Shown here: positions 1 to 64,000 of the stretch, piece after piece
Position numbering within the stretch: the first letter of the stretch is position 1
How the letters are laid out: every line of letters begins with the position of its first letter
Origin: Yersinia frederiksenii ATCC 33641
Lineage (GTDB): Bacteria > Pseudomonadota > Gammaproteobacteria > Enterobacterales > Enterobacteriaceae
Direction of reading: 5' to 3'
Length of the DNA stretch: 64,000 nucleotides
NCBI RefSeq assembly: GCF_000754805.1
Contig: NZ_KN150731.1
Coordinates: 1,568,492-1,632,491 of the forward strand
The notes under the pieces: model-generated
The model's database searches: none
What the model was told of the DNA's origin: nothing
The model's input: the letters and a program-made list of their open reading frames with translations, nothing else
Position numbers and translations under genes: made by a program

Positions 1-498
1 CTAGAGGCCGTGCTGGGCGATAACTTTGTATTGGTCACGCAAAATATTGATAACTTGCATGAGAAAGCTGGTAGTAAGCGAGTTATCCATATGCATGGTG
101 AACTACTGAAAGTACGTTGCACGCAGTCAGGTCAAGTATTGGACTGGCCAGGTGACCTCAGTGCTGATGAACGTTGCCATTGCTGCCAATTCCCATCGCC
201 ACTGCGACCGCATATTGTGTGGTTTGGTGAGATGCCAATGGGGATGGATGAAATCTATCAGGCACTGGCCGAGGCTGACTTCTTTATCTCTATTGGTACC
301 TCGGGCCATGTTTATCCAGCCGCCGGTTTTGTTCATGAATCAAGCCTGCATGGCGCTCATACCGTCGAGTTAAATCTGGAACCCAGTCAGGTGGAAAGCC
401 AGTTTGATGAAAAGCACTATGGTCTGGCTAGCAAAGTTGTACCAGAATATGTGCGTGAGTTTTTGACCACGCGGGGCGAGAATCGCCAGGACAACTAA
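1..498 (+). CDS. cobB: CobB, NAD-dependent protein deacylase (sirtuin), 3' part only
   Basis: Removes acetyl and other acyl groups from lysines using NAD+. The reading frame is already open at base 1, so the N-terminus, including the first NAD-binding glycines, lies outside the window. Visible family marks are [12 protein letters not shown], the catalytic histidine in HMHGEL, zinc-type cysteines (VRCTQ and CHCC), FGEMP and the late NAD-binding GTSGHVYPA. The product ends normally at TAA. It sits upstream of pepT on the same strand, in the cobB-pepT-roxA-phoQP order known from enteric bacteria. Identification is firm; only the extent is incomplete. Confidence 0.95.
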
Positions 499-512
499 TT
501 AATCTTGCTTAA

Positions 513-542
513 TGAGAGCCGCGGCGTGGTTAGCGGCTCTCA
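513..542 (+). terminator. Hairpin after cobB
   Basis: TGAGAGCCGC pairs with GCGGCTCTCA around a 10-base loop, just after the cobB stop. There is no strong T run, so it may be a weak terminator or a 3'-end stabiliser. Confidence 0.55.
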
Positions 543-737
543 ATTATGTGGATCATTTAAGTCATATTGACGGATAAACAAGCAAAATTTTTTGTCGGTT
601 GATGAATAAATCACCAAGCACAGTTTTCATGATGCACCTTATTATTCTGGCTTAAGTTTGTCTAAAGCTGACCTGACGCAATATTTGATCACGATCACTT
701 CCCCATAATGATATTCACTATTATGAGGGTGGGAACC

Positions 738-1973
738 ATGGACAAATTACTCGACCGCTTTTTCAACTATGTTTCTTTTGATACACAAGCAAAAGCCAAT
801 GTAAAATCCGTGCCGAGCACTGAAGGGCAGCGTAAGCTTGCTCAGGCGTTGCAACATGAGTTACAAACGCTGGGCTTTGATCAGGTTAGCTTGAGTGACC
901 ATGGCTGTGTGATGGCAACATTGCCAGCAAATGTTTCCTGGCCGGTCCCCACCATTGGCTTTATTGCCCATCTTGATACCTCTCCCGACTTTTCGGGGAA
1001 AAATGTAAATCCGCAGATTGTCGAAAACTACCGTGGTGGCGATATTGCCTTGGGTATGGGGGACGAAGTTTTGTCTCCGGTGATGTTCCCGGTACTGCAT
1101 CAGTTACTCGGTCAAACATTAATTACCACCGACGGGAAAACCTTGCTGGGCGCAGATGATAAAGCCGGTATTGCAGAAATTATCACTGCGATGGTGCGTT
1201 TAAAGCATAGCAATGTTCCTCATGGGGATATCCGTATTGCATTTACGCCAGATGAAGAGGTGGGGAAAGGCGCGCGCTTCTTTAATGTGGCAGAATTTGA
1301 TGCTCAGTGGGCTTATACCGTGGATGGCGGTGGTGTTGGTGAGTTAGAGTTTGAAAACTTTAATGCGGCGTCGGTGACCATCAAGATTGTCGGTAATAAT
1401 GTGCACCCCGGCAGTGCTAAAGGAGTGATGGTGAATGCATTATCGCTGGCGACCCGTTTTCATCAGGAGTTGCCTGCAGATGAAGCCCCTGAACGCACCG
1501 AAGGTTATGAGGGTTTTTACCACCTACAAAGCATCAAAGGCACAGTTGAACGGGCGGAAATGCACTATATCGTGCGAGATTTCAACCGAGATGGCTTCGA
1601 AGCACGTAAGAAAAATATGGTGGATATTGCCAAACGGATAGGTAAAGGCTTGCACCGTGACTGCTATATAGAAATCGTTATGGATGACAGTTATTACAAT
1701 ATGCGTGAGCATATTATTAAGTATCCACATATTATCGAACTGGCACAGCAGGCAATGCGAGATTGTGATATTACGCCAATTATGCAACCAATCCGCGGTG
1801 GCACTGATGGCGCACAGCTATCTTTCATGGGGCTACCTTGCCCAAATATCTTTACCGGTGGTTATAATTATCATGGTAAACATGAGTTTATTACGCTGGA
1901 GGGAATGGAGAAAGCGGTTGCGGTTATCATGCGGATTGCTGAACTGACGGCTAAACGAGCCAAAGAGGCATAA
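738..1973 (+). CDS. pepT: Peptidase T, aminotripeptidase
   Basis: Zinc metallopeptidase of the M20 family that removes the N-terminal residue of tripeptides in the cytoplasm. Motifs include the metal-binding [12 protein letters not shown] region, [12 protein letters not shown], the [11 protein letters not shown] glutamate pair and the C-terminal GGTDGAQLS and NYHGKHEF. I chose ATG 738 ([11 protein letters not shown]) because it gives 411 residues, matches the family start and removes a non-conserved ten-residue extension from an upstream ATG at 708. GGGT lies just upstream as a ribosome site. It converges with roxA and shares a terminator with it. Confidence 0.97.
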
Positions 1974-1988
1974 GTTTAGCAGCCCGAT

Positions 1989-2017
1989 AAAAAACGCCCC
2001 GATAAACGGGGCGTTTT
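1989..2017. terminator. Bidirectional terminator between pepT and roxA
   Basis: AAAACGCCCC and GGGGCGTTTT form a perfect ten-pair stem around a 7-base loop. A-rich and T-rich flanks serve both the plus-strand pepT and minus-strand roxA messages. Confidence 0.9.
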
Positions 2018-2036
2018 GTCTTCTAAGCGACAGATA

Positions 2037-3158
2037 TCAGTCGATAAAATACCAATAGCCGCTATTCACCAATGTGGTCAACATCGCCAGGAACGAAGGG
2101 TCTTCCAGTGCTTCACCCAGTTTTGCAGCATCAATACTGTAATGTTGGCATAGTGCATCGGCAGCCTGTAAGTGCGGCGTATCAATCAATTCACCGTTAG
2201 CAAAACACTGCTGACCAATGCGTAGCACGCGCAGACCACTAAGTCGTTGTAATTCTTCACCTTGCTGGAGTAATTCATAAATATCCCCAGCCTGATAAGG
2301 TGGCTCCGGTGGTGCCAGATCCAGCTCATGGCGGGATTGCGAGATAAATTCGCCAAACCAACTTTGGAAATCTTCAGGCTGCTGAACTAAATCCAACATC
2401 ATTGCCCGCAGCTTATCGACTTCTTGTGATTTAATTTCTGCCGGATGTTCTCGCAGTTGTAAGTCAGGGTCGCTGTAGCGGTAGCTACCTAACTCACGTG
2501 AAAGGACATAATCAGCAAAGCCGCTGACTAATTCACGCGCATTAGGTGCGCGGAAACCAACCGAGTAATTTAATGCATTTTCAAGCGCATAGCCTTCATG
2601 AGGAAAGCCCGGTGGAATATAGAGAATATCACCTGGCTCCATCTCTTCATCAATAATGGCGTCGAAAGGCCCCACTTGCAGTAAGTCTGGGTGTGGGCAA
2701 TGCTGCTTCATTTCTGTTTTTTCACCGACTCGCCAGCGGCGACGACCAGTGCCTTGAATAATAAAGACATCATACTGGTCGAAATGTGGGCCAACGCCGC
2801 CACCCGGAACAGAGAAGGAGACCATTAAGTCATCCATGCGCCAATCTGATAGCGGGCGGAATGGGCGCATTAACGCGGCGGCGGGTTCATGCCAATGGTC
2901 AACAGCCTGCACAAGAAGCGACCAGTTGGTTTCACCTAAATGGTCAAAACTCTCGAATGGGCCGTGACTGACTTGCCAACTGCCATCTTCATGACTGACC
3001 AAACGGCTGTCTACTTCATTTTCCATCGCCAAGCCAGCAAGCTCATCAGGCGAAAGTGGGTCAATAAAGTTTTTAAAGCCACGTTTGAGAATAACGGGGC
3101 GTTTCTGCCAATAGCGTTGCAGAAAATCAGGCCAGTCGAGATCGAGTTGATAATCCAT
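2037..3158 (-). CDS. roxA: RoxA, ribosomal protein uL16 arginine 3-hydroxylase (YcfD)
   Basis: JmjC-type 2-oxoglutarate/Fe(II) oxygenase that hydroxylates an arginine of ribosomal protein L16. The iron-binding H-x-D is in PHFDQYDVF and the distal histidine is in PPGFPHEGYAL; the C-terminal winged-helix part is complete. Start MDYQLDLDW at 3158 gives 373 residues, the usual length; the longer upstream start is not conserved. A GGAA-type site precedes it. It follows phoQ on the minus strand with an 83-base gap. Confidence 0.95.
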   Translation of the reverse strand: MDYQLDLDWPDFLQRYWQKRPVILKRGFKNFIDPLSPDELAGLAMENEVDSRLVSHEDGSWQVSHGPFESFDHLGETNWSLLVQAVDHWHEPAAALMRPFRPLSDWRMDDLMVSFSVPGGGVGPHFDQYDVFIIQGTGRRRWRVGEKTEMKQHCPHPDLLQVGPFDAIIDEEMEPGDILYIPPGFPHEGYALENALNYSVGFRAPNARELVSGFADYVLSRELGSYRYSDPDLQLREHPAEIKSQEVDKLRAMMLDLVQQPEDFQSWFGEFISQSRHELDLAPPEPPYQAGDIYELLQQGEELQRLSGLRVLRIGQQCFANGELIDTPHLQAADALCQHYSIDAAKLGEALEDPSFLAMLTTLVNSGYWYFID

Positions 3159-3241
3159 GTTTATTCCAGGAAGGGGGTGAACTTGCCAGTGATTATAACG
3201 GATGCCTGCCAACAGTATCAGGTACTAACCGGCAAATTTTA

Positions 3242-4696
3242 TTAATCAGTGTGATAATCATGTTGCTGGCCAAAGGTCACCATCATTCTTGCTCCCCCCA
3301 AGGGGCTTTCAGTGATGGTTATCTTACCTTGATACTGTTCAATAATTTCTGCTGCAACCGATAATCCAAGACCTTGGCCAGGGCGTAAAGTATCGACTCG
3401 TTGACCCCGTTGGAAAATTAACTGCCGTTTACTTTCAGGGATACCGGGGCCATCATCATCAACAACAATAGTCAGTTGTTTTTCAGAGTGTAGGGCGGTT
3501 ATCTCAACGAATTCCAAGCAGTATTTACAGGCATTCTCCAGCACATTGCCCATCACTTCCATAAAGTCATTTCGCTCACCAAGGAAGGTCACTTCCGGTG
3601 AGATATCGAGTGTGAGTACCACGCCTTTACGCTGATAAACTTTATTCAGCGCGCTACACAAGCTATCTAGTAGGGCAGGGACTGAGTGAATTTCACGGAC
3701 TAAAACATTATGTTCGGAGCGCATACTGGCACGGTGCAAGTAATAGCCAATTTGCTGAGAAATGCGGCTTATCTGCTCCAGCATAATAGGCTCGACCTCC
3801 TCAATGGTGGTCTGCTTACCGGTGCGTAAAGAACGCAATGTTGTTTGCAATACCGCCAATGGAGTTTTGAGGCTATGGGTAAGGTCTGACAGCGTGGTGC
3901 GGTATTTGGTATAACGCTGGCGTTCATTGGTTAGCAATATATTGAGATTACGTACCAAGCTTTGCAATTCACGCGGGGGATTCTCATCTAACTGATCGCG
4001 CTCGCCTTTCTCTAGCTGACTTATCTGGCTGACTAATGCTTTAATCGGCCTTAAACTCCAATAAGCGGCTAGCCACAGTAAGGGTACAACTAACAGTAAG
4101 TTAGCCAGTAAAACATAGCTAAACCAATTCCAAACCAAGTCTGAACGCTGTAATTCTTGTGGGATCGTATCGACGACGACAATGCTGAGTTGTGGCAAGC
4201 GGGAGGTCGCAGGGTAAGTATTGACTGAGACGGAGTGCGTTAATGCGCTACTGTCAGTATCGTCATATTTTTTTAGCTGATCTTGGGCTTTGGGGTTATC
4301 ACCCAGCATCATGCTACTGATATGTGTCCCGGTATCAAGCTCGTAGAAGCCCGGTTTTTGTAGCCAGCTTTTTTCGATATGAGATTCAAGTTCAGGGACA
4401 TGGCGCTGACGCCAGAGAATATTGCCATCTTTATCGTAAATCAGAACCAGTGTGGGAATATTCAGTTCAAGTTCGGGAGGTACCGAGATGCTGAGGCGGT
4501 TGTCATGCCACTGCGCCAGACTGAAAAATAAATTACTTTCACCTCGATGTGCGCTGAAAGTATTTTTATCAAAACTGACAATATAGCCGACTACGGCAAC
4601 CATGCCATAGGATAGCGACAGCGCTAAGATGACACCTGCTGTCGCCATAAGAAAGCGAGCACGAAGGGAGAACGGTTTACTATTTTTCCTGAGCAT
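3242..4696 (-). CDS. phoQ: PhoQ, sensor histidine kinase for Mg2+, pH and cationic peptides
   Basis: Inner-membrane sensor that phosphorylates PhoP. Residues about 15-40 and 190-215 are the two membrane helices flanking a periplasmic PAS-like domain. HAMP follows, then the H-box [11 protein letters not shown] with the phospho-accepting His, N-box [10 protein letters not shown] and ATP motifs DDDGPGIPE and GQGLGLS. The divalent-cation patch facing the membrane reads YDDTDSS, with fewer acidic residues than the E. coli stretch. It starts 5 bases after phoP, so the two are cotranslated. Full length at 484 residues. Confidence 0.97.
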
Positions 4697-4701
4697 GTTG
4701 T

Positions 4702-5373
4702 CTAGTTGGCGTCAAAACGGTATCCCTGACCACGGATGGTCGTAATCACTTCACCTTCATGTTCTGCCTGCAGTTTTTTACGCAAGCGGCCCATTAGGAC
4801 ATCGATAGTGTGGCTTTCACGCAGTTCTGCATCAGGATAGAGTTGCAGCATTAATGTATCTTTACTGACCACTTTGCCAGCATTACGAATAAGGGTTTCA
4901 ATAATGGTGTATTCGAAAGCCGTCAGTTTGATTTGCTGCTGATTGACACTCAACTCTCGTCGCGAGAGGTCAATCTGGAATGGTGGAAAATCAATGACTT
5001 GGGATGCCAGCCCGATATTGCGTCGCATCAATGCCTGTATCCGCGCAATGACTTCTTCCAGATGAAAAGGCTTGGTCACATAATCATCGGCACCTGCTTC
5101 CAATACAGCGACTTTATCTTGCCAACTTTCTCGCGCTGTCAGCACCAGAATAGGCAAATTAGTCTGATGACTACGCCAGCGACGGATAAGGCTCAAACCA
5201 TCTTCACCCGGTAAGCCAAGATCGATAATTGCGATATCTGGAGCATGTTCTTGTAAGAAATAGTCTGCCTCTTTGGCATCTTCCGCTGCATCAACTTGAT
5301 GGCCCATCTCGCGCATTTGCACGGTAAGGTGGTGACGCAACAAAGCATTATCTTCGACAACCAGAACCCGCAT
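4702..5373 (-). CDS. phoP: PhoP, OmpR-family response regulator
   Basis: DNA-binding partner of PhoQ. The receiver domain (residues 1-115) has the acidic pair in VEDNALL, phospho-acceptor Asp in [11 protein letters not shown] and Lys in VTKPFH. The winged helix (about 125-223) ends in the typical [12 protein letters not shown]. Length 223 matches the family. GAGGAA lies upstream of the start. It lies 70 bases downstream of an outer-membrane protein gene on the same strand, and no clear PhoP box was found in that gap, so it may depend partly on the PhoP-type promoter further upstream. Confidence 0.98.
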
Positions 5374-5398
5374 ACCACATTCCTCGATAATCGTTAAC

Positions 5399-5419
5399 CG
5401 GGTAATCTAATATTACCCG
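5399..5419 (-). other. Hairpin between the barrel gene and phoP
   Basis: CGGGTAA and TTACCCG form a 7-pair stem with a 7-base loop. In the direction of phoP it is not followed by a T run, so it looks more like a processing or partial-attenuation element than a full terminator. Confidence 0.45.
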
Positions 5420-5443
5420 ACAAGTAAAAATTAAAACAGTTAC

Positions 5444-6067
5444 TTAGAAGTTGTAACGTAAACCGACTTGCATCGCCTGATCGCTGACTTTCCAGTTATG
5501 GTAGGTATAGCCGACTTCTGCAGCAAGGTTTTGTGTCAATGCATAATCAGTCATAACTCGCGCTTCATGGAAGGCACGACCATCATAGTTTGCTAAACGG
5601 TAAGCAACGTCCAGGCCAACATCTTGGGACAACTTGCTTTTGATACCGACTTCGCCGGTAGCACTGTTATAAGTATTGGTTTTTTTACCGTCTTTGCTGG
5701 CATCAAATACCATGGCGTGGCGACTACCACCAACTAAGGTATAAAAATCAATATTAGGTGAGAAAGCAAAATGGTAGCCCAGCCCAAGTACGGCTTCTGC
5801 TAAGCCACGGTCACTATTGGCAATACTATTTATACGGCCATCAATAAACAGGTCATTATCAAAACCATAACCACCGTTAAGATAAATTCCACCCATATCT
5901 CGTTTACCGACATGGCTGTAATTATTTTGGTCAAATTGCTTATCGAAACGAGCATTATTGCTGATGGAACCGTATTGTAAACCACCAGCAACATAGGTGT
6001 AATCAGCCGCCATGGTGGCATTACAAGTCCCAAGCAAGGCGAAGGTGAGTAGTGTTTGCTTTAACAT
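5444..6067 (-). CDS. Outer-membrane beta-barrel protein, function unknown, PhoP box upstream
   Basis: A 207-residue protein with a clear signal peptide (cleavage near MAADYTY). The mature chain is made of alternating amphipathic strands rich in Tyr and Gly and ends in GLRYNF, the C-terminal aromatic signature for outer-membrane insertion. Its size suits an 8-10-strand barrel. I do not recognise a named family. It lies between purB and phoP, a place empty in E. coli. A perfect PhoP box with a correctly spaced -10 element precedes it, so I infer that it belongs to the PhoP regulon and probably acts in envelope remodelling or defence. It might also be read into phoPQ. Confidence 0.85.
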   Translation of the reverse strand: MLKQTLLTFALLGTCNATMAADYTYVAGGLQYGSISNNARFDKQFDQNNYSHVGKRDMGGIYLNGGYGFDNDLFIDGRINSIANSDRGLAEAVLGLGYHFAFSPNIDFYTLVGGSRHAMVFDASKDGKKTNTYNSATGEVGIKSKLSQDVGLDVAYRLANYDGRAFHEARVMTDYALTQNLAAEVGYTYHNWKVSDQAMQVGLRYNF

Positions 6068-6114
6068 AATGATAATAGCTCCTGCGGTTAGAAAGTCCTT
6101 TTGACATCAAGCGT

Positions 6115-6149
6115 ATTATCAATGACAACGGCTAAACCGGGGCTAAACA
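6115..6149 (-). promoter_or_regulatory. PhoP-activated promoter of the barrel gene
   Basis: On the minus strand TGTTTA-GCCCC-GGTTTA (6133-6149) is an exact direct-repeat PhoP box. Exactly 12 bases later comes the -10 hexamer GATAAT (6115-6120), the arrangement of classic PhoP-activated promoters. Transcription would begin near 6108, giving a leader of about 40 bases. Confidence 0.85.
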
Positions 6150-6186
6150 GGGGGCGAGCACAAAGGAATAAGAAAAGAGAGAGGAT

Positions 6187-6216
6187 ATACAGGTGGCATT
6201 AATCCACCACCTGTAT
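6187..6216 (-). terminator. purB terminator
   Basis: ATACAGGTGG and CCACCTGTAT make a ten-pair stem followed on the minus strand by a pyrimidine-rich T tract. It ends the purB message before the PhoP promoter. Confidence 0.75.
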
Positions 6217-6230
6217 TGATGGTCATAACA

Positions 6231-8253
<2,023 letters not shown>

Positions 8254-8293
8254 GGTTACTCCTGTAAGATTGCTGGCTGGGTTGATGACAGAT

Positions 8294-9415
8294 TTAGCTT
8301 GCTACCGAACCAGTCAGTGGATAACGCTCTTCAATAATCCCGCCGCCGAGGCAGACTTCACCTTGATAGAAGACCGCAGATTGCCCAGGGGTTACCGCCG
8401 CGACTGGCTCATCAAAGCGAACTTCAACACGTTCGTCATCCAGTGGCGTCACGGTGCAAGGAATATCCTGCTGGCGATAACGGGTTTTCACCACACAGCG
8501 GAAAGCCTCTGTTACCGGCTCTCTGTCAACCCAGTGCAGCTGTTGAGCAATCAGGCCAACAGACATTAAACGCGGATGTTCATGCCCTTGAGCAACCACC
8601 AAGATGTTATTGGCGACATCTTTATCCGCAACATACCATGGGTCATCACCGCCATCTTTGGTGCCGCCGATGCCCAATCCTTTGCGCTGGCCCAGAGTGT
8701 GGTACATCAACCCCTGGTGCTCGCCCATAGGCTGACCATCGACCGTCATAATAGGGCCGGGTTGAGCAGGGAGGTAGCGCCCGAGGAAGTCACGGAATTT
8801 GCGCTCGCCAATAAAGCAGATCCCGGTAGAGTCTTTTTTCTTCGCAGTAACCAGCTCTAGCTGTTCGGCAATGCGACGAACTTCAGGCTTTTCCAGCTCA
8901 CCGACCGGGAACAAACTTTGAGCGAGTTGTTCATGACTTAAGGTATAGAGGAAATAGCTTTGGTCTTTATTGCCATCCAAGCCCCGTAATAAGCGGCTTT
9001 TACCGTCAACATCCTGACGGCGAACATAATGACCGGTAGCGATGTAGTCCGCCCCCAAATCTTCGGCAGCGAACTCAAGGAAAGCTTTAAATTTGATCTC
9101 TTTATTGCACAGAATATCGGGGTTAGGTGTACGCCCGGCTTTATATTCTTCCAGGAACAATTCGAACACGTTATCCCAGTATTCTGCGGCAAAATTGACG
9201 GTGTGCAACTCCATGCCCAGCTTGTCACATACTGCTTGAGCATCGGCCAAATCGGTCGCTGCTGAGCAATATTCTTCGTCATCATCCTCTTCCCAGTTCT
9301 TCATGAACAAACCGGCAACTTGATAACCCTGTTGCTGGAGCAGGTAAGCGGAAACGGAAGAATCGACACCGCCGGACATACCGACGATTACTTTTTTCTG
9401 GCTGTTATCTGACAT
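8294..9415 (-). CDS. mnmA: MnmA, tRNA-specific 2-thiouridylase
   Basis: Inserts sulfur at C2 of the wobble uridine in tRNA Lys, Glu and Gln, taking sulfur from IscS through the Tus relay. It has the PP-loop GMSGGVDSS at residues 12-20, the catalytic cysteine in [11 protein letters not shown] and the second in [10 protein letters not shown], followed by the C-terminal beta-barrel. Length 373 is normal. It heads a mnmA-hflD-purB group on the minus strand. Confidence 0.97.
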
Positions 9416-9588
9416 GGGAGTCTCACTAACGTAAATACCAAACTATTGGATGAAGGTTATGTGGATGCGTTACCCGAATAACTTCCCAACACCGGTTAGG
9501 CATTATAAAAACAAGCGCCGGATTTTATCACGTTGACCGCGTTGCTGCATGGTAGATTCGCAATTACCTGCATAAATCCAATCGACTT

Positions 9589-10035
9589 TTATAACGGCCA
9601 ATTAAATGAGCCAACCAGATCAAGGGAATAACGTTCCGGTTGCTGATAGCAGCGGATACTTTCCGCCACCAAAGGGGAACGTAAATTAGACGATTGCAGT
9701 ATCTCATCGGCAGTGAGCCACAGACAGCAATCAATATCACTGTCATGGGGTTCTGTTGGTAATTGTTGTTGTAATTCAATGACAAAAGCGAAGCGTAAGA
9801 ATGGCGTTTTATCCGGAGCTAGCCATTGATGCATGCGCAGAAAAGTGTGCGGAGTAGCACGAATGCCGGTTTCTTCCCACAATTCTCTTTCTGCTGCTTG
9901 CAATAAGGTTTCATCAGCCTCCAAATGACCCGCTGGTTGATTCCATAATTTTTTGCCATTTATTGTCTCTTCGACAACTAAAAATTTGCCTTGCGCGTGA
10001 ACGATACAAGCGACAGTCACATGGGGCTTAAACAT
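9589..10035 (-). CDS. nudJ: NudJ, Nudix phosphatase (YmfB)
   Basis: Hydrolyses nucleoside tri- and diphosphates and, in E. coli, the thiamine precursor HMP-PP. The Nudix box is seen as [20 protein letters not shown] followed by TGI at about residues 37-60. The 148-residue length fits. Its start overlaps the 3' end of rluE by 8 bases, which implies translational coupling in a rluE-nudJ unit. Confidence 0.94.
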
Positions 10036-10654
10036 GGTTTATCTCCTTCCATTCGCCTGGTTGTAAATTACCAAGGCTCAAATTTCCCATACTAAAACGA
10101 ATCAGGCGCAGGGTAGGGAAGCCAACATGGGCTGTCATTCTACGAACTTGCCGGTTACGCCCTTCGAAAAGGGTGATTTTCACCCAACTTGTCGGAATGT
10201 TTTTACGTTCTCTGATGGGCGGATTTCGAGGCCATAGCCATTCAGGCTCATCAACCAACTCGGCTCCCGCGGGCAAGGTCGGGCCATCTTTTAAGCTAAT
10301 ACCCCGTCTTAATTGCATGAGTGCGTCATCTCCCGGCACTCCCTCTACTTGCACAAAATAGACTTTACCGGTTTTTTGGGCCGGCTGCGTAAGCTTGGCT
10401 TGTAACTTGCCATCATTAGTTAATACCAGCAAACCTTCACTATCACGATCAAGACGTCCTGCGGCATAAACATCATTAAAAGGGATAAATTCCTTCAAAG
10501 TGGCGCGTCCGGACTCATCGGTAAATTGAGGTAATACATCAAAAGGCTTGTTGAATAACAGGACTCGCCGTGGGGATAGGGGCTTCCCCAGCTTAGCGGG
10601 TGCATTGGTGCTGAATCGGTTAACTTTGTGATTTTTAACAGAGAATTTATTCAT
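10028..10654 (-). CDS. rluE: RluE, 23S rRNA pseudouridine(2457) synthase
   Basis: Makes pseudouridine at position 2457 of 23S rRNA. The catalytic Asp lies in [18 protein letters not shown]. Other RsuA/RluB/E marks are [28 protein letters not shown] and the basic, unstructured N-terminus. I chose the ATG at 10654 (MNKFSVKNH) with GGAA upstream; a start ten codons earlier at 10684 would run into the icd promoter region. It is divergent from icd. Confidence 0.94.
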
Positions 10655-10784
10655 GATTATTGCGATTCCGAATGATGAGCGCATTATACCTCAATCCGTT
10701 TCGGATTGGCGCGGAGCGAATATTCAAGTAGTATTGACACGAATCTTACAAGGCATTAACAAAATTGCGCTGAAGGAGAGGTTG

Positions 10785-12038
10785 ATGGAAAGCAAAGTCG
10801 TTGTTCCGGCAGAAGGTAAGAAAATTACTGTCGATGCTCAGGGTAAACTGGTTGTTCCGCATAATCCGATCATTCCATTTATTGAAGGTGACGGTATTGG
10901 TGTTGATGTGACCCCAGCCATGATTAACGTGGTAGATGCTGCGGTTAAGAAAGCCTATAACGGTGAGCGTAAAATCTCCTGGATGGAAATCTACACCGGT
11001 GAGAAATCTACCCATGTTTATGGCAAAGATGTTTGGCTGCCAGAAGAAACATTGGATCTGATCCGTGATTACCGTGTAGCAATTAAAGGCCCGTTGACCA
11101 CGCCAGTGGGCGGCGGTATTCGTTCTCTGAACGTGGCTTTGCGCCAACAACTCGATTTGTATGTGTGCCTGCGCCCTGTGCGTTATTACGAAGGTACTCC
11201 AAGCCCGGTAAAACACCCTGAATTGACTAACATGGTAATTTTCCGCGAAAACGCTGAGGATATCTATGCGGGCATCGAATGGAAAGCCGGTTCACCAGAA
11301 GCTGAGAAAGTGATCAAGTTCCTGCGTGAAGAGATGGGCGTGAAGAAAATCCGTTTCCCTGAACAATGTGGTATCGGTGTAAAACCTTGTTCAGAAGAAG
11401 GGACCAAGCGTTTGGTTCGTGCTGCAATTGAGTATGCGATTACCAATGATCGTGAATCAGTCACTCTGGTTCATAAAGGCAACATTATGAAATTCACCGA
11501 AGGCGCATTTAAAGACTGGGGTTACCAGTTAGCGCGTGAGGAATTTGGTGGTGAGCTGATTGACGGCGGTCCTTGGGTTAAAATCAAGAACCCAAACAAT
11601 GGCAAAGATATCATTGTTAAAGATGTCATTGCCGATGCTTTCTTACAGCAAATTCTGCTGCGCCCTGCTGAATATGATGTGATTGCCTGCATGAACTTGA
11701 ACGGCGATTACATTTCTGACGCATTGGCTGCACAGGTTGGTGGTATTGGTATTGCCCCTGGTGCCAACATTGGTGATGAATGTGCTCTGTTTGAAGCCAC
11801 ACACGGTACTGCACCAAAATATGCCGGTCAGGACAAAGTCAACCCAGGCTCAATCATTCTGTCCGCAGAAATGATGCTGCGTCACATGGGCTGGTTCGAA
11901 GCGGCTGATTTAATTATCAAAGGCACTGAAGGCGCAATCCAGGCCAAGACAGTGACTTACGATTTCGAACGTCTGATGGACGGCGCTAAACTGTTGAAAT
12001 GCAGTGAATTCGGCGACGCCATTATTAAACATATGTAA
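10785..12038 (+). CDS. icd: Isocitrate dehydrogenase (NADP+)
   Basis: TCA-cycle enzyme converting isocitrate to 2-oxoglutarate. Substrate and regulatory marks include [13 protein letters not shown], whose serine is the AceK phosphorylation site in E. coli, and the signature [20 protein letters not shown] with the metal-binding aspartates. Start ATG 10785 ([12 protein letters not shown]) follows a strong GAAGGAGAG site and gives 417 residues. In E. coli the 3' end of icd is the attachment site of prophage e14; here the coding end ([10 protein letters not shown]) is intact and no prophage follows. Confidence 0.98.
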
Positions 12039-12054
12039 TTCTGCTCTATCGATA

Positions 12055-12087
12055 AAACTTCACGGGGCTTAGGCTTCCGTGAGGTTT
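12055..12087 (+). terminator. icd terminator
   Basis: AAACTTCACGG pairs with CCGTGAGGTTT (one G-T pair) over a short loop, 17 bases after the icd stop. The T run is short. Confidence 0.65.
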
Positions 12088-12393
12088 ATCACCGGTCAAT
12101 CATTCCTGCGCAAAACTCCTGCAAAATAATTTAACAATACTGATATGGGTTCGTTGCTCAACTTTCAGAGAAAAAAGCAAAAATGATCAACCACTTGTTA
12201 TCCGCGCCCGGTCACCATTGACACAATAATATGAAGAAAATATTTGACTGATTATGGTAACTCTTTATCCTTTACCGCAAAGTTATTCGGCATACTGCTG
12301 CCCATTATTTTTACTGAGTTTATTAAATCATCAGTATTCAAGAAATTATAAAAATTTATTTTTATTTTCTCTCTTAAAACAGAGGCTTATATT
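12088..12393. other. AT-rich spacer between icd and the glycosyltransferase
   Basis: About 306 bases without a convincing gene. It probably contains the promoter of the next gene. I see no att-type repeat of the icd end and no phage remnant. Confidence 0.5.
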
Positions 12394-13254
12394 GTGACTA
12401 AGGATGTAGAGATCGTTAAAGCACGGCATCCGTTAGATAAGCAGCACATCAAGTTGTCTTATGTAACTCATTTTTACTGTAATCAGGGAAATATGGATTC
12501 CGTTGAATCCTTGTTGAAGGAATATGAATCTTATCCTGACGATATTAAGGATGCCGTAGAATTTGTCATCGTTGATGATTGCTCACCATTAGAGTATGAA
12601 GTAAAAGATTATGATTTGAACTTCACGTGGTTAAGAATTACTACTGATATTCAATGGAATCAGGCAGGCTCCCGCAACCTTGGGGTGACTTATGCCAAAT
12701 CGGACAAGATAATCATTACCGATTTAGATTGTCTGCTGCCTGAAGATACCATGCGTTATCTGGTTAATGCGCGTAATCCGGAGCGTTCACTGTACCGAAT
12801 CTACCGTACAGATGAAGAAACGGGCAAAGCCTATCGTGGTCACCCTAACTTGTTCTTCATGTCCAGAGCACGATTCTTCAGACTTTATGGTTATGACGAA
12901 GAATTTGCCGGCCATTATGGTTCGGAAGATTACCGTTTTGTGAAGTTCCACAAAGACCATGGCACCACACCACGTTATCTGCCTAAACAATACAGATGTA
13001 TTGAACGTAATGTTGATAGGAAGAAAAGCTACCATTCTCTGGATCGCGACTTGACGTATAACGCGCCGATTGATGACCGGAAGAAAAGTGAAATTGCACG
13101 ATTTGGTGCGGAATATGGCCATAGCAGAATATTCCTTAACTTTAATTGGGAAATCAAGAAAGTGCATTCACGTCCAGCGACGGTGCCTCAACGTAAGGTC
13201 TGGTGGCGGCCATTATGGTGGTTCCGTTACTTGTTCCGATCACTTGCAGTCTAA
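12394..13254 (+). CDS. Glycosyltransferase, GT2-like fold
   Basis: A 286-residue cytoplasmic protein that should transfer a sugar from a nucleotide donor. VEFVIVDDCSP at about residues 56-66 and IITDLDCLLP (a DxD-type metal site) are typical of inverting GT-A enzymes. YDEEFAGHYGSEDYRF resembles the C-terminal part of galactosyltransferase-like proteins. The C-terminus is basic and Trp-rich, suited to membrane association. GTG is the likely start, with GAGG upstream. It is followed by an O-antigen-ligase-like gene, so lipopolysaccharide or another surface glycan is the inferred target; donor and acceptor are unknown. Confidence 0.8.
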   Translation: MTKDVEIVKARHPLDKQHIKLSYVTHFYCNQGNMDSVESLLKEYESYPDDIKDAVEFVIVDDCSPLEYEVKDYDLNFTWLRITTDIQWNQAGSRNLGVTYAKSDKIIITDLDCLLPEDTMRYLVNARNPERSLYRIYRTDEETGKAYRGHPNLFFMSRARFFRLYGYDEEFAGHYGSEDYRFVKFHKDHGTTPRYLPKQYRCIERNVDRKKSYHSLDRDLTYNAPIDDRKKSEIARFGAEYGHSRIFLNFNWEIKKVHSRPATVPQRKVWWRPLWWFRYLFRSLAV

Positions 13255-13386
13255 CGGCAGATAGCGTTAAAAAGTTTCATAGCCAACTATTACCCTATGG
13301 TTGGCTATGTTGTAAATAGGGCTGTGACACTCGGTGAATGAGTGCTAAACAGTTGTTACTGGTTATTAATTTGAAGTGAGTGACTT

Positions 13387-14631
13387 ATGATTTCTCCTGC
13401 CTCTTTGCCCGGTTCACCCACCGCGCATCGGTATGTCGGCCACTTTTCTTGCGCCACAGCATTTCTGTTAGGTATTGGTCTACCCACTTCTAATTTTATA
13501 ATGAATTTGTCGATGGTGTTGGCGGTTATCTGTTTACTGCTGAGCCGCGATACCCGCTATGTCAAAGTATTGGCCAAGAATCCACTGATTTGGTTGCCCG
13601 CATTGATGGTTGTGTTGCTGGCAATATCCTTGCTCTGGCACCACAATCTGTACGGTAAAGTGATGGTCAGTAAGTATTCTAAGTTACTGTATATCTTGCC
13701 GTTAGCAATGTTTTTTGTTCTTTCCCGTTCACTGGTAAGCTACTTTGCCAAAGGTTTTTTACTGGCGAATGCCGTTATCTTGGCCGCGAGTCTGTGGGTC
13801 GGTGTCTTACATATGCCCTTGGGCCATATTGACCCACTCAATCCGTCAGTCTTCAAATTACAAATTACACATAATTTCTTTATGGCCTTGGCGGCGGTGA
13901 TATGGCTTTCTCTGGCATTTAGAAATCATGGGCTTAAGCGCTGGGGCTATGCGCTGTTGGTGTGTCTGGCTATCTATAACATCGTGTTTATGGTGCAGGG
14001 CAGAACTGGTTATGTGGCATTGGCGGCAACCTTTGGTGTGTGGGGACTATTGTCGTTATCAACTCGCCAACGTTTAGGGATGGTGGTTTGTGCATTGGTC
14101 GTCGGGGCTATTGTGGTGATGGTGCCGAATCGGGCGGTTGATCGGTTACATAAAGGCGTGACTGAGATCCAAACTTGCTTGGCAGTGAGTGAGGGAAATG
14201 CGGATGTATCTTGCGACTCTTCAATGGGGCTACGCACCGCGTTTGCGCTTGAGTCGATAAAGCTGATAGAAAACGCGCCTATTTTGGGGCATGGAGCTGG
14301 AGGCTTTTGGTACAAAAACAATGAAGCTGATTTTTATAGCATCAATCCACATAATGAATATCTGATGCAAACTGTTCAGTCGGGAATTGTTGGTTTGGCT
14401 TTATTCCTCGGATGGATGTGGTGCTTCTTCCTTTCGGCCTGGCGTTTACCTACCCCTATTCGAAATGTGCTGGTTGCTTTGCTCGGCGGTTATCTGGCTT
14501 GCCATCTGTTCAATTCCTTCTTACTGGACTCTTCGGAAGGGCATTTATTTATCATCCTCACGGCAATTGTTGCCAGTTATTCTGTGGCACCGCCCACCAA
14601 AGAGCCGCCAGCAACCGGGCAAACAGAATAA
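13387..14631 (+). CDS. O-antigen ligase family (WaaL/Wzy_C) membrane protein
   Basis: A 414-residue polytopic protein with about 10-12 membrane helices and a large periplasmic loop (about residues 245-325). The loop ends in SINPHNEYLMQTVQSG, whose HNEYL matches the Wzy_C/WaaL motif with its essential histidine. Proteins of this family join undecaprenyl-linked glycans to lipid A-core, or polymerise them. Several such ligases with different glycan preferences are known in Y. enterocolitica; which one this is cannot be told from sequence alone. It pairs with the upstream glycosyltransferase and ends in a strong terminator. Confidence 0.85.
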   Translation: MISPASLPGSPTAHRYVGHFSCATAFLLGIGLPTSNFIMNLSMVLAVICLLLSRDTRYVKVLAKNPLIWLPALMVVLLAISLLWHHNLYGKVMVSKYSKLLYILPLAMFFVLSRSLVSYFAKGFLLANAVILAASLWVGVLHMPLGHIDPLNPSVFKLQITHNFFMALAAVIWLSLAFRNHGLKRWGYALLVCLAIYNIVFMVQGRTGYVALAATFGVWGLLSLSTRQRLGMVVCALVVGAIVVMVPNRAVDRLHKGVTEIQTCLAVSEGNADVSCDSSMGLRTAFALESIKLIENAPILGHGAGGFWYKNNEADFYSINPHNEYLMQTVQSGIVGLALFLGWMWCFFLSAWRLPTPIRNVLVALLGGYLACHLFNSFLLDSSEGHLFIILTAIVASYSVAPPTKEPPATGQTE

Positions 14632-14655
14632 AGGATAACGAATTGGTTAAATCAG

Positions 14656-14684
14656 CAGGTGCACAAAGTGGCACCTGTTTTTTT
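14656..14684 (+). terminator. Terminator of the ligase gene
   Basis: CAGGTGC and GCACCTG form a stem with an 8-base loop, followed by seven T residues. Confidence 0.88.
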
Positions 14685-14690
14685 ATCTAT

Positions 14691-14867
14691 CTAGTTTGCC
14701 GCTTCCGGTGATAAACCAAAACCTAAGCTGTTGTAGCCCTCTTTAAAACCAAACAACTCAAGAAACTCATAAGCTGTTGAATACATATGATACGGCGAGA
14801 AGAACATCCAGACAAAAAGTGATAATAAAACCATAATGGCGAGCAGTAGGATTTTATCCAGTAGCAC
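14691..14867 (-). CDS. Small membrane protein, 58 residues, unknown
   Basis: A GTG-started frame reading minus, with AGGGGG just upstream. It begins MLLDKILLLAIMVLLSLFVW, a single membrane helix, and continues into a soluble tail rich in Tyr, Phe and Gly (for example LELFGFKEGYNSLGF), ending TAG. It is convergent with the ligase gene and stops 7 bases from that gene's terminator. The good ribosome site and membrane segment support a real gene; no family is recognised. Confidence 0.5.
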   Translation of the reverse strand: MLLDKILLLAIMVLLSLFVWMFFSPYHMYSTAYEFLELFGFKEGYNSLGFGLSPEAAN

Positions 14868-15062
14868 CTTTCCCCCTTATAATATTTAGGCCAATCTTTA
14901 GTCGGTTGGCTTATGGCATCTACTACCTAATATGCAATGACGATAACGTAAAACCATAAAAATTTCAGGGATAGAGTGAGCAAATATGCATTTTTTGCCC
15001 GATGGTAACTCAATGCTATTCAACTCACTATTTGTCCGCCTCTTAATGATCTTGATATACCC

Positions 15063-15078
15063 AGTGATGCTTATCACA
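15063..15078 (+). promoter_or_regulatory. CRP-cAMP site 1 of the sucrose locus
   Basis: AGTGA-TGCTTA-TCACA matches the TGTGA-N6-TCACA consensus at nine of ten positions, 11 bases upstream of the first operator. Confidence 0.7.
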
Positions 15079-15088
15079 TAAATAAATT

Positions 15089-15100
15089 GTTAACGTTAAC
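15089..15100 (+). promoter_or_regulatory. LacI-family operator 1 of the sucrose locus
   Basis: GTTAACGTTAAC is a perfect palindrome with a central CG, typical of LacI/GalR regulators. An identical core recurs 64 bases downstream. Confidence 0.8.
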
Positions 15101-15103
15101 ATT

Positions 15104-15119
15104 GGTGATTAACATCACA
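15104..15119 (+). promoter_or_regulatory. CRP-cAMP site 2 of the sucrose locus
   Basis: GGTGA-TTAACA-TCACA is a second nine-of-ten match to the CRP consensus, lying between the two operators and 41 bases from CRP site 1. Confidence 0.65.
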
Positions 15120-15152
15120 AGAATCGATTGACTGATCTTCTCAAAGTGAAAA

Positions 15153-15164
15153 GTTAACGTTAAC
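15153..15164 (+). promoter_or_regulatory. LacI-family operator 2 of the sucrose locus
   Basis: A second GTTAACGTTAAC palindrome 32 bases before the permease start. Centre-to-centre spacing of 64 bases is close to six helical turns, so one repressor could bind both. Confidence 0.8.
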
Positions 15165-15195
15165 AATGGGCGTAAATCTCCAATAGGATATCGCC

Positions 15196-16437
15196 ATGAA
15201 ACATTCTGTCCGTAATCAATATCTGATCTTAAGTGGCTTATTGTTTACGTTTTTCTTTACTTGGTCATCGGCATTCTCTTTATTCTCCATATGGCTCAAT
15301 CAATATGTAGGATTAAAAGGTACCGAAACAGGGGCGACTTTTTCCGCCATTGCCTTAACGGCACTTTGCGCTCAACCGCTTTATGGCGTGATACAAGATA
15401 AGTTGGGGCTAAAAAAACATCTTTTATGGGCCATTGGTATTTTGCTGCTGATCAGTGGCCCTTTTTTTATTTATGTTTATGCCCCTTTATTGCGTGTCAA
15501 CATGCTGGTTGGTGCCGTTACCGGTGGCTTATATATGGGGATGACGTTCTTTGCCGGTATTGGTGCGCTTGAGTCTTATACCGAACGAGTGAGCCGTATT
15601 AGTGGGTTTGAGTTTGGTAAAGCCCGTATGTGGGGATCGCTGGGGTGGGCGGGTGCAACCTTTTTTGCTGGCATGTTGTTTAATATTAATCCCAACATTA
15701 ATTTCTGGATGGCATCGGCATCGGCCGCGATATTTTTACTGTTGTTGTGGCACTTACATGAAGTTAAAACAGCGGCTATGGGGCAGTTGGAATACGGTAA
15801 GAATAGTGCCCTGACACTGAGTGATACATTGTCACTGTTTCGTATGCCGCGTTTCTGGGCGCTGGTGGTATTTGTCACCGGTGTGAGCGTTTATAACGTC
15901 TATGACCAGCAATTTCCGGTCTATTTCTCCTCTCTATTTACTGACCGACGCCACGGCAATGAAATGTACGGCTTTCTTAATTCACTACAGGTATTCCTAG
16001 AGGCTGGTGGTATGTTCCTCGCGCCTTTTCTGGTTAACCGTATTGGCGCGAAAAAGGGCTTACTGCTGAGCGGATTAATCATGGCAATGCGCATATTGGG
16101 TTCAGGGTTGGCACAAGATGCAGTCACCATCTCATTGATGAAGTTATTACATGCAGTGGAGTTGCCTATTTTGCTCATTGCGATGTTTAAGTATATCGCC
16201 GCCAATTTCGACCCGCGTTTGTCAGCCACGCTTTATCTGGTGGGATTTCAGTTTATTACCCAAGTCTATGCCAGCGTATTTTCGCCGTTGGCAGGTAAAG
16301 GCTATGACCTGATCGGGTTCGCTGATACCTATCTGATCATGGGAGGCATTGTCCTCGGATTAACAGCAATTTCTTGTTTTATGCTGCGCGGCGAGTCGCG
16401 TACGGATGATCCTTCCCTACAATTAACCACTAAGTGA
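15196..16437 (+). CDS. cscB: Sucrose/oligosaccharide:H+ symporter, LacY family (CscB-like)
   Basis: A 413-residue 12-helix permease of the LacY/RafB/CscB group that takes up a disaccharide or small oligosaccharide with a proton. Family marks are the loop motif YGVIQDKLGLKKHLLW, FEFGKARMWGSLGWA and the C-terminal KLLHAVELPILLIAMFKY. AGGAT precedes the ATG. It is followed after 6 bases by a GH32 fructosidase, which makes sucrose or a short fructan the likely substrate. The paired operators and CRP sites lie just upstream. Substrate assignment is inferred from the neighbour. Confidence 0.85.
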   Translation: MKHSVRNQYLILSGLLFTFFFTWSSAFSLFSIWLNQYVGLKGTETGATFSAIALTALCAQPLYGVIQDKLGLKKHLLWAIGILLLISGPFFIYVYAPLLRVNMLVGAVTGGLYMGMTFFAGIGALESYTERVSRISGFEFGKARMWGSLGWAGATFFAGMLFNINPNINFWMASASAAIFLLLLWHLHEVKTAAMGQLEYGKNSALTLSDTLSLFRMPRFWALVVFVTGVSVYNVYDQQFPVYFSSLFTDRRHGNEMYGFLNSLQVFLEAGGMFLAPFLVNRIGAKKGLLLSGLIMAMRILGSGLAQDAVTISLMKLLHAVELPILLIAMFKYIAANFDPRLSATLYLVGFQFITQVYASVFSPLAGKGYDLIGFADTYLIMGGIVLGLTAISCFMLRGESRTDDPSLQLTTK

Positions 16438-16443
16438 GCCACG

Positions 16444-17925
16444 ATGAATTCATTAATTGAGCAGGCAAATGATGCCCTGCAAACCTTGGCATCTCAGATA
16501 AACCCGCGTTTCTATCCACACTTTCATTTGGCTCCTCCGGCTGGCTGGATGAATGACCCGAATGGGCTGATTTTTTATCACGGGCTGTATCATGCATTTT
16601 ATCAGCACCATCCTTATGATGAGAATTGGGGGCCGATGCATTGGGGGCATGCAACTAGCCAGGATATGCTTAGTTGGCAGCATCAACCTATTGCTCTGGC
16701 TCCAGGGGATTCATGGGATAAAGACGGCTGCTTTTCCGGCTGTGCGGTGGATGATAATGGTGTCCTAAGTCTGATCTACACCGGGCATGTTTGGCTGAAA
16801 GGTGAGGGTGATGACAGTGCAATTCGCGAGGTACAGTGCCTGGCCACCAGCCAGGATGGGATACATTTTACTAAGCAAGGTGTGGTGTTGACTCCTCCTG
16901 AGGGCATCATGCATTTTCGTGATCCCAAAGTATGGTTCGAGGATGGCTATTGGTGGATGGTGGTCGGTGCCCGCGACGCTCAGGATCATGGGCAGGTATT
17001 GTTATACCGCGCCAGTTCATTACGGCAGTGGCAATTTATACAGGTATTGGCACGGGCAGATGATGGCATGGGATATATGTGGGAGTGTCCCGATTTTTTC
17101 CCCATGGGGAATGAACGAATGTTGATGTTTTCGCCGCAGGGTTTGACGGCAAAAGGTTATCGCAATCGTAATCTGTTCCAGAGTGGGGTATTACGCGGCA
17201 AGTGGCAACCGGGGGCAGATTTTACGCCATCGCAACCTTTTACTGAGCTCGATCATGGCCATGACTTCTATGCACCACAATCGCTGCTCACTCCTGATGG
17301 TCGGCGAGTGATTATTGGCTGGATGGATATGTGGCAATCTCCCATGCCGACGAAAGCCGACAACTGGTGTGGTTGCCTGAGTTTGCCGCGAGAATTGAGT
17401 CTTGACCCGCAAGGGTTACTATTGATGCAACCCGTGCGCGAGGTTGAAACATTAAGACAAACCGCGCAGCCAATCGCACCGATGACAAAGGGGCAACCGC
17501 GGCAGTTTTTGGCTGAAAACTGTCGCAGCATGGAACTGCAACTGAAATGGGATTGTGCCACCAGTGACGCCGAAAGATATGGTTTTCAATTGGGGGATGG
17601 TCAAGGAAACGGCGGGCGAGTTTCTGTTTATGTGGATAATCAGGCCAATCGGCTGATATTGGAGCGACACTATCCGCAGCATGACTTGACGGGGTATCGC
17701 AGTGTGTCATTACCCGAGTCAGGATTATTATCATTACGAGTATTCATTGATAGTTCTTCGCTGGAGGTATTTATCAATGATGGGCAAGCTTGCATGAGTA
17801 GCCGTATCTATCCCGCGGAACATGAGCGCTGTTTATCTCTGTTTGCTGAGAATGGTCAGGCGCAATTGCTTGAAAGCAAATTCTGGCGTTTAGGGACTCA
17901 CCTCCATCATGAAATCGCATTTTAA
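16444..17925 (+). CDS. cscA: Beta-fructofuranosidase (invertase), GH32
   Basis: Hydrolyses sucrose and related beta-fructosides in the cytoplasm (no signal peptide). The three GH32 signatures are present: WMNDPNG with the nucleophile Asp at about residue 36-42, FRDPKVW with the stabilising Asp, and WECPDFFP with the acid/base Glu. The C-terminal beta-sandwich ends with a typical SLEVFINDGQA stretch. Length 493 is close to CscA/ScrB. It is downstream of cscB in one operon, and its stop lies 1 base from the stop of the convergent regulator gene. No fructokinase gene accompanies it here. Confidence 0.93.
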   Translation: MNSLIEQANDALQTLASQINPRFYPHFHLAPPAGWMNDPNGLIFYHGLYHAFYQHHPYDENWGPMHWGHATSQDMLSWQHQPIALAPGDSWDKDGCFSGCAVDDNGVLSLIYTGHVWLKGEGDDSAIREVQCLATSQDGIHFTKQGVVLTPPEGIMHFRDPKVWFEDGYWWMVVGARDAQDHGQVLLYRASSLRQWQFIQVLARADDGMGYMWECPDFFPMGNERMLMFSPQGLTAKGYRNRNLFQSGVLRGKWQPGADFTPSQPFTELDHGHDFYAPQSLLTPDGRRVIIGWMDMWQSPMPTKADNWCGCLSLPRELSLDPQGLLLMQPVREVETLRQTAQPIAPMTKGQPRQFLAENCRSMELQLKWDCATSDAERYGFQLGDGQGNGGRVSVYVDNQANRLILERHYPQHDLTGYRSVSLPESGLLSLRVFIDSSSLEVFINDGQACMSSRIYPAEHERCLSLFAENGQAQLLESKFWRLGTHLHHEIAF

Positions 17926-17926
17926 A

Positions 17927-18922
17927 TCAAAGGGATGCCCGTTTCAGCAAGGGGCAAGGTAACCGGTGCGTTAAGCGCGATTCACGCCCTTCAATCAAGT
18001 GAAGGGCGGCTTCGCGCCCAATATCATAATGAGGAAGTTGGACAGTAGTGAGCGGAGGCAGAAACAGTTCACCAATGCCAACCATATTGTCATAACCCAT
18101 TACGCCCACTTGTTGTGGAATGGCAATCCCTTTAGCCAACAACACTTGGTAAGCCAAAAAAGCGATGCGATCATTGCCGCAAATCAGCACATCGAAATCA
18201 GGTCGATTTTCCGGGCAGTAGCGGTCTAACAGGGAAATAACGTCCTGATAATGTTCATCTCCCCAGGCTAAATGGCATTGACGTAACTGCGCCATGGGCA
18301 ACGTGGACTCTTGCCAAGCTTTTTCCGCACCCGCCCGCCGGGCCTTACCCGCCAGAGTACTCTCGGGGAGATATATACACAGTGGCCGCTGGTATCCCTG
18401 GCGTAACACGAATTTCATCGCTTGATATTGGCCATCAAAATCGTCAGGAATATAGCTAGGGATTGAGTGATTTTCACTGACACAATTTGCCAGCACAATA
18501 TTTTTATCCCGTAGACGGTCAGGGATGGTGACTTGTCGTAGCCCCATTGACGTAAAAATAATGCCATCAGGGCGTTGGGCCAGCAGTTGATTAACCGCGC
18601 GTTCGCTATCTTCTTGCGAAGTCAAATTAACCAGAAAACTATTCCAGCCAAATTCTCGTGCGGTTAACTCAATGGAAAGTAATATCTCAACGGAAAAAGG
18701 GGTGGTGGCGGTATCCCAGGCGAGCACTGCCAGAGTGGAGGTTTTGGTGGTGTTGCCCCGCATTTTTCGCGCAGAGAAATCGGGCACATAATTGAGTGCC
18801 TCAATGGCCTGCATCACTCGCTGATAAGTTTCGGGGCGCAGTTGTTCCGGGTTATTGATTGCCCGGGAGACGGTCATTAATGAAACTGACGCCAGATGAG
18901 CCACTTCTTTCAGCGAAGCCAT
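17927..18922 (-). CDS. cscR: LacI-family repressor of the sucrose locus (CscR-like)
   Basis: A 331-residue regulator. The N-terminal helix-turn-helix and hinge read ASLKEVAHLASVSLMTVSRA, then NNPEQL and NYVPDFSARKM. A periplasmic-binding-protein-like sensor domain follows, with LICGNDRIAFLAYQVL and GVMGYDNMVGIGE. It is convergent with cscA and presumably binds the two GTTAACGTTAAC operators upstream of cscB, released by a sugar ligand. The regulator-operator link is inference from family and location. Confidence 0.88.
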   Translation of the reverse strand: MASLKEVAHLASVSLMTVSRAINNPEQLRPETYQRVMQAIEALNYVPDFSARKMRGNTTKTSTLAVLAWDTATTPFSVEILLSIELTAREFGWNSFLVNLTSQEDSERAVNQLLAQRPDGIIFTSMGLRQVTIPDRLRDKNIVLANCVSENHSIPSYIPDDFDGQYQAMKFVLRQGYQRPLCIYLPESTLAGKARRAGAEKAWQESTLPMAQLRQCHLAWGDEHYQDVISLLDRYCPENRPDFDVLICGNDRIAFLAYQVLLAKGIAIPQQVGVMGYDNMVGIGELFLPPLTTVQLPHYDIGREAALHLIEGRESRLTHRLPCPLLKRASL

Positions 18923-19019
18923 TACATTCCTTTATGGGTTATATTGCTGCAACTATTCATTGATTATCGTTTTCTTGCAGGTGTTGATCAACTGCTCAAA
19001 ATGCTTAGGGGTGATCAGT

Positions 19020-19044
19020 AAAAAGCCCTCAGTGAAAGAGGGCT
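19020..19044 (-). terminator. Terminator of the 86-residue protein gene
   Basis: AGCCCTC and GAGGGCT form a 7-pair stem followed on the minus strand by five T residues. Confidence 0.85.
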
Positions 19045-19049
19045 GGAGG

Positions 19050-19310
19050 CTAACGGTTGGCTTTGTCATCAGCCTCATCGAGTAGGCCGCTGGCTATCTT
19101 GTGGGCATCAAGATAACGCGAGGAGTTCAAGATCCCATTAAGCGTCTCTCGGACGCTGAACAGAAATTGATCGTTATCTGACTCATTAGCACACTCAACC
19201 ATTAATGCGACAAGTAAAGCTTCATGGGCGATCAAATGATCTTCACCAGGTAAGTTTGCATCGGTTGCACCTTGCTGAGCGCGAACAGATGCTGGATTAA
19301 TTGATGACAT
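19050..19310 (-). CDS. Small soluble protein of 86 residues, unknown
   Basis: An acidic, helical cytoplasmic protein (LIAHEALLVALMVECANESD, then DNDQFLFSVRETLNGIL) with no signal or membrane segment. An excellent AAGGAG site precedes the ATG and a terminator follows 6 bases after the stop, so this looks like a real single-gene unit. I do not recognise the family. It lies between cscR and aer. Confidence 0.75.
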   Translation of the reverse strand: MSSINPASVRAQQGATDANLPGEDHLIAHEALLVALMVECANESDNDQFLFSVRETLNGILNSSRYLDAHKIASGLLDEADDKANR

Positions 19311-19495
19311 AAAACTCCTTATTTAATAATTGAATAACCACATACCCACTATAGCGGGGTTTCTGTTTATTGCTATGACAGATGAATACTCTGCCATAGT
19401 GGCCATAACAGATATGCGGGTGGTTGTGCTGGTCTCCTTGGTTTATTCAGGTTATCTCAACCCGATTTCATTTAAAAAAGATGTCATTAATGGTC

Positions 19496-21055
19496 TCATT
19501 TGACTGGCCGATAAATTCGAACCGCGGCAGTTAGGCGCAGAGTCCGATGGGCCAACTCTTCCGCCGCTCCGGCATATTGTTCAACCATTGCCGCATTCTG
19601 ATGGGTCATTTGGTCCAACTGGCTAATTGATTGGCTAATTTGGCCCAGTGCTTGTGTTTGTTCATGGGTTGAGGTGCTAATTTCACTGATCAGAGTGGAG
19701 ACCTGGCCTGCCTGCTTGACAATATTATCCATGGTCGCCCCAGCATTTTGGACCAAAGTGCTACCATCGCGCACTCGCTCTACACTGGTCTCGATCAAGT
19801 GCTTAATCTCTTTCGCCGCCGTGGAAGAACGTTGTGCCAAATGGCGTACTTCGCTGGCAACCACCGCAAAACCTCGGCCTTGTTCACCGGCTCTGGCAGC
19901 CTCAACTGCCGCGTTGAGCGCGAGAATATTGGTCTGGAAAGCAATACCCTCAATCACACTGATAATATCGACAATACGATGGCTGGAATCATTAATCGAT
20001 CCCATAGTTTCAATGACCTGATGCATTAACTCGCTGCCTTGTTCGGCGGCATGACTGCTCATTTCTGCCAGTGAGGTGGTCTCGTTCGCGGTATTGGCAC
20101 TGTTTTGTACAGTGGCGACCAGTTGTTCAGTCGCACTCACAATATGCTGTAAGTTAGCGGTAGCCTGCTCTGTTCGTGCTTTTAACTCACGATTTCCGGC
20201 GGCAATTTCACTGCTGGCGGTATTAATACCATCAACCTGACCACCGACGTCATCGGTCAAAGAGCGGAGATTCAATCCCAGCTGATTGACGCTACGCATC
20301 AAATAGCCAATTTCATCAATGCGATTTAGCTGCACATAATTACCGGCCTGCCCGGAAGAGACATCTTGCGCTTGCTGTAAGATAGCCGCTATTGGGCGGG
20401 CCACCTGACGCTCCAACCAAAACGAAGTGATTATGCTACTGGCAAGGGTCACGCCACCCATAACCAACAGTGGCATGGCCGTCATCCCCATCACGCCAGC
20501 GGCGACAGTTGGCAGCACTGCGGCCCCGAATAATGCACCGCGCAAACGCCAGCGCAGCGGCAGGGTTTGGAATATTGAGAATAAAGAGCGCCAGCCGGTG
20601 CGAACAATTAAGCCACGATATAGCGCGATATGGCGCTGTTTTGCCTTGCCAGAGTTAAAATCGGCATACAGTGCCTCGGCTTGTTTAATCTCCTCGCGGG
20701 TTGGTGCAATTCGCACCGAAATATACCCGGTTAATCGGCCATCATGGCGTAAGGGGGTCGCATTGGCGCGAACCCAATAATAGTCACCATTTTTACGGCG
20801 ATTCTTTACCAATGAGGACCAGGAAAGCCCGTCGTGTAAGGTTTGCCACATATCAGCAAACGCGGCGGGTGGCATCTCTGGGTGCCGCACCACATTATGA
20901 GGTTGCCCCAGCAAGTCTTGATATTCAAAGCCACTGGCGCGAACAAAGGCGGCATTGGCATAGGCGATATTCCCATGAATATCAGTAGTTGATTGCAGAG
21001 TGGTATCGCTTCCAATGGGATACTCCTGCCGACTGACAGGCTTGTTGACTCTCAT
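19496..21055 (-). CDS. aer: Aer, aerotaxis and redox-sensing chemoreceptor
   Basis: A 519-residue receptor that reads redox state through FAD in a PAS domain (about residues 15-115, with [20 protein letters not shown], the Aer-type FAD pocket). A hydrophobic anchor follows at about 175-215, then HAMP and the signalling hairpin [20 protein letters not shown] with [15 protein letters not shown]. Like E. coli Aer it has no periplasmic domain and no C-terminal NWETF-type pentapeptide, so its adaptation must be methylation-independent or rely on other receptors. It stands alone, not with che genes. Confidence 0.9.
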
Positions 21056-21630
21056 AATAACCTCAGTAAATGGGGGAGTTCCCTGATGACAGGTAAATAT
21101 AATAACTATTAACGGTAATCGGCATCATTAGATAAAACTTTATACCTTTATTTATTAAATTATTAATTCACCATAATAGTGCTGATTATTAGTCTTGTTG
21201 CACTTTTTTGGGGCGACGGTCTTAATTTATTAATGATTAGATAAACCGAATTTATTATTTATATTTAACTATTGATGGGTGTTTTAAATAAAATGGAACT
21301 AATATAATCCTTTAATAACAATGGATTGAGTTTAGTTTCTCTCGGTGGATTAATGATTGATTGGTGAGGGCTGTAAATGGATGTTTATTTGCTGAACTAT
21401 TTATCTACAACCTTGATGAAACATGTGTAAATTTTACTTAAAGGTTAAATAATATGGTGGTTACTGGAGGGTTAGTTCACTATGATGTTAATTATGAATT
21501 TTATAATAATTATTTGTTACAACCCTCTTAGAGAATAATCTAAACAATACTAATTAAGCATAAAGGAATCCCTGCAGTTGCAGGGATAAACAATGCTAAT
21601 ACAAGTCGTGGATACCGAAAAAATTTACGG
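21056..21630. other. AT-rich spacer, no gene seen
   Basis: About 575 bases between aer and the DUF2461 gene. Stops are frequent in all frames and no strong inverted repeat or RNA-like signal stands out. Confidence 0.6.
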
Positions 21631-22329
21631 CTAATCGAAGGTATGGTGACTTTTCTTCATTCCCTCGATTTTCATCAGGAAATTATAGATAGGTGAGAGG
21701 CGCTTAAAATCTTTGCTCAAAATATCAACCAATTGTGCAGAAAATAATGTATCCATATTTCTATGATGGCTAATTAATGCCCACGATTTTTTGTTGTACC
21801 AGGCCGCCAACTCTGGCGGTTGATCTTTAATCAATGGCCGTTTATAACTTTCGCCTTCAATAGAGAAGTTGGGATGAATACATTCAGCTATCTTGAGGAA
21901 GTCAGCTGGCGCGCGCGCCAACTGTTGCCGAAAAAGGTCCATTGTGGTTTTCGAGGCACTGTAATAACCCAGTCCATAGCGCCACCAGTCTGGGCCAAAC
22001 TCAAAAAAGTAGGTTGGCGCGTCAGTCCAGTTTTTACGCGATCGTTTGAATGTCAGCCACAGATTATTGCGATAGAGAGATTTGTCATGAGAAAAACGAG
22101 TATCGCGGTTCATGCGGGAAATGGTCTTACCAATCGCTGGGCGAGTTTCAAACAATTCATCAATCATCAGCATATCAGAGCTTAAATCAGTCACCAGTTC
22201 TCGCATGGGTTGCAGCAGGTGCCTATCATAGATATCGCGATGCTCTTCGAACCACTCCTTGTTGTTGTTCTGACTAATCTGTTGTAAAAATGTCAGACCA
22301 TCCTGAGTAAAACCGGTAAATTCACTCAT
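21631..22329 (-). CDS. DUF2461 family protein (TIGR02453-type)
   Basis: A 232-residue soluble protein with the family's opening FTQDGLTFLQQISQNNNKEWFE, central RMNRDTRFSHDKSLYRNN and YFEFGPDWWRYGLGYY, and RPLIKDQPPELAAWYN toward the C-terminus. These are standard landmarks of DUF2461, whose biochemical role is unknown. It is monocistronic, flanked by long spacers on both sides. Confidence 0.85.
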   Translation of the reverse strand: MSEFTGFTQDGLTFLQQISQNNNKEWFEEHRDIYDRHLLQPMRELVTDLSSDMLMIDELFETRPAIGKTISRMNRDTRFSHDKSLYRNNLWLTFKRSRKNWTDAPTYFFEFGPDWWRYGLGYYSASKTTMDLFRQQLARAPADFLKIAECIHPNFSIEGESYKRPLIKDQPPELAAWYNKKSWALISHHRNMDTLFSAQLVDILSKDFKRLSPIYNFLMKIEGMKKSHHTFD

Positions 22330-22849
22330 AATATTCCTTTTCTATGCTCCAGTGAGATCAAGCCTCTGTTTATAGTTTGACGCTTTTCATCCACCAAAGG
22401 CTACACCCTGATACAAAGCCCTGTCATCTCATTGCGCTAACAAAAGGACAATGATGGGGATGGTGAGGGGGATTCTGCCCAGAGTTCCAAACTCTGCCGC
22501 GATGTTTAGATAAAAAGGCCTGCTACCCTATGGCATTCAGAAATCCGCCACTGCTGTGGTATAGGTGTACGGATTACTATTGATGTTTTCCTGGGCTGAT
22601 TCACGCGCGCTGTTTAGGTCATCACTGATACGCTTGAGCAGCATGTCGATAATATTTGATTATAATTAATAGCTAAATAATTGTTTTTAGGCTGTAGGTG
22701 TCGTTCATTAATTCCACTATTGTTAAACGCGCTATTGAGAATCTATCTGTTACCTTTGTTGTCAGTCAATCTTCTGTCTAACCAGGGAGCCGCAGCAGGG
22801 TTTATCACGCCATAACTCTCGGTATTGTCATCTAAATAAAGGATAAAGA
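22330..22849. other. Spacer upstream of the metY-like gene
   Basis: About 520 bases without a convincing ORF. The metY-like promoter should lie in its right part. I saw no clear MetJ (AGACGTCT) tandem repeat or S-adenosylmethionine riboswitch. Confidence 0.5.
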
Positions 22850-24127
22850 ATGAAATTAGAAACATTATCTATTCATGCCGGTTATTCGCCAGACCCAACG
22901 ACCAAAGCGGTTGCGGTGCCTATTTATCAAACCTCTTCTTTTGCCTTTGATGATACCCAACATGGGGCTGATTTATTTGATTTAAAAGTGGCGGGCAATA
23001 TTTATTCCCGCATCATGAATCCGACCAATGATGTTTTAGAACAACGGGTTGCGGCACTGGAGGGTGGCGTTGCGGCGCTGGCGGTGGCATCAGGAATGGC
23101 GGCCATTACCTATGCTATTCAAACCATTGCTGAAGCTGGGGATAACATTGTCTCAGTAGCCAAGTTGTACGGCGGAACTTACAATTTACTGGCTCATACA
23201 TTACCGCGTTATGGTGTAGAGACTCGTTTTGCCGATCATGATGATATTGAAGCATTGGAAGCTTTAATCGATGACCGGACAAAAGCGGTTTTTTGTGAAT
23301 CTATTGGTAACCCCGCCGGTAATATTGTTGATTTGAAAAAATTGGCTGATGCTGCTCACCGCCACGGTGTCCCGCTGATTGTGGATAATACTGTCGCGAC
23401 ACCGATTCTTTGCCGACCTTTTGAGCATGGCGCCGATATTGTGGTTCATTCATTAACTAAATACATCGGCGGCCATGGTTCCAGCATTGGTGGTATCGTG
23501 GTGGACTCCGGCAAATTCCCTTGGGCACAATATCCTGAACGATTTGCACAGCTTAATACTCCGGATCCGTCATACCATGGCGTAACTTATACCGAGCAAT
23601 TCGGTGCCGCCGCTTACATTGGTCGTTGCCGGGTTGTGCCACTGCGTAATACTGGCGCGGCGCTATCTCCGTTCAACGCATTCTTGATTTTGCAGGGACT
23701 GGAAACCTTGGCGTTGCGTATGGAACGCCATACTGAAAACGCGCTGAAAGTGGCCCATTACTTAAACAATCATCCGCAAGTCAGTTGGGTCAAATACGCC
23801 GGTTTACCCGACCATCCAGAACATGAATTGGCTCAGCGTTATTTTGGTGGTAAACCTGCGGCGATACTGTCATTTGGTATCCATGGTGGTCAGGAAGCGG
23901 GTGGGCGATTTATTGACGCGCTGAATTTAGTTGTGCGGCTGGTAAATATTGGTGATGCCAAATCACTAGCTTGCCATCCGGCGTCCACCACACATCGCCA
24001 ACTTAATGATGAAGAACTGGTTAAGGCGGGCGTGCCGCGGGATATGGTGCGGTTATCAATTGGTATTGAGCATATCGACGATATTATCAATGACCTGGCT
24101 CAAGCACTGGATGCGGCGAAGCGTTAA
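22850..24127 (+). CDS. metY: O-acetylhomoserine/O-acetylserine sulfhydrylase, PLP-dependent
   Basis: A 425-residue enzyme of the Cys/Met metabolism PLP family (gamma-replacement type), which makes homocysteine or cysteine directly from sulfide and an O-acetylated amino acid. The PLP lysine is in DIVVHSLTKYIGGHG, the PLP-ring Asp region in VPLIVDNTVATP, and the phosphate-binding SGMAAITYA is present. The extra segments and 425 length favour MetY over MetB/MetC. AAAGGAT precedes the ATG. It is alone between spacer DNA and qorB. Enterobacteria normally use transsulfuration, so this is an added route; exact substrate is inferred. Confidence 0.85.
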   Translation: MKLETLSIHAGYSPDPTTKAVAVPIYQTSSFAFDDTQHGADLFDLKVAGNIYSRIMNPTNDVLEQRVAALEGGVAALAVASGMAAITYAIQTIAEAGDNIVSVAKLYGGTYNLLAHTLPRYGVETRFADHDDIEALEALIDDRTKAVFCESIGNPAGNIVDLKKLADAAHRHGVPLIVDNTVATPILCRPFEHGADIVVHSLTKYIGGHGSSIGGIVVDSGKFPWAQYPERFAQLNTPDPSYHGVTYTEQFGAAAYIGRCRVVPLRNTGAALSPFNAFLILQGLETLALRMERHTENALKVAHYLNNHPQVSWVKYAGLPDHPEHELAQRYFGGKPAAILSFGIHGGQEAGGRFIDALNLVVRLVNIGDAKSLACHPASTTHRQLNDEELVKAGVPRDMVRLSIGIEHIDDIINDLAQALDAAKR

Positions 24128-24206
24128 TATCATGGCTAAGTGTGACCGGTAGCCGATGGTTACCGGTCATCAGGATAGAGACAATATTTAGAGTGCGATC
24201 CGAGTG

Positions 24207-25064
24207 TTAAAGTGCAGCAAGAGTCGCGGCAATCACCTTGGCATAAGGTGTAGTAGGGCGACCAATAAGCTTGCTCAATGTATGGCTGTCATCAAATAAC
24301 CCGCCTTTAGCCGCGCCAGCATCAGAATTTGCCAACATGCTGGCGAAGCCCTCAGGCAATCCGGCACTGATCAGCGCTTGCTTGAAGTCTGTTTCCGATA
24401 AATCTTTGTATACCACCGGCTTACCTGATTGACGGGCAATTTCAGCCGAGAACTCAGCCAATGTGTAGCTATCATCACCCGCTAATTCATACACCTTGCC
24501 AGCTTGGTCTTCTTGGGTCAGCACGGCGGCGGCGGCTTGGGCATAATCTTCACGCGCGGCAGAAGCGATACGGCCATTCCCTACCGCCCCAATAAAGGCA
24601 CCATGAGCTACGGCGGGGGCGATACTGGCGGCGTAGTTCTCGGTGTACCAGCCATTACGCAACAACACCACCGGCAGACCTGATTTATGCAGCAATGCTT
24701 CGGTGGCACGGTGCTCTTCGCCTAATCCCAGAACGCTGGTGTCGGCATGTAATAAGCTGGTATAGGCCAGCAGTTTGACCCCAGCGTGCTTGGCGGCATT
24801 GATTACCGCAGTATGTTGGGTAACCCGTTGTCCGACTTCACTCGATGAGATTAACAGCAGTTTGTCCACCCCTTGGAAGGCGGCATCCAATGTGGCGGGT
24901 TGGCTATAATCGGCTTTACGTACCTGAAGCCCTAACGCGGCCAAATCACTGGCTTTCTCAGGATTACGGACGGCGGCAATGATTTCACTGGCAGGGACTT
25001 TTTTAAGTAATGCATCGATAACAAGGCGGCCTAGTTGGCCTGTGGCTCCGGTTACTGCGATCAT
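24207..25064 (-). CDS. qorB: QorB, NAD(P)H:quinone oxidoreductase (NmrA-like SDR)
   Basis: A 285-residue atypical short-chain dehydrogenase that reduces quinones with NADPH. The N-terminal dinucleotide motif is VTGATGQLGRL and AAVRNPEKASDL confers phosphate recognition. LRNGWYTENY and the C-terminal substrate-binding half match E. coli QorB (YtfG). It is divergent from the HxlR regulator gene ytfH across a 143-base gap that holds a near-perfect 19-base palindrome, so it is probably controlled by YtfH. Confidence 0.92.
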   Translation of the reverse strand: MIAVTGATGQLGRLVIDALLKKVPASEIIAAVRNPEKASDLAALGLQVRKADYSQPATLDAAFQGVDKLLLISSSEVGQRVTQHTAVINAAKHAGVKLLAYTSLLHADTSVLGLGEEHRATEALLHKSGLPVVLLRNGWYTENYAASIAPAVAHGAFIGAVGNGRIASAAREDYAQAAAAVLTQEDQAGKVYELAGDDSYTLAEFSAEIARQSGKPVVYKDLSETDFKQALISAGLPEGFASMLANSDAGAAKGGLFDDSHTLSKLIGRPTTPYAKVIAATLAAL

Positions 25065-25171
25065 AGTAAGGCTCCAAATTTTATATTATGGGAAAGGTGG
25101 CGCGCTGTTTTTAAGAATAAATACCCTATTATTCGTCAAAAAAGCTGCCCTTAAGATCATCATATGCAATA

Positions 25172-25190
25172 TACTAACTTTAAGTAAGTA
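25172..25190. promoter_or_regulatory. Probable HxlR-type operator between qorB and ytfH
   Basis: TACTAACTT-T-AAGTAAGTA is a 19-base palindrome with a single mismatched pair around a central T. It lies 18 bases before ytfH, in the shared divergent promoter region, the expected place for autoregulation by the HxlR protein. Confidence 0.7.
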
Positions 25191-25207
25191 CGCACCAAAA
25201 GGTTAGT

Positions 25208-25648
25208 GTGAAAATAATGAAGTCGCAAAATGTGGATGGCAATATTTCGTTTCCGGAACAGGTCCGGCGCGGTGAACTGCTTAATGTAGATTGTCCTTCA
25301 AGAGAGGTACTTAAGCGTGTCACTAGTCGTTGGGGGGTCTTAATACTGATTGCTTTGAGCAATGAAACCCTGCGCTTTAGTGCGTTAAGGCGCAAAATTG
25401 GTGGGGTTAGTGAAAAAATGCTGGCTCAGACGCTACAACACCTTGAAGAAGATGGTTTTATTGACCGTATTGCTTATCCGGTGGTACCACCCCATGTGGA
25501 ATATAAGCTGACGCCACTTGGGAAAGAAGTTCAAGAGCAGGTTGAAGGGTTGACGCTGTGGCTAGAGGAAAATCTGCATCGTATTATGGAACAGCGGCAA
25601 CAGCGGGTAGCTTCACCCTCTGTGGAGCGCAAATCTGCTGAGGCCTAA
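25208..25648 (+). CDS. ytfH: HxlR-family regulator (YtfH)
   Basis: A winged-helix regulator of the HxlR family. CPSREVLKRVTSRWGVLIL, then RRKIGGVSEKMLAQTLQHLE and AYPVVPPHVEYKLTPLG are diagnostic and very close to E. coli YtfH. The conserved Cys just before PSREVL is a candidate redox- or electrophile-sensing residue, fitting control of a quinone reductase. GTG at 25208 and ATG at 25217 are both possible starts. The C-terminus carries a longer basic tail than the E. coli protein. Confidence 0.88.
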   Translation: MKIMKSQNVDGNISFPEQVRRGELLNVDCPSREVLKRVTSRWGVLILIALSNETLRFSALRRKIGGVSEKMLAQTLQHLEEDGFIDRIAYPVVPPHVEYKLTPLGKEVQEQVEGLTLWLEENLHRIMEQRQQRVASPSVERKSAEA

Positions 25649-25704
25649 TAACAGTAGGCCATGGCATCGACCATGGCCGTTATTATTGCTGGTCGGCACG
25701 GTCA

Positions 25705-25989
25705 TTACAGTGTTTTTAATGCTGCAACTGACTCGATTGCCATCGAGGGAATAAACTCGACCACCTCGTAATGGGCCACCGCATTAAACGGATCTTCTGC
25801 CAATATTTTATCCAACTCTTCACGGGCAATACTTTTCGCCAAAATAATACCACCGGTACGCGGCACTTTACGGCCTGATGCAATAAAGGCCCCTTGCGCA
25901 TAATACTTTTTTAGCCACTCTTTATGGCTCTCAGTGAGGGGTTCAACAACTTCGATAGGTTGGTGGTAAGTGAGGGTGACGACGAACAT
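25705..25989 (-). CDS. YciI-like (dimeric alpha-beta barrel) protein
   Basis: A 94-residue single-domain protein: MFVVTLTYHQPIEVVEPL, SHKEWLKKYYAQGAFIASG and EDPFNAVAHYEVVEF match the YciI/YCII ferredoxin-like family with its His-Asp type pocket. Members are linked to dehalogenation-like or detoxification chemistry, but most have no known substrate. It is convergent with ytfH, 56 bases away. Confidence 0.8.
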   Translation of the reverse strand: MFVVTLTYHQPIEVVEPLTESHKEWLKKYYAQGAFIASGRKVPRTGGIILAKSIAREELDKILAEDPFNAVAHYEVVEFIPSMAIESVAALKTL

Positions 25990-26356
25990 GAATTATTCCT
26001 CTAAGGTTTTACCCTTTATCCTTAGCGCCGCGGGTGTATTTTCTACCTACCTGCAACACTACTGACTTTGGGTTTCTATTTGGGTACCGTCAAGATAACG
26101 CCTTGAGCCATCACTGGCATCCTAAAAATACTAAATTCCTCGCCTCTATCCCAAGCCAAGATCGAAATAGTTAAATTTCGGGTATAAAAAGCAATAATGC
26201 TTATTTTATTTATTGCGCAGTTCGGCGTCTACTCGGCACGGGCCAGTGAGGTTTTAGGGACTTTCGGTACCTGGCAATCCTTAATCTTTTGAATGACGGC
26301 GGAGCCGAGGAGAGCGGTTTCTATATTTATCTTTTGAAAAAAAACGTGAAAAAAAT
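25990..26356. other. Spacer with one very short signal-like ORF
   Basis: About 365 bases. A 31-codon frame (26197-26292, plus) starts with a hydrophobic stretch (MLILFIAQFGVYSARASEV) and stops soon after. It has no good ribosome site and could be the remnant of an exported-protein gene. Nothing else was seen. Confidence 0.4.
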
Positions 26357-26385
26357 AGCCACTGAGTATGATTAACCCAGTGGCT
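26357..26385 (-). terminator. Autotransporter terminator
   Basis: AGCCACTG and CAGTGGCT form the stem; on the minus strand a run of seven T residues follows almost directly. It lies 23 bases after the autotransporter stop. Confidence 0.85.
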
Positions 26386-26407
26386 TTATCCCGATACAGT
26401 TAAATAA

Positions 26408-29038
26408 TCAGAAGTTGTATTTTACCCCTAACATCACGGCGGTATCACTATAACCTTTACTGCCAACCTGCTGGCCTACATTGGCCCACACATTTACTTT
26501 TTTGCTCAACTGACCTTCTACCCCCAGCTTCAGTTCTGCAATATTCGCGGCGCCGTCTTGTTTCACGCTGATGCCATTCATAGTGGTGCCAAAGTCTTTA
26601 GTATTGTGGATCCAGTTGGTTTCAACAAAGGGCTGGAACATACGATCCTGGTCTTTATCCTGATCGGCATATCCGTTCATAAAGGCTTTTACCCCCAAAC
26701 GAGTCTGGATATTGCCATTTCCTTCACCGGATACCTTTGTCCCATTAGCTTCTGTATGGTCGTTTGCTTTGACTCCCATTCTGGTGATCTGAGCTTTTGG
26801 TTGAATAAAGTAAGTGGCATTTTTTGCTGCATTTTCGCCGACTTTAAAGGTATAGCCGCTTTCTACAGATGCAGTTATGCCCTTGGATTTGTACTCTTCT
26901 GTGACCAGACCTTGGCCATTTACGGTGTTATTAAACCAGCTGTATTGTGCCCAGCTATCCACATACAAGCCGGTTTTGTCTGCATCGTTAGCATACCAAG
27001 TGCCATATATCCCGGTGCTATAACCGTCCACCGATGCACGGGCGCTATAACCGGATAACTGCGATTCTGTCCGGCTTTTACTATTACCGTAACCCGCCAT
27101 CACACCCAAATGGAAACGATCTAATCCATTATTACTCCACTGTGCAATGTCCCCGCCTAACTGTACGACGTAACGATTGCTTTGGGTGCTGAGTTGGTCT
27201 TGCGTATCACGAGAGCGATTATGACCACCTTCGTTGCGTAACCATAAGCTGGTAACTTTCTGCTCCCCGGTCAGTGCATCGATATACTGAGTTTCCCCTA
27301 AGCGGTCATGTAACCGAGTCACGAACATATTGTTGGCGGCTGCCAGGTTGGCACTATAGCCGCTGGCTTCAGGACGTTCTACCATGGTGCCAGGTGTAGG
27401 GGTAGTTACAGTATCATCCGGTAAACCAGGGTCCACAGCGGCTGCAGCATACCCACTATTTAAATACCAATTGCCAGACTGACTTCCTTCTCCCCGGCCC
27501 AGATAATAGTCATAGGCTCCAGCGACAATACGCCCATCTTGAATGAACTCCCCACCAGAAGTACCTGCAACAGTAATTAGTTCAATTCCATTGAGGGTCT
27601 GTGCTCCACTGCCACCCGCATTATTGACTTTTACAAAAGTATTGCCTGAAGTATCACCCTCAACAATCAGTTTATCCGTCGCTGAGGTGTCATCTCCCAG
27701 AACCGTATTGAAAGAGAGATAACCACCGTCGCCATGATAATTACCGGTGACAGTGAGGTTTTTAAACATTGCACTGTTATTCACATAGTTAACAGTGGCC
27801 CCATCATATAAATTTAACGAGGTTACTGTGGAATCCCCCGTCATATTCCACAGACTATTTACCCCGGATATATTCAGGTTAGTTGTTCCTGGTGTGGTAC
27901 CAAGCTCAGAGATTCCAGTAAACGTTGAACTATCGGCCATTGATAAATTCAACACCCCGCCAGAAGCGGATAACAGTGATCCGGTAATATCATATTGGGC
28001 GGCATTACCCGTGATGATACTGTCTTGTCCGGTGACATAAAATGCACGGGCATTTAGTGCATTTATCGTGCCGCCAGTGAGGGTTAATTCCCCTTTCTGG
28101 GAAGCCAAAATAGCTGAAGAAGTGGCGTTTCCTCCGGTCAGTGTCACGTTGGTAGGGCCTTGAAAATTAACGTTTCCGCCGTTAGCCCATGCTCCATAGA
28201 GGGTTGCAGTGCTATCTGCGGTGGTGTTATTTATCGTAACTTCTTTTGAACCTGTGATAGTGGAGCCTGATGCATTAGCCAGAATCCCGGTTGAGCCTGA
28301 ACCCCCATTGACCAAATTGATCACCGACGTTCCGTTGAGGGCTATCGTTCCCCCTATCGGGGCCGACACAGTTCCACCTTGAGAACGAACACCATAAATT
28401 GACGCATTACTTTCAGTATTAACATTTACTGTTAATCCATCTTTAGTATTCACCTCTGTGCCCGCGATATAAGCGTAAATACCCGCTGAGTTTTTTCCGG
28501 CATTATTCAACGTGATAGTCGTATCTTCGTTGAGATAAGCTTTCATATCAGGAACGAGCATAGCACTGGTATATGGTCCGCCTTCAAGGTTAACACCATA
28601 TAGCGTGAGAGCATCATTACCATTAAGTGTAATTGTGGAGCCTGCACCTAACTCTGCGGTAATTGTAGCGGCTAATTCGGGTGTTGCCGCACTGCCATTT
28701 TTTAGCCGTAGCCCGGTAACATAGCTGCCCGTCACGCCACTATCTATATTAACGACCACATCAGTTTTGCCAAAGTTTGCAATACTGTTAAAGATACTAA
28801 TGGCGACTGGGGTAGAAGAAAAAGGTGCCGTAATATTTTGAATTACACTGATATCTCCCATATATGTGAAAGCATCATTGTCTAGTGCTGAAATACCAAA
28901 TTGATTATTAACGTTAACAGCACCGCCATTAATTGTTAATGTGTTAATATCTTTGACAATTGTAGTGGCTGGCGCGGCACTAACGGTGCCTGCCAGAGCT
29001 AAATATATGCTGAGTGTAAGTGTTTTCTTATAAATCAT
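26408..29038 (-). CDS. Autotransporter (type Va secretion) surface protein
   Basis: An 876-residue protein with a signal peptide (cut near AAPATT). Its passenger (about 25-560) is rich in Gly, Asn, Thr and Ser with repeated short beta-helix-like units such as TVTLNNAGKNSAG. A pertactin-like stretch (LTVTGNYHGDGGYLSFNTVL) follows, then a Pro/Thr hinge (about 545-555) and a C-terminal autotransporter barrel beginning near RLHDRLGETQYID and ending GVKYNF. Such proteins usually serve adhesion, aggregation or biofilm. No protease triad was recognised. It is monocistronic, with its own terminator. Confidence 0.88.
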   Translation of the reverse strand: MIYKKTLTLSIYLALAGTVSAAPATTIVKDINTLTINGGAVNVNNQFGISALDNDAFTYMGDISVIQNITAPFSSTPVAISIFNSIANFGKTDVVVNIDSGVTGSYVTGLRLKNGSAATPELAATITAELGAGSTITLNGNDALTLYGVNLEGGPYTSAMLVPDMKAYLNEDTTITLNNAGKNSAGIYAYIAGTEVNTKDGLTVNVNTESNASIYGVRSQGGTVSAPIGGTIALNGTSVINLVNGGSGSTGILANASGSTITGSKEVTINNTTADSTATLYGAWANGGNVNFQGPTNVTLTGGNATSSAILASQKGELTLTGGTINALNARAFYVTGQDSIITGNAAQYDITGSLLSASGGVLNLSMADSSTFTGISELGTTPGTTNLNISGVNSLWNMTGDSTVTSLNLYDGATVNYVNNSAMFKNLTVTGNYHGDGGYLSFNTVLGDDTSATDKLIVEGDTSGNTFVKVNNAGGSGAQTLNGIELITVAGTSGGEFIQDGRIVAGAYDYYLGRGEGSQSGNWYLNSGYAAAAVDPGLPDDTVTTPTPGTMVERPEASGYSANLAAANNMFVTRLHDRLGETQYIDALTGEQKVTSLWLRNEGGHNRSRDTQDQLSTQSNRYVVQLGGDIAQWSNNGLDRFHLGVMAGYGNSKSRTESQLSGYSARASVDGYSTGIYGTWYANDADKTGLYVDSWAQYSWFNNTVNGQGLVTEEYKSKGITASVESGYTFKVGENAAKNATYFIQPKAQITRMGVKANDHTEANGTKVSGEGNGNIQTRLGVKAFMNGYADQDKDQDRMFQPFVETNWIHNTKDFGTTMNGISVKQDGAANIAELKLGVEGQLSKKVNVWANVGQQVGSKGYSDTAVMLGVKYNF

Positions 29039-29617
29039 TATCTTGCGATACCTTATTAAACAAATTACAAATGATCATCAACTCATGTGTTAACACATGC
29101 CTAAAGGGGGTTATTGAAAATGTTAATTACTTGCCTAACATTAAATTAATGTTTTTAATGAATGCTGAGTAATGTTGTAAATAATGCTTATGGTCGACAA
29201 TAACAGATGAGGGATAAATGAAAATAAGAATGGAGGGTGTGTTTTGTAGGAATATTCTTTATTTTGATGATTTATTTTGTCTTATATATCAGGGTGTTAT
29301 TTTTAAATTTTGCTGTTTATAACAAAATAAACCCTTAAGTGATTTTTTGTTCAGGAAAGCATTATCATTATATTAACATTGGTTGGCTGTATTTTTTTCT
29401 TTATGCTGTAAATGATGGTTTTTTATTTACAGTAAATCACAAATCCTACGGAAAGTTACATTAGATGATATGACGTAAAATATGAGTCAGTGATAACTGT
29501 TCAGCGTTTCATGAGGGTTTCGGTCAGTTGAGTCTTGATGAAAGGTGTTTATTAAAGTCACAAACACCTTCAGATAAAATTAGTCCGCCAACAAAAGGTG
29601 ACTGACAAGATGAGATA
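29039..29617. other. AT-rich spacer upstream of the autotransporter
   Basis: About 580 bases of unusually AT-rich DNA, the type often bound by H-NS. The autotransporter promoter should lie in its left part. No gene, repeat or RNA-like structure was recognised. Confidence 0.55.
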
Positions 29618-30538
29618 TTATCCCAGTGATGGCCGCTTAAACCAAGATTGCACCATGCCTGGTCGAGAGAACATCACCAGGTTGCCCAAGAGAATAAGGA
29701 TCAAGCCGATAATGGCATTCAGGTGCCAGTGATAGTCTTCATAGAGGGTGGAAATGGTTAGCGCCACCAAAGGGAATAATAATGTGCTGTAAGCTGCACC
29801 ACTGGCGCCGATGCGGCCAATTAAGCTGAAGTAGGCAGCAAAGGCAATAACTGAACCGAAAATTGCCAGATACAATAATGAACCAAGGTAACTTACGGTG
29901 AGTTCGAGAGTAAAAGATTGATGCTGAATCAGACTGAAAAACCCCATCAGTATTGCGCCATAAGTCATCGCATAGGCATTGGTTGAAAGAATATCTAATC
30001 CACGCCGTTGATGACGGCTGCTAATCATATTCCCCAGTGAAAAACCGTAGGTACCCAACAGACTTAGGCCAATGCCTTTAAGTAACTCTGGCGCGATGTG
30101 TGCTGCGGTTAAATCTTGCCAAAACAAAGCAACAATACCAATCATCCCAAGAATACTGGCTGGTAGAAGGTTAGGACTGAAGCGTTGGCGGAAGAAAATC
30201 ATGCTATTGACGGCATTAAACAGAACTGCCATTGAGAAAATAACCGATTCCAGACCACTGCTGATAAAGGCCGCTGCATGATAGAAACAGTAAAAATTGA
30301 AAGCAAAAACGCAGAATCCCTGTGCTACGCAAAAAAGATGATCACGCATTGCGAGAGGGCGCAAACGGCGAGTGAGTAATAACACCAACATCATGGCACC
30401 GGCTGCCAAAGTAAACCGATAGAATATTGATACCGTAATGGCGACATCCCCTTGTTGCTGTAGGGTGATGGCAATCCACGTTGTGCCCCAAATCAATACA
30501 ACTAAAAAATAAAGCAGCGCATTCATGGTGTTTCTCAT
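29618..30538 (-). CDS. EamA/DMT-superfamily exporter
   Basis: A 306-residue inner-membrane protein with ten predicted helices in two EamA repeats; VVLIWGTTWIAITL and GTYGFSLGNMISSRHQRRG mark the two halves. Members export amino acids, metabolites or drugs; this one's substrate is unknown. A second start four codons inside (MNALLYFL) is also possible. An AraC-type regulator gene is divergently placed 170 bases away, suggesting inducible export. Confidence 0.85.
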   Translation of the reverse strand: MRNTMNALLYFLVVLIWGTTWIAITLQQQGDVAITVSIFYRFTLAAGAMMLVLLLTRRLRPLAMRDHLFCVAQGFCVFAFNFYCFYHAAAFISSGLESVIFSMAVLFNAVNSMIFFRQRFSPNLLPASILGMIGIVALFWQDLTAAHIAPELLKGIGLSLLGTYGFSLGNMISSRHQRRGLDILSTNAYAMTYGAILMGFFSLIQHQSFTLELTVSYLGSLLYLAIFGSVIAFAAYFSLIGRIGASGAAYSTLLFPLVALTISTLYEDYHWHLNAIIGLILILLGNLVMFSRPGMVQSWFKRPSLG

Positions 30539-30708
30539 GACTTCTGGAAAACCTCAGTATCAGATATCTAGCAGTGGGAGGCTTTCAGTGGCTTGCTCTG
30601 AATTGCAAAATCTTGCGCATTTTTGAGATAAATAATGGGAAAATATGGTTTGCCGCACAGCAAGTCATTAAACTGGTTTCATCCGCTTTACTACAGGAAC
30701 TCAGTGCG

Positions 30709-31584
30709 ATGTTGGAACGGTATCAAGCCTTTGAAACCCTAAGAGAACATAAAGCTCGCTTGCATGATTGTGTGCAACTCGGCTCGGGTATTCAATTGGC
30801 TGCCTGGTCAAATCGCGATGATTGCGTTACTCAAGAAAGCCCAGACCACCACACGCTAAGCCTCTATGTTGCGGATGGTTATGAGTGCTACCACAAAACG
30901 CCTGCAGGATGGAAAAACGGTGGTGGACCGGATCGTTTTTGTATTATGCCAAAGGGCAGTTTATCCAGTTGGGATGTGCGCGACGATTTATCATTCGTAC
31001 ATTTGTATTGTACCGATGAACATTTGCGCCAATTAGCGGAGCAAATCTGGGAACGGAGCCCTCAATCTATTCAGGTTGACGAACGGACTTTCGCTGAGGA
31101 TCCACACATAACGTTACTGTATCGCCAGTTTTTGTTGAACTGTAACTGGCAAGAACAGGCAAACCATTTGGCGCTCAGTAGTGCTGCGACTTTGCTGATG
31201 ACCCATCTACTGAAAAATTATACTCAGTTACAATGGGCGATGCCTGCCATTCGCGGTGGTTTAGCGCCAGTAGTATTAAAACGGGTAAAAGAGTATATCG
31301 ACGCTCATCTGTCTCAGCCGTTGCTATTATCAGACTTGGCCGGGCAGGCCGGGTTGAGTGAGTTCCATTTTGCCCGGATGTTTAAACAAAGTACTGGGCT
31401 GACGCCACACCAGTTTGTGCTGAAGATTCGTTTAGGTCGTGCTGAACAATTATTGAGGCACAGTATGATGTCGCTTATTCATATTGCTTTGGAATGCGGT
31501 TTTAGCTCGGCCAGCCACTTCAGTAACTGCTTTAAAGCGGCTTATGGACTAACCCCTTCTCTCATGCGGCAAAGGCAGTTATAG
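30709..31584 (+). CDS. AraC-family transcriptional regulator
   Basis: A regulator with an N-terminal cupin-like sensor (about 1-150) and a C-terminal double helix-turn-helix (about 190-291): LLLSDLAGQAGLSEFHFARM, then FKQSTGLTPHQFV, and IALECGFSSASHFSNCFKAA. The ATG at 30709 (MLERYQAFETL), with AGGA upstream, gives 291 residues; a longer frame from 30574 reads through probable promoter DNA. It is divergent from the EamA exporter gene and is its likely regulator, by position only. Confidence 0.85.
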   Translation: MLERYQAFETLREHKARLHDCVQLGSGIQLAAWSNRDDCVTQESPDHHTLSLYVADGYECYHKTPAGWKNGGGPDRFCIMPKGSLSSWDVRDDLSFVHLYCTDEHLRQLAEQIWERSPQSIQVDERTFAEDPHITLLYRQFLLNCNWQEQANHLALSSAATLLMTHLLKNYTQLQWAMPAIRGGLAPVVLKRVKEYIDAHLSQPLLLSDLAGQAGLSEFHFARMFKQSTGLTPHQFVLKIRLGRAEQLLRHSMMSLIHIALECGFSSASHFSNCFKAAYGLTPSLMRQRQL

Positions 31585-31617
31585 CGAGTCTCTGCTGATG
31601 CGAATGTCTGTTGAAGG

Positions 31618-32004
31618 CTAGAGTGGGCAGCTTAAATCCCCTTCAGGGCAGTTAAGATAGGATTTTAGCTGTGCGATACGTTCTTCGGTTTTGCGGGTTA
31701 AACAAGCCGAGATAATCATGGGATGGACCGAACCTCCCTCAGTAGCTGATGCCTGAAAGGTGCAGTCGGCATCACGGAATTTTATCCAGGTCAGTTGGGC
31801 ACTTTTCAGTAATGCTCGCTGAACCATTGGTGTTTTGGCAAGGACCTCTTTATAAGTTCGATTAAGCTCGGCATCGGCTTTTTTGTAATCTGCATTGGCA
31901 CATTGATTCATATCCAGTTGAGTCATTGCATTTTTACAGTCAACCGCCAAAGCTTGGCTGACAGGAAATATTAGTAGTGAGACCAACATGATTTTTTTTA
32001 ACAT
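31618..32004 (-). CDS. LprI-family (DUF1311) periplasmic protein, probable lysozyme inhibitor
   Basis: A 128-residue protein with a signal peptide (cut near QALAVDCK). The mature part has the LprI pattern: QLDMNQCANADYKKADAELN, LLKSAQLTWIKFRDADC and conserved cysteines that should form disulfides. Family members inhibit lysozyme or have unknown envelope roles. It lies just upstream of hdeB on the same strand direction (hdeB is transcribed first), so the pair may serve periplasmic stress survival. Confidence 0.8.
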   Translation of the reverse strand: MLKKIMLVSLLIFPVSQALAVDCKNAMTQLDMNQCANADYKKADAELNRTYKEVLAKTPMVQRALLKSAQLTWIKFRDADCTFQASATEGGSVHPMIISACLTRKTEERIAQLKSYLNCPEGDLSCPL

Positions 32005-32099
32005 ATCCTATCCCTAAAAATAATAGTTAAGAACACATAATAGCCCCACCTCATGAAGGTGACGCTAGTAATTATATGGCAATGGCTGTTTGGCTGCCG

Positions 32100-32399
32100 T
32101 TACAATCGTTTTTTTATCTCTAATACTTTTTTATCCGGCGATTTCTTACAGATATCAATTATTTTGGGTGTATATACGGTATCTACTTCCTGAAAATCAA
32201 CACTATCCCCGTTCTTATACTGGGTATCTTGGTTGAGAATCCAGAAAGCAACGGGTGTCATGCTTTTGGGATTAAGATCAAGAAACTCTTTACAACTCAT
32301 ATCGTTCGGGGTTGTAGGAGACGATGCGGCAAATACCGCACTCATGGTGGTAACCAACGTTGCTGAAATAATAATATTAGCTAGTGACTTATAAAACAT
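32100..32399 (-). CDS. hdeB: HdeB-like periplasmic acid-stress chaperone
   Basis: A 99-residue protein with a signal peptide (cut near VFAASS). Mature residues include DMSCKEFLDLNPKSMTPVAF and a second cysteine in IIDICKKSPDK, the disulfide pair of the HdeA/HdeB fold. HdeB dimers dissociate at low pH and keep periplasmic proteins from aggregating. The start of the mature part is closest to HdeB. No hdeA or gad genes accompany it here, and the lprI-like gene follows 95 bases downstream. Confidence 0.85.
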   Translation of the reverse strand: MFYKSLANIIISATLVTTMSAVFAASSPTTPNDMSCKEFLDLNPKSMTPVAFWILNQDTQYKNGDSVDFQEVDTVYTPKIIDICKKSPDKKVLEIKKRL

Positions 32400-33261
32400 A
32401 ATTATATCCTTATTTTTATATTACCTTGAACTTGATAGTCTTGATGTATAAATATTAGACTGTTTCCTTGTTTAGCATGGATTATAAAATCATATCTTGC
32501 CAGGTGGAATATTGAGTTAATGAGGTAAAACCAATTAAATTGAGTGCTGTATTTAAGTTTAAAGTGATTATATGTTTGTTTTTTACCATAAAAAATGAAA
32601 ATGTTTTTTTATGTTTCTTCTAATTTACTTCTATTGGAATGGTTTGCTGTGAATAGTATTTGGTTTTTTATATATTATGCTGTTATTGATTTGATAATAA
32701 AAAGCAGATAAATAAAGTTATATTGGGTTGAATCTATCTGCGGTTATAAATCGCCCCCTATATTGATAGATAAATCATTTCACCATTAATATTTTTTCCC
32801 CGTGGGAAATGAAAAGAGGTGTTTGCCATCATGAGTGAGTTGCCACCTTTGGTGGATAAACATCTTGATGGTTCAGAGGGAAGTTAGCAGTTCTCACCAG
32901 ATTGTATCTAAACTTGTTTATTCGCCAGTTGTTTATTAACAGGTTATTTGGCACCGTTGGTAACATTACTTAATAGTAATACTGCGAACATACAAATCAA
33001 AAGTGACGCCTTCATTTTTGCCCGGACTGTTAAATAAAAATTATATATTATCATGGCAAATTGCCGTCTCAGTTTTTTTGGTATTAATTTGTAATGACTT
33101 TATCAAGAGGGATGTCATTATTTATCAAATAAAATTCATCATTTTTGCAGATCTACACTGACTCATTGGTCTGTGTTATAATTTCAGTATTATCATTTAT
33201 GAGGATAAGTGATTCTTTTCTATTTTTACTTTATATTTTAAATGATAGGTGATTTATCTGT
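32400..33261. other. Long AT-rich spacer before the GGDEF gene
   Basis: About 860 bases, strongly AT-rich, holding divergent promoters for hdeB and the GGDEF gene. Only tiny frames occur, for example 23 codons on the minus strand at 32944-33015 with a signal-peptide-like sequence but no ribosome site. I see no supported gene. Confidence 0.55.
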
Positions 33262-34665
33262 ATGTCTTTATTTTCTTTTTATCATAGCTGCCTGAGTTTT
33301 TTTATCAAAAAAGTATTTGGCAGGCACCTTAGAGGTGAGCCAATGAGGAGAGAGAATGAGAAGAATGAATTATCTAATCTACAACTGGATGTGCTACTGA
33401 ATGCTGAGAAGCAGGTTGCAATCATCACAACTAACTTAGATAACTGCATCACGATATTTAATGTGGGAGCAGAGCGTATGTTTGGCTATTCTAAGGAGGA
33501 AGTCCTAGGACGTCCTATATCTGATATATTACATATCCCAGAAGATGGTGACACTCAAACTAAGCTGGACTATTTATTACTTAACCGACGTAATGCCAGT
33601 GAATGGTGTTATCAGCGTAAAAATGGTGAACGTTTCTGGGGAGCGCTCAGTGTTCATGAAATAATGTCAGATACTGGCGAAATTGTTGGTTATATCAGTG
33701 TCATTTCTGATGTTTCGGAAAGAAAATCCTTACTGATAGAATTGGAAGAAAGTAAGCAAATGATGGACCGGTTAACCAAAAACTTACCGGCGATGATTTA
33801 TGCTTATTATTTGAATGATGACGGTGAGTCTTATTTTAAATATTGTAGTGAGGGTGTTCGTAAAATATTCGATCTTTCGCCTGCTGATGTTCTACATGTC
33901 CCCCGTGAAAAAAATCCCTTATTCAGCCGCGTTCATACTGATGATATGGATATGCTAAGACAGGCTGTTGCTATTTCGCAGCAGAATTTATCGGTTTGGC
34001 GCTGCGATTTTCGCGTTGTATTGCCGGGGATAGGGATACATTGGATCCACGGCGAGTCTTTCCCGACGCGGCAGGATGATGGGTCCGTCATCTGGTATGG
34101 TTCATTTTTTGATATCACAGAACTTAAACAGTCTGAATCGATCCTAAAAGCCCTGTCACAAACCGATGTATTGACTGGGGTGGCAAATCGCCGCCATTTC
34201 GATGAACTCTATCAACGAGCCTGGAAGAAGTATCGAATTGAAGGTGGGCCCATTTCTATTCTAATGATTGATTTTGACAACTTCAAAAGTTTTAACGACC
34301 TCTATGGCCATGCCATGGGGGATGTTTGCTTGCAGTCTATTGTCGAGACATTATCAAAATCGATCCGTAGTGGTTCAGATATTCTGGCGCGTTATGGGGG
34401 GGAAGAGTTTATTGTCTTGCTGGCACCGAGCACGTTGACAGATGCGAAGGCGATTGCTGAACGTATGCGTCATTCCATTGAGGAGTTGGATATTCCTCAT
34501 GCGATGTCTCCCCCAGGGCGAGTGACGATAAGTGTGGGGGTGGCATCCGTTTCTGATCCGGGTGAACACCTATCGGCAAAAGATCTGTCAGATGCTGCGG
34601 ATAAAGCATTATATCGAGCTAAAATAAGCGGGAAAAACCGAGTTGAGGCTGCTGCTTTGACTTGA
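33262..34665 (+). CDS. PAS-PAS-GGDEF diguanylate cyclase
   Basis: A 467-residue cytoplasmic protein. PAS 1 is at about 48-165 (VGAERMFGYSKEEVLGRP, ISVISDVSERK) and PAS 2 at about 170-290 (a PAC-like WYGSFFDITELKQSE). The GGDEF domain at about 300-465 has the active motif RYGGEEFIVLL and the magnesium aspartate region LMIDFDNFKSFNDLYGH, so it should make c-di-GMP. The product-inhibition I-site is not a proper RxxD (sequence RSGSD before the active loop). An alternative start at 33343 (MRRENEKN) would trim 27 residues. No EAL domain is present. Confidence 0.88.
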   Translation: MSLFSFYHSCLSFFIKKVFGRHLRGEPMRRENEKNELSNLQLDVLLNAEKQVAIITTNLDNCITIFNVGAERMFGYSKEEVLGRPISDILHIPEDGDTQTKLDYLLLNRRNASEWCYQRKNGERFWGALSVHEIMSDTGEIVGYISVISDVSERKSLLIELEESKQMMDRLTKNLPAMIYAYYLNDDGESYFKYCSEGVRKIFDLSPADVLHVPREKNPLFSRVHTDDMDMLRQAVAISQQNLSVWRCDFRVVLPGIGIHWIHGESFPTRQDDGSVIWYGSFFDITELKQSESILKALSQTDVLTGVANRRHFDELYQRAWKKYRIEGGPISILMIDFDNFKSFNDLYGHAMGDVCLQSIVETLSKSIRSGSDILARYGGEEFIVLLAPSTLTDAKAIAERMRHSIEELDIPHAMSPPGRVTISVGVASVSDPGEHLSAKDLSDAADKALYRAKISGKNRVEAAALT

Positions 34666-34671
34666 TCGTCC

Positions 34672-34806
34672 CATGCCGATATATGGAGCATGCTTAATAA
34701 TCAATGGGGCAGGGAGAGCCCCATAGTGTTCGGCATATAACAAAAAATATAAATTTAAATAGAGTAAGTGAAACAGCAGTATGCCGAATTTCACTTACTC
34801 TTTTTA
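34672..34806 (+). other. Structured RNA region and terminator after the GGDEF gene
   Basis: Four pairings can be seen. CATGC/GCATG (34672-34692) has a loop ending ATGGA. ATGGGGC/GCCCCAT (34704-34724) has the loop AGGGAGA. TTCGGCATA (34729-34737) pairs with TATGCCGAA (34780-34788). AGAGTAAGTGAAA (34761-34773) pairs with TTTCACTTACTCT (34789-34801), followed by a T run, forming a 13-pair terminator. The last two cross, so they form a pseudoknot or exclude each other. It could be a 3' UTR or the end of a small RNA; the terminator can also serve the convergent RIO kinase gene. Confidence 0.6.
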
Positions 34807-34833
34807 TCATGACAAATGGGTATATTGGGCAGA

Positions 34834-35682
34834 CTAATAAGGGTCTTGAGCTTCACGCAGACGTTCTTGCTCTTCCTCTATGACGGCCTGGATCTCTTCC
34901 AGCACGCCCTCAACATCAACAATTTTAGTACTTTCCGCAAATTCGCCAGTCAACACCGTTTCGGGATGTAGTTTGCCATCTTCATAAAGTGCCCACATCT
35001 CTTTGGCATACTTACGATTAAGCAATTCTGGGGCATATTGACCATAATAGTGCGTCATATTAGCGACATCCCGCTCCAGCATAGCTTTCGCATGGTTATT
35101 GGCAGCAGCATTGACGGCTTGTGGTAAGTCAATAATGACCGGGCCGTCTTTATCGATTAAGACATTAAACTCTGACAAATCACCATGGACCAAACCGGCG
35201 CACAGCATCCGAACGACATAACGGATCATGATTGCATGGTCAATCAGGGCTTGCTCTTTACTAAACGGGACGTCACTCAGGCGAGGGGCAGCTAGCCCAT
35301 CCTCATCAGTCACCAGCTCCATAAGCAGAACACCGTCAAGGCAAGCATAAGGTTGTGGCACACGGACACCAGCATTTGCGAGCAGGTACAGCGCGTCTAC
35401 CTCGGCGGTTTGCCAGGTTTCTTCTTGTTGCTTACGGCCAAATTTAGAGCCTTTCGCCATGGCGCGGGCATCACGACTATTGCGAACTTTACGGCCTTCC
35501 TGATATTGAACCGCTTGCTTGAAATTACGGTTCTCAGCTTCTTTGTAAACTTTAGCGCAGCGGATGTCCTGCCCACAACGGACAACATACACATCAGCTT
35601 CTTTGCCACTTTTTAAACGACGGATGACTTCGTCAACCAAGCCGTCATCAACCAGCGGTTGGATTCGTTTTGGAATTTTCAT
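34834..35682 (-). CDS. RIO-type serine protein kinase
   Basis: A 282-residue atypical kinase of the RIO1 group. It has the flexible ATP loop GKEADVYVVRCG, lysine in IRCAKVYKEA, catalytic HGDLSEFNVLID and metal-binding VIIDLPQAVN. The N-terminal basic segment (RNSRDARAMAKGSKFGRK) is typical of bacterial members. Targets in bacteria are poorly known. It is a single gene, 102 bases downstream of the ABC exporter gene on the same strand. Confidence 0.88.
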   Translation of the reverse strand: MKIPKRIQPLVDDGLVDEVIRRLKSGKEADVYVVRCGQDIRCAKVYKEAENRNFKQAVQYQEGRKVRNSRDARAMAKGSKFGRKQQEETWQTAEVDALYLLANAGVRVPQPYACLDGVLLMELVTDEDGLAAPRLSDVPFSKEQALIDHAIMIRYVVRMLCAGLVHGDLSEFNVLIDKDGPVIIDLPQAVNAAANNHAKAMLERDVANMTHYYGQYAPELLNRKYAKEMWALYEDGKLHPETVLTGEFAESTKIVDVEGVLEEIQAVIEEEQERLREAQDPY

Positions 35683-35784
35683 GGCGTCCTTGTACCCTAT
35701 TTAAGCCCGCGATGGAATGGCTTTGGCTGAATTTTCCTCCAGTTTACCATTCGAGCCCATCTGCGGGTGGGTTTTTACCTGGCC

Positions 35785-37503
35785 TCAGGCGGCACTAAAC
35801 TGGGCATTATGCAACTTAGCATAAGCCCCTTTACGGGCAAGTAGTTCGTGATGATCACCTTGTTCTACAATGCCTTCTTTATCAACCACAATGATGCGAT
35901 CGGCATTTTGAATGGTGGCTAAGCGGTGTGCAATAACCAAGGTGGTTCGGCCCTGAGATAATTCAGTCAATGCCAACTGAATGGCCTGTTCTGTGGCGGT
36001 ATCCAGGGCAGATGTGGCTTCGTCTAGAATCAAAATAGGCGGATTTTTCAGGAAAATACGTGCAATAGATAGCCGCTGTTTCTGACCACCGGATAATTTT
36101 ACACCTCGCTCACCCACCACAGTATCAAGGCCATCTGGCAAGCTTTCAATCAGCTCATCCAATCGAGCTTGTTGTGCGGCAGCCATGATTTCGTCATCAC
36201 TGGCATCCAGCTTGCCATAGGCAATATTCTCACGAATAGATCCGCCGAATAAGAAAACATCCTGCTGTACAATACCGATATTGTTGCGCAGTGATTCTTG
36301 TGTCATATCACGAATATTAATGCCATCAATTGTAATTATACCATCATCAAGTTCATAGAAACGGGGCAACAATGAGCATAATGTGGTTTTGCCCGCCCCT
36401 GATGGCCCAACGAAAGCGACTGTTTCACCGGCACGAATTTGCAAATTCAAATCAGTAAAAATCTTATGCTGCGCTGAATAACCAAAACTGACATTTTGAT
36501 AGCAAATATCACCGTGCAGATGGCCGACGGGGCGCGCATTTGGCTTATCGACAATATCAGGCAATGTATCAATCAGTTGAGTAAATCGTTTGAAACCGGC
36601 GATCCCTTTCGGATAGCTTTCTAGCACCGAGGTTATTTTGGCCACTGGGCGGAAAAAGACCTCGACTAACAGTAGAAAACCGACAAAGCCGCCGTAACTT
36701 AATTGATCATTAACCACATACCAGGTTCCGACTACCATCACAATCAACTGCACCAGACGAGTACTCAGGTAGCTCATCGTCATACTGGTGGTCATGATGC
36801 GGTAAGCCCGTAGTTTAGTGGTGCGGTAGTCTTCGTTATCTTTGGCAAATAATTTCTTTTCGTGAGATTCGTTAGCGAAAGCTTTCACCACACGAATACC
36901 ACCGATACTTTCTTCAATGCGGGCATTAAAGTTACCTACCTGACCAAATAGCCTGCGCCACGTTTCGGTCATTTGTGCACCGTAACGGCTGACCAGGTAT
37001 GTCATAAACGGCACAATGAAGATTGTGAGCATGGCCAGTGGCAAATGGACTGAGGCCATCAGGATAAACGCGCCAATAAATGTCATGACAGCAATGAAAA
37101 GATCCTCTGGGCCGTGATGGGCAATTTCCCCAACTTCCTCAAGGTCCTTCGTGACATGAGTAATAATATGGCCGGTCTTCACATTATCGTAATAGCTAAA
37201 TGATAGCTTTTGCAGATGACTGAATGCCTGACGGCGCATGTCGGTTTCGATACCGACACCGAGTGCATGGCCCCAATAGTTCACGACTGCCATCAATGCA
37301 GTATTGAGTAGGTAAATAAGTAGTAGCCCTGTTGCCGCCCAGACAATGAGTGCCCAATCTTGATTGGGCAGCAGTTTATCAATGAACAGTTTTACCGCCA
37401 TCGGAAAGCTCAGTTCCAACAACCCAGCTAGAATCGCACAACCAAAATCCAGATAGAAAAGCCCTTTGTAGGGAGCGTAATAAGAGAAGAAACGGCGGAG
37501 CAT
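35785..37503 (-). CDS. ABC exporter, fused membrane and ATPase domains
   Basis: A 572-residue half-transporter of the MsbA/multidrug class. Six membrane helices fill about 1-310. The ATPase part has Walker A GPSGAGKTTL (about 371), Q-loop IVQQDVFLFGG, signature LSGGQKQRLSIARI, Walker B ILILDEATSALD and the His switch IAHRLAT. It should work as a homodimer, since no partner gene is adjacent. The substrate (lipid, drug or peptide) cannot be read from sequence. Confidence 0.88.
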   Translation of the reverse strand: MLRRFFSYYAPYKGLFYLDFGCAILAGLLELSFPMAVKLFIDKLLPNQDWALIVWAATGLLLIYLLNTALMAVVNYWGHALGVGIETDMRRQAFSHLQKLSFSYYDNVKTGHIITHVTKDLEEVGEIAHHGPEDLFIAVMTFIGAFILMASVHLPLAMLTIFIVPFMTYLVSRYGAQMTETWRRLFGQVGNFNARIEESIGGIRVVKAFANESHEKKLFAKDNEDYRTTKLRAYRIMTTSMTMSYLSTRLVQLIVMVVGTWYVVNDQLSYGGFVGFLLLVEVFFRPVAKITSVLESYPKGIAGFKRFTQLIDTLPDIVDKPNARPVGHLHGDICYQNVSFGYSAQHKIFTDLNLQIRAGETVAFVGPSGAGKTTLCSLLPRFYELDDGIITIDGINIRDMTQESLRNNIGIVQQDVFLFGGSIRENIAYGKLDASDDEIMAAAQQARLDELIESLPDGLDTVVGERGVKLSGGQKQRLSIARIFLKNPPILILDEATSALDTATEQAIQLALTELSQGRTTLVIAHRLATIQNADRIIVVDKEGIVEQGDHHELLARKGAYAKLHNAQFSAA

Positions 37504-37698
37504 TAAGGCATCCTTACAATCACAGAGAAAAAATCGATATTAAAAGTGAGTTTGCAGCATTATAAATGTAAATGGTTCTTAATAGCATTTATTTTGCCTG
37601 TTCTTTGTGATTAATAGAATTCCTATCTGCCGTAATAGGCATTGAAGCAAAGATAATATCGGGTATTGTTAATGGAATCATAGCAAGGAGAAATAACC

Positions 37699-38118
37699 AT
37701 GAAATTGATGTTGACCGATACCCCGACTACTGAAGATGTTGCAGAAATCATTGCAGGATTAAAAGCCTTTAATCGTAATTTTGTTGGTGACAATGGCCGC
37801 AAACCATTAGCCGTATTTATTACTGGTGAGCAGGGTGAAAAGTTGGGTGGGATTACGGGCTATACCTTGGGTAATTGTCTGAGCATTGAATTTTTATGGG
37901 TATCGGACGCATTACGTCATTTAGGCTCGGGCAGTAAACTGATGCGTGCGGCCGAACAAGAAGCATTGCAACGAGGCTGTAAGTTTGCTCAAGTCGATAC
38001 TTTCAGTTTTCAAGCTCGGCCTTTCTATGAAAAACACGGTTATCAATTGAAAATGACCTTAGAAAATGTTGTGGGTGAGTATCATCGTTATTACTTAACT
38101 AAAAGTCTGATTAGTTAG
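37699..38118 (+). CDS. GNAT-family N-acetyltransferase
   Basis: A 139-residue single-domain acetyltransferase. The acetyl-CoA loop region is FLWVSDALRHLGSGSKLMRA (motif A, R-x-x-G-x-G variant), followed by AEQEALQRGCKFAQVDTFSFQ and ARPFYEKHGYQ (motif B). A strong AAGGAG site precedes the ATG. The target (small molecule or protein) is unknown. It is monocistronic between the ABC exporter and the amino acid transporter. Confidence 0.87.
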   Translation: MKLMLTDTPTTEDVAEIIAGLKAFNRNFVGDNGRKPLAVFITGEQGEKLGGITGYTLGNCLSIEFLWVSDALRHLGSGSKLMRAAEQEALQRGCKFAQVDTFSFQARPFYEKHGYQLKMTLENVVGEYHRYYLTKSLIS

Positions 38119-38367
38119 ACGGCGCTACTATTGGCTCAAAAATGTAGATTTTGAGTGTATTCATTCTTTCCCTAATCGAGAGGTTTTCTGTTTAACTGTC
38201 TGGCGACAATGCACCGGATCGTTTCCGCCAGAACGGTGTACATAATTAATCTTGCTATACTCAAACTGTGAATATTCAGCTTTTGACGTAAACTCACATA
38301 TTTCACTGAATATCACCATAGGACTTGGTCTTCTGTTAGGTTAATCTGTTTTATATGGAATTAACCA

Positions 38368-39888
38368 ATGCAAATGGAAATGAATATGGCGGCCTCATCA
38401 AATAAGAAATTGTCACTGTGGTCATTAACTTCACTGGTTGTTGGCTCAATGGTCGGCGCGGGTATTTTCTCTTTACCTGCAACGTTTGGCCGCGCAACTG
38501 GCGGCTTTGGTGCTCTTATTGCCTGGATTATTGCCGGGGGTGGGATGTTGACTCTGGCCTTTGTATTTCAGACATTGGCGCAGCGCAAACCTGATCTTGA
38601 TTCCGGCGTTTATATTTATGCTAAAACCGGGTTTGGTGATTATGCCGGTTTTGCTTCCGCAATCGGTTTTTGGGCTGGAGCTTGTATCGGTAGTGTCTCT
38701 TATTTTGTATTGATCAAGTCAACACTAGGGGCATTCTTTCCACTATTTGGTGACGGTAATACGTTATCGGCTGTTTTCATTGCATCACTAATTTTGTGGA
38801 GCTTCCATTTTATGGTGTTACGTGGCATCAAAGAAGCCGCAGCAATTAATACCATAGCGACTTTTGCCAAGGTCATACCGATATTTATATTTATCATCGT
38901 TTTGGCATTTGCATTTCACACTGATACCTTCGCATTAAACTTCTGGGGTACTCAATCGTTGTCTGCTGTCGGAGACCTCTCCCATTTGGATGATTATGGT
39001 TATACTGGCCATGCCGCCTTGGAAATAGCAGCAGGGTCCGACAGTTTATTCTCACAAGTTCGTAGTACGATGCTCGTCACGGTATTTGTTTTTGTTGGTA
39101 TTGAAGGGGCGAGTGTTTATTCCCGCTACGCCAAAGAAAGAAAACATGTCGGTATCGCAACGGTTTTAGGTTTTATTGGTGTTTTATGTCTGTTGGTATT
39201 GGTCACTATGCTCTCTTATGGTGTGCTGCTTCGCCCAGACCTTGCGGCTTTACGCCAGCCATCCATGGCGGGTGTACTCGAACATATTGTGGGTCGCTGG
39301 GGAGCTATATTTATCAGCATCGGGCTGATTATTTCTGTTATGGGTGCCTATCTGTCATGGACGTTGTTAGCGGCTGAAGCGCTTTATAGTGCGGCTAGGA
39401 GTCACATCATGCCGCAGATATTCACGACCGAGAATAAGCACGGAGTCCCTTCAGCGGCCGTTTGGATGTCGAATATTTTTATCCAATTATTCTTAATTGT
39501 TACGCTTTTCACCGATTATGCTTTCCAGTTGGCACTGGAGTTAACCAGCTCACTAGTTTTGATTCCCTATCTTCTCGTCGCAGCCTATGGATTGAAATTG
39601 GCCTGGACGCGGGAAACATACCCTGTGGGTTCGATAGACCATAAGAAAGATTTGATTTTTGCTTTAATGGCCACGTTATATGCCATATTGATGGTCTATG
39701 CTGGAGGCTTGAAATACATATTATTATCAGCAGTGGTATATGGCCCAGGAACCTTATTGTTTATTATTGCTAAGCGTGAGCAGAAAAAAACGATATTCTC
39801 ATCCATTGAAAAATGCCTTTTTGCTGTGGCGCTCATTGCTGCTGTTGTGGCGCTCTACAGTCTTGCGACAGGCATAATTACAGTGTGA
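38368..39888 (+). CDS. Basic amino acid/polyamine antiporter, APC family (ArcD/YdgI-like)
   Basis: A 506-residue, 12-13-helix transporter. LTSLVVGSMVGAGIFSLPAT at about residues 20-40 is the glycine-rich substrate loop of the APA group, and FVFVGIEGASVYSRYAKERK in the middle matches arginine/ornithine antiporters. Exchange of arginine for ornithine or of a related pair is inferred. No arginine deiminase genes are adjacent. The start may be the first ATG (GGAA upstream) or one of several ATG codons just after it. Confidence 0.83.
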   Translation: MQMEMNMAASSNKKLSLWSLTSLVVGSMVGAGIFSLPATFGRATGGFGALIAWIIAGGGMLTLAFVFQTLAQRKPDLDSGVYIYAKTGFGDYAGFASAIGFWAGACIGSVSYFVLIKSTLGAFFPLFGDGNTLSAVFIASLILWSFHFMVLRGIKEAAAINTIATFAKVIPIFIFIIVLAFAFHTDTFALNFWGTQSLSAVGDLSHLDDYGYTGHAALEIAAGSDSLFSQVRSTMLVTVFVFVGIEGASVYSRYAKERKHVGIATVLGFIGVLCLLVLVTMLSYGVLLRPDLAALRQPSMAGVLEHIVGRWGAIFISIGLIISVMGAYLSWTLLAAEALYSAARSHIMPQIFTTENKHGVPSAAVWMSNIFIQLFLIVTLFTDYAFQLALELTSSLVLIPYLLVAAYGLKLAWTRETYPVGSIDHKKDLIFALMATLYAILMVYAGGLKYILLSAVVYGPGTLLFIIAKREQKKTIFSSIEKCLFAVALIAAVVALYSLATGIITV

Positions 39889-40155
39889 TAAGATTGCTAT
39901 ATTAAGTGAGGATAGTCAGGGGCTCAGAATCTGAATATTGCTTGCAATACATTATCGACATTAATGTGTTCGGGTAATTCCCCCATTTTTACAATGGGTG
40001 GGCTTGATCTATAACACAGACTACGACAGGATCGCGTTGGAATAACCAGCTATCAAGTTGGTGTTGGTATGGTGTTCGATAAACAATAGCCAATAAAAAC
40101 GCGATTTTTCTTATGCAGAGTCATGGCTGGTGTATTTTGACCAGTAGGTATTGCT

Positions 40156-40296
40156 TTGAAAAAACAACAAAATATTACCCAGAATAGTGATTATTCAACG
40201 GGAATTGGCGATGCGCAATTTGCGCTCGTGGTTTTACTGACAACATCATGTTTGCTGATTGCAATAACGTTGATTGTGATCCTATGGTTAATCTGA
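40156..40296 (+). CDS. Small single-helix membrane protein, 46 residues
   Basis: A TTG-started frame with AGGT six bases upstream. A polar head (KKQQNITQNSDYSTGIGD) precedes one long hydrophobic helix (ALVVLLTTSCLLIAITLIVI) ending WLI. It is followed after 26 bases by another small membrane ORF, then a bidirectional terminator, so the two look like a micro-operon. Function is unknown and a protein homologue search is needed. Confidence 0.5.
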   Translation: MKKQQNITQNSDYSTGIGDAQFALVVLLTTSCLLIAITLIVILWLI

Positions 40297-40322
40297 TACG
40301 CCATGGAAATTAGGGAGAATGT

Positions 40323-40487
40323 ATGGATAAGGGTTTGTTTGATGACAATAAAATCATTGCACTGATCGGTTTACTATTCGCCGCACTTATTGTGGTTAGT
40401 ACGATGTTTGTGATGACCTATATGGCGGATCGTCAACGCAATGAAGTACAAACCATCGATGTGCAAAACTGCTACAAAAAGACCTGA
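40323..40487 (+). CDS. Small single-helix membrane protein, 54 residues
   Basis: The ATG is preceded by AGGGAG at ideal distance. The protein opens MDKGLFDDNK, has one helix (IIALIGLLFAALIVVSTMF) and a polar C-terminal tail with a single cysteine near the end. It stops 3 bases before a strong terminator stem. The good initiation site and compact operon layout support a real gene; I do not know its family. Confidence 0.6.
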   Translation: MDKGLFDDNKIIALIGLLFAALIVVSTMFVMTYMADRQRNEVQTIDVQNCYKKT

Positions 40488-40490
40488 AAA

Positions 40491-40535
40491 TTTTATTCGC
40501 CAGAGAGCGCTAAACCTGCATTCAGGCGAATAAAA
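40491..40535. terminator. Bidirectional terminator
   Basis: TTTTATTCGCC and GGCGAATAAAA form an 11-pair stem usable from either strand, between the small membrane ORFs (plus) and the MarA-like gene (minus). Confidence 0.85.
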
Positions 40536-40548
40536 GCATTGCGGAGTG

Positions 40549-40935
40549 TTAGGCTAATTTCTGATGGATAGCATGCAAGGGTAAGGCGATATTAAGGTCA
40601 ATATTGGTATTTTGTCTGAAATCATACGGGGTTATGCCGTAACGTTTTCTGAACATATAAGTAAAGTGGGACTGTGAGCCAAAGCCAAAGTCCAAAGCAA
40701 TGTCAAAAATAGTGCTATCACTGCACCTGAGTTGATAAACAGCACCTGCTAAGCGCCTTTCTCGAATGTACTTACCTAGCGATACACCGGTCACTTCTTT
40801 GAATATTTTTTGCATATGCCAAAGCGAATAGCCAGAGTACACGGCTAACTCTTCGAGATAGATGACTCGGCCCAGATGGGTTTCGACCCATTTACTGAGG
40901 GCGCAGACTAACGCGAGATGATTTTCTTGTGACAT
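40549..40935 (-). CDS. MarA/SoxS/RamA-type AraC activator
   Basis: A 128-residue protein that is almost only the double helix-turn-helix DNA-binding domain: EELAVYSGYSLWHMQKIFKE, then GKYIRERRLAGAVYQLR, and FDIALDFGFGSQSHFTYMFR. Such stand-alone activators drive multidrug, oxidative or envelope stress regulons and are usually controlled by their own synthesis. A short C-terminal extension distinguishes it from SoxS. No adjacent repressor gene of the MarR, SoxR or RamR type was found. Confidence 0.87.
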   Translation of the reverse strand: MSQENHLALVCALSKWVETHLGRVIYLEELAVYSGYSLWHMQKIFKEVTGVSLGKYIRERRLAGAVYQLRCSDSTIFDIALDFGFGSQSHFTYMFRKRYGITPYDFRQNTNIDLNIALPLHAIHQKLA

Positions 40936-41173
40936 TATTTAGTCTGTTTTTTCTAGTTAGGAGTAGTGCAGTATACACAAGTTGAATCTAACAACACAAA
41001 ACACCACATTGGCTTCGATCGTGTAACCGGGACTCTAAAGACTTTTCAGTGAATGCTTGCAAAAGAGCTTTCTGATGCCATAGTAAAAGGGTGGTGCTAT
41101 CTGAATGGGAAATATCTCAAGGGTAAAGGGTTGAGTTTGGAAAAATAGAAATTAAAAATGATGAGGTGATCGC

Positions 41174-41287
41174 ATGTTGATAACAGTGATTATGACTCTG
41201 ATAGCGGTTGTCGGTGTAACCGTCTTTCTAAAGATGCCAGTAATGGTTCTACATAAAGGTAAAGGCGCAGGAGGTGATGAACTGTGA
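41174..41287 (+). CDS. Small membrane protein, 37 residues
   Basis: ATG preceded by GAGGTG; one helix (ITVIMTLIAVVGVTVFL) then a polar tail with KGKGAGGDEL at the end. A terminator hairpin with a seven-T run follows at 41334-41370. The initiation site is good, but there is no other support; family unknown. Confidence 0.5.
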   Translation: MLITVIMTLIAVVGVTVFLKMPVMVLHKGKGAGGDEL

Positions 41288-41333
41288 GGTTAGGAATATT
41301 GTGACCGACATATATAAAATGATTTTTTCTTCT

Positions 41334-41370
41334 AACCAGGTGATTGATAGCTATCATACCTGGTTTTTTT
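41334..41370 (+). terminator. Terminator after the 37-residue ORF
   Basis: AACCAGGT and ACCTGGTT pair around an inner GATTGATAGCTATCAT segment; seven T residues follow. Confidence 0.82.
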
Positions 41371-41586
41371 ATGCCTGATTTTTACGCTACCTTGCTCGGT
41401 TTTTGCAGCAATAAACTTTTTTACCAACTGAAGCCATGCATTCAATGACCTTCCCTAGCTGGCTAATTAACTTGAGATAATTTCAGAAAGGTTTGGCAAT
41501 AAAGGTGAGGGGATGACACTGTGGGCTAAAGAAATACTTCAGTGAGCGTGATATCCTTACTTGATATTATTGTTAAGGAATTATTC

Positions 41587-41829
41587 ATGTCTGAGATGTT
41601 CACTAATGACCAAGAGCTGGTTTCTGATCTGGTTGCCTGCCAATTAGTTATCAAACAAATTCTGGATGTGATCGATATCATTGCACCTACAGAAGTGCGG
41701 GATAAGATGTCACATCAGCTTAAAGCCATCGATTTTTCTACCCATCCAGCTGGCGCAGATCCGGTGACGAAACGAGCTATTGAGAAAGCCATTGCGCTAA
41801 TTGATATGAAGTTTACGCAAAAGTCATGA
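41587..41829 (+). CDS. DUF2594 family protein (YecF-like)
   Basis: An 80-residue helical cytoplasmic protein. [20 protein letters not shown] and the later [12 protein letters not shown] resemble enterobacterial YecF (DUF2594) in layout. The ATG at 41587, with AAGGA eight bases upstream, is preferred over a GTG 45 bases earlier. Function of the family is unknown. A stem-loop (41839-41868) follows. Confidence 0.7.
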
Positions 41830-41838
41830 ATTATCGAA

Positions 41839-41868
41839 CGGAACAGTTGAAACAAGCCAACTGTTCCG
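41839..41868 (+). terminator. Hairpin after the YecF-like gene
   Basis: CGGAACAGTTG pairs with CAACTGTTCCG as an 11-pair stem. There is no T run, so termination strength is uncertain. Confidence 0.6.
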
Positions 41869-41931
41869 GTGCATAGCCTTACCAAGAAACCTGTAGGATA
41901 AGTGGTGGGTTAATAACTAACTCGCCACTTA

Positions 41932-42165
41932 TCATTCAAATATGTTATTGCCGATCTTTTTCACTAAGGGGCAATTGCTGACGCCAATAATGCCATTTTC
42001 ACCGTTGATAAATTGAGCTGTGGCAACAGTCCTGGCCGTCAGATATTGACACTGTAAACCTATGCCTGCCGCGTTCTTTTCACTGCCGATAAGTACACCA
42101 TAGCCAGAAAAGAGCAAGCCAAGGTAGATGATTGCCGCCACCAAGAAAAGTCTGAACAAACTCAT
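41932..42165 (-). CDS. yobH: YobH family small membrane or exported protein
   Basis: A 77-residue protein with an N-terminal hydrophobic helix (FLVAAIIYLGLLFSGYGVLI) and a small periplasmic-type domain (GLQCQYLTARTVATAQF, NCPLVKK) whose two cysteines match E. coli YobH. It is divergent from mgrB, the same neighbour as in E. coli. Function unknown. Confidence 0.88.
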   Translation of the reverse strand: MSLFRLFLVAAIIYLGLLFSGYGVLIGSEKNAAGIGLQCQYLTARTVATAQFINGENGIIGVSNCPLVKKIGNNIFE

Positions 42166-42336
42166 ATGGTCACTCCCTGTAATTAGTTTTACTTATTTTG
42201 TGGTGAGTAGATTTAGTAGTTTAACTTGTTATGATGAGTCAGTTAATAGTAAAAATCCTAAATCATTTTGATTTATAGAATAAACTATTAGTAAAATGCT
42301 CTTCCAAGAAGATAACAAATATTAGTAATTACATCT

Positions 42337-42371
42337 TGGCTATAACTGGTTGATGTTTAATACAGTATAAT
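42337..42371 (+). promoter_or_regulatory. Probable PhoP-dependent promoter of mgrB
   Basis: TGGCTA-TAACT-GGTTGA (42337-42353) has nine of twelve matches to the PhoP direct repeat with 5-base spacing. A perfect -10 TATAAT (42366-42371) lies exactly 12 bases downstream, the spacing seen at the barrel-gene promoter. The start point would be near 42378. Confidence 0.7.
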
Positions 42372-42400
42372 TTAAAAAAATGTTAAGTAAGGTGCTCGAT

Positions 42401-42544
42401 TTGAACATAAAGAAACTTGTTGCAACGGTGGGGATCATTGCCGTTTGTTGCTTGTTTTATCTATTAGCCCTTGATAGCTACTGTGATCAAGGGGGGACTT
42501 TCTCTACCGGTATTTGTACTATTACTTCGATTATTCCTTGGTAA
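42401..42544 (+). CDS. mgrB: MgrB, small membrane inhibitor of PhoQ
   Basis: A 47-residue single-pass protein that binds PhoQ in the inner membrane and limits its kinase activity. N-terminal Lys, a helix (LVATVGIIAVCCLFYLLAL), then the periplasmic part SYCDQGGTFSTGICTITSII followed by PW, with the two cysteines and the CDQ, GIC and IPW groups typical of MgrB. TTG 42401 is chosen as start: it gives exactly the E. coli length, has AAGGTG upstream and fits the predicted transcription start, whereas ATG 42380 would be practically leaderless. It lies between yobH and yebO as in E. coli. Confidence 0.92.
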   Translation: MNIKKLVATVGIIAVCCLFYLLALDSYCDQGGTFSTGICTITSIIPW

Positions 42545-42699
42545 GAATAAGCACTAATTTCATTAATAATAACAGATAAAAACTATTACTATAAGTTATC
42601 GTTATTAGCTGCTAATTAACCACAGGGATTTACCGTTGTGGTGGGCAGAGTGTTAAGATAGTGTCTTCGCCACGCAGGTAACATGTAATAGGGTAGTCA

Positions 42700-42975
42700 A
42701 TGTTAGATACAACTATGGGCGCACTTGGTGCCATCCCAATCGCTTTGTCACTATTTACTGTCATTTTTTTCTTGATAGTTTGGTTCTTTTTGAGCCGTGC
42801 TAGTGTACGAGCCAATGAACAGGTCCGCTTGTTACAGGACATTGTGGAACAGCAGAAACAGCAAACAGAATTGCTCAAAGCATTACTGGAAAATGCCACA
42901 GGCGTCAGTGATGGGCAAAGTGATAGTGATATTGTTTCCCCTCTCGATTTTAAAGGTTTTATTCCTGAGAGATAG
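42700..42975 (+). CDS. yebO: YebO family membrane protein
   Basis: A 91-residue protein with one helix ([17 protein letters not shown]) followed by a coiled-coil region [20 protein letters not shown] and a polar C-terminus. The RAS-RANEQ-LL-QQK pattern matches E. coli YebO. The gene order yobH, mgrB, yebO is conserved. Function unknown. Confidence 0.88.
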
Positions 42976-43159
42976 TATTCATTGCAATTCTGGCGCTGCC
43001 AATGGGCAGTGTCAGAGTGATAATAAGCCAGAACCCCTTTTCCTAAAGCCCTTCTGTATGTTTTAGATTTTTCCGTTCGCAAGCCAAAATAAACCCTACT
43101 GACTGTCATAAATTTGTCTTAATTTCGCCGTAATGTAGCCAGAACTTTTCAGGAGAACG

Positions 43160-43468
43160 GTGATTCGGATGATTAAATGGTATGAAGAAAGTGACAGTGA
43201 AGTGAACAGAAGCATTGCGCTACTGACTGGTGAAGATCCAGATAAATGGTATCCCTATGGCGGTATCAAAGGTAAAGACTATTGTAAGAACCCTTCAGAT
43301 GCATGGCCTATCATCTACGCCAATAAAATTGGTCTCTACTCGCCAGAAATTAATGATAATAATCAGTGGAATGCCAGAATTACCAATCTGCAAGGCGAAT
43401 GGCAGGCCTATAGCCAAAGCCCATTACGCGCGGCAATGATCTGCTATCTACTCAGTCAGGAAGTTTGA
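43160..43468 (+). CDS. NinX-like (DUF2591) phage-type protein
   Basis: A 102-residue soluble protein with the phage NinX/DUF2591 pattern: an opening SDSEVNRSIALL, the middle YCKNPSDAWPIIYANKIGLY and the end SPLRAAMICYLLSQE. In lambdoid phages ninX sits in the ninR region with no assigned function. Here it is alone among core genes. GTG 43160 (AGGAG four bases before) or ATG 43169 could start it. Confidence 0.75.
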   Translation: MIRMIKWYEESDSEVNRSIALLTGEDPDKWYPYGGIKGKDYCKNPSDAWPIIYANKIGLYSPEINDNNQWNARITNLQGEWQAYSQSPLRAAMICYLLSQEV

Positions 43469-43566
43469 TCGGTAACCTAATGATTTTCAGCACAATATCC
43501 CGTAAATAGACAGTGGCGGGAATGACAAACGGTAAGAAGTTATTGACGACTTTCGTGGAGCTGATG

Positions 43567-43812
43567 ATGAAACGTATCATTAAAGGGGATTCAAATTTAT
43601 CACATCTGGTTATTGCTCATGCCGCGATTGACCACCATCAAAAATCCTACGGTGATCGGCGTCAGGGCTGGCCTTCAACTTATCTTATCCGCTATAAAAA
43701 TAATCGTGTGGCGGTTGAGGTTGTCACTCGGCGTCAGTCATATGTGGCCACATTAATGATTGGCGCTCGAAATTTGAGTAAGCTATGTGGCATATCTGCG
43801 TTACATCCCTGA
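43567..43812 (+). CDS. DUF4060-like phage-type protein
   Basis: An 81-residue basic protein; AHAAIDHHQKSYGDR, VAVEVVTRRQSYVATLMIGA and RNLSKL follow the pattern of DUF4060 proteins found in enterobacterial prophages. ATG 43567 with GGAG six bases upstream is chosen rather than the upstream GTG. It follows the NinX-like gene by about 100 bases. Function unknown; the family call is by memory of the pattern. Confidence 0.6.
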   Translation: MKRIIKGDSNLSHLVIAHAAIDHHQKSYGDRRQGWPSTYLIRYKNNRVAVEVVTRRQSYVATLMIGARNLSKLCGISALHP

Positions 43813-43858
43813 GTATTATCTCTAGACTCATCAATTCAATGCCCAGCTTATATAATGT

Positions 43859-43919
43859 AAGCTGATTGATTGCTGCTCAATTGTGCGTGAACCACCTTTA
43901 TTCTTGATGCAATCAGCTT
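43859..43919 (+). other. Long-armed inverted repeat before the pheP-like gene
   Basis: AAGCTGATTG (43859-43868) and CAATCAGCTT (43910-43919) are perfect 10-base complements separated by 41 bases. They could form a leader stem; no Phe-rich leader peptide was found in the loop. Confidence 0.45.
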
Positions 43920-44002
43920 TAAGTGTTAAAAAACCGCCGCAGATTCATTTACGAAAGGCACTGTTATCACGCCAATGGGTAACAGATGCGGCAGAGGACA
44001 GG

Positions 44003-45394
44003 ATGGAACAGCAGTTGCAGGATTCAACACTAAAACGCGGTTTAAAAAATCGACATATTCAACTGATTGCGCTGGGTGGGGCGATTGGTACCGGATTGTT
44101 TCTAGGAATAGCGCAAACCATTAAGATGGCTGGCCCTTCAGTGATACTGGGTTATGCCATCGGCGGCTTTATTGCATTCCTTATTATGCGCCAACTGGGC
44201 GAAATGGTTGTTGAGGAGCCTGTTGCTGGTTCATTCAGTCACTTTGCCTATAAATATTGGGGCGATTTTGCTGGATTCTTATCTGGCTGGAATTACTGGG
44301 CCATGTTTATTTTGGTCGGAATGGCTGAATTAACCGCCGTCGGTATCTATATTCAATATTGGTGGCCAGAGATCCCGACTTGGGTTTCAGCCGCCGTATT
44401 TTTTGTGCTGATCAATGCTATCAATCTAGTCAATGTCCGAATGTATGGTGAGACCGAGTTCTGGTTCGCTATCATCAAAGTTGCAGCGATCATTGGCATG
44501 ATTGTATTTGGGGCTTATTTGCTGGCGTCGGGTAGCGGTGGCCCAAATGCCTCGGTCACTAACCTTTGGGCACAAGGGGGCTTTATGCCCCATGGCTTGA
44601 GTGGCTTGGTGATGGCAATGGCTGTCATTATGTTTTCTTTCGGCGGTCTAGAGATGGTCGGTATTACCGCTGCGGAAGCCGAAGACCCGCATCATAGTAT
44701 TCCTAAAGCAACCAACCAGGTTGTTTACCGTATCCTTATTTTCTATATCGGCTCATTGGCAGTGCTACTTTCTCTTTACCCATGGGGTAAGGTCGTGGAA
44801 GGGGGTAGCCCTTTCGTCATGATTTTCCATGCATTGGACAGTAATCTGGTTGCAACAATTCTGAATGTGGTGGTTTTGACCGCTGCACTATCTGTCTACA
44901 ACAGTGGTGTTTACTGTAATAGCCGCATGCTCTTTGGCCTGGCCTCTCAGGGCAATGCTCCTAAGGTGCTGACCAAGGTGAATAAGCGCGGAGTGCCTAT
45001 TTTGTCAATCGCACTTTCCGCGTTGGCAACCTCGGCAGGGGTAGTTATTAACTATGTCATGCCAGGCAAGGCCTTTGAATTGCTCATGGCATTAGTGGTT
45101 TCAACTCTGGTTATCAACTGGGTCATGATTTGCCTAGCTCACTTAAAATTCCGTGCCGCTAAAGTGAAAGAGGGCGTTGAACCGCGCTTCAAAGCGTTAT
45201 GGTACCCTTATGGAAATTATCTGTGTCTGGTCTTTCTGATGCTGATTTTGGTCATCATGTATCTGACTGACGGAATTCAAATCTCTGTACTGATGATGCC
45301 TGCATGGGTCGCACTATTATGGTGCGGCTTTAGGCTTACTCGTCGTAAATATAAGAATAGCCAGTCAGCAGTGAAGGATTCCAACGCAGTCTAA
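44003..45394 (+). CDS. pheP: Aromatic amino acid permease, PheP-like
   Basis: A 463-residue, 12-helix proton symporter of the amino acid transporter family. LKRGLKNRHIQLIALGGAIG at the start, EEPVAGSFSHFAYKYWG and MFGLASQGNAP are shared by AroP and PheP. GWNYWAMFILVGMAELTAVG, NLVNVRMYGETEFWF and FHALDSN are nearer to PheP. The ATG at 44003 with an AGG site matches the family; an in-frame upstream GTG adds 40 non-conserved residues. AroP as an alternative cannot be excluded. It is followed by a strong terminator. Confidence 0.85.
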   Translation: MEQQLQDSTLKRGLKNRHIQLIALGGAIGTGLFLGIAQTIKMAGPSVILGYAIGGFIAFLIMRQLGEMVVEEPVAGSFSHFAYKYWGDFAGFLSGWNYWAMFILVGMAELTAVGIYIQYWWPEIPTWVSAAVFFVLINAINLVNVRMYGETEFWFAIIKVAAIIGMIVFGAYLLASGSGGPNASVTNLWAQGGFMPHGLSGLVMAMAVIMFSFGGLEMVGITAAEAEDPHHSIPKATNQVVYRILIFYIGSLAVLLSLYPWGKVVEGGSPFVMIFHALDSNLVATILNVVVLTAALSVYNSGVYCNSRMLFGLASQGNAPKVLTKVNKRGVPILSIALSALATSAGVVINYVMPGKAFELLMALVVSTLVINWVMICLAHLKFRAAKVKEGVEPRFKALWYPYGNYLCLVFLMLILVIMYLTDGIQISVLMMPAWVALLWCGFRLTRRKYKNSQSAVKDSNAV

Positions 45395-45416
45395 TTTGAT
45401 GACGATGTCATGGTAA

Positions 45417-45453
45417 AATAGCCGGGTGAATAGTTCAGCCGGCTATTTTTTTG
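45417..45453 (+). terminator. Terminator of the pheP-like gene
   Basis: AATAGCCGG and CCGGCTATT form the stem, followed by seven T residues. Confidence 0.88.
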
Positions 45454-45588
45454 CGTGAAGTTGCTCAAAATATTATCTATTGTTTAAATACTCAGCAATA
45501 AATAAAGTAAACAATTGAAAGGTTATAGCTATCGGCTATGTTGCAGCAATGCATACTAATTGAGATTAATTCTTAATAACAAAAATAA

Positions 45589-45614
45589 CCACTTTAATAT
45601 TATGGTTAAAGTGG
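45589..45614 (-). terminator. pagP terminator
   Basis: CCACTTTAA and TTAAAGTGG form a 9-pair stem; on the minus strand TTATTTTTG follows. It lies 17 bases after the pagP stop. Confidence 0.8.
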
Positions 45615-45630
45615 TGCGTAATAAATTTAA

Positions 45631-46245
45631 TTAGAACTGCCAGCGCATCCATGTAAACAAGACATTACCATTATTATAAGTACCGGGAATATAGGTGGTT
45701 TGTAGCGCAAACTTATTATATTCAATAGAGAGAAGCGGCAACGGCAGTGGTATTGGAATGTAATGATACTCATGACGAGCGGTAATACTGGCGGTAAAGC
45801 CGATACCAAAACGCCATCCATCCATTTCTCCCGGTATCCACATTTTTTGATAGCCATAACCTATAATGGGCTCAACTTCATTATGCGAATCCATAAACGC
45901 CATCGCATACACCGCATGCCAGTTGTTATCCTCATCATAGCGATATTTGCCATAGCCGATACCCCAGGGCCTTTCATTGTATGACTCTATCTTGTCATCA
46001 TCATAGGTCCAGCGGTTATGCCAAGTATTGAGTGGGATATACAGCTCCTGGTTGGGTGAATCCCAAGTCAGTGAGATGTTGTTCAGCAGGCGCTGCCATA
46101 GGCTGTCATTGCCTGCTGAAGGTGTCATTTTGCTCTCTATAGAGGATTGAGCTGATGGAGTTTTGTCATCGGCAAGAGCTGTTGAGGTTTGGCTTAACCA
46201 TAGACCACTGACAAATATGGCCTGAATAATATGTTTGTAATTCAT
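45631..46245 (-). CDS. pagP: PagP, lipid A palmitoyltransferase (outer membrane)
   Basis: Eight-strand outer-membrane barrel that moves palmitate from phospholipids to lipid A, giving resistance to cationic peptides. It has a signal peptide (cut near ALADDKT), the amphipathic helix region, the catalytic His in NTWHNRW and Asp-Ser in FMDSHNEVEP. The C-terminal YIPGTYNNGNVLFTWMRWQF is near-invariant in the family. The 204 residues appear intact. A longer polar linker (TPSAQSSIESKMTPSAGNDS) precedes the barrel than in E. coli. Expected to be PhoP-activated. Confidence 0.95.
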   Translation of the reverse strand: MNYKHIIQAIFVSGLWLSQTSTALADDKTPSAQSSIESKMTPSAGNDSLWQRLLNNISLTWDSPNQELYIPLNTWHNRWTYDDDKIESYNERPWGIGYGKYRYDEDNNWHAVYAMAFMDSHNEVEPIIGYGYQKMWIPGEMDGWRFGIGFTASITARHEYHYIPIPLPLPLLSIEYNKFALQTTYIPGTYNNGNVLFTWMRWQF

Positions 46246-46370
46246 GGTGTAACTCTCTGATGCTGATAAGGTGAAATAAGATTTCTTGGCATCAGATAAT
46301 CTTTGTACCTATCAAAACTAATGACGAATAGTGCGTTATTTATAATGTAGTAAGGTTATAGCGCTAAACT

Positions 46371-46387
46371 TAAACGATTCTATAACG
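46371..46387 (-). promoter_or_regulatory. Candidate PhoP box upstream of pagP
   Basis: On the minus strand CGTTAT-AGAAT-CGTTTA resembles the PhoP repeat with correct 5-base spacing but an imperfect first half. TATAAC lies 10 bases downstream. The leader to pagP would be about 100 bases. Supported mainly by the known PhoP control of pagP. Confidence 0.4.
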
Positions 46388-46574
46388 AGCAACTAATATA
46401 GAGTTTTAAACTGCGCGACAGAGTAATTAAAATTTAATCTCGGAACATCAAGAAATGTCTCAATCTGTTTTTTATAGCACAATTTGTTGGCATATTTAGC
46501 GGAATTTCACTGCATAAAACTGACTAGATCAGTATGGTTTTTAGTATATTTATATAGATTAAATAATGTGTAAT

Positions 46575-46742
46575 TGCACTTCTCTGGTGCATTTTGTTCA
46601 ATGTGACGACTTTATTGCACCCAAATGACACAATAAGGTGCTATTGGGATAATACATTTTTACTCTTCGAATATTATATTTTTATTTATTCTTTTTAATT
46701 AGAAATTTGGCCAGCTGTAGTTGACTGGTGAGGCCATTTTTT
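46575..46742 (+). ncRNA. Possible small RNA with terminator upstream of yobF-cspC
   Basis: Within the 990-base gene-free stretch 46246-47236 there are two short hairpins (TGCAC/GTGCA at 46575-46591; GCACC/GGTGC at 46617-46641). A terminator-like stem follows (TGGCC/GGCCA with inner CCAG/CTGG, 46706-46736) and then six T residues. AT-rich promoter-like DNA precedes it. No open reading frame explains the terminator. The rest of the gap (46743-47236) shows only the likely yobF-cspC leader. Confidence 0.35.
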
Positions 46743-47236
46743 CGCCTCCAATGCAGGCCGATAAATAAGATATTCATGTATTTCTAGCCTGAATTATTTT
46801 GAGCGCATAACCTGAGACTAAGTAAGGAGTTAGCAGAGTGAAGTGAAAGGGGTAAGTCATCCGGTTGGAGTAGGGAGACTGGTGAAACAGAAGTGGCGAT
46901 ATATTCAATTATTATATATTTAATGCTAATAAATTTTATACCAAGGCAGTTTTCTGTCATCAGACTGAGATGGAAACCACGGAAAAATCACGTAAGAAGT
47001 ATTATAAAAAGAGTTAGCTTAAATGTTAAAAACCAGTAAGAAAGCGGGACATGACAGTATAAAAAAATAGAGCAGAAAATACGATGACCTTCAACAAATT
47101 TTAGCATATTTACGCATTCTTAAGAGATAACCGTTTCAAATATGTGCGACAGGTTCACCCTTGATTAAAAATGGCTTGCCATCGAATACAGAGTATGTGA
47201 TAACGCATATGGGTAAAACGAGGTACAGTTCTGTAT

Positions 47237-47353
47237 ATGTGTGGCATTTTCAGTAAAGAAGTTCTGAGTAAAGACGTTAGCGTTGAATACCGCTTCTCTG
47301 CCGATCCTTATCTTAGTGCCTCAAGCAGTAACGACTCTAGTTTGTCTATGTAA
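47237..47353 (+). CDS. yobF: YobF, small stress protein upstream of cspC
   Basis: A 38-residue protein opening [20 protein letters not shown] and ending with a Ser-rich tail ([12 protein letters not shown]). The beginning is nearly identical to E. coli YobF, which ends slightly longer. It stops 42 bases before cspC, the same pairing as in E. coli, where yobF-cspC is one message. It is a small protein with unknown action, linked to stress responses. Confidence 0.9.
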
Positions 47354-47395
47354 ACGCCCACGGGCGAGTTAAACAATCCAAAGGAAATACTCAAG

Positions 47396-47605
47396 ATGGC
47401 AAAGATCAAAGGTCAAGTTAAGTGGTTCAACGAGTCTAAAGGTTTCGGTTTCATCACTCCAGCTGACGGCAGCAAAGATGTGTTCGTTCACTTCTCTGCA
47501 ATCCAGGGTAATGGCTTCAAAACCCTGGCTGAAGGCCAGAACGTAGAGTTCGAAATCCAAGACGGTCAGAAAGGTCCGTCTGCAGTTAACGTTACTGCAA
47601 TCTAA
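47396..47605 (+). CDS. cspC: CspC, cold-shock-family RNA-binding protein
   Basis: A 69-residue OB-fold RNA chaperone: [17 protein letters not shown] carries RNP1 and DVFVHFSAI carries RNP2. The opening [10 protein letters not shown] and closing PSAVNVTAI are those of CspC rather than CspE. AAAGGA precedes the ATG. It is expressed at normal temperature in E. coli, where it stabilises stress messages. Followed by a clear terminator. Confidence 0.96.
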
Positions 47606-47622
47606 TCAGCTCTTTTGCTGTT

Positions 47623-47650
47623 AAAAACCCGCCTTTGTGCGGGTTTTTTC
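47623..47650 (+). terminator. cspC terminator
   Basis: AAAAACCCGC and GCGGGTTTTTT form a short-loop stem with a T run, 18 bases after the stop. Confidence 0.92.
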
Positions 47651-47677
47651 ATTTCTGTTGCCTGACAAATCAGCAAG

Positions 47678-48403
47678 TTAAGGCAATATAACTAAGCCAG
47701 AATATTGATTGCGGCCTTTAATTCCGGGATGAGAGGGGTCTATCGATTGTTGTTGGCTAGTTCGACGAAAGCTGGTGTATTTGAACTGCGGCTTATCATT
47801 ATCCTCATCCTCGCCATGTGGAACGGTCGAACAAATGGTACAACTGCCGACACGATCAATGTGATGAATTCCGCCATCACGCAGTTGGTGTTCAGCAATA
47901 GCTGCGAGGTTGAGGTGGCAAAAACGGGGTGAAATGATATTTTTCGCCAGTGGCAGTTCGTTAACAAACCTTTCCACCAACTCTTCATTGACTTCGTAAC
48001 AGCATGAGCGGGCGGCTGGCCCTATTGCGGCAACCCAATTTGCAGGGTCATCATCGCGGGCAATCCGCTCAAGCATGTTTAAGATAATACCATCTAATAA
48101 GCCGCGCCAGCCAGCATGTACCACCGCAATGCCTTTTCCCTGTCGTTGACTGAAAATAACCGGTAGGCAATCAGCCGTCAGTACCGTCAATAGGATACCC
48201 GGCTGCGTGGTATAGAGGCCGTCGGCGTCGCCGCACTCTTGTCCTGGTGCTATGACATCAACAATCGTGGTGCCATGAACCTGTTTTTTATTGGCTTGAG
48301 AAGCCTGATAAGGCAGGAGAGCGTAGGGCAATAGGGCGGATTTATTGCCAAAGCCATGGCAGATAGTGGTGATTCGGCTGAGTTGTGGTGAAAAATCAGT
48401 CAT
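47678..48403 (-). CDS. Laccase-domain (YfiH/PgeF-type) protein
   Basis: A 241-residue enzyme of the multicopper-oxidase-like DUF152 family, whose members act as purine nucleoside phosphorylases or adenosine deaminases, or on mis-built peptidoglycan precursors. The zinc/copper ligands are visible: His in KKQVHGTT, Cys in TADCLPVIFS and His in VVHAGWRGLL. It is not in the yfiH-clpB context of E. coli, so it may be a second copy; the C-terminal segment around SIDPSHPGIKG is longer than in YfiH. It converges with cspC. Confidence 0.82.
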   Translation of the reverse strand: MTDFSPQLSRITTICHGFGNKSALLPYALLPYQASQANKKQVHGTTIVDVIAPGQECGDADGLYTTQPGILLTVLTADCLPVIFSQRQGKGIAVVHAGWRGLLDGIILNMLERIARDDDPANWVAAIGPAARSCCYEVNEELVERFVNELPLAKNIISPRFCHLNLAAIAEHQLRDGGIHHIDRVGSCTICSTVPHGEDEDNDKPQFKYTSFRRTSQQQSIDPSHPGIKGRNQYSGLVILP

Positions 48404-48530
48404 AGGACTTACCTAATGAAGAAAAGTACGCCATTCAGTGTAAGCCGTTTTTTAACTTATTGACCAGTCACCTTTTCTTTTAAATCTCGGTTAGCGAATT
48501 GTTGTAAAATAACGCATCTCTTATCACCGT

Positions 48531-48844
48531 TTTGCCAGACAAATCGAGCCGGATGTGGCTGACTATATTTAGCGCCTGAAGTTGCCGGGTATTGCAATAA
48601 AAGAAGAATCACGGCGCTGTTACCCTTCAGGTGATGCAGTGGCCAATCTGCTGGGCTTTACCAATATTGATGATCAGGGAGTTGAGGGCATCGAAAAGAG
48701 TCTTAATTCGCTACTCTATGGGACTGCGGGCAGTCGGTTGGGGCGGTTTCGGCCCCGGTATTTAGCGATATTATGGGGCAAATCCTACGCACCATGAATA
48801 TGGAACCCGATGCTATACCCGCAGGCGCGGTTCGGCATAGCTAA
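48531..48844 (+). pseudogene. Remnant of an FtsI-like (PBP3) gene
   Basis: Fragments match the cell-division transpeptidase FtsI. ARQIEPDVADYI is interrupted by a TAG (48570-48572), then RLKLPGIAIKEESRRCYPSG, GFTNIDDQGVEGIEKSLNS and LLYGTAG follow. Near 48735 the sequence jumps, in another frame, to AVSAPVFSDIMGQILRTMNM and EPDA, the extreme C-terminus of FtsI, ending at TAA 48844. The central catalytic part is deleted. In Salmonella a second PBP3 gene lies next to rlmA, so this is most likely its decayed counterpart. Confidence 0.85.
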
Positions 48845-48962
48845 TCGTCTATGAGTTCATTGTGTTAAACCGTGGCTTGCAACAGTTCAAGGGCTTCTTT
48901 AGACTAACGCCGCGTCTGCTGGTCATGCTGGCAGTTATTAATTTGTTATCTGGAACTCAACC

Positions 48963-49817
48963 ATGTCTTATCAGTGCCCTCTTTGTCATCAGGCTATGCA
49001 GCAGAGCCTGCAACAGTGGCGTTGCAGTAATAACCACCAGTTTGATTGCGCCAAAGAGGGTTACGTCAATTTAATGCCGGTGCAGCATAAAGGGTCGAAA
49101 CAGCCGGGTGACAGCCCGGAAATGATGCAGGCCCGGCGGGCATTTCTTGATGCAGGCTGTTATCAACCTTTGCAGCAGCGAGTGTGTGAGATCCTGGATA
49201 ATGCGTTACCTCAGGATGCCGACATGTTGCTTGATATTGGCTGCGGTGAAGGTTATTACACTGCCGCCGTCGCGGACCGGCTAAATCGCCAGCGGCAAGT
49301 GTCAGTTTTCGGGCTGGACGTGGCTAAAGTCGCGGTAAGATATGGTGCGAAACGCTACTCACAAGTCCATTTTTGCGTGGCTTCCAGCCATCGATTACCT
49401 TTTGCTAATCAGTCCCTTGATGCAGTGTTACGCATTTATGCTCCTTGCAAAGCGGCTGAGCTGGCGCGTACTGTAAAACCCGGCGGGATAGTGCTTACCG
49501 TGGCACCCGGCCCACGTCATCTTTATCAGTTAAAAGCACTTATTTATGCTGAAGTGCAGCTTCATGACGATACTCCAGAGCATCTAGAGGGTTTTGAGTT
49601 AGTCAGCAGTGAAAAACTGGCTTATGAAATGAAGCTAACCGGTAAGTTGGGCTGTGATTTATTGCAGATGACACCTTTTGCCTGGCGCGCATCGATTGAA
49701 ACAGGGCAAGAACTGGCCGCGCGGCAGACATTTGTCTGTGAAACTGATTTTGTTATCGCCTTACATCGCCGCCAAGAAAATCTTGTTGTGGCTGACCAAC
49801 CGGTCGAGGACAACTAA
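48963..49817 (+). CDS. rlmA: RlmA, 23S rRNA (guanine-745-N1) methyltransferase
   Basis: Methylates G745 of 23S rRNA. The zinc-finger cysteines are at the N-terminus ([10 protein letters not shown] and [19 protein letters not shown]). The SAM-binding motif is [15 protein letters not shown], and the product matches RlmA throughout its 284 residues. The gene order fits E. coli and Salmonella, with cspC on one side and mntP on the other, though fcuA and a GGDEF gene are inserted here. Confidence 0.95.
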
Positions 49818-50009
49818 AGCATATGTATGCCAAGGCTTGGCCTGATAAGTTTCGGGCCATATCTTATAGATGATTATTTTAAACTATGGTTAGAAAATCC
49901 CCTTTAGGGATATCGTATTATAATAAAGCTGCGTAATTATTCCCTGGTACAAAAATATCTTATTAACTTAAGTTAAATTTTCAGTGTGTTATTTTTTATT
50001 ATGAGGCTA

Positions 50010-50288
50010 TTATTTTAAATCTAAGTTTCGCCAGGTTCTTCCGCCAGATTCGGTAACTAAAATAGAGGGGATAAACCTTATCTGTTCGGCGACTTTTAGT
50101 GCTAAATCAGCTACTTCTTGTTTATTTAATGTACCACTTCCATAATTAAATTCTCCTTCAGGTAATTTATAAACCTTTTCTCGCCCGATAAGTCGGGTAA
50201 ATCCTGCCTCAACCATTTTCTTATTTAAGGTATCGTAATCGCCTTCCACTGCATTATGCAAAACGACACTGACCGTAAAGTACGGCAT
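50010..50288 (-). CDS. Small protein resembling DUF2622
   Basis: A 92-residue soluble protein starting MPYFTVSVVLHNAVEGDYDT. KMVEAGFTRLIG, YKLPEGEFNYGSG and ILVTESGGRTWRNLD fit the small DUF2622 pattern known in enterobacteria. Start 50288 is preferred; a frame 14 codons longer adds unrelated sequence. A ribosome site is weak (GGAAA). The family call is tentative; function unknown. Confidence 0.65.
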   Translation of the reverse strand: MPYFTVSVVLHNAVEGDYDTLNKKMVEAGFTRLIGREKVYKLPEGEFNYGSGTLNKQEVADLALKVAEQIRFIPSILVTESGGRTWRNLDLK

Positions 50289-50494
50289 ATTTATTTTCCA
50301 ATTTATTAAGTGATGATATTGATATATCACACTCGTGGAAACGATATTTTGACCGGAGTCTAATTGCGGAAAGTAGGGTGAAAATAACCTTGCTAAAATT
50401 GTGTCAATGTAGCACCAGATGAGAGTCTGATATTGAGTGAGTCATGACGTCAGGGAGTCGGTGGCAAAGGTTACCACCGACTAGGACGAGGAAA

Positions 50495-52618
50495 TTAAAG
50501 CGCGAGTGATAAACGATTGCGGCCTGCGTGTTTTGCCGCGTAACAGGCGATATCGGCTTGACGCATCGCTTGTGCGGCATTTTCAGTTTGCGGGGTTAAA
50601 GAGACCGCGCCCAAGCTTGCAGTGAAGGTATAGGATTGACCGTGCCAATGGAACTGGAGAGAGGCTATATCCGCGACCACAGTTTCCAACAACTCGGTGG
50701 CTGACTTGCTGTGGCAATTAAACAGGACGATGGCAAATTCATCGCCACCTAACCGCGCCACCAAGTCATTCTCACGCACTGCTTGCTGCATGGTTTGTGC
50801 CACCATCCTCAGTACCATATCGCCCGCTTCGTGGCCGGCACTGTCATTCACATCCTTGAAATAGTCTAAATCGACATAGCAGAGAATATGCTGATCATCA
50901 TTCCCTAATTGACTGATGGACTGATTTAGCCGTTCTTCCAAACGCCGGCGGTTAATCAACCCGGTCAGCATGTCATGGTTGGCCTGATATTGCAGTTCAC
51001 GCTGCTCATGGCGGGCGCGGGTGACATCCTGGAACACCACCACCGCACCGGTGAGTAGGTTATCGCGATCACGAATAGGGGAGGCCGAACAGCGAATTTC
51101 CTGGCGCTCACCTTGGCTCGACAACAACTGACTCCCTTCTGGCAAGAGAGTATGGCGTCCTTCACTTAAACACTGCTGGATAGCCACTAATTGATTTTTA
51201 TCCTGCAAGGGTGACCACAGAATAAAGATTTCTTCAATGGGTAAACCACAGGATTCATTCTGGCTGCGTCCGGTCATCTCTTCAGCTTTAGGGTTCATTA
51301 ATTCCACGCGACCCTCACTATCAAGAGCGATAATTCCCTCTTGGATAGATGATAACACCCGGTGCAGTTGTTCACGCTCTTCATAACGCGCGACTTCGCT
51401 GGCGCGTAAAGCATCCTCGCGCTGTTTCCGCTCACTCATATCGCGGATTATTTTGGCATAACCGAGAAGTTTACCGTTATGGTCATGTACCACGGTAATG
51501 ACAGTAACAGCCCAGTAGCGGGTCATATCTTTGCGTACTAACCAACCCTCACGTTCTACCCGGCTGGTTGATGCCGCCGTTTTCAGCAGTTTTTCCGGTA
51601 ATCCCGCAGCGATGTCTTCAGGTAAGAAGAAACTGCCGAAATGTTGACCGATAATTTCATTGCTGGGATAACCAATATTACGTTCCGCGCCGTGGTTCCA
51701 GGTATTGACCCGGCCCCAAGGGTCCAGCATTAAAATGGCATAATCTTCAACGGTGTCCACCATCAGGCGAAAACGTTCCTCGCTAATGCGTAATGCTTCC
51801 TCACGCTGACGGCGTTCAGTTAAGTCACGGACAATTTTGGTAAAGCCCAATAGTTTGCCACTATCATCATGCATTGGATTGATCACTACATTGGCCCAGT
51901 AGCGGATACCATTTTTACGGACATGCCAGCCTTCAGTTTGGAAATTCCCTTCAGCTATGGCTTTAGCGAGCGATTTTTCTGGCATGCCGGCGGAGATATC
52001 CTCTGGTGTGAACAGCAGTGCAAAGTGCTCACCGATGATTTCATCACTGGTATAGCCTTCATTGCGTTCTCCACCTTTATTCCAGGTCAGAATGCGGCCA
52101 TGAGTATCTATCATGTAGATAGCATAATCTTCGACTTCGCTGATCAGATGGCGAAACTGCTCTTCACTCTTACGCAGAGCCGTTTCCCGCTGCCATTTAT
52201 CCGTTAAATCACGGGTAACATGCACAAAACCTTGTAAGTTTTGCTCTGAATCGTGCAATGCACTGAGAGTGAGATTGCCCCAAAAACGTTTACCGTTTTT
52301 ACGAACTCGCCAACCCTGAGTTTCATAATGACCAAACTGATTGGCGTGAGTCAGGCCTTTTTGCGGGAGCTTACCGGCTAAATCTTCCGGGGTGTAAAAT
52401 ATCTCAAAAGAGTGACCGATGACTTCATCAGCGTTATAGCCGGTATTGCGTTCAGCACCACTGTTCCAAGTCAGTATGTGTCCTTGGGCATCAATGATAT
52501 ATATGGCGTAATCATCTACAGCTTCAATTAGTAGCCGAAAGATATGGTCGTCAAATGAGGCCGGATGCAAAGCCATTCCTGTGTTCCTTGAATTTTTTTC
52601 AGTAGCTTGTCGCTGCAC
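50495..52618 (-). CDS. Four-PAS GGDEF diguanylate cyclase
   Basis: A 707-residue cytoplasmic protein. Three successive PAS-PAC units (about 30-155, 156-284 and 285-413) are tandem duplicates, each with DYAI...TWN.GAERN.GY and WRVRKNGKRFW-type segments. A different PAS (about 415-530) follows. The GGDEF domain (about 540-707) has ARLGGDEFAIVLF and the magnesium region CYVDLDYFKDVNDSAGHEAGD. RENDLVARLGGDEF contains a good RxxD I-site, so product inhibition is expected. The repeated PAS units probably bind a small molecule or cofactor. No EAL domain. Confidence 0.9.
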   Translation of the reverse strand: MQRQATEKNSRNTGMALHPASFDDHIFRLLIEAVDDYAIYIIDAQGHILTWNSGAERNTGYNADEVIGHSFEIFYTPEDLAGKLPQKGLTHANQFGHYETQGWRVRKNGKRFWGNLTLSALHDSEQNLQGFVHVTRDLTDKWQRETALRKSEEQFRHLISEVEDYAIYMIDTHGRILTWNKGGERNEGYTSDEIIGEHFALLFTPEDISAGMPEKSLAKAIAEGNFQTEGWHVRKNGIRYWANVVINPMHDDSGKLLGFTKIVRDLTERRQREEALRISEERFRLMVDTVEDYAILMLDPWGRVNTWNHGAERNIGYPSNEIIGQHFGSFFLPEDIAAGLPEKLLKTAASTSRVEREGWLVRKDMTRYWAVTVITVVHDHNGKLLGYAKIIRDMSERKQREDALRASEVARYEEREQLHRVLSSIQEGIIALDSEGRVELMNPKAEEMTGRSQNESCGLPIEEIFILWSPLQDKNQLVAIQQCLSEGRHTLLPEGSQLLSSQGERQEIRCSASPIRDRDNLLTGAVVVFQDVTRARHEQRELQYQANHDMLTGLINRRRLEERLNQSISQLGNDDQHILCYVDLDYFKDVNDSAGHEAGDMVLRMVAQTMQQAVRENDLVARLGGDEFAIVLFNCHSKSATELLETVVADIASLQFHWHGQSYTFTASLGAVSLTPQTENAAQAMRQADIACYAAKHAGRNRLSLAL

Positions 52619-53101
52619 AGAACTATACCCAGAACGTTTAGTCTGTTATCGCGATAGAAGTGATGTTCAGTTTATCGCTAACCTGGCAAAACTAGGTAAT
52701 GGGATTTTTCTTATGAGCAATAAAAAATAAAGGAAAAAATCCTAGTGCCGGTATTCATATTATATAAGGCCACTGTTTACGGGGATGTTGGCGCTTCTTG
52801 ATGGCGTTGCACCTGGGTAATAAATAATAATTTACCTTATTAACAATAAGGGTAAATCGGTATCGGAATGTATAAAAATAATGACTTAAGTAGGGAAGGT
52901 TAATTATTTTTAACTCAGACAAAATAAATTTACAGAATAATACCGCACTAATTTTATTTTTCTCATGCTTGCAATGATGTTACCGGCCGAGATCATGTTT
53001 ATTACATAACTGGCATAATTTTTTTACGACCTCAAAAATAATCCCCCAGAAGTGCAGAAATGCTTGCATCGGCAAGTGTTATCCGGATAATTCCGAATCT
53101 T
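52619..53101. other. Spacer upstream of fcuA
   Basis: About 480 bases between divergent genes. No ORF or clear repeat; the receptor promoter and a Fur-like site lie at the right end. Confidence 0.5.
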
Positions 53102-53120
53102 TATAATAAGCATTCTCATT
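53102..53120 (+). promoter_or_regulatory. Candidate Fur box upstream of fcuA
   Basis: TATAATAAGCATTCTCATT matches the 19-base Fur consensus at about twelve positions and lies 34 bases before the start codon, where iron repression of a siderophore receptor is expected. Confidence 0.5.
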
Positions 53121-53153
53121 AGTGGCAAGTTTGCAAAATTCAGGGGCATCAAT

Positions 53154-55451
53154 ATGATGAATAAAACTATCTCTATCCGCGCGGATCAGAAACGGCTGGC
53201 GCCGCGTCTTTTGTGCGTGATGATCGGTGCCGCTCTTGGCACGTTATCAGCCTCTTCATGGGCGGCAACCGCAACCAGTACTGCGGCCGACAGCGCAAAA
53301 AAAACCAGCACCACCGCGGATGCCGCTAAAGCGGATGAAACCAAAAAGACCGACACTATTACCGTGGTCGGGACGCAGGACACTTTCCGGGCGGGTGGCA
53401 ATGATTTAATCCCCACCTATTTGGATGGTCAGGTGGCTAATGGTGGCCGTATCGGTTTCCTAGGGCAGCAAGATGCCCGTAACGTGCCATTTAACGTTAT
53501 CAGCTATACCTCCAAAATGATTGAAGATCAGCAAGCTAACTCCATTGCTGATGTTGTCAAAAATGATGCTTCGGTGCAGAACGTACGTGGCTATGGCAAC
53601 CCATCACAAAACTATCGTATCCGTGGTTATAACCTTGATGGCGATGATATCTCATTCGGTGGTTTGTTTGGTGTTTTACCACGCCAGATTGTTTCTACCA
53701 GCATGGTTGAGCGAGTAGAAGTCTTTAAAGGTGCCAATGCCTTTATTAACGGCATATCTCCGAGCGGCAGTGGTGTCGGTGGGATGATTAACCTGGAACC
53801 TAAACGTGCTGGTGATACTCCACTGACGCGTGTTTCAGTGGACTATGGTTCATCTTCACAAGTGGGCGGTGCACTGGATGTTGGCCGTCGCTATGGTGAC
53901 AATGATCAGTTTGGTGTGCGTGTTAATGCATTGCATCGTGAAGGTGGCTCAGCCATTGACGATCAGAAAGAACGTACCACGGCGGTTTCTACTGGGCTGG
54001 ATTATCGCGGCGACCGTGCCCGTACGTCATTGGATGTCGGCTACCAGAAGCAAACTATCCATCACATGCGTACTGATGTTGCTATCGGTGGTGCCACCGT
54101 CATTCCAGAACCACCATCAACCACGCTAAACTATGGTCAGTCGTGGGTGTATACCGATATGGAAACCACCTTCGGTATGCTGCGCAGTGAGTATGATGTT
54201 AGCCAGAACTGGACCGTTTATGGCTCCATCGGTGCTAGCCATAATGAAGAAACGGGTCAATATGGTTCCCCGACACTGACCAGTGCGAATAATGGCGATG
54301 CGACTATTTCTCGCCTATATGTTCCTTATGTTTCTGATTCTATTGCCGGGCTAGGGGGCATTCGTGGTCATTTTGATACTGGATTTATTACGCACAAAGT
54401 GAACTTGGGTTATGCCGCTAACTACCGTACGGCCAAGTCTGCCTGGAATATGTCGAACCCAGTTAATACCAATATTTATAATCCAGGTGTGATTGGCTTC
54501 CCAGAGACGGCTTTTAGCAGCACCAGCCAAGACCCACAACTGAGTAGCCAGGTGCGTGCTTCCGGTCTTTCATTGTCAGATACGTTATCGATGATGGATG
54601 ACAAACTGATTGTGATGCTGGGTGTTCGCCGTCAGGAAGTTACTATTCGTAATTTTGACAGTGGGGTACCGAACAGTGCCGGCTCATTGGATGCGATGAA
54701 AGTCACGCCTATCTACGGCATCATGGTGAAGCCGTGGGAGAAAGTTTCTCTCTATGCTAACCACATTGAAGCTTTGGGCCCTGGTAAATCAGCACCCTTT
54801 ACTTATAGCAATACCAGTGGTGTGACAACGCCAGTGGCCAATGCCGGTCAAATCCCAGGTATTGTTCATTCAAAACAGAATGAAATTGGGGTGAAATTTG
54901 ATAATCAGCGCTACGGCGGTACATTGGCCTTGTTTGAAATCACTCGCCCAACCGGTACTGTTGATCCAAACACGAGCATTTATGGTTTCTATGGTGAACA
55001 ACGTAACCGTGGTGTTGAGCTGAATGTCTTTGGTGAGCCAGTCTTCGGTACGCGTCTGTTAGCGAGCGCCACGTGGTTGGATCCTAAACTGACTAAAACT
55101 CAAAGTGGTGTTAATAATGGCAATGATGCCGTGGGTGTGGCCCGCTATCAGTTAGTCTTTGGCGGCGAGTATGATATTCCGGTGGTTGAAGGTCTGACCG
55201 CGACCGGCACTGTAGTACGTTCTGGTTCCCAATATGCCAATGAAGCCAACACCTTGAAATTGAAGCCATGGACTCGTCTGGATCTGGGTGTGCGCTACAC
55301 CATGCCGATGAAAGATAGCACCCTGACTTGGCGGGCGAATGTGGAGAACGTGACTAACGAGCGTTACTGGGAATCTGTTGAAGATTCTGGTACTTACCTC
55401 TATCAGGGCGACCCTCGTGCGCTGAAGTTGTCAGTCTCAATGGACTTCTAA
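53154..55451 (+). CDS. fcuA: TonB-dependent siderophore receptor, FcuA type
   Basis: A 765-residue outer-membrane receptor. A long signal peptide (cut near SWAATA) and a low-complexity Ala/Thr/Lys linker come first. The TonB box DTITVVG and the plug (about 85-225, with VRGYGNPSQNYRIRGYNLDG and VEVFKGANAFINGISPSGSG) follow, then a 22-strand barrel ending SVSMDF. Ferrichrome is the substrate of FcuA in Y. enterocolitica; assignment here rests on overall resemblance. It is alone, without transport genes, and is followed by a terminator. Confidence 0.8.
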   Translation: MMNKTISIRADQKRLAPRLLCVMIGAALGTLSASSWAATATSTAADSAKKTSTTADAAKADETKKTDTITVVGTQDTFRAGGNDLIPTYLDGQVANGGRIGFLGQQDARNVPFNVISYTSKMIEDQQANSIADVVKNDASVQNVRGYGNPSQNYRIRGYNLDGDDISFGGLFGVLPRQIVSTSMVERVEVFKGANAFINGISPSGSGVGGMINLEPKRAGDTPLTRVSVDYGSSSQVGGALDVGRRYGDNDQFGVRVNALHREGGSAIDDQKERTTAVSTGLDYRGDRARTSLDVGYQKQTIHHMRTDVAIGGATVIPEPPSTTLNYGQSWVYTDMETTFGMLRSEYDVSQNWTVYGSIGASHNEETGQYGSPTLTSANNGDATISRLYVPYVSDSIAGLGGIRGHFDTGFITHKVNLGYAANYRTAKSAWNMSNPVNTNIYNPGVIGFPETAFSSTSQDPQLSSQVRASGLSLSDTLSMMDDKLIVMLGVRRQEVTIRNFDSGVPNSAGSLDAMKVTPIYGIMVKPWEKVSLYANHIEALGPGKSAPFTYSNTSGVTTPVANAGQIPGIVHSKQNEIGVKFDNQRYGGTLALFEITRPTGTVDPNTSIYGFYGEQRNRGVELNVFGEPVFGTRLLASATWLDPKLTKTQSGVNNGNDAVGVARYQLVFGGEYDIPVVEGLTATGTVVRSGSQYANEANTLKLKPWTRLDLGVRYTMPMKDSTLTWRANVENVTNERYWESVEDSGTYLYQGDPRALKLSVSMDF

Positions 55452-55496
55452 TCCGCAGTCGATACCCTTCTAGTTGATGGGCTTCTCAGCAATAAA

Positions 55497-55528
55497 AAAC
55501 CCCGCGATTCTTCAGAAATGCGGGGTTT
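55497..55528 (+). terminator. fcuA terminator
   Basis: AAACCCCGC and GCGGGGTTT form a 9-pair stem followed by ATTTTT; it may also serve minus-strand mntP, whose stop is 66 bases away. Confidence 0.85.
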
Positions 55529-55593
55529 ATTTTTGGCTGCTAATAATACAGTGTCACTGACTTTATTTTACAACGAGAATAAAATGGCGCTGA

Positions 55594-56166
55594 TTATGCA
55601 GCGACACGATAAATGTGTTCATAAAGAATATTAAAGCCGATGGCAATCAGCACGATACCGCCCGCGATTTCAGCACGCTTACCCAGCAGTGGGCCGATAT
55701 AGCGACCAATCAACATACCGAGTGTTGCCATGATCATGGTAGCCAACCCAATAGCCATTGCGGTGTGAACAATATTGACTTGCAAGAACGCCAAGCCGAC
55801 ACCAATAGCCATGGCATCAAGGCTGGTGGCGATGGCGGTCATCACTAAAACCCAGAAGCTGTGGCTCCGCATTTTTTCAGTTTCTTCGACTTGCTGCTTA
55901 GCGCCTTCAAAAATCATGCGGCAACCCAAAATAAACAGCAGGCTAAACGCAATCCAGTGGTCCCATTCCAAAATATACTGACTGGCGAACAGGCCGATAC
56001 ACCACCCAATAAGTGGGGTAATAGCTTCTATCACACCAAAGATAAGACCGGTGCGCAGTGCTTCTCTAAAACGGGGTTTATGTAGACTGGCGCCTTTACC
56101 AATAGATGCAGCAAAAGCATCCATAGACATCGCAAAAGCAAGAACAAGAGTTGCAGATAGATTCAT
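55594..56166 (-). CDS. mntP: MntP, manganese efflux pump
   Basis: A 190-residue inner-membrane exporter with six helices that lowers toxic Mn2+. Repeated family motifs are [20 protein letters not shown] in the first half and [20 protein letters not shown] in the second, each with conserved Asp. E. coli YebN is the orthologue, also beside rlmA, yobD and man genes. A yybP-ykoY riboswitch and a Fur box precede it. Confidence 0.96.
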
Positions 56167-56174
56167 AGAAATAG

Positions 56175-56385
56175 TCTCGGCCGGGCGGCTCCATATACAC
56201 GTAACCCACCCCCAACCTAACGACGGAGCTACGTGTCTATGGTCTCGCCAACCTTACCTGGCTGCCCGCACCACGTTCCAGAAACAGAACGAGTATGTTG
56301 ATACGGGCGTTTCTATATATCGATATATCAATTCAATATAACGAACAGAAACCGGCTACTCCCCATGAACGGCGCAACCTTAACA
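56175..56385 (-). promoter_or_regulatory. yybP-ykoY manganese riboswitch of mntP
   Basis: On the minus strand the leader carries the hallmark GGGGAGTAGCC (complement at 56354-56364). Further on come ATCAACATACTCG, GGCGAGACCA and long complementary G/C-rich arms (ATGGAGCCGCCCGGCC) running close to the mntP start. This matches the Mn2+-sensing class found before E. coli mntP, which frees translation when Mn2+ binds. Boundaries are approximate. Confidence 0.88.
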
Positions 56386-56438
56386 TATAAATTCTGATAT
56401 CGACAACCCCAAATATAATATGGCAACTCAATGCTGTT

Positions 56439-56457
56439 GATAATGATTTTCATTATC
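56439..56457. promoter_or_regulatory. Fur box upstream of mntP
   Basis: GATAATGATTTTCATTATC agrees with the 19-base Fur consensus at 17 positions and is almost a perfect palindrome. It lies just upstream of the riboswitch leader and 135 bases from the stop of yobD, so mntP is the only promoter it can reasonably serve. Confidence 0.85.
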
Positions 56458-56592
56458 GAAATTTTAGTGATAAATAGCACATATAAGCATCAATGATGGT
56501 GTGGAAATAAGCGGGATAGAGGGGAGGGATGATGTCGGGAAATTAATCAGTTAACTCAATGGTCAATAGATTAACTTCCCAAAAGAGGGGCT

Positions 56593-57054
56593 TTATGATT
56601 GATTTTCAATGAAAAAGTTATAAATCTTTTCTAAATCATCTAATTGGTTAACTTGGATTAGTAATCTGCGTTGTTCTAAATCAATTACTAAAATCCCATC
56701 TTCAGATAAATTCATACTTTTAATTCGGTTATATTCAATAAAAGCATTAGCGTAGAAGAACCCTGTATTTTTAAACAACAATTTTGGCCAGCGGATATAA
56801 GAGATATAAACCGCAACTAACGCTAAACCCACTAATAAATAAGTGGTTAAAGCTGCGCCATTCGCCATCACATTATTGTAAACAAGAATAGCGATCAGCC
56901 CGACAAAAATTGCGCAGTCGATTTTGTTTTTACGCTTTAGGTGGACTTGTAGCAGAGTTTTGCCTTTCATCATGTTCATGATGAATTCATCATAGATGGC
57001 ATAAGCAAGCAGCAGGGCAATAAAAACTATCAAAACAAGATCAGTAACCGACAT
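56593..57054 (-). CDS. yobD: YobD, DUF986 inner-membrane protein
   Basis: A 153-residue membrane protein with about three helices ([35 protein letters not shown] and [16 protein letters not shown]) and a soluble C-terminal domain ([19 protein letters not shown]). Its position between manZ and mntP is conserved in E. coli. Function unknown. Confidence 0.9.
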
Positions 57055-57217
57055 GCAATAACTCCTGTATACCCGTCATCGTCCAAATTGCAGGTGTGGT
57101 GGTCGCTTTAGTTTACGGCTTACTACGCGGTGTAAGATCATCGAAATGAACATCTTTGCCGCCTTTGTGCACTTTAAACCTATTAGGGTATCGGATGAAA
57201 TTCTATCTGAAATAAAT

Positions 57218-57239
57218 AACCGGGAGCATGCTCCCGGTT
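57218..57239 (-). terminator. man operon terminator
   Basis: AACCGGGAGCATGCTCCCGGTT is a near-perfect palindrome (stem about 9 pairs), followed on the minus strand by TATTTATT; it lies 27 bases after manZ. Confidence 0.75.
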
Positions 57240-57265
57240 TTAGTGACATCTAATACTTGAGGGGA

Positions 57266-58129
57266 TTACAGCCCTAATAAGCCAATCCAGTAACCGAAGA
57301 TACCGATGGCGAAGAAGCCCATAATAATCCACAGTGCGTTAACTTTACGACGTAATAGCCACATACAGCCGAAGGTTAACAGCAACGGCACCAGACCTGG
57401 CATCAACTGATCCAAAATAGTCTGCACAGTGGTGACTGTGGTTTCGCCATTCTGGTTGGTTATCTTGGACACCACTACCGGTATGTTGACGTGCGTCCAC
57501 TTGTTAACCAAAGCTCCCATCACAAACAGGCCGAGGATAGACGCCCCTTCCGTCAGTTTTTGCAGGAGACCACCGTCCATATCGCCAACGATATTGACAC
57601 CTTTTTTATAGCCGTACGCCACACCGTAGTAACGAGTTAGCAAGCGCACCACGTTAAACAGTATGAAGAACAACAATGGCCCCAGTAAGCTACCGCTCAT
57701 GGCGATACCCGCACCGAGGGCGGCAAGTACCGGACGTACAGTCCCCCAGAAGATCGGGTCACCCACACCGGCTAGCGGCCCCATCAGACCGACTTTGATA
57801 CCGTTAATCGCAGCATCATCAATTTCGGCACCATTGGCTTTCTGCTCTTCCATCGCCAGTGTTACGCCCAGAATTGGGGCAGCAACGAACGGCTGGGTGT
57901 TGAAGAATTCCAGATGGCGTTTTATGGCTTGCTTACGTTCTTCCGAGTTCTCTGGGTACAGACGACGAATCGCTGGCACCATGGAGAAACAGAAGCCAAG
58001 CGCCTGCATACGTTCGAAGTTCCACGACCCTTGGAAGAGGTTAGAGCGGAGAAACACACCGCGAATATCTGCGGGCGTGAGTTTCTTTTCACCTGTAGTT
58101 GCCGTAGTAACAGTTGTTGTATCAACCAT
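57266..58129 (-). CDS. manZ: ManZ, mannose PTS enzyme IID
   Basis: Membrane subunit of the mannose-family phosphotransferase transporter. IRGVFLRSNLFQGSWNFERM, GLMGPLAGVGDPIFWGTVRP and PLLLTFGCMWLLRRKVNALW are characteristic of IID. Start MVDTTTVTTATTG at 58129 matches the E. coli start, with AGGTGAGAG upstream, and gives 287 residues. It is last in manXYZ, 15 bases after manY. With ManY it also serves as a DNA-entry route for phage lambda and some bacteriocins in E. coli. Confidence 0.97.
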   Translation of the reverse strand: MVDTTTVTTATTGEKKLTPADIRGVFLRSNLFQGSWNFERMQALGFCFSMVPAIRRLYPENSEERKQAIKRHLEFFNTQPFVAAPILGVTLAMEEQKANGAEIDDAAINGIKVGLMGPLAGVGDPIFWGTVRPVLAALGAGIAMSGSLLGPLLFFILFNVVRLLTRYYGVAYGYKKGVNIVGDMDGGLLQKLTEGASILGLFVMGALVNKWTHVNIPVVVSKITNQNGETTVTTVQTILDQLMPGLVPLLLTFGCMWLLRRKVNALWIIMGFFAIGIFGYWIGLLGL

Positions 58130-58144
58130 TTCTCTCACCTTTTC

Positions 58145-58945
58145 CTAGTCTAATTCGTTATCAAGATCGTTATTGGCCTGGCCAGACTGAACTACAACCT
58201 GAGACTTGTTGTATTTCGGGCTGAGCTGGATATAAAGAACGGCCATAACCACACCAATAACACCCAATGCCACCAGGTTGAAGTTAGTGAATGCGGCAGT
58301 AACGAAACCTAAATAGAAGAATGGCATCAGGTAGCCAGCACGCATCATGTTGATAACCATGGCGTAACCTACTACGACGATCATACCACCGGCGATATTC
58401 AGACCACTGGTAACCACTTCTGGAATTGAGCTGAGCAACATCTGAACTTCAGATGTACCCACGGACAGGGCAACAATCAATGCCGGAATGGCAATACGCA
58501 TTGCTTGCAAGAACAGTGCGGAGATGTGAATCCAGGTAATCGCTCGCAGGCTGCCTCGTTCGGCAGCACCATCGGCGGCGTGCTGGAATGCCACAGTAAT
58601 GGTACGTACGATGATGGTTAATACCTGACCTGCGGCTGCCAATGGAATCGCCAGTGCAATACCTGCACCGATGTCTTGGCCGCCCGCAATAACCAGGATG
58701 GTAGAAATAATCGAGGCCAGAGCCGCATCCGGTGCCACTGCGGCCCCGATGTTCATCCAACCAAGCGCGATCATTTCCAAGGTACCACCGATGATGATAC
58801 CGGTTTTCATATCACCCAGAACCAGACCGATTAAGGTACAGGCCACGAGAGGGCGGTGAAATTGGAACTCATCCAGAATGGAACCCATCCCGGCGATACA
58901 TGCAACTATGAAAATCAGCACAATCTGAAGAGTTGTGATCTCCAT
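58145..58945 (-). CDS. manY: ManY, mannose PTS enzyme IIC
   Basis: A 266-residue polytopic subunit that forms the sugar channel with ManZ. GSILDEFQFHRPLVACTLIG and ALGWMNIGAAVAPDAALAS are the IIC hallmarks. Same length as the E. coli protein. It lies 91 bases after manX and just before manZ in one operon. Confidence 0.97.
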   Translation of the reverse strand: MEITTLQIVLIFIVACIAGMGSILDEFQFHRPLVACTLIGLVLGDMKTGIIIGGTLEMIALGWMNIGAAVAPDAALASIISTILVIAGGQDIGAGIALAIPLAAAGQVLTIIVRTITVAFQHAADGAAERGSLRAITWIHISALFLQAMRIAIPALIVALSVGTSEVQMLLSSIPEVVTSGLNIAGGMIVVVGYAMVINMMRAGYLMPFFYLGFVTAAFTNFNLVALGVIGVVMAVLYIQLSPKYNKSQVVVQSGQANNDLDNELD

Positions 58946-59036
58946 TGTACTTCTCCTATGACCAAAAAAGCTGAGTAAAAATAACCGAGTCCCAAAACAG
59001 AACAGGGCATAACCTTGCTACGTAGTTTGAGTAAAG

Positions 59037-60011
59037 CTATTTATTAAGTTTGCTAATTAAGTCCATCATTTTGAGCCGAGAATCCGAGGATACTTTCCGG
59101 ACTTCCAGTTCAATACCGCGTGCATTCAATTTATTAAATGCTTCAATATCTTTTTCATCAACGGAGACCGCATTGTTCACCTGGGTTTTACCCTGACGGA
59201 ATGCCATACCACCGATATTTACTGACTTAATATCCACGCCACCTTCAACCAAACGTACAACGTCGGTTGGGTTGGTGAACAGCAACATGACCCGGTCATT
59301 GGCATATTTCGGGTTGTTGTAAACGCGGATAGCTTTCTCAACATCAACAACGTGTGCAGTCACACCCGGAGGAGCAACTTGTGTCAGCAATGTTTTACGC
59401 ATTTTATCGGCGGCAACTTCATCGCTGACGACAATAATGCGTTTTACGTTAGTTTCTTTGGTCCAACGAGTGGCGACCTGACCATGGATTAAGCGATCAT
59501 CAATACGCGCCAGCCCGATCTTCATATGATCGTTCGGACCTAAAGCGACGGCTGGAGCCTTGGCTTTTGGCGCAGGAGCAGTTTGTTGCGTCTCGGGCTT
59601 ATCACTCTTAACTTCAGGCGCTTTTAGTGCTTTCACGCCTTCACGACCGGTTTCTACCGCGACTGCAACCAATTCGGCAAATGATGGATTATCATCACGG
59701 GCCATAAAGGTTTCAGCCAGCATCGGAATGTTAACCCCGGTGACGACCTCATAGTTCTCTTTATCGATAGCAATACGACTGGCAGCGTTAAACGGGCTAC
59801 CACCCCAGGTATCAACCAGGAATAGCACACCTTTACTGGTGTCCAGCCCGGTCAATTTACCGTTGTATTTCTCAATCAACGTTTCGGCATTCTCACCAGG
59901 GACGAAATCGATATAAGCGACGTTAGCTTGCTCGCCTAAAATCATTTCAGCTGTTTTCAGCAGTTGTTCTGCCGCAGCCCCATGTGTGCCAATGATAATA
60001 GCTATACTCAC
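59037..60011 (-). CDS. manX: ManX, mannose PTS enzyme IIAB
   Basis: Cytoplasmic two-domain phosphocarrier of 324 residues. IIA (1-135) has the phospho-His in IIGTHGAAAEQLL. A Pro/Ala-rich hinge (about 145-165, TAPAPKAKAPAVAL) connects to IIB, whose phospho-His is in RIDDRLIHGQVATRW. It takes phosphate from HPr and passes it to glucose, mannose, glucosamine and other hexoses during uptake. First gene of manXYZ; candidate Mlc/NagC-like and CRP sites lie upstream. Confidence 0.97.
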   Translation of the reverse strand: MSIAIIIGTHGAAAEQLLKTAEMILGEQANVAYIDFVPGENAETLIEKYNGKLTGLDTSKGVLFLVDTWGGSPFNAASRIAIDKENYEVVTGVNIPMLAETFMARDDNPSFAELVAVAVETGREGVKALKAPEVKSDKPETQQTAPAPKAKAPAVALGPNDHMKIGLARIDDRLIHGQVATRWTKETNVKRIIVVSDEVAADKMRKTLLTQVAPPGVTAHVVDVEKAIRVYNNPKYANDRVMLLFTNPTDVVRLVEGGVDIKSVNIGGMAFRQGKTQVNNAVSVDEKDIEAFNKLNARGIELEVRKVSSDSRLKMMDLISKLNK

Positions 60012-60194
60012 TCGCTACCCCCTCTGTTAACTCAGAATTGAGTTCTCGCACGTAACAGAAAAACCAGTATTCCCCAACAACACTTCAGTACACATTGAAT
60101 CTATTATGATAGTCACAATGTCAGCTCAGTGCTGACGATTTATTCGCAACGGCAATGAATCGATTCAGGTGCATATCGTAATGTGCTGGATGTG

Positions 60195-60222
60195 ATTTAT
60201 TTTAGTCAGTGAAAAAATAAAT
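60195..60222. promoter_or_regulatory. Candidate NagC/Mlc-type operator of the man operon
   Basis: ATTTATTTT at the left pairs as an inverted repeat with AAAAATAAAT at the right around a GTCAGTG-containing centre. This matches the AT-armed palindromes of the NagC/Mlc family; Mlc represses manXYZ in E. coli. Confidence 0.45.
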
Positions 60223-60224
60223 TA

Positions 60225-60240
60225 TGTGACGATGCTCATT
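60225..60240. promoter_or_regulatory. Candidate CRP site of the man operon
   Basis: TGTGA-CGATGC-TCATT matches eight of ten consensus positions, directly beside the palindromic operator and 214 bases from manX. Confidence 0.5.
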
Positions 60241-60399
60241 TATTGGGACATGTTATGAATGATTTAGCGCATTTGGATAGTAAATCGCCACATAGATGAA
60301 CAATATTGATGTGTTCACCTCCTAACTCATTCATCACAGTATGGTTATTGTGTTTACTATTTATACCATCTGTATGAATTTTGATAATTAGCCTGCTTT

Positions 60400-60785
60400 T
60401 TGAGCAAGGGAAATTTTAGTCATGAAAAAATAGCGTCATGGCAGATGGCGAGTCTTATCTGTCATCAGTCTATGGGTTTACCTGCTGGGGGTTATAAATC
60501 TGACTATGCGGGCAAAAAAATTCCTGATAAAGTTAACGGCTCTATTAATTGTCAGGAGTTAAGGGCCTCAGCTCTCCCTATGGACTGTCACCGAAGTTAC
60601 TGTTTCTCTAGCGCTAATACCCAGCCAGTGGGTTTAAATCTGGTTATCCAATCACGCACATTTGCTGCGGCTAATATCACCCGATCTTTCTGCGTATCTA
60701 TACTAACAACCGTACTACGGCGTTTTGCTGTTGCTGTTGTTGGTCGCACATCATCTGAATCGTGTTCTTATTCTCGGAGTCTGAC
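60400..60785 (+). other. Long leader region of yoaE
   Basis: About 390 bases between the man promoter area and yoaE, with only a poor 132-codon frame that I regard as chance (odd composition, no ribosome site, out of frame with yoaE). It probably holds the yoaE promoter and a long 5' UTR; no riboswitch class was recognised. Confidence 0.4.
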
Positions 60786-62330
60786 ATGGAATTTCTAATG
60801 GACCCCTCAATTTGGGCAGGGTTACTTACGTTGGTGGTACTGGAAATCGTTCTGGGTATCGATAACCTGGTATTCATTGCTATTCTTGCTGACAAACTAC
60901 CGCCTAAACAAAGAGATAAAGCTCGAATCATCGGCCTGTCTCTGGCATTGATTATGCGGCTGGGCTTGTTGTCAGTCATCTCCTGGATGGTCACGCTAAC
61001 AACACCGCTGTTTAGTGTTGGCAGTTTCAGTTTCTCTGGGCGAGATCTGATATTGCTGGTGGGGGGGCTATTCCTGCTATTTAAAGCCACCACCGAGCTA
61101 CATGAACGGCTGGAGGGTAACCAGCACGATGACAGTGCGAATCGAGGTTATGCCAGCTTCTGGGCTGTTGTCGCACAGATTGTGGTGCTGGATGCGGTCT
61201 TCTCGCTGGATGCGGTCATTACTGCAGTAGGGATGGTTAACGACTTAGCTATCATGATGACTGCGGTTGTGATTGCGATGGGCGTGATGCTGCTGGCATC
61301 GAAAACCCTGACTAACTTTGTGAATGCCCACCCAACGGTGGTGGTGCTGTGCTTGAGCTTCTTGTTAATGATTGGTCTGAGCCTGATTGCGGAAGGCTTT
61401 GGTTTCCACATTCCAAAAGGCTACCTGTACGCTGCAATCGGATTCTCTATCCTGATTGAGCTATTTAACCAGATTGCGCGCCGCAACTTTATTAAACATG
61501 AGTCTCGTTTGCCAAGACGCCAACGCACGGCGGAAGCCATTATCCGTCTGATGGGCGGGCGTCAGCAGCAGGAACCGCAAAGCGGTGATTCGCAATTGGC
61601 CTTGCCGACAGAGGCTTTTGCTGAAGAAGAGCGCTATATGATCAGCGGCGTGCTGACATTGGCATCGCGCTCATTGCGCAGCGTGATGACTCCGCGCACT
61701 GAAATCTCTTGGGTGGATTGTCATCGTTCACAAGCGGAGATTCGTGAGCAGTTATTGGATACACCGCACAGCCTGTTCCCCGTTTGCCGCGACTCACTGG
61801 ATCAGATAATTGGCGTGGTTCGAGCTAAAGACCTGCTAGTGGCGATTGAACGCGGGGACTCGATTTGTGAGTTTGCCGCGGCAACACCACCAATAGTGGT
61901 GCCTGATACCATGGACGTGATTAATCTGCTGGGCGTATTGCGTAAAGCGAAAGGTCGCCTGGTAGTGGTTAATGACGAATTTGGCGTGGTACAAGGGTTG
62001 GTGACACCGCTGGATGTGTTGGAAGCTATTGCTGGTGAATTCCCCGACGAAGATGAAACGCCTGATATTATTATCGATGGTGATGGTTGGTTGGTAAAAG
62101 GGGGGGCAGATCTGCACTCTCTGGAGCAGGCGCTGGATTGCCAGGAATTGGTGAGTCCCACGGCTGATTATGCTTCACTGGCCGGGATGCTGCTGTCGCA
62201 TTCAGGCCATATGCCAACCGCGGGCGACGTGATTGAATTGCATAACCTGCGCTTTGAGGTCATGGAAGTTTCAGATTACCGCATTGAGCTGGTGCGCATT
62301 ACGAAACTGAGTAATGAACTGGAAGAGTAA
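60786..62330 (+). CDS. yoaE: YoaE, TerC-family membrane protein with CBS and CorC domains
   Basis: A 514-residue protein. TerC domain (about 1-240) with helices and acidic motifs [20 protein letters not shown] and [17 protein letters not shown]. Two CBS domains (about 300-425) and a CorC/HlyC-type C-terminal domain (about 430-514, [16 protein letters not shown]) follow. TerC proteins are linked to metal-ion export at the membrane. Start ATG 60786 with CGGAG upstream matches the family. It converges with sdaA across a shared terminator. Confidence 0.93.
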
Positions 62331-62351
62331 GAGCTCAGGCCAAGCCAAATG

Positions 62352-62377
62352 AAAAGGGGAGCTTCGGCTCCCCTTTT
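62352..62377. terminator. Bidirectional terminator between yoaE and sdaA
   Basis: AAAAGGGGAGC-TTCG-GCTCCCCTTTT: an 11-pair stem capped by a stable TTCG tetraloop, with A and T flanks serving both strands. Confidence 0.95.
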
Positions 62378-62404
62378 GCTGCGTGACGCTGTCAGTGAAA
62401 GAAA

Positions 62405-63769
62405 TTAATTACACTGCACTTTGATTGCCAGGCCACCACGAGAAGTCTCGCGATATTTGGCATTCATATCTTTACCCGTTTCAAACATGGTTTCGATAAC
62501 TTTATCCAGTGAGACCCGAGGTTCGCTGGTGCGGCGCATGGCCATACGCGCAGAGTTAATCGCTTTAACCGAAGCAATTGCATTACGTTCAATGCAAGGC
62601 ACTTGAACCTGACCGGCAACCGGGTCACAGGTTAGGCCTAAATTGTGTTCCATACCAATTTCAGCGGCGATACACACTTGAACCGGGCTGGCACCCAGCA
62701 ATTCGGCCAAACCGGCGGCAGCCATAGAACAGGCCACACCAACTTCACCCTGACAGCCCACTTCAGCACCTGAGATCGATGCATTCATCTTATACAAAAT
62801 CCCGACAGCACCTGATGACAGGAAGTAGCGAATAAAGATTTCAGGGGTGACTGGTTCGATAAAGTGGTCGTAATAGGCCAATACTGCCGGGACAATACCA
62901 CAGGCACCATTAGTGGGTGCAGTGACCACTCGGCCGCCAGCGGCATTCTCTTCGTTGACCGCCAGCGCGAACATATTGACCCAATCAATGACATTCATCG
63001 GGTCGCTAGACAGTTTATCCGAAGAAACCAGCAGGCGACGTAAGGCTGAAGCACGACGGGGAACCCGCAGCGGGCCGGGTAGCACACCCTCGGTATTCAG
63101 GCCACGATCAATACAAGCCCGCATAGTCTGCCAAATGGCGGTGAAGTAGGATTCGATCTCTTCTTTGCTGTGCATCGCCAGCTCATTTTGCATCACCATA
63201 CCGGAGATGGACATGCCGGTTTGTTCGCAATTTGCCAGAATTTCCGCCGCAGAATTAAACGGGTAGGGCACACTGACCGCATTTACCGCCGCTTTGCCAA
63301 AATGCTCTTCATCAACGATAAAACCCCCGCCGATTGAGTAGTAGGTTTTACTGAGCACTTTCTCATCGCCAGCAAAGGCGTGGATCTGCATGCCATTTTC
63401 ATGCAGCGGCAGATTATCACTGCGGAACACCATCCCGCCTTCACGAGGGAAATCAACCTCATGCAAGCCATTGGCCAGCATCAATTTCTGCCGTAACTCT
63501 ACATCACGAATAAATGCCGGAATGCTATCGATATCAACGGTATCGGGCATGTTACCCGCCAACCCCATAATAATGGCGATGTCGGTGTGGTGACCTTTCC
63601 CTGTCAGTGACAGTGAGCCATAAACATCAACGGCTACCCGCGTGACAGATGGCATCAACCCTTGAGTGACCAGCAAATCAGCAAATTCTTTGCCGGCTTT
63701 CATTGGACCAACAGTATGAGAGCTGGAGGGGCCAATACCAATCTTGAACATGTCAAAAACACTAATCAC
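62405..63769 (-). CDS. sdaA: SdaA, L-serine ammonia-lyase (iron-sulfur)
   Basis: Deaminates L-serine to pyruvate with a [4Fe-4S] cluster. [20 protein letters not shown] at the N-terminus is the beta-domain signature. Cluster cysteines are in [19 protein letters not shown] and VPCIERNA. The GTG at 63769 is chosen: AAGGAG lies ten bases upstream and it gives exactly 454 residues, as in E. coli, whereas the ATG at 63811 adds 14 non-conserved residues. No alternative serine deaminase features. Confidence 0.96.
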
Positions 63770-64000
63770 GCTACAACTCCTTAACAAAACCTTTTGTGAT
63801 CTCCGGCTCATCGGTATCGGGCTGAGGATCTTTGTATTAAGTATAAGAGCTCCGTGGATAGCAGCAGGTTACTTTGTGTGAAGTTATTGCTACCACAGGC
63901 CCTGTAAATTTGGGTCCTACTGGTGTTAGCGGTATCAATGGGATACCGCAACAGTGACATTTCGCTACCAACTTATCGTTATCACTATCCGCTTTTAACC

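Follow-up and report, generated by a model that had tools for sequence, protein, structure and literature searches.

An outer-membrane barrel gene interposed between a putative PhoP-autoregulated promoter and phoPQ in Yersinia frederiksenii

In Yersinia frederiksenii ATCC 33641 an outer-membrane beta-barrel gene, phoP, phoQ and a JmjC gene that we take to be roxA very probably form a PhoP-autoregulated operon, barrel-phoP-phoQ-(roxA), which is read from the promoter of the barrel gene and has the barrel as an interposed cistron that can be lost. PhoP binding, activation and read-through have been demonstrated at the corresponding locus of Yersinia pestis (PMC2650801), and we infer the same for Y. 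frederiksenii from the gene order, the PhoP box, the spacer and the −10 hexamer. Across the genomes compared here the promoter is conserved, is retained after loss of the barrel and is of a type shared between genera. The layout in Hafnia, the loss of the barrel with a kept promoter in a few Yersinia and a promoter older than the layout appear to be new; as far as the accessible parts of the open-licence literature go, no earlier report of the Hafnia layout, the natural deletions or the two-box promoter was found, and these may be in print elsewhere.

Locus organisation and the Y. pestis counterpart

All features described here lie on the minus strand of the window, the 64,000-nucleotide stretch of contig NZ_KN150731.1 that was analysed. 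The putative PhoP box, TGTTTA-GCCCC-GGTTTA (6133–6149), is a direct repeat with half-sites TGTTTA (6149–6144) and GGTTTA (6138–6133) 11 bp apart. Twelve bases after the box (GCCGTTGTCATT) the sequence reads GATAAT, a −10 hexamer (6115–6120) from whose position a start site is predicted at ~6108, and AGGAG (6079–6083) is the likely ribosome-binding site of the barrel gene, a 207-codon open reading frame with an ATG start (5444–6067) whose product matches Pfam family PF13505. The 70-bp gap between the barrel gene and phoP (5374–5443) holds a hairpin (5397–5421; 10 pairs including G-U, a loop of 5 and no T run) that ends 23 nt before phoP. The open reading frames and family scans then identify phoP, the response regulator (4702–5373; 223 aa), phoQ, the sensor kinase (3242–4696; 484 aa, PhoQ_Sensor 299 bits), and the roxA-like JmjC gene as the last cistron (2037–3158; its start was picked by comparison with the Hafnia-type open reading frame), which by position is probably the counterpart of YPO1632 of Y. 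pestis. The upstream neighbour (6231–7601), presumably purB from its protein and the gene order, has its stop at 6231 and lies outside the operon. The initial annotation had described a box, 12 bases and GATAAT upstream of a barrel gene placed between purB and phoP, and its coordinates and motif proved exact; the 70-base gap with a hairpin lacking a T run was also as described, and a terminator consensus scan of 5300–6300 gave 0 terminators.

The barrel gene is taken as the counterpart of y1795 (KIM) or YPO1635 (CO92) on the basis of position, length and context, YPO1635 being taken from its position as the CO92 name of y1795. In the parts of Perez et al. 2009 drawn on here (PMC2650801), chromatin immunoprecipitation, footprinting, primer extension, RT-PCR and box mutations were used in Y. 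pestis; the promoter of y1795, a 207-aa gene located 5′ of phoP and predicted to encode an outer-membrane protein and/or lipoprotein, binds PhoP, shows a PhoP footprint and is activated by PhoP, and mutation of the box abolishes PhoP-dependent expression. The phoP-dependent y1795 transcript extends into phoP, with read-through detected by RT-PCR, and PhoP levels follow Mg2+; directly before phoP those parts of the paper report no identified PhoP box and no in vivo PhoP binding. Consistent with this, y1795 was 7.2- to 57.5-fold higher in the wild type than in a phoP mutant under four conditions (PMC4635514 Table 1, the part of that source consulted), and a review describes the y1795 protein as a putative small barrel of the outer membrane whose level rises strongly at 37 °C (PMC3521224).

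The two loci agree in gene order and strand; each has, immediately 5′ of phoP, a gene for a predicted outer-membrane protein of 207 aa, and in each a PhoP box stands ahead of the barrel with none immediately ahead of phoP (the window has a box and −10 before the barrel, and the highest score within the last 110 nt before phoP is 8/12). They differ only in species, binding and transcription having been measured in Y. pestis and the window being known from its sequence. The proposal of the initial annotation that PhoP autoregulation runs through a barrel gene leading phoPQ had thus already been published for Y. pestis in 2009 (PMC2650801), where it is experimental; in Y. frederiksenii it is carried by conservation. 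The barrel promoter would be the PhoP-activated entry to phoPQ but is probably not the only entry, because the passages of PMC4821237 that follow a 2013 paper describe two units in Y. pestis, YPO1635-phoPQ-YPO1632 and a separate phoPQ-YPO1632 that starts after the barrel.

By the preferred reading phosphorylated PhoP would bind the direct repeat at 6133–6149 and recruit RNA polymerase to the −10 at 6115–6120, and the transcript would pass the barrel gene and a non-terminating hairpin into phoP and phoQ. The barrel would be the first output of the system, with phoPQ as feedback. The promoter itself would be an inherited phoP promoter with the barrel cistron in between, the loss of which would leave ordinary phoP autoregulation.

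Promoter conservation and natural loss of the barrel

The exact box matches once in the 4.94 Mb genome and a reversed control is as frequent (1 match), so the box alone proves little. The box followed by N12 and NATAAT gave two exact matches and one with a single mismatch in the same genome, and 0 for the control; here and in the box scores given below, either half-site could open with T or G. The box scans before the barrel and before phoP in the genus genomes and the barrel-less genomes fixed the spacer at 12, so that they test this spacing and are blind to others. In all 25 genomes of the genus the box (10–12 of 12), the 12-bp spacer and a −10 at 5 of 6 are kept: the box scores 12/12 in 21 genomes and 10–11/12 in the other four with the same spacer, and the −10 at this spacing is GATAAT in 24 and AATAAT in one. 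A chance origin of the element is rejected on the two exact matches against none in the control and on this conservation, and the latter is the decisive evidence that the element is real.

The only other exact box-N12-NATAAT in the genome (locus L087, 1501–1535; G000:C1:2373497-2373531) is oriented divergently from a gene for a LacI-type regulator; within the locus, no open reading frame of at least 70 aa begins downstream of the element on the strand that it occupies. In two genomes, G005 (L045) and G006 (L051), the barrel/phoP promoter has three rather than two half-sites, spaced by 11 bp, and so forms a longer PhoP box array, with an imperfect first half-site in G006.

As the initial annotation had noted, the barrel-phoP gap contains no clear PhoP box. 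Sites in the last 110 nt before phoP score 7–10/12 over the 25 genus genomes, with a single 10 in G021, and a PhoP box hidden in the gap is rejected. A scan of 5374–5443 found no sigma-70 promoter directly before phoP, and over both strands of 5300–6300 the number of promoter-like sites was 3 against 2.2 expected. The phoP gene was present in all 25 genus genomes searched; in G021 (L049), alone among the 25, it starts with ATT and not ATG, without an in-frame start just upstream, which reflects either a rare start or an assembly error.

A full-length barrel match was found in 22 of the 25 genus genomes (one with a run of N inside). Of the remaining three, G005 and G016 have lost the gene, and the box, −10 and leader run straight into what appear to be the last barrel codons and then phoP, so that the box stands at −179 and −178 before phoP, respectively. 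In G003 the gene has decayed to a 39-residue matching stretch beside phoP, with the box at −380. All three genomes nevertheless retain a 12/12 box with GATAAT, 178–380 bp before phoP. A promoter serving only the barrel would be expected to decay with it, and its retention therefore suggests that the promoter is selected as a phoP promoter. The three genomes constitute a natural deletion experiment, in which the output gene vanishes from the head of the regulator's own operon and the autoregulatory promoter stays. Since species with and without the barrel have the same promoter, the role of a fused output gene in PhoP/PhoQ feedback is directly testable.

The barrel has been lost two or three times in the genus. 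Both trees count three changes, with the barrel-bearing G020 placed beside G005, but a single G005 + G016 clade is not rejected (p-AU 0.094 and 0.179) and the deletion junctions of these two genomes look alike.

The intercistronic hairpin has moderate support by covariation. Over the 25 genus genomes 95.5% of the stem cells are paired (slid controls 14–50%) and three pairs are changed on both sides; among 500 shuffles the covariation score was reached by none, the paired cells by one, the two-sided changed pairs by 82 and the pair types by 352. The four Hafnia-type genomes each have a 9- to 10-pair stem of unrelated sequence at the same place. After loss of the barrel the stem is slightly changed, with a mismatch in G016, a G-U pair in G005 and nine pairs kept in G003. 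A structured RNA by the energy criterion is rejected, the fold energy of the gap being ordinary (z −0.03), and Rfam gave 0 matches at the gathering score over 3000–8000. Our guess is that the hairpin adjusts how much barrel is made relative to the regulator.

The barrel protein

The initial annotation recognised no family for the barrel, a view that has to be amended: the window protein passes the broad Pfam family PF13505 (OMP_b-brl) with 40.7 bits against a gathering cut-off of 28.7. All 24 members scanned match this family at E 0.01 or better (best 2.1e-18), with an end of the form ...LRYNF, although the family is silent on function. No NCBIfam model reached its cut-off with the window barrel, the AcfA family scoring 18.7 against 100 bits and TIGR04565 18.9 against 60.

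Structure prediction and the homologue search, both proposed in the initial annotation, indicate a 10-strand barrel with relatives in Yersinia and Hafnia. The best AlphaFold2 model of each of two runs has 10 strands (mean pLDDT 81.3 and 87.9); the five models of the first run spread widely (81 to 28) and those of the second little (88 to 80). Among the fold matches listed the similarities are generic (Ail, OmpA, NspA and omptins, best TM by query ~0.6), and a viral fold search returned only generic small barrels among its listed matches. A search of PDB sequences with a profile of 22 sequences gave one match at E up to 1, AcrIF9. The Pfam and NCBIfam scans gave no family-level match to the Ail/OmpX or omptin barrels; the Foldseek TM by query was 0.42–0.45 for Ail and OmpX and 0.46–0.57 for the omptins, with rmsd of 5–12. 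The lipoprotein alternative of 2009 is unlikely, Cys15 being present in 17 of 20 barrels and absent from three.

The barrel is under purifying selection, with a median dN/dS of 0.067 compared with 0.014 for phoP (20 sequences each). Twenty of 22 barrels entered this comparison, which excludes L006 (insertion) and L022 (N); only pairs with a defined dS above 0.05 were used, 145 of 190 for the barrel and 159 of 190 for phoP. Alignment A2 was made without L022 and without the Hafnia-type sequences L069 and L070, and alignment A4 comprised 21 sequences.

In gene order the locus resembles oprH-phoP-phoQ of Pseudomonas aeruginosa, where an outer-membrane protein gene likewise precedes phoPQ in an operon. 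The oprH gene is PhoP-activated, and OprH is a basic protein of 8 strands. The barrel gene stands, like oprH, at the head of phoPQ behind a PhoP box, activation having been shown in Y. pestis, and the barrel may be regarded as a positional analogue of OprH, a parallel that Perez et al. had already drawn (PMC2650801). Membership of the OprH family is rejected on sequence and strand number: the barrel has no sequence match to the OprH chains in PDB and has 10 predicted strands against 8. The best 50 of 1057 and the best 50 of 1018 fold matches did not include OprH. The mature window barrel has a pI of 5.9 and a net charge of ~−2.8, and with a pI of 5.1 to 9.0 among 20 barrels the set is not consistently basic, unlike OprH. 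Judged from its regulation, the barrel most likely has its role in the outer membrane when Mg2+ is low or cationic peptides impose stress.

Distribution beyond Yersinia and alternative readings

A scan of named genomes with two peptide patterns gave 13 loci, 12 titled Yersinia and one from Hafnia alvei (L067), whose barrel is 52% identical over residues 1–207 and is followed by phoP and phoQ. In the family search the barrel occurs in 9 of 392 genomes and 2 of 154 genera, with five of the genomes in the genus Yersinia and four in genus g150; G005 was included in this sample and gave no barrel match. All four g150 genomes carry the barrel with phoP directly after it and have a box (11/12), N12 and GATACT before the barrel, the same letters as in L067. 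Genus g150 is probably Hafnia, given the near-identity of its DNA with L067. In one g150 genome (G173; L105) the order is barrel-phoP-phoQ-JmjC gene and no purB was found in the 9.3 kb read upstream; the unit stays together there while its upstream neighbour differs from that in Yersinia. At 3717–7726 of L105, where Yersinia has purB, lie genes for a GMC-type oxidoreductase and for one cytochrome c-like protein (functions assigned by eye).

With barrel-phoP in Hafnia alvei and in all four g150 genomes, the statement of 2009 that y1795 orthologues are found in Yersinia only, as given in the consulted parts of that paper (PMC2650801), no longer holds; the arrangement is not confined to Yersinia.

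A second box is located exactly 32 bp upstream of the first in some of these promoters. G001, G009 and G012, all of Y. ruckeri/nurmii type, match it at 9/10 letters, the four Hafnia-type genomes at 10/10 and the barrel-less G064 at 9/10; none of 2000 shuffles reached any of these scores. Among the 22 other genus genomes G021 scores 6 (38 of 2000 shuffles) and the rest 4 or less. When one mismatch is tolerated, the two-box pattern is present in 16 of 392 family genomes and 7 of 154 genera, once in each genome, and the control gave 0. All 16 matches are upstream of phoP; as the pattern was written after seeing eight promoters (G001, G009, G012, the four Hafnia-type genomes and G064), to which seven of the 16 belong, the other nine are the independent test, all of them upstream of phoP and one (G209) from the same genus as G064. 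From the −10 to the phoP ATG the distance is 26–204 nt in 10 of the 16, none of which is among the nine barrel carriers of the family search, and 733–739 nt, with the barrel in between, in the other six.

Ten barrel-less genomes with phoP were examined, and in five (G028, G035, G067, G025 and G064) box-N12-(−10) precedes phoP with 9–12/12 for the box and 4–5/6 for the −10; G033 is weaker (10 and 4), and by the same criterion no such element was found before phoP in G065, G026, G062 and G060. The promoter of G064 aligns with that of G001 (Y. nurmii type) at z 12.7, the segments being aligned on the box, which contributes to z, and with that of G009 at z 10.3 (0 of 300 shuffles each); with the five other Yersinia of the seven tested the alignment is weak (z 1.7 to 4.1). 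The promoter thus appears from sequence comparison to be older than the barrel-phoP layout. With every one of the 16 two-box matches placed ahead of phoP, and 10 at no more than 204 nt from it, the two-box form would be a wider phoP promoter, and the barrel an interposed, losable cistron that in these genera sits within what is an ordinary leader of phoP elsewhere.

Under one alternative, PhoP would act on the barrel gene alone, its transcript being stopped or strongly attenuated at the hairpin, and phoPQ would be expressed mainly from a separate promoter close to, or within, the end of the barrel gene. The conservation of the hairpin before phoP with some covariation, and the different stem at the same place in all four Hafnia-type genomes, would fit, as would the phoPQ-YPO1632 unit separate from YPO1635 described in the relevant part of PMC4821237; against this, the stem has no T run, no terminator was called, the gap folds with ordinary energy and the box is kept in three genomes without the barrel. 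The consulted parts of PMC2650801 moreover report RT-PCR read-through and PhoP levels that track Mg2+ in Y. pestis, and we regard such an arrangement as highly doubtful. It is also unlikely that the barrel belongs to a signalling loop, feeding back on the system by a change in the divalent cations or peptides that surround PhoQ. The possibility was raised by Perez et al. from the co-transcription (PMC2650801), and it accords with the barrel heading the operon in 22 of the 25 genomes of the Yersinia genus and in all four of Hafnia type and with the strong PhoP dependence tabulated for Y. pestis (PMC4635514). However, the same paper reports normal mgtA regulation where the Salmonella phoPQ was swapped for Y. 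pestis phoPQ without y1795 (PMC2650801), and the three genus genomes lacking a full-length barrel keep phoP.

Where the barrel came from is a separate question. The passage of PMC2650801 on its origin proposes entry into Yersinia after the split from Serratia, and with a separate transfer into Hafnia this is a serious contender, if somewhat short of an even chance. The patchy distribution and the barrel-less genera with the same promoter type close before phoP speak for it. Against it, the two-box promoter and the order barrel-phoP are common to genomes of the Hafnia type and of the Y. ruckeri/nurmii type, losses are seen directly inside Yersinia, so that loss is possible, and barrel identities to the window (52–53% in Hafnia types and 60–61% in Y. 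ruckeri/nurmii types) fall in the same order as those of PhoP (87% and 93–96%; 15 barrel-less or Hafnia-type genomes were queried, and 14 gave phoP). Tentatively, and with rather less weight, an old two-box phoP autoregulatory promoter, now in seven genera, might have received the interposed barrel and hairpin in Yersinia/Hafnia; the barrel would then predate their split and would have been deleted repeatedly, returning the unchanged promoter to phoP, and the hairpin would set the barrel/regulator ratio, with weaker constraint after loss.

More distant relatives of the barrel were met in the order search, in which 15 of 394 genomes match: two of the Yersinia genus, 11 of g187 (possibly Aeromonas) with weak relatives, G715 with one weak relative, and G056 with several matches. 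In L090, the one g187 locus read, phoP is not a neighbour of the relative. No close phoP was found in G056, a 1.7 Mb genome of another family, the best having 36% identity. At 603–3169 of its locus L104 (G056:C1:1333500-1343500) a barrel relative of 258 aa and 37% identity lies directly after purB and is followed by a GTPase gene, and further barrel matches occur elsewhere in this genome.
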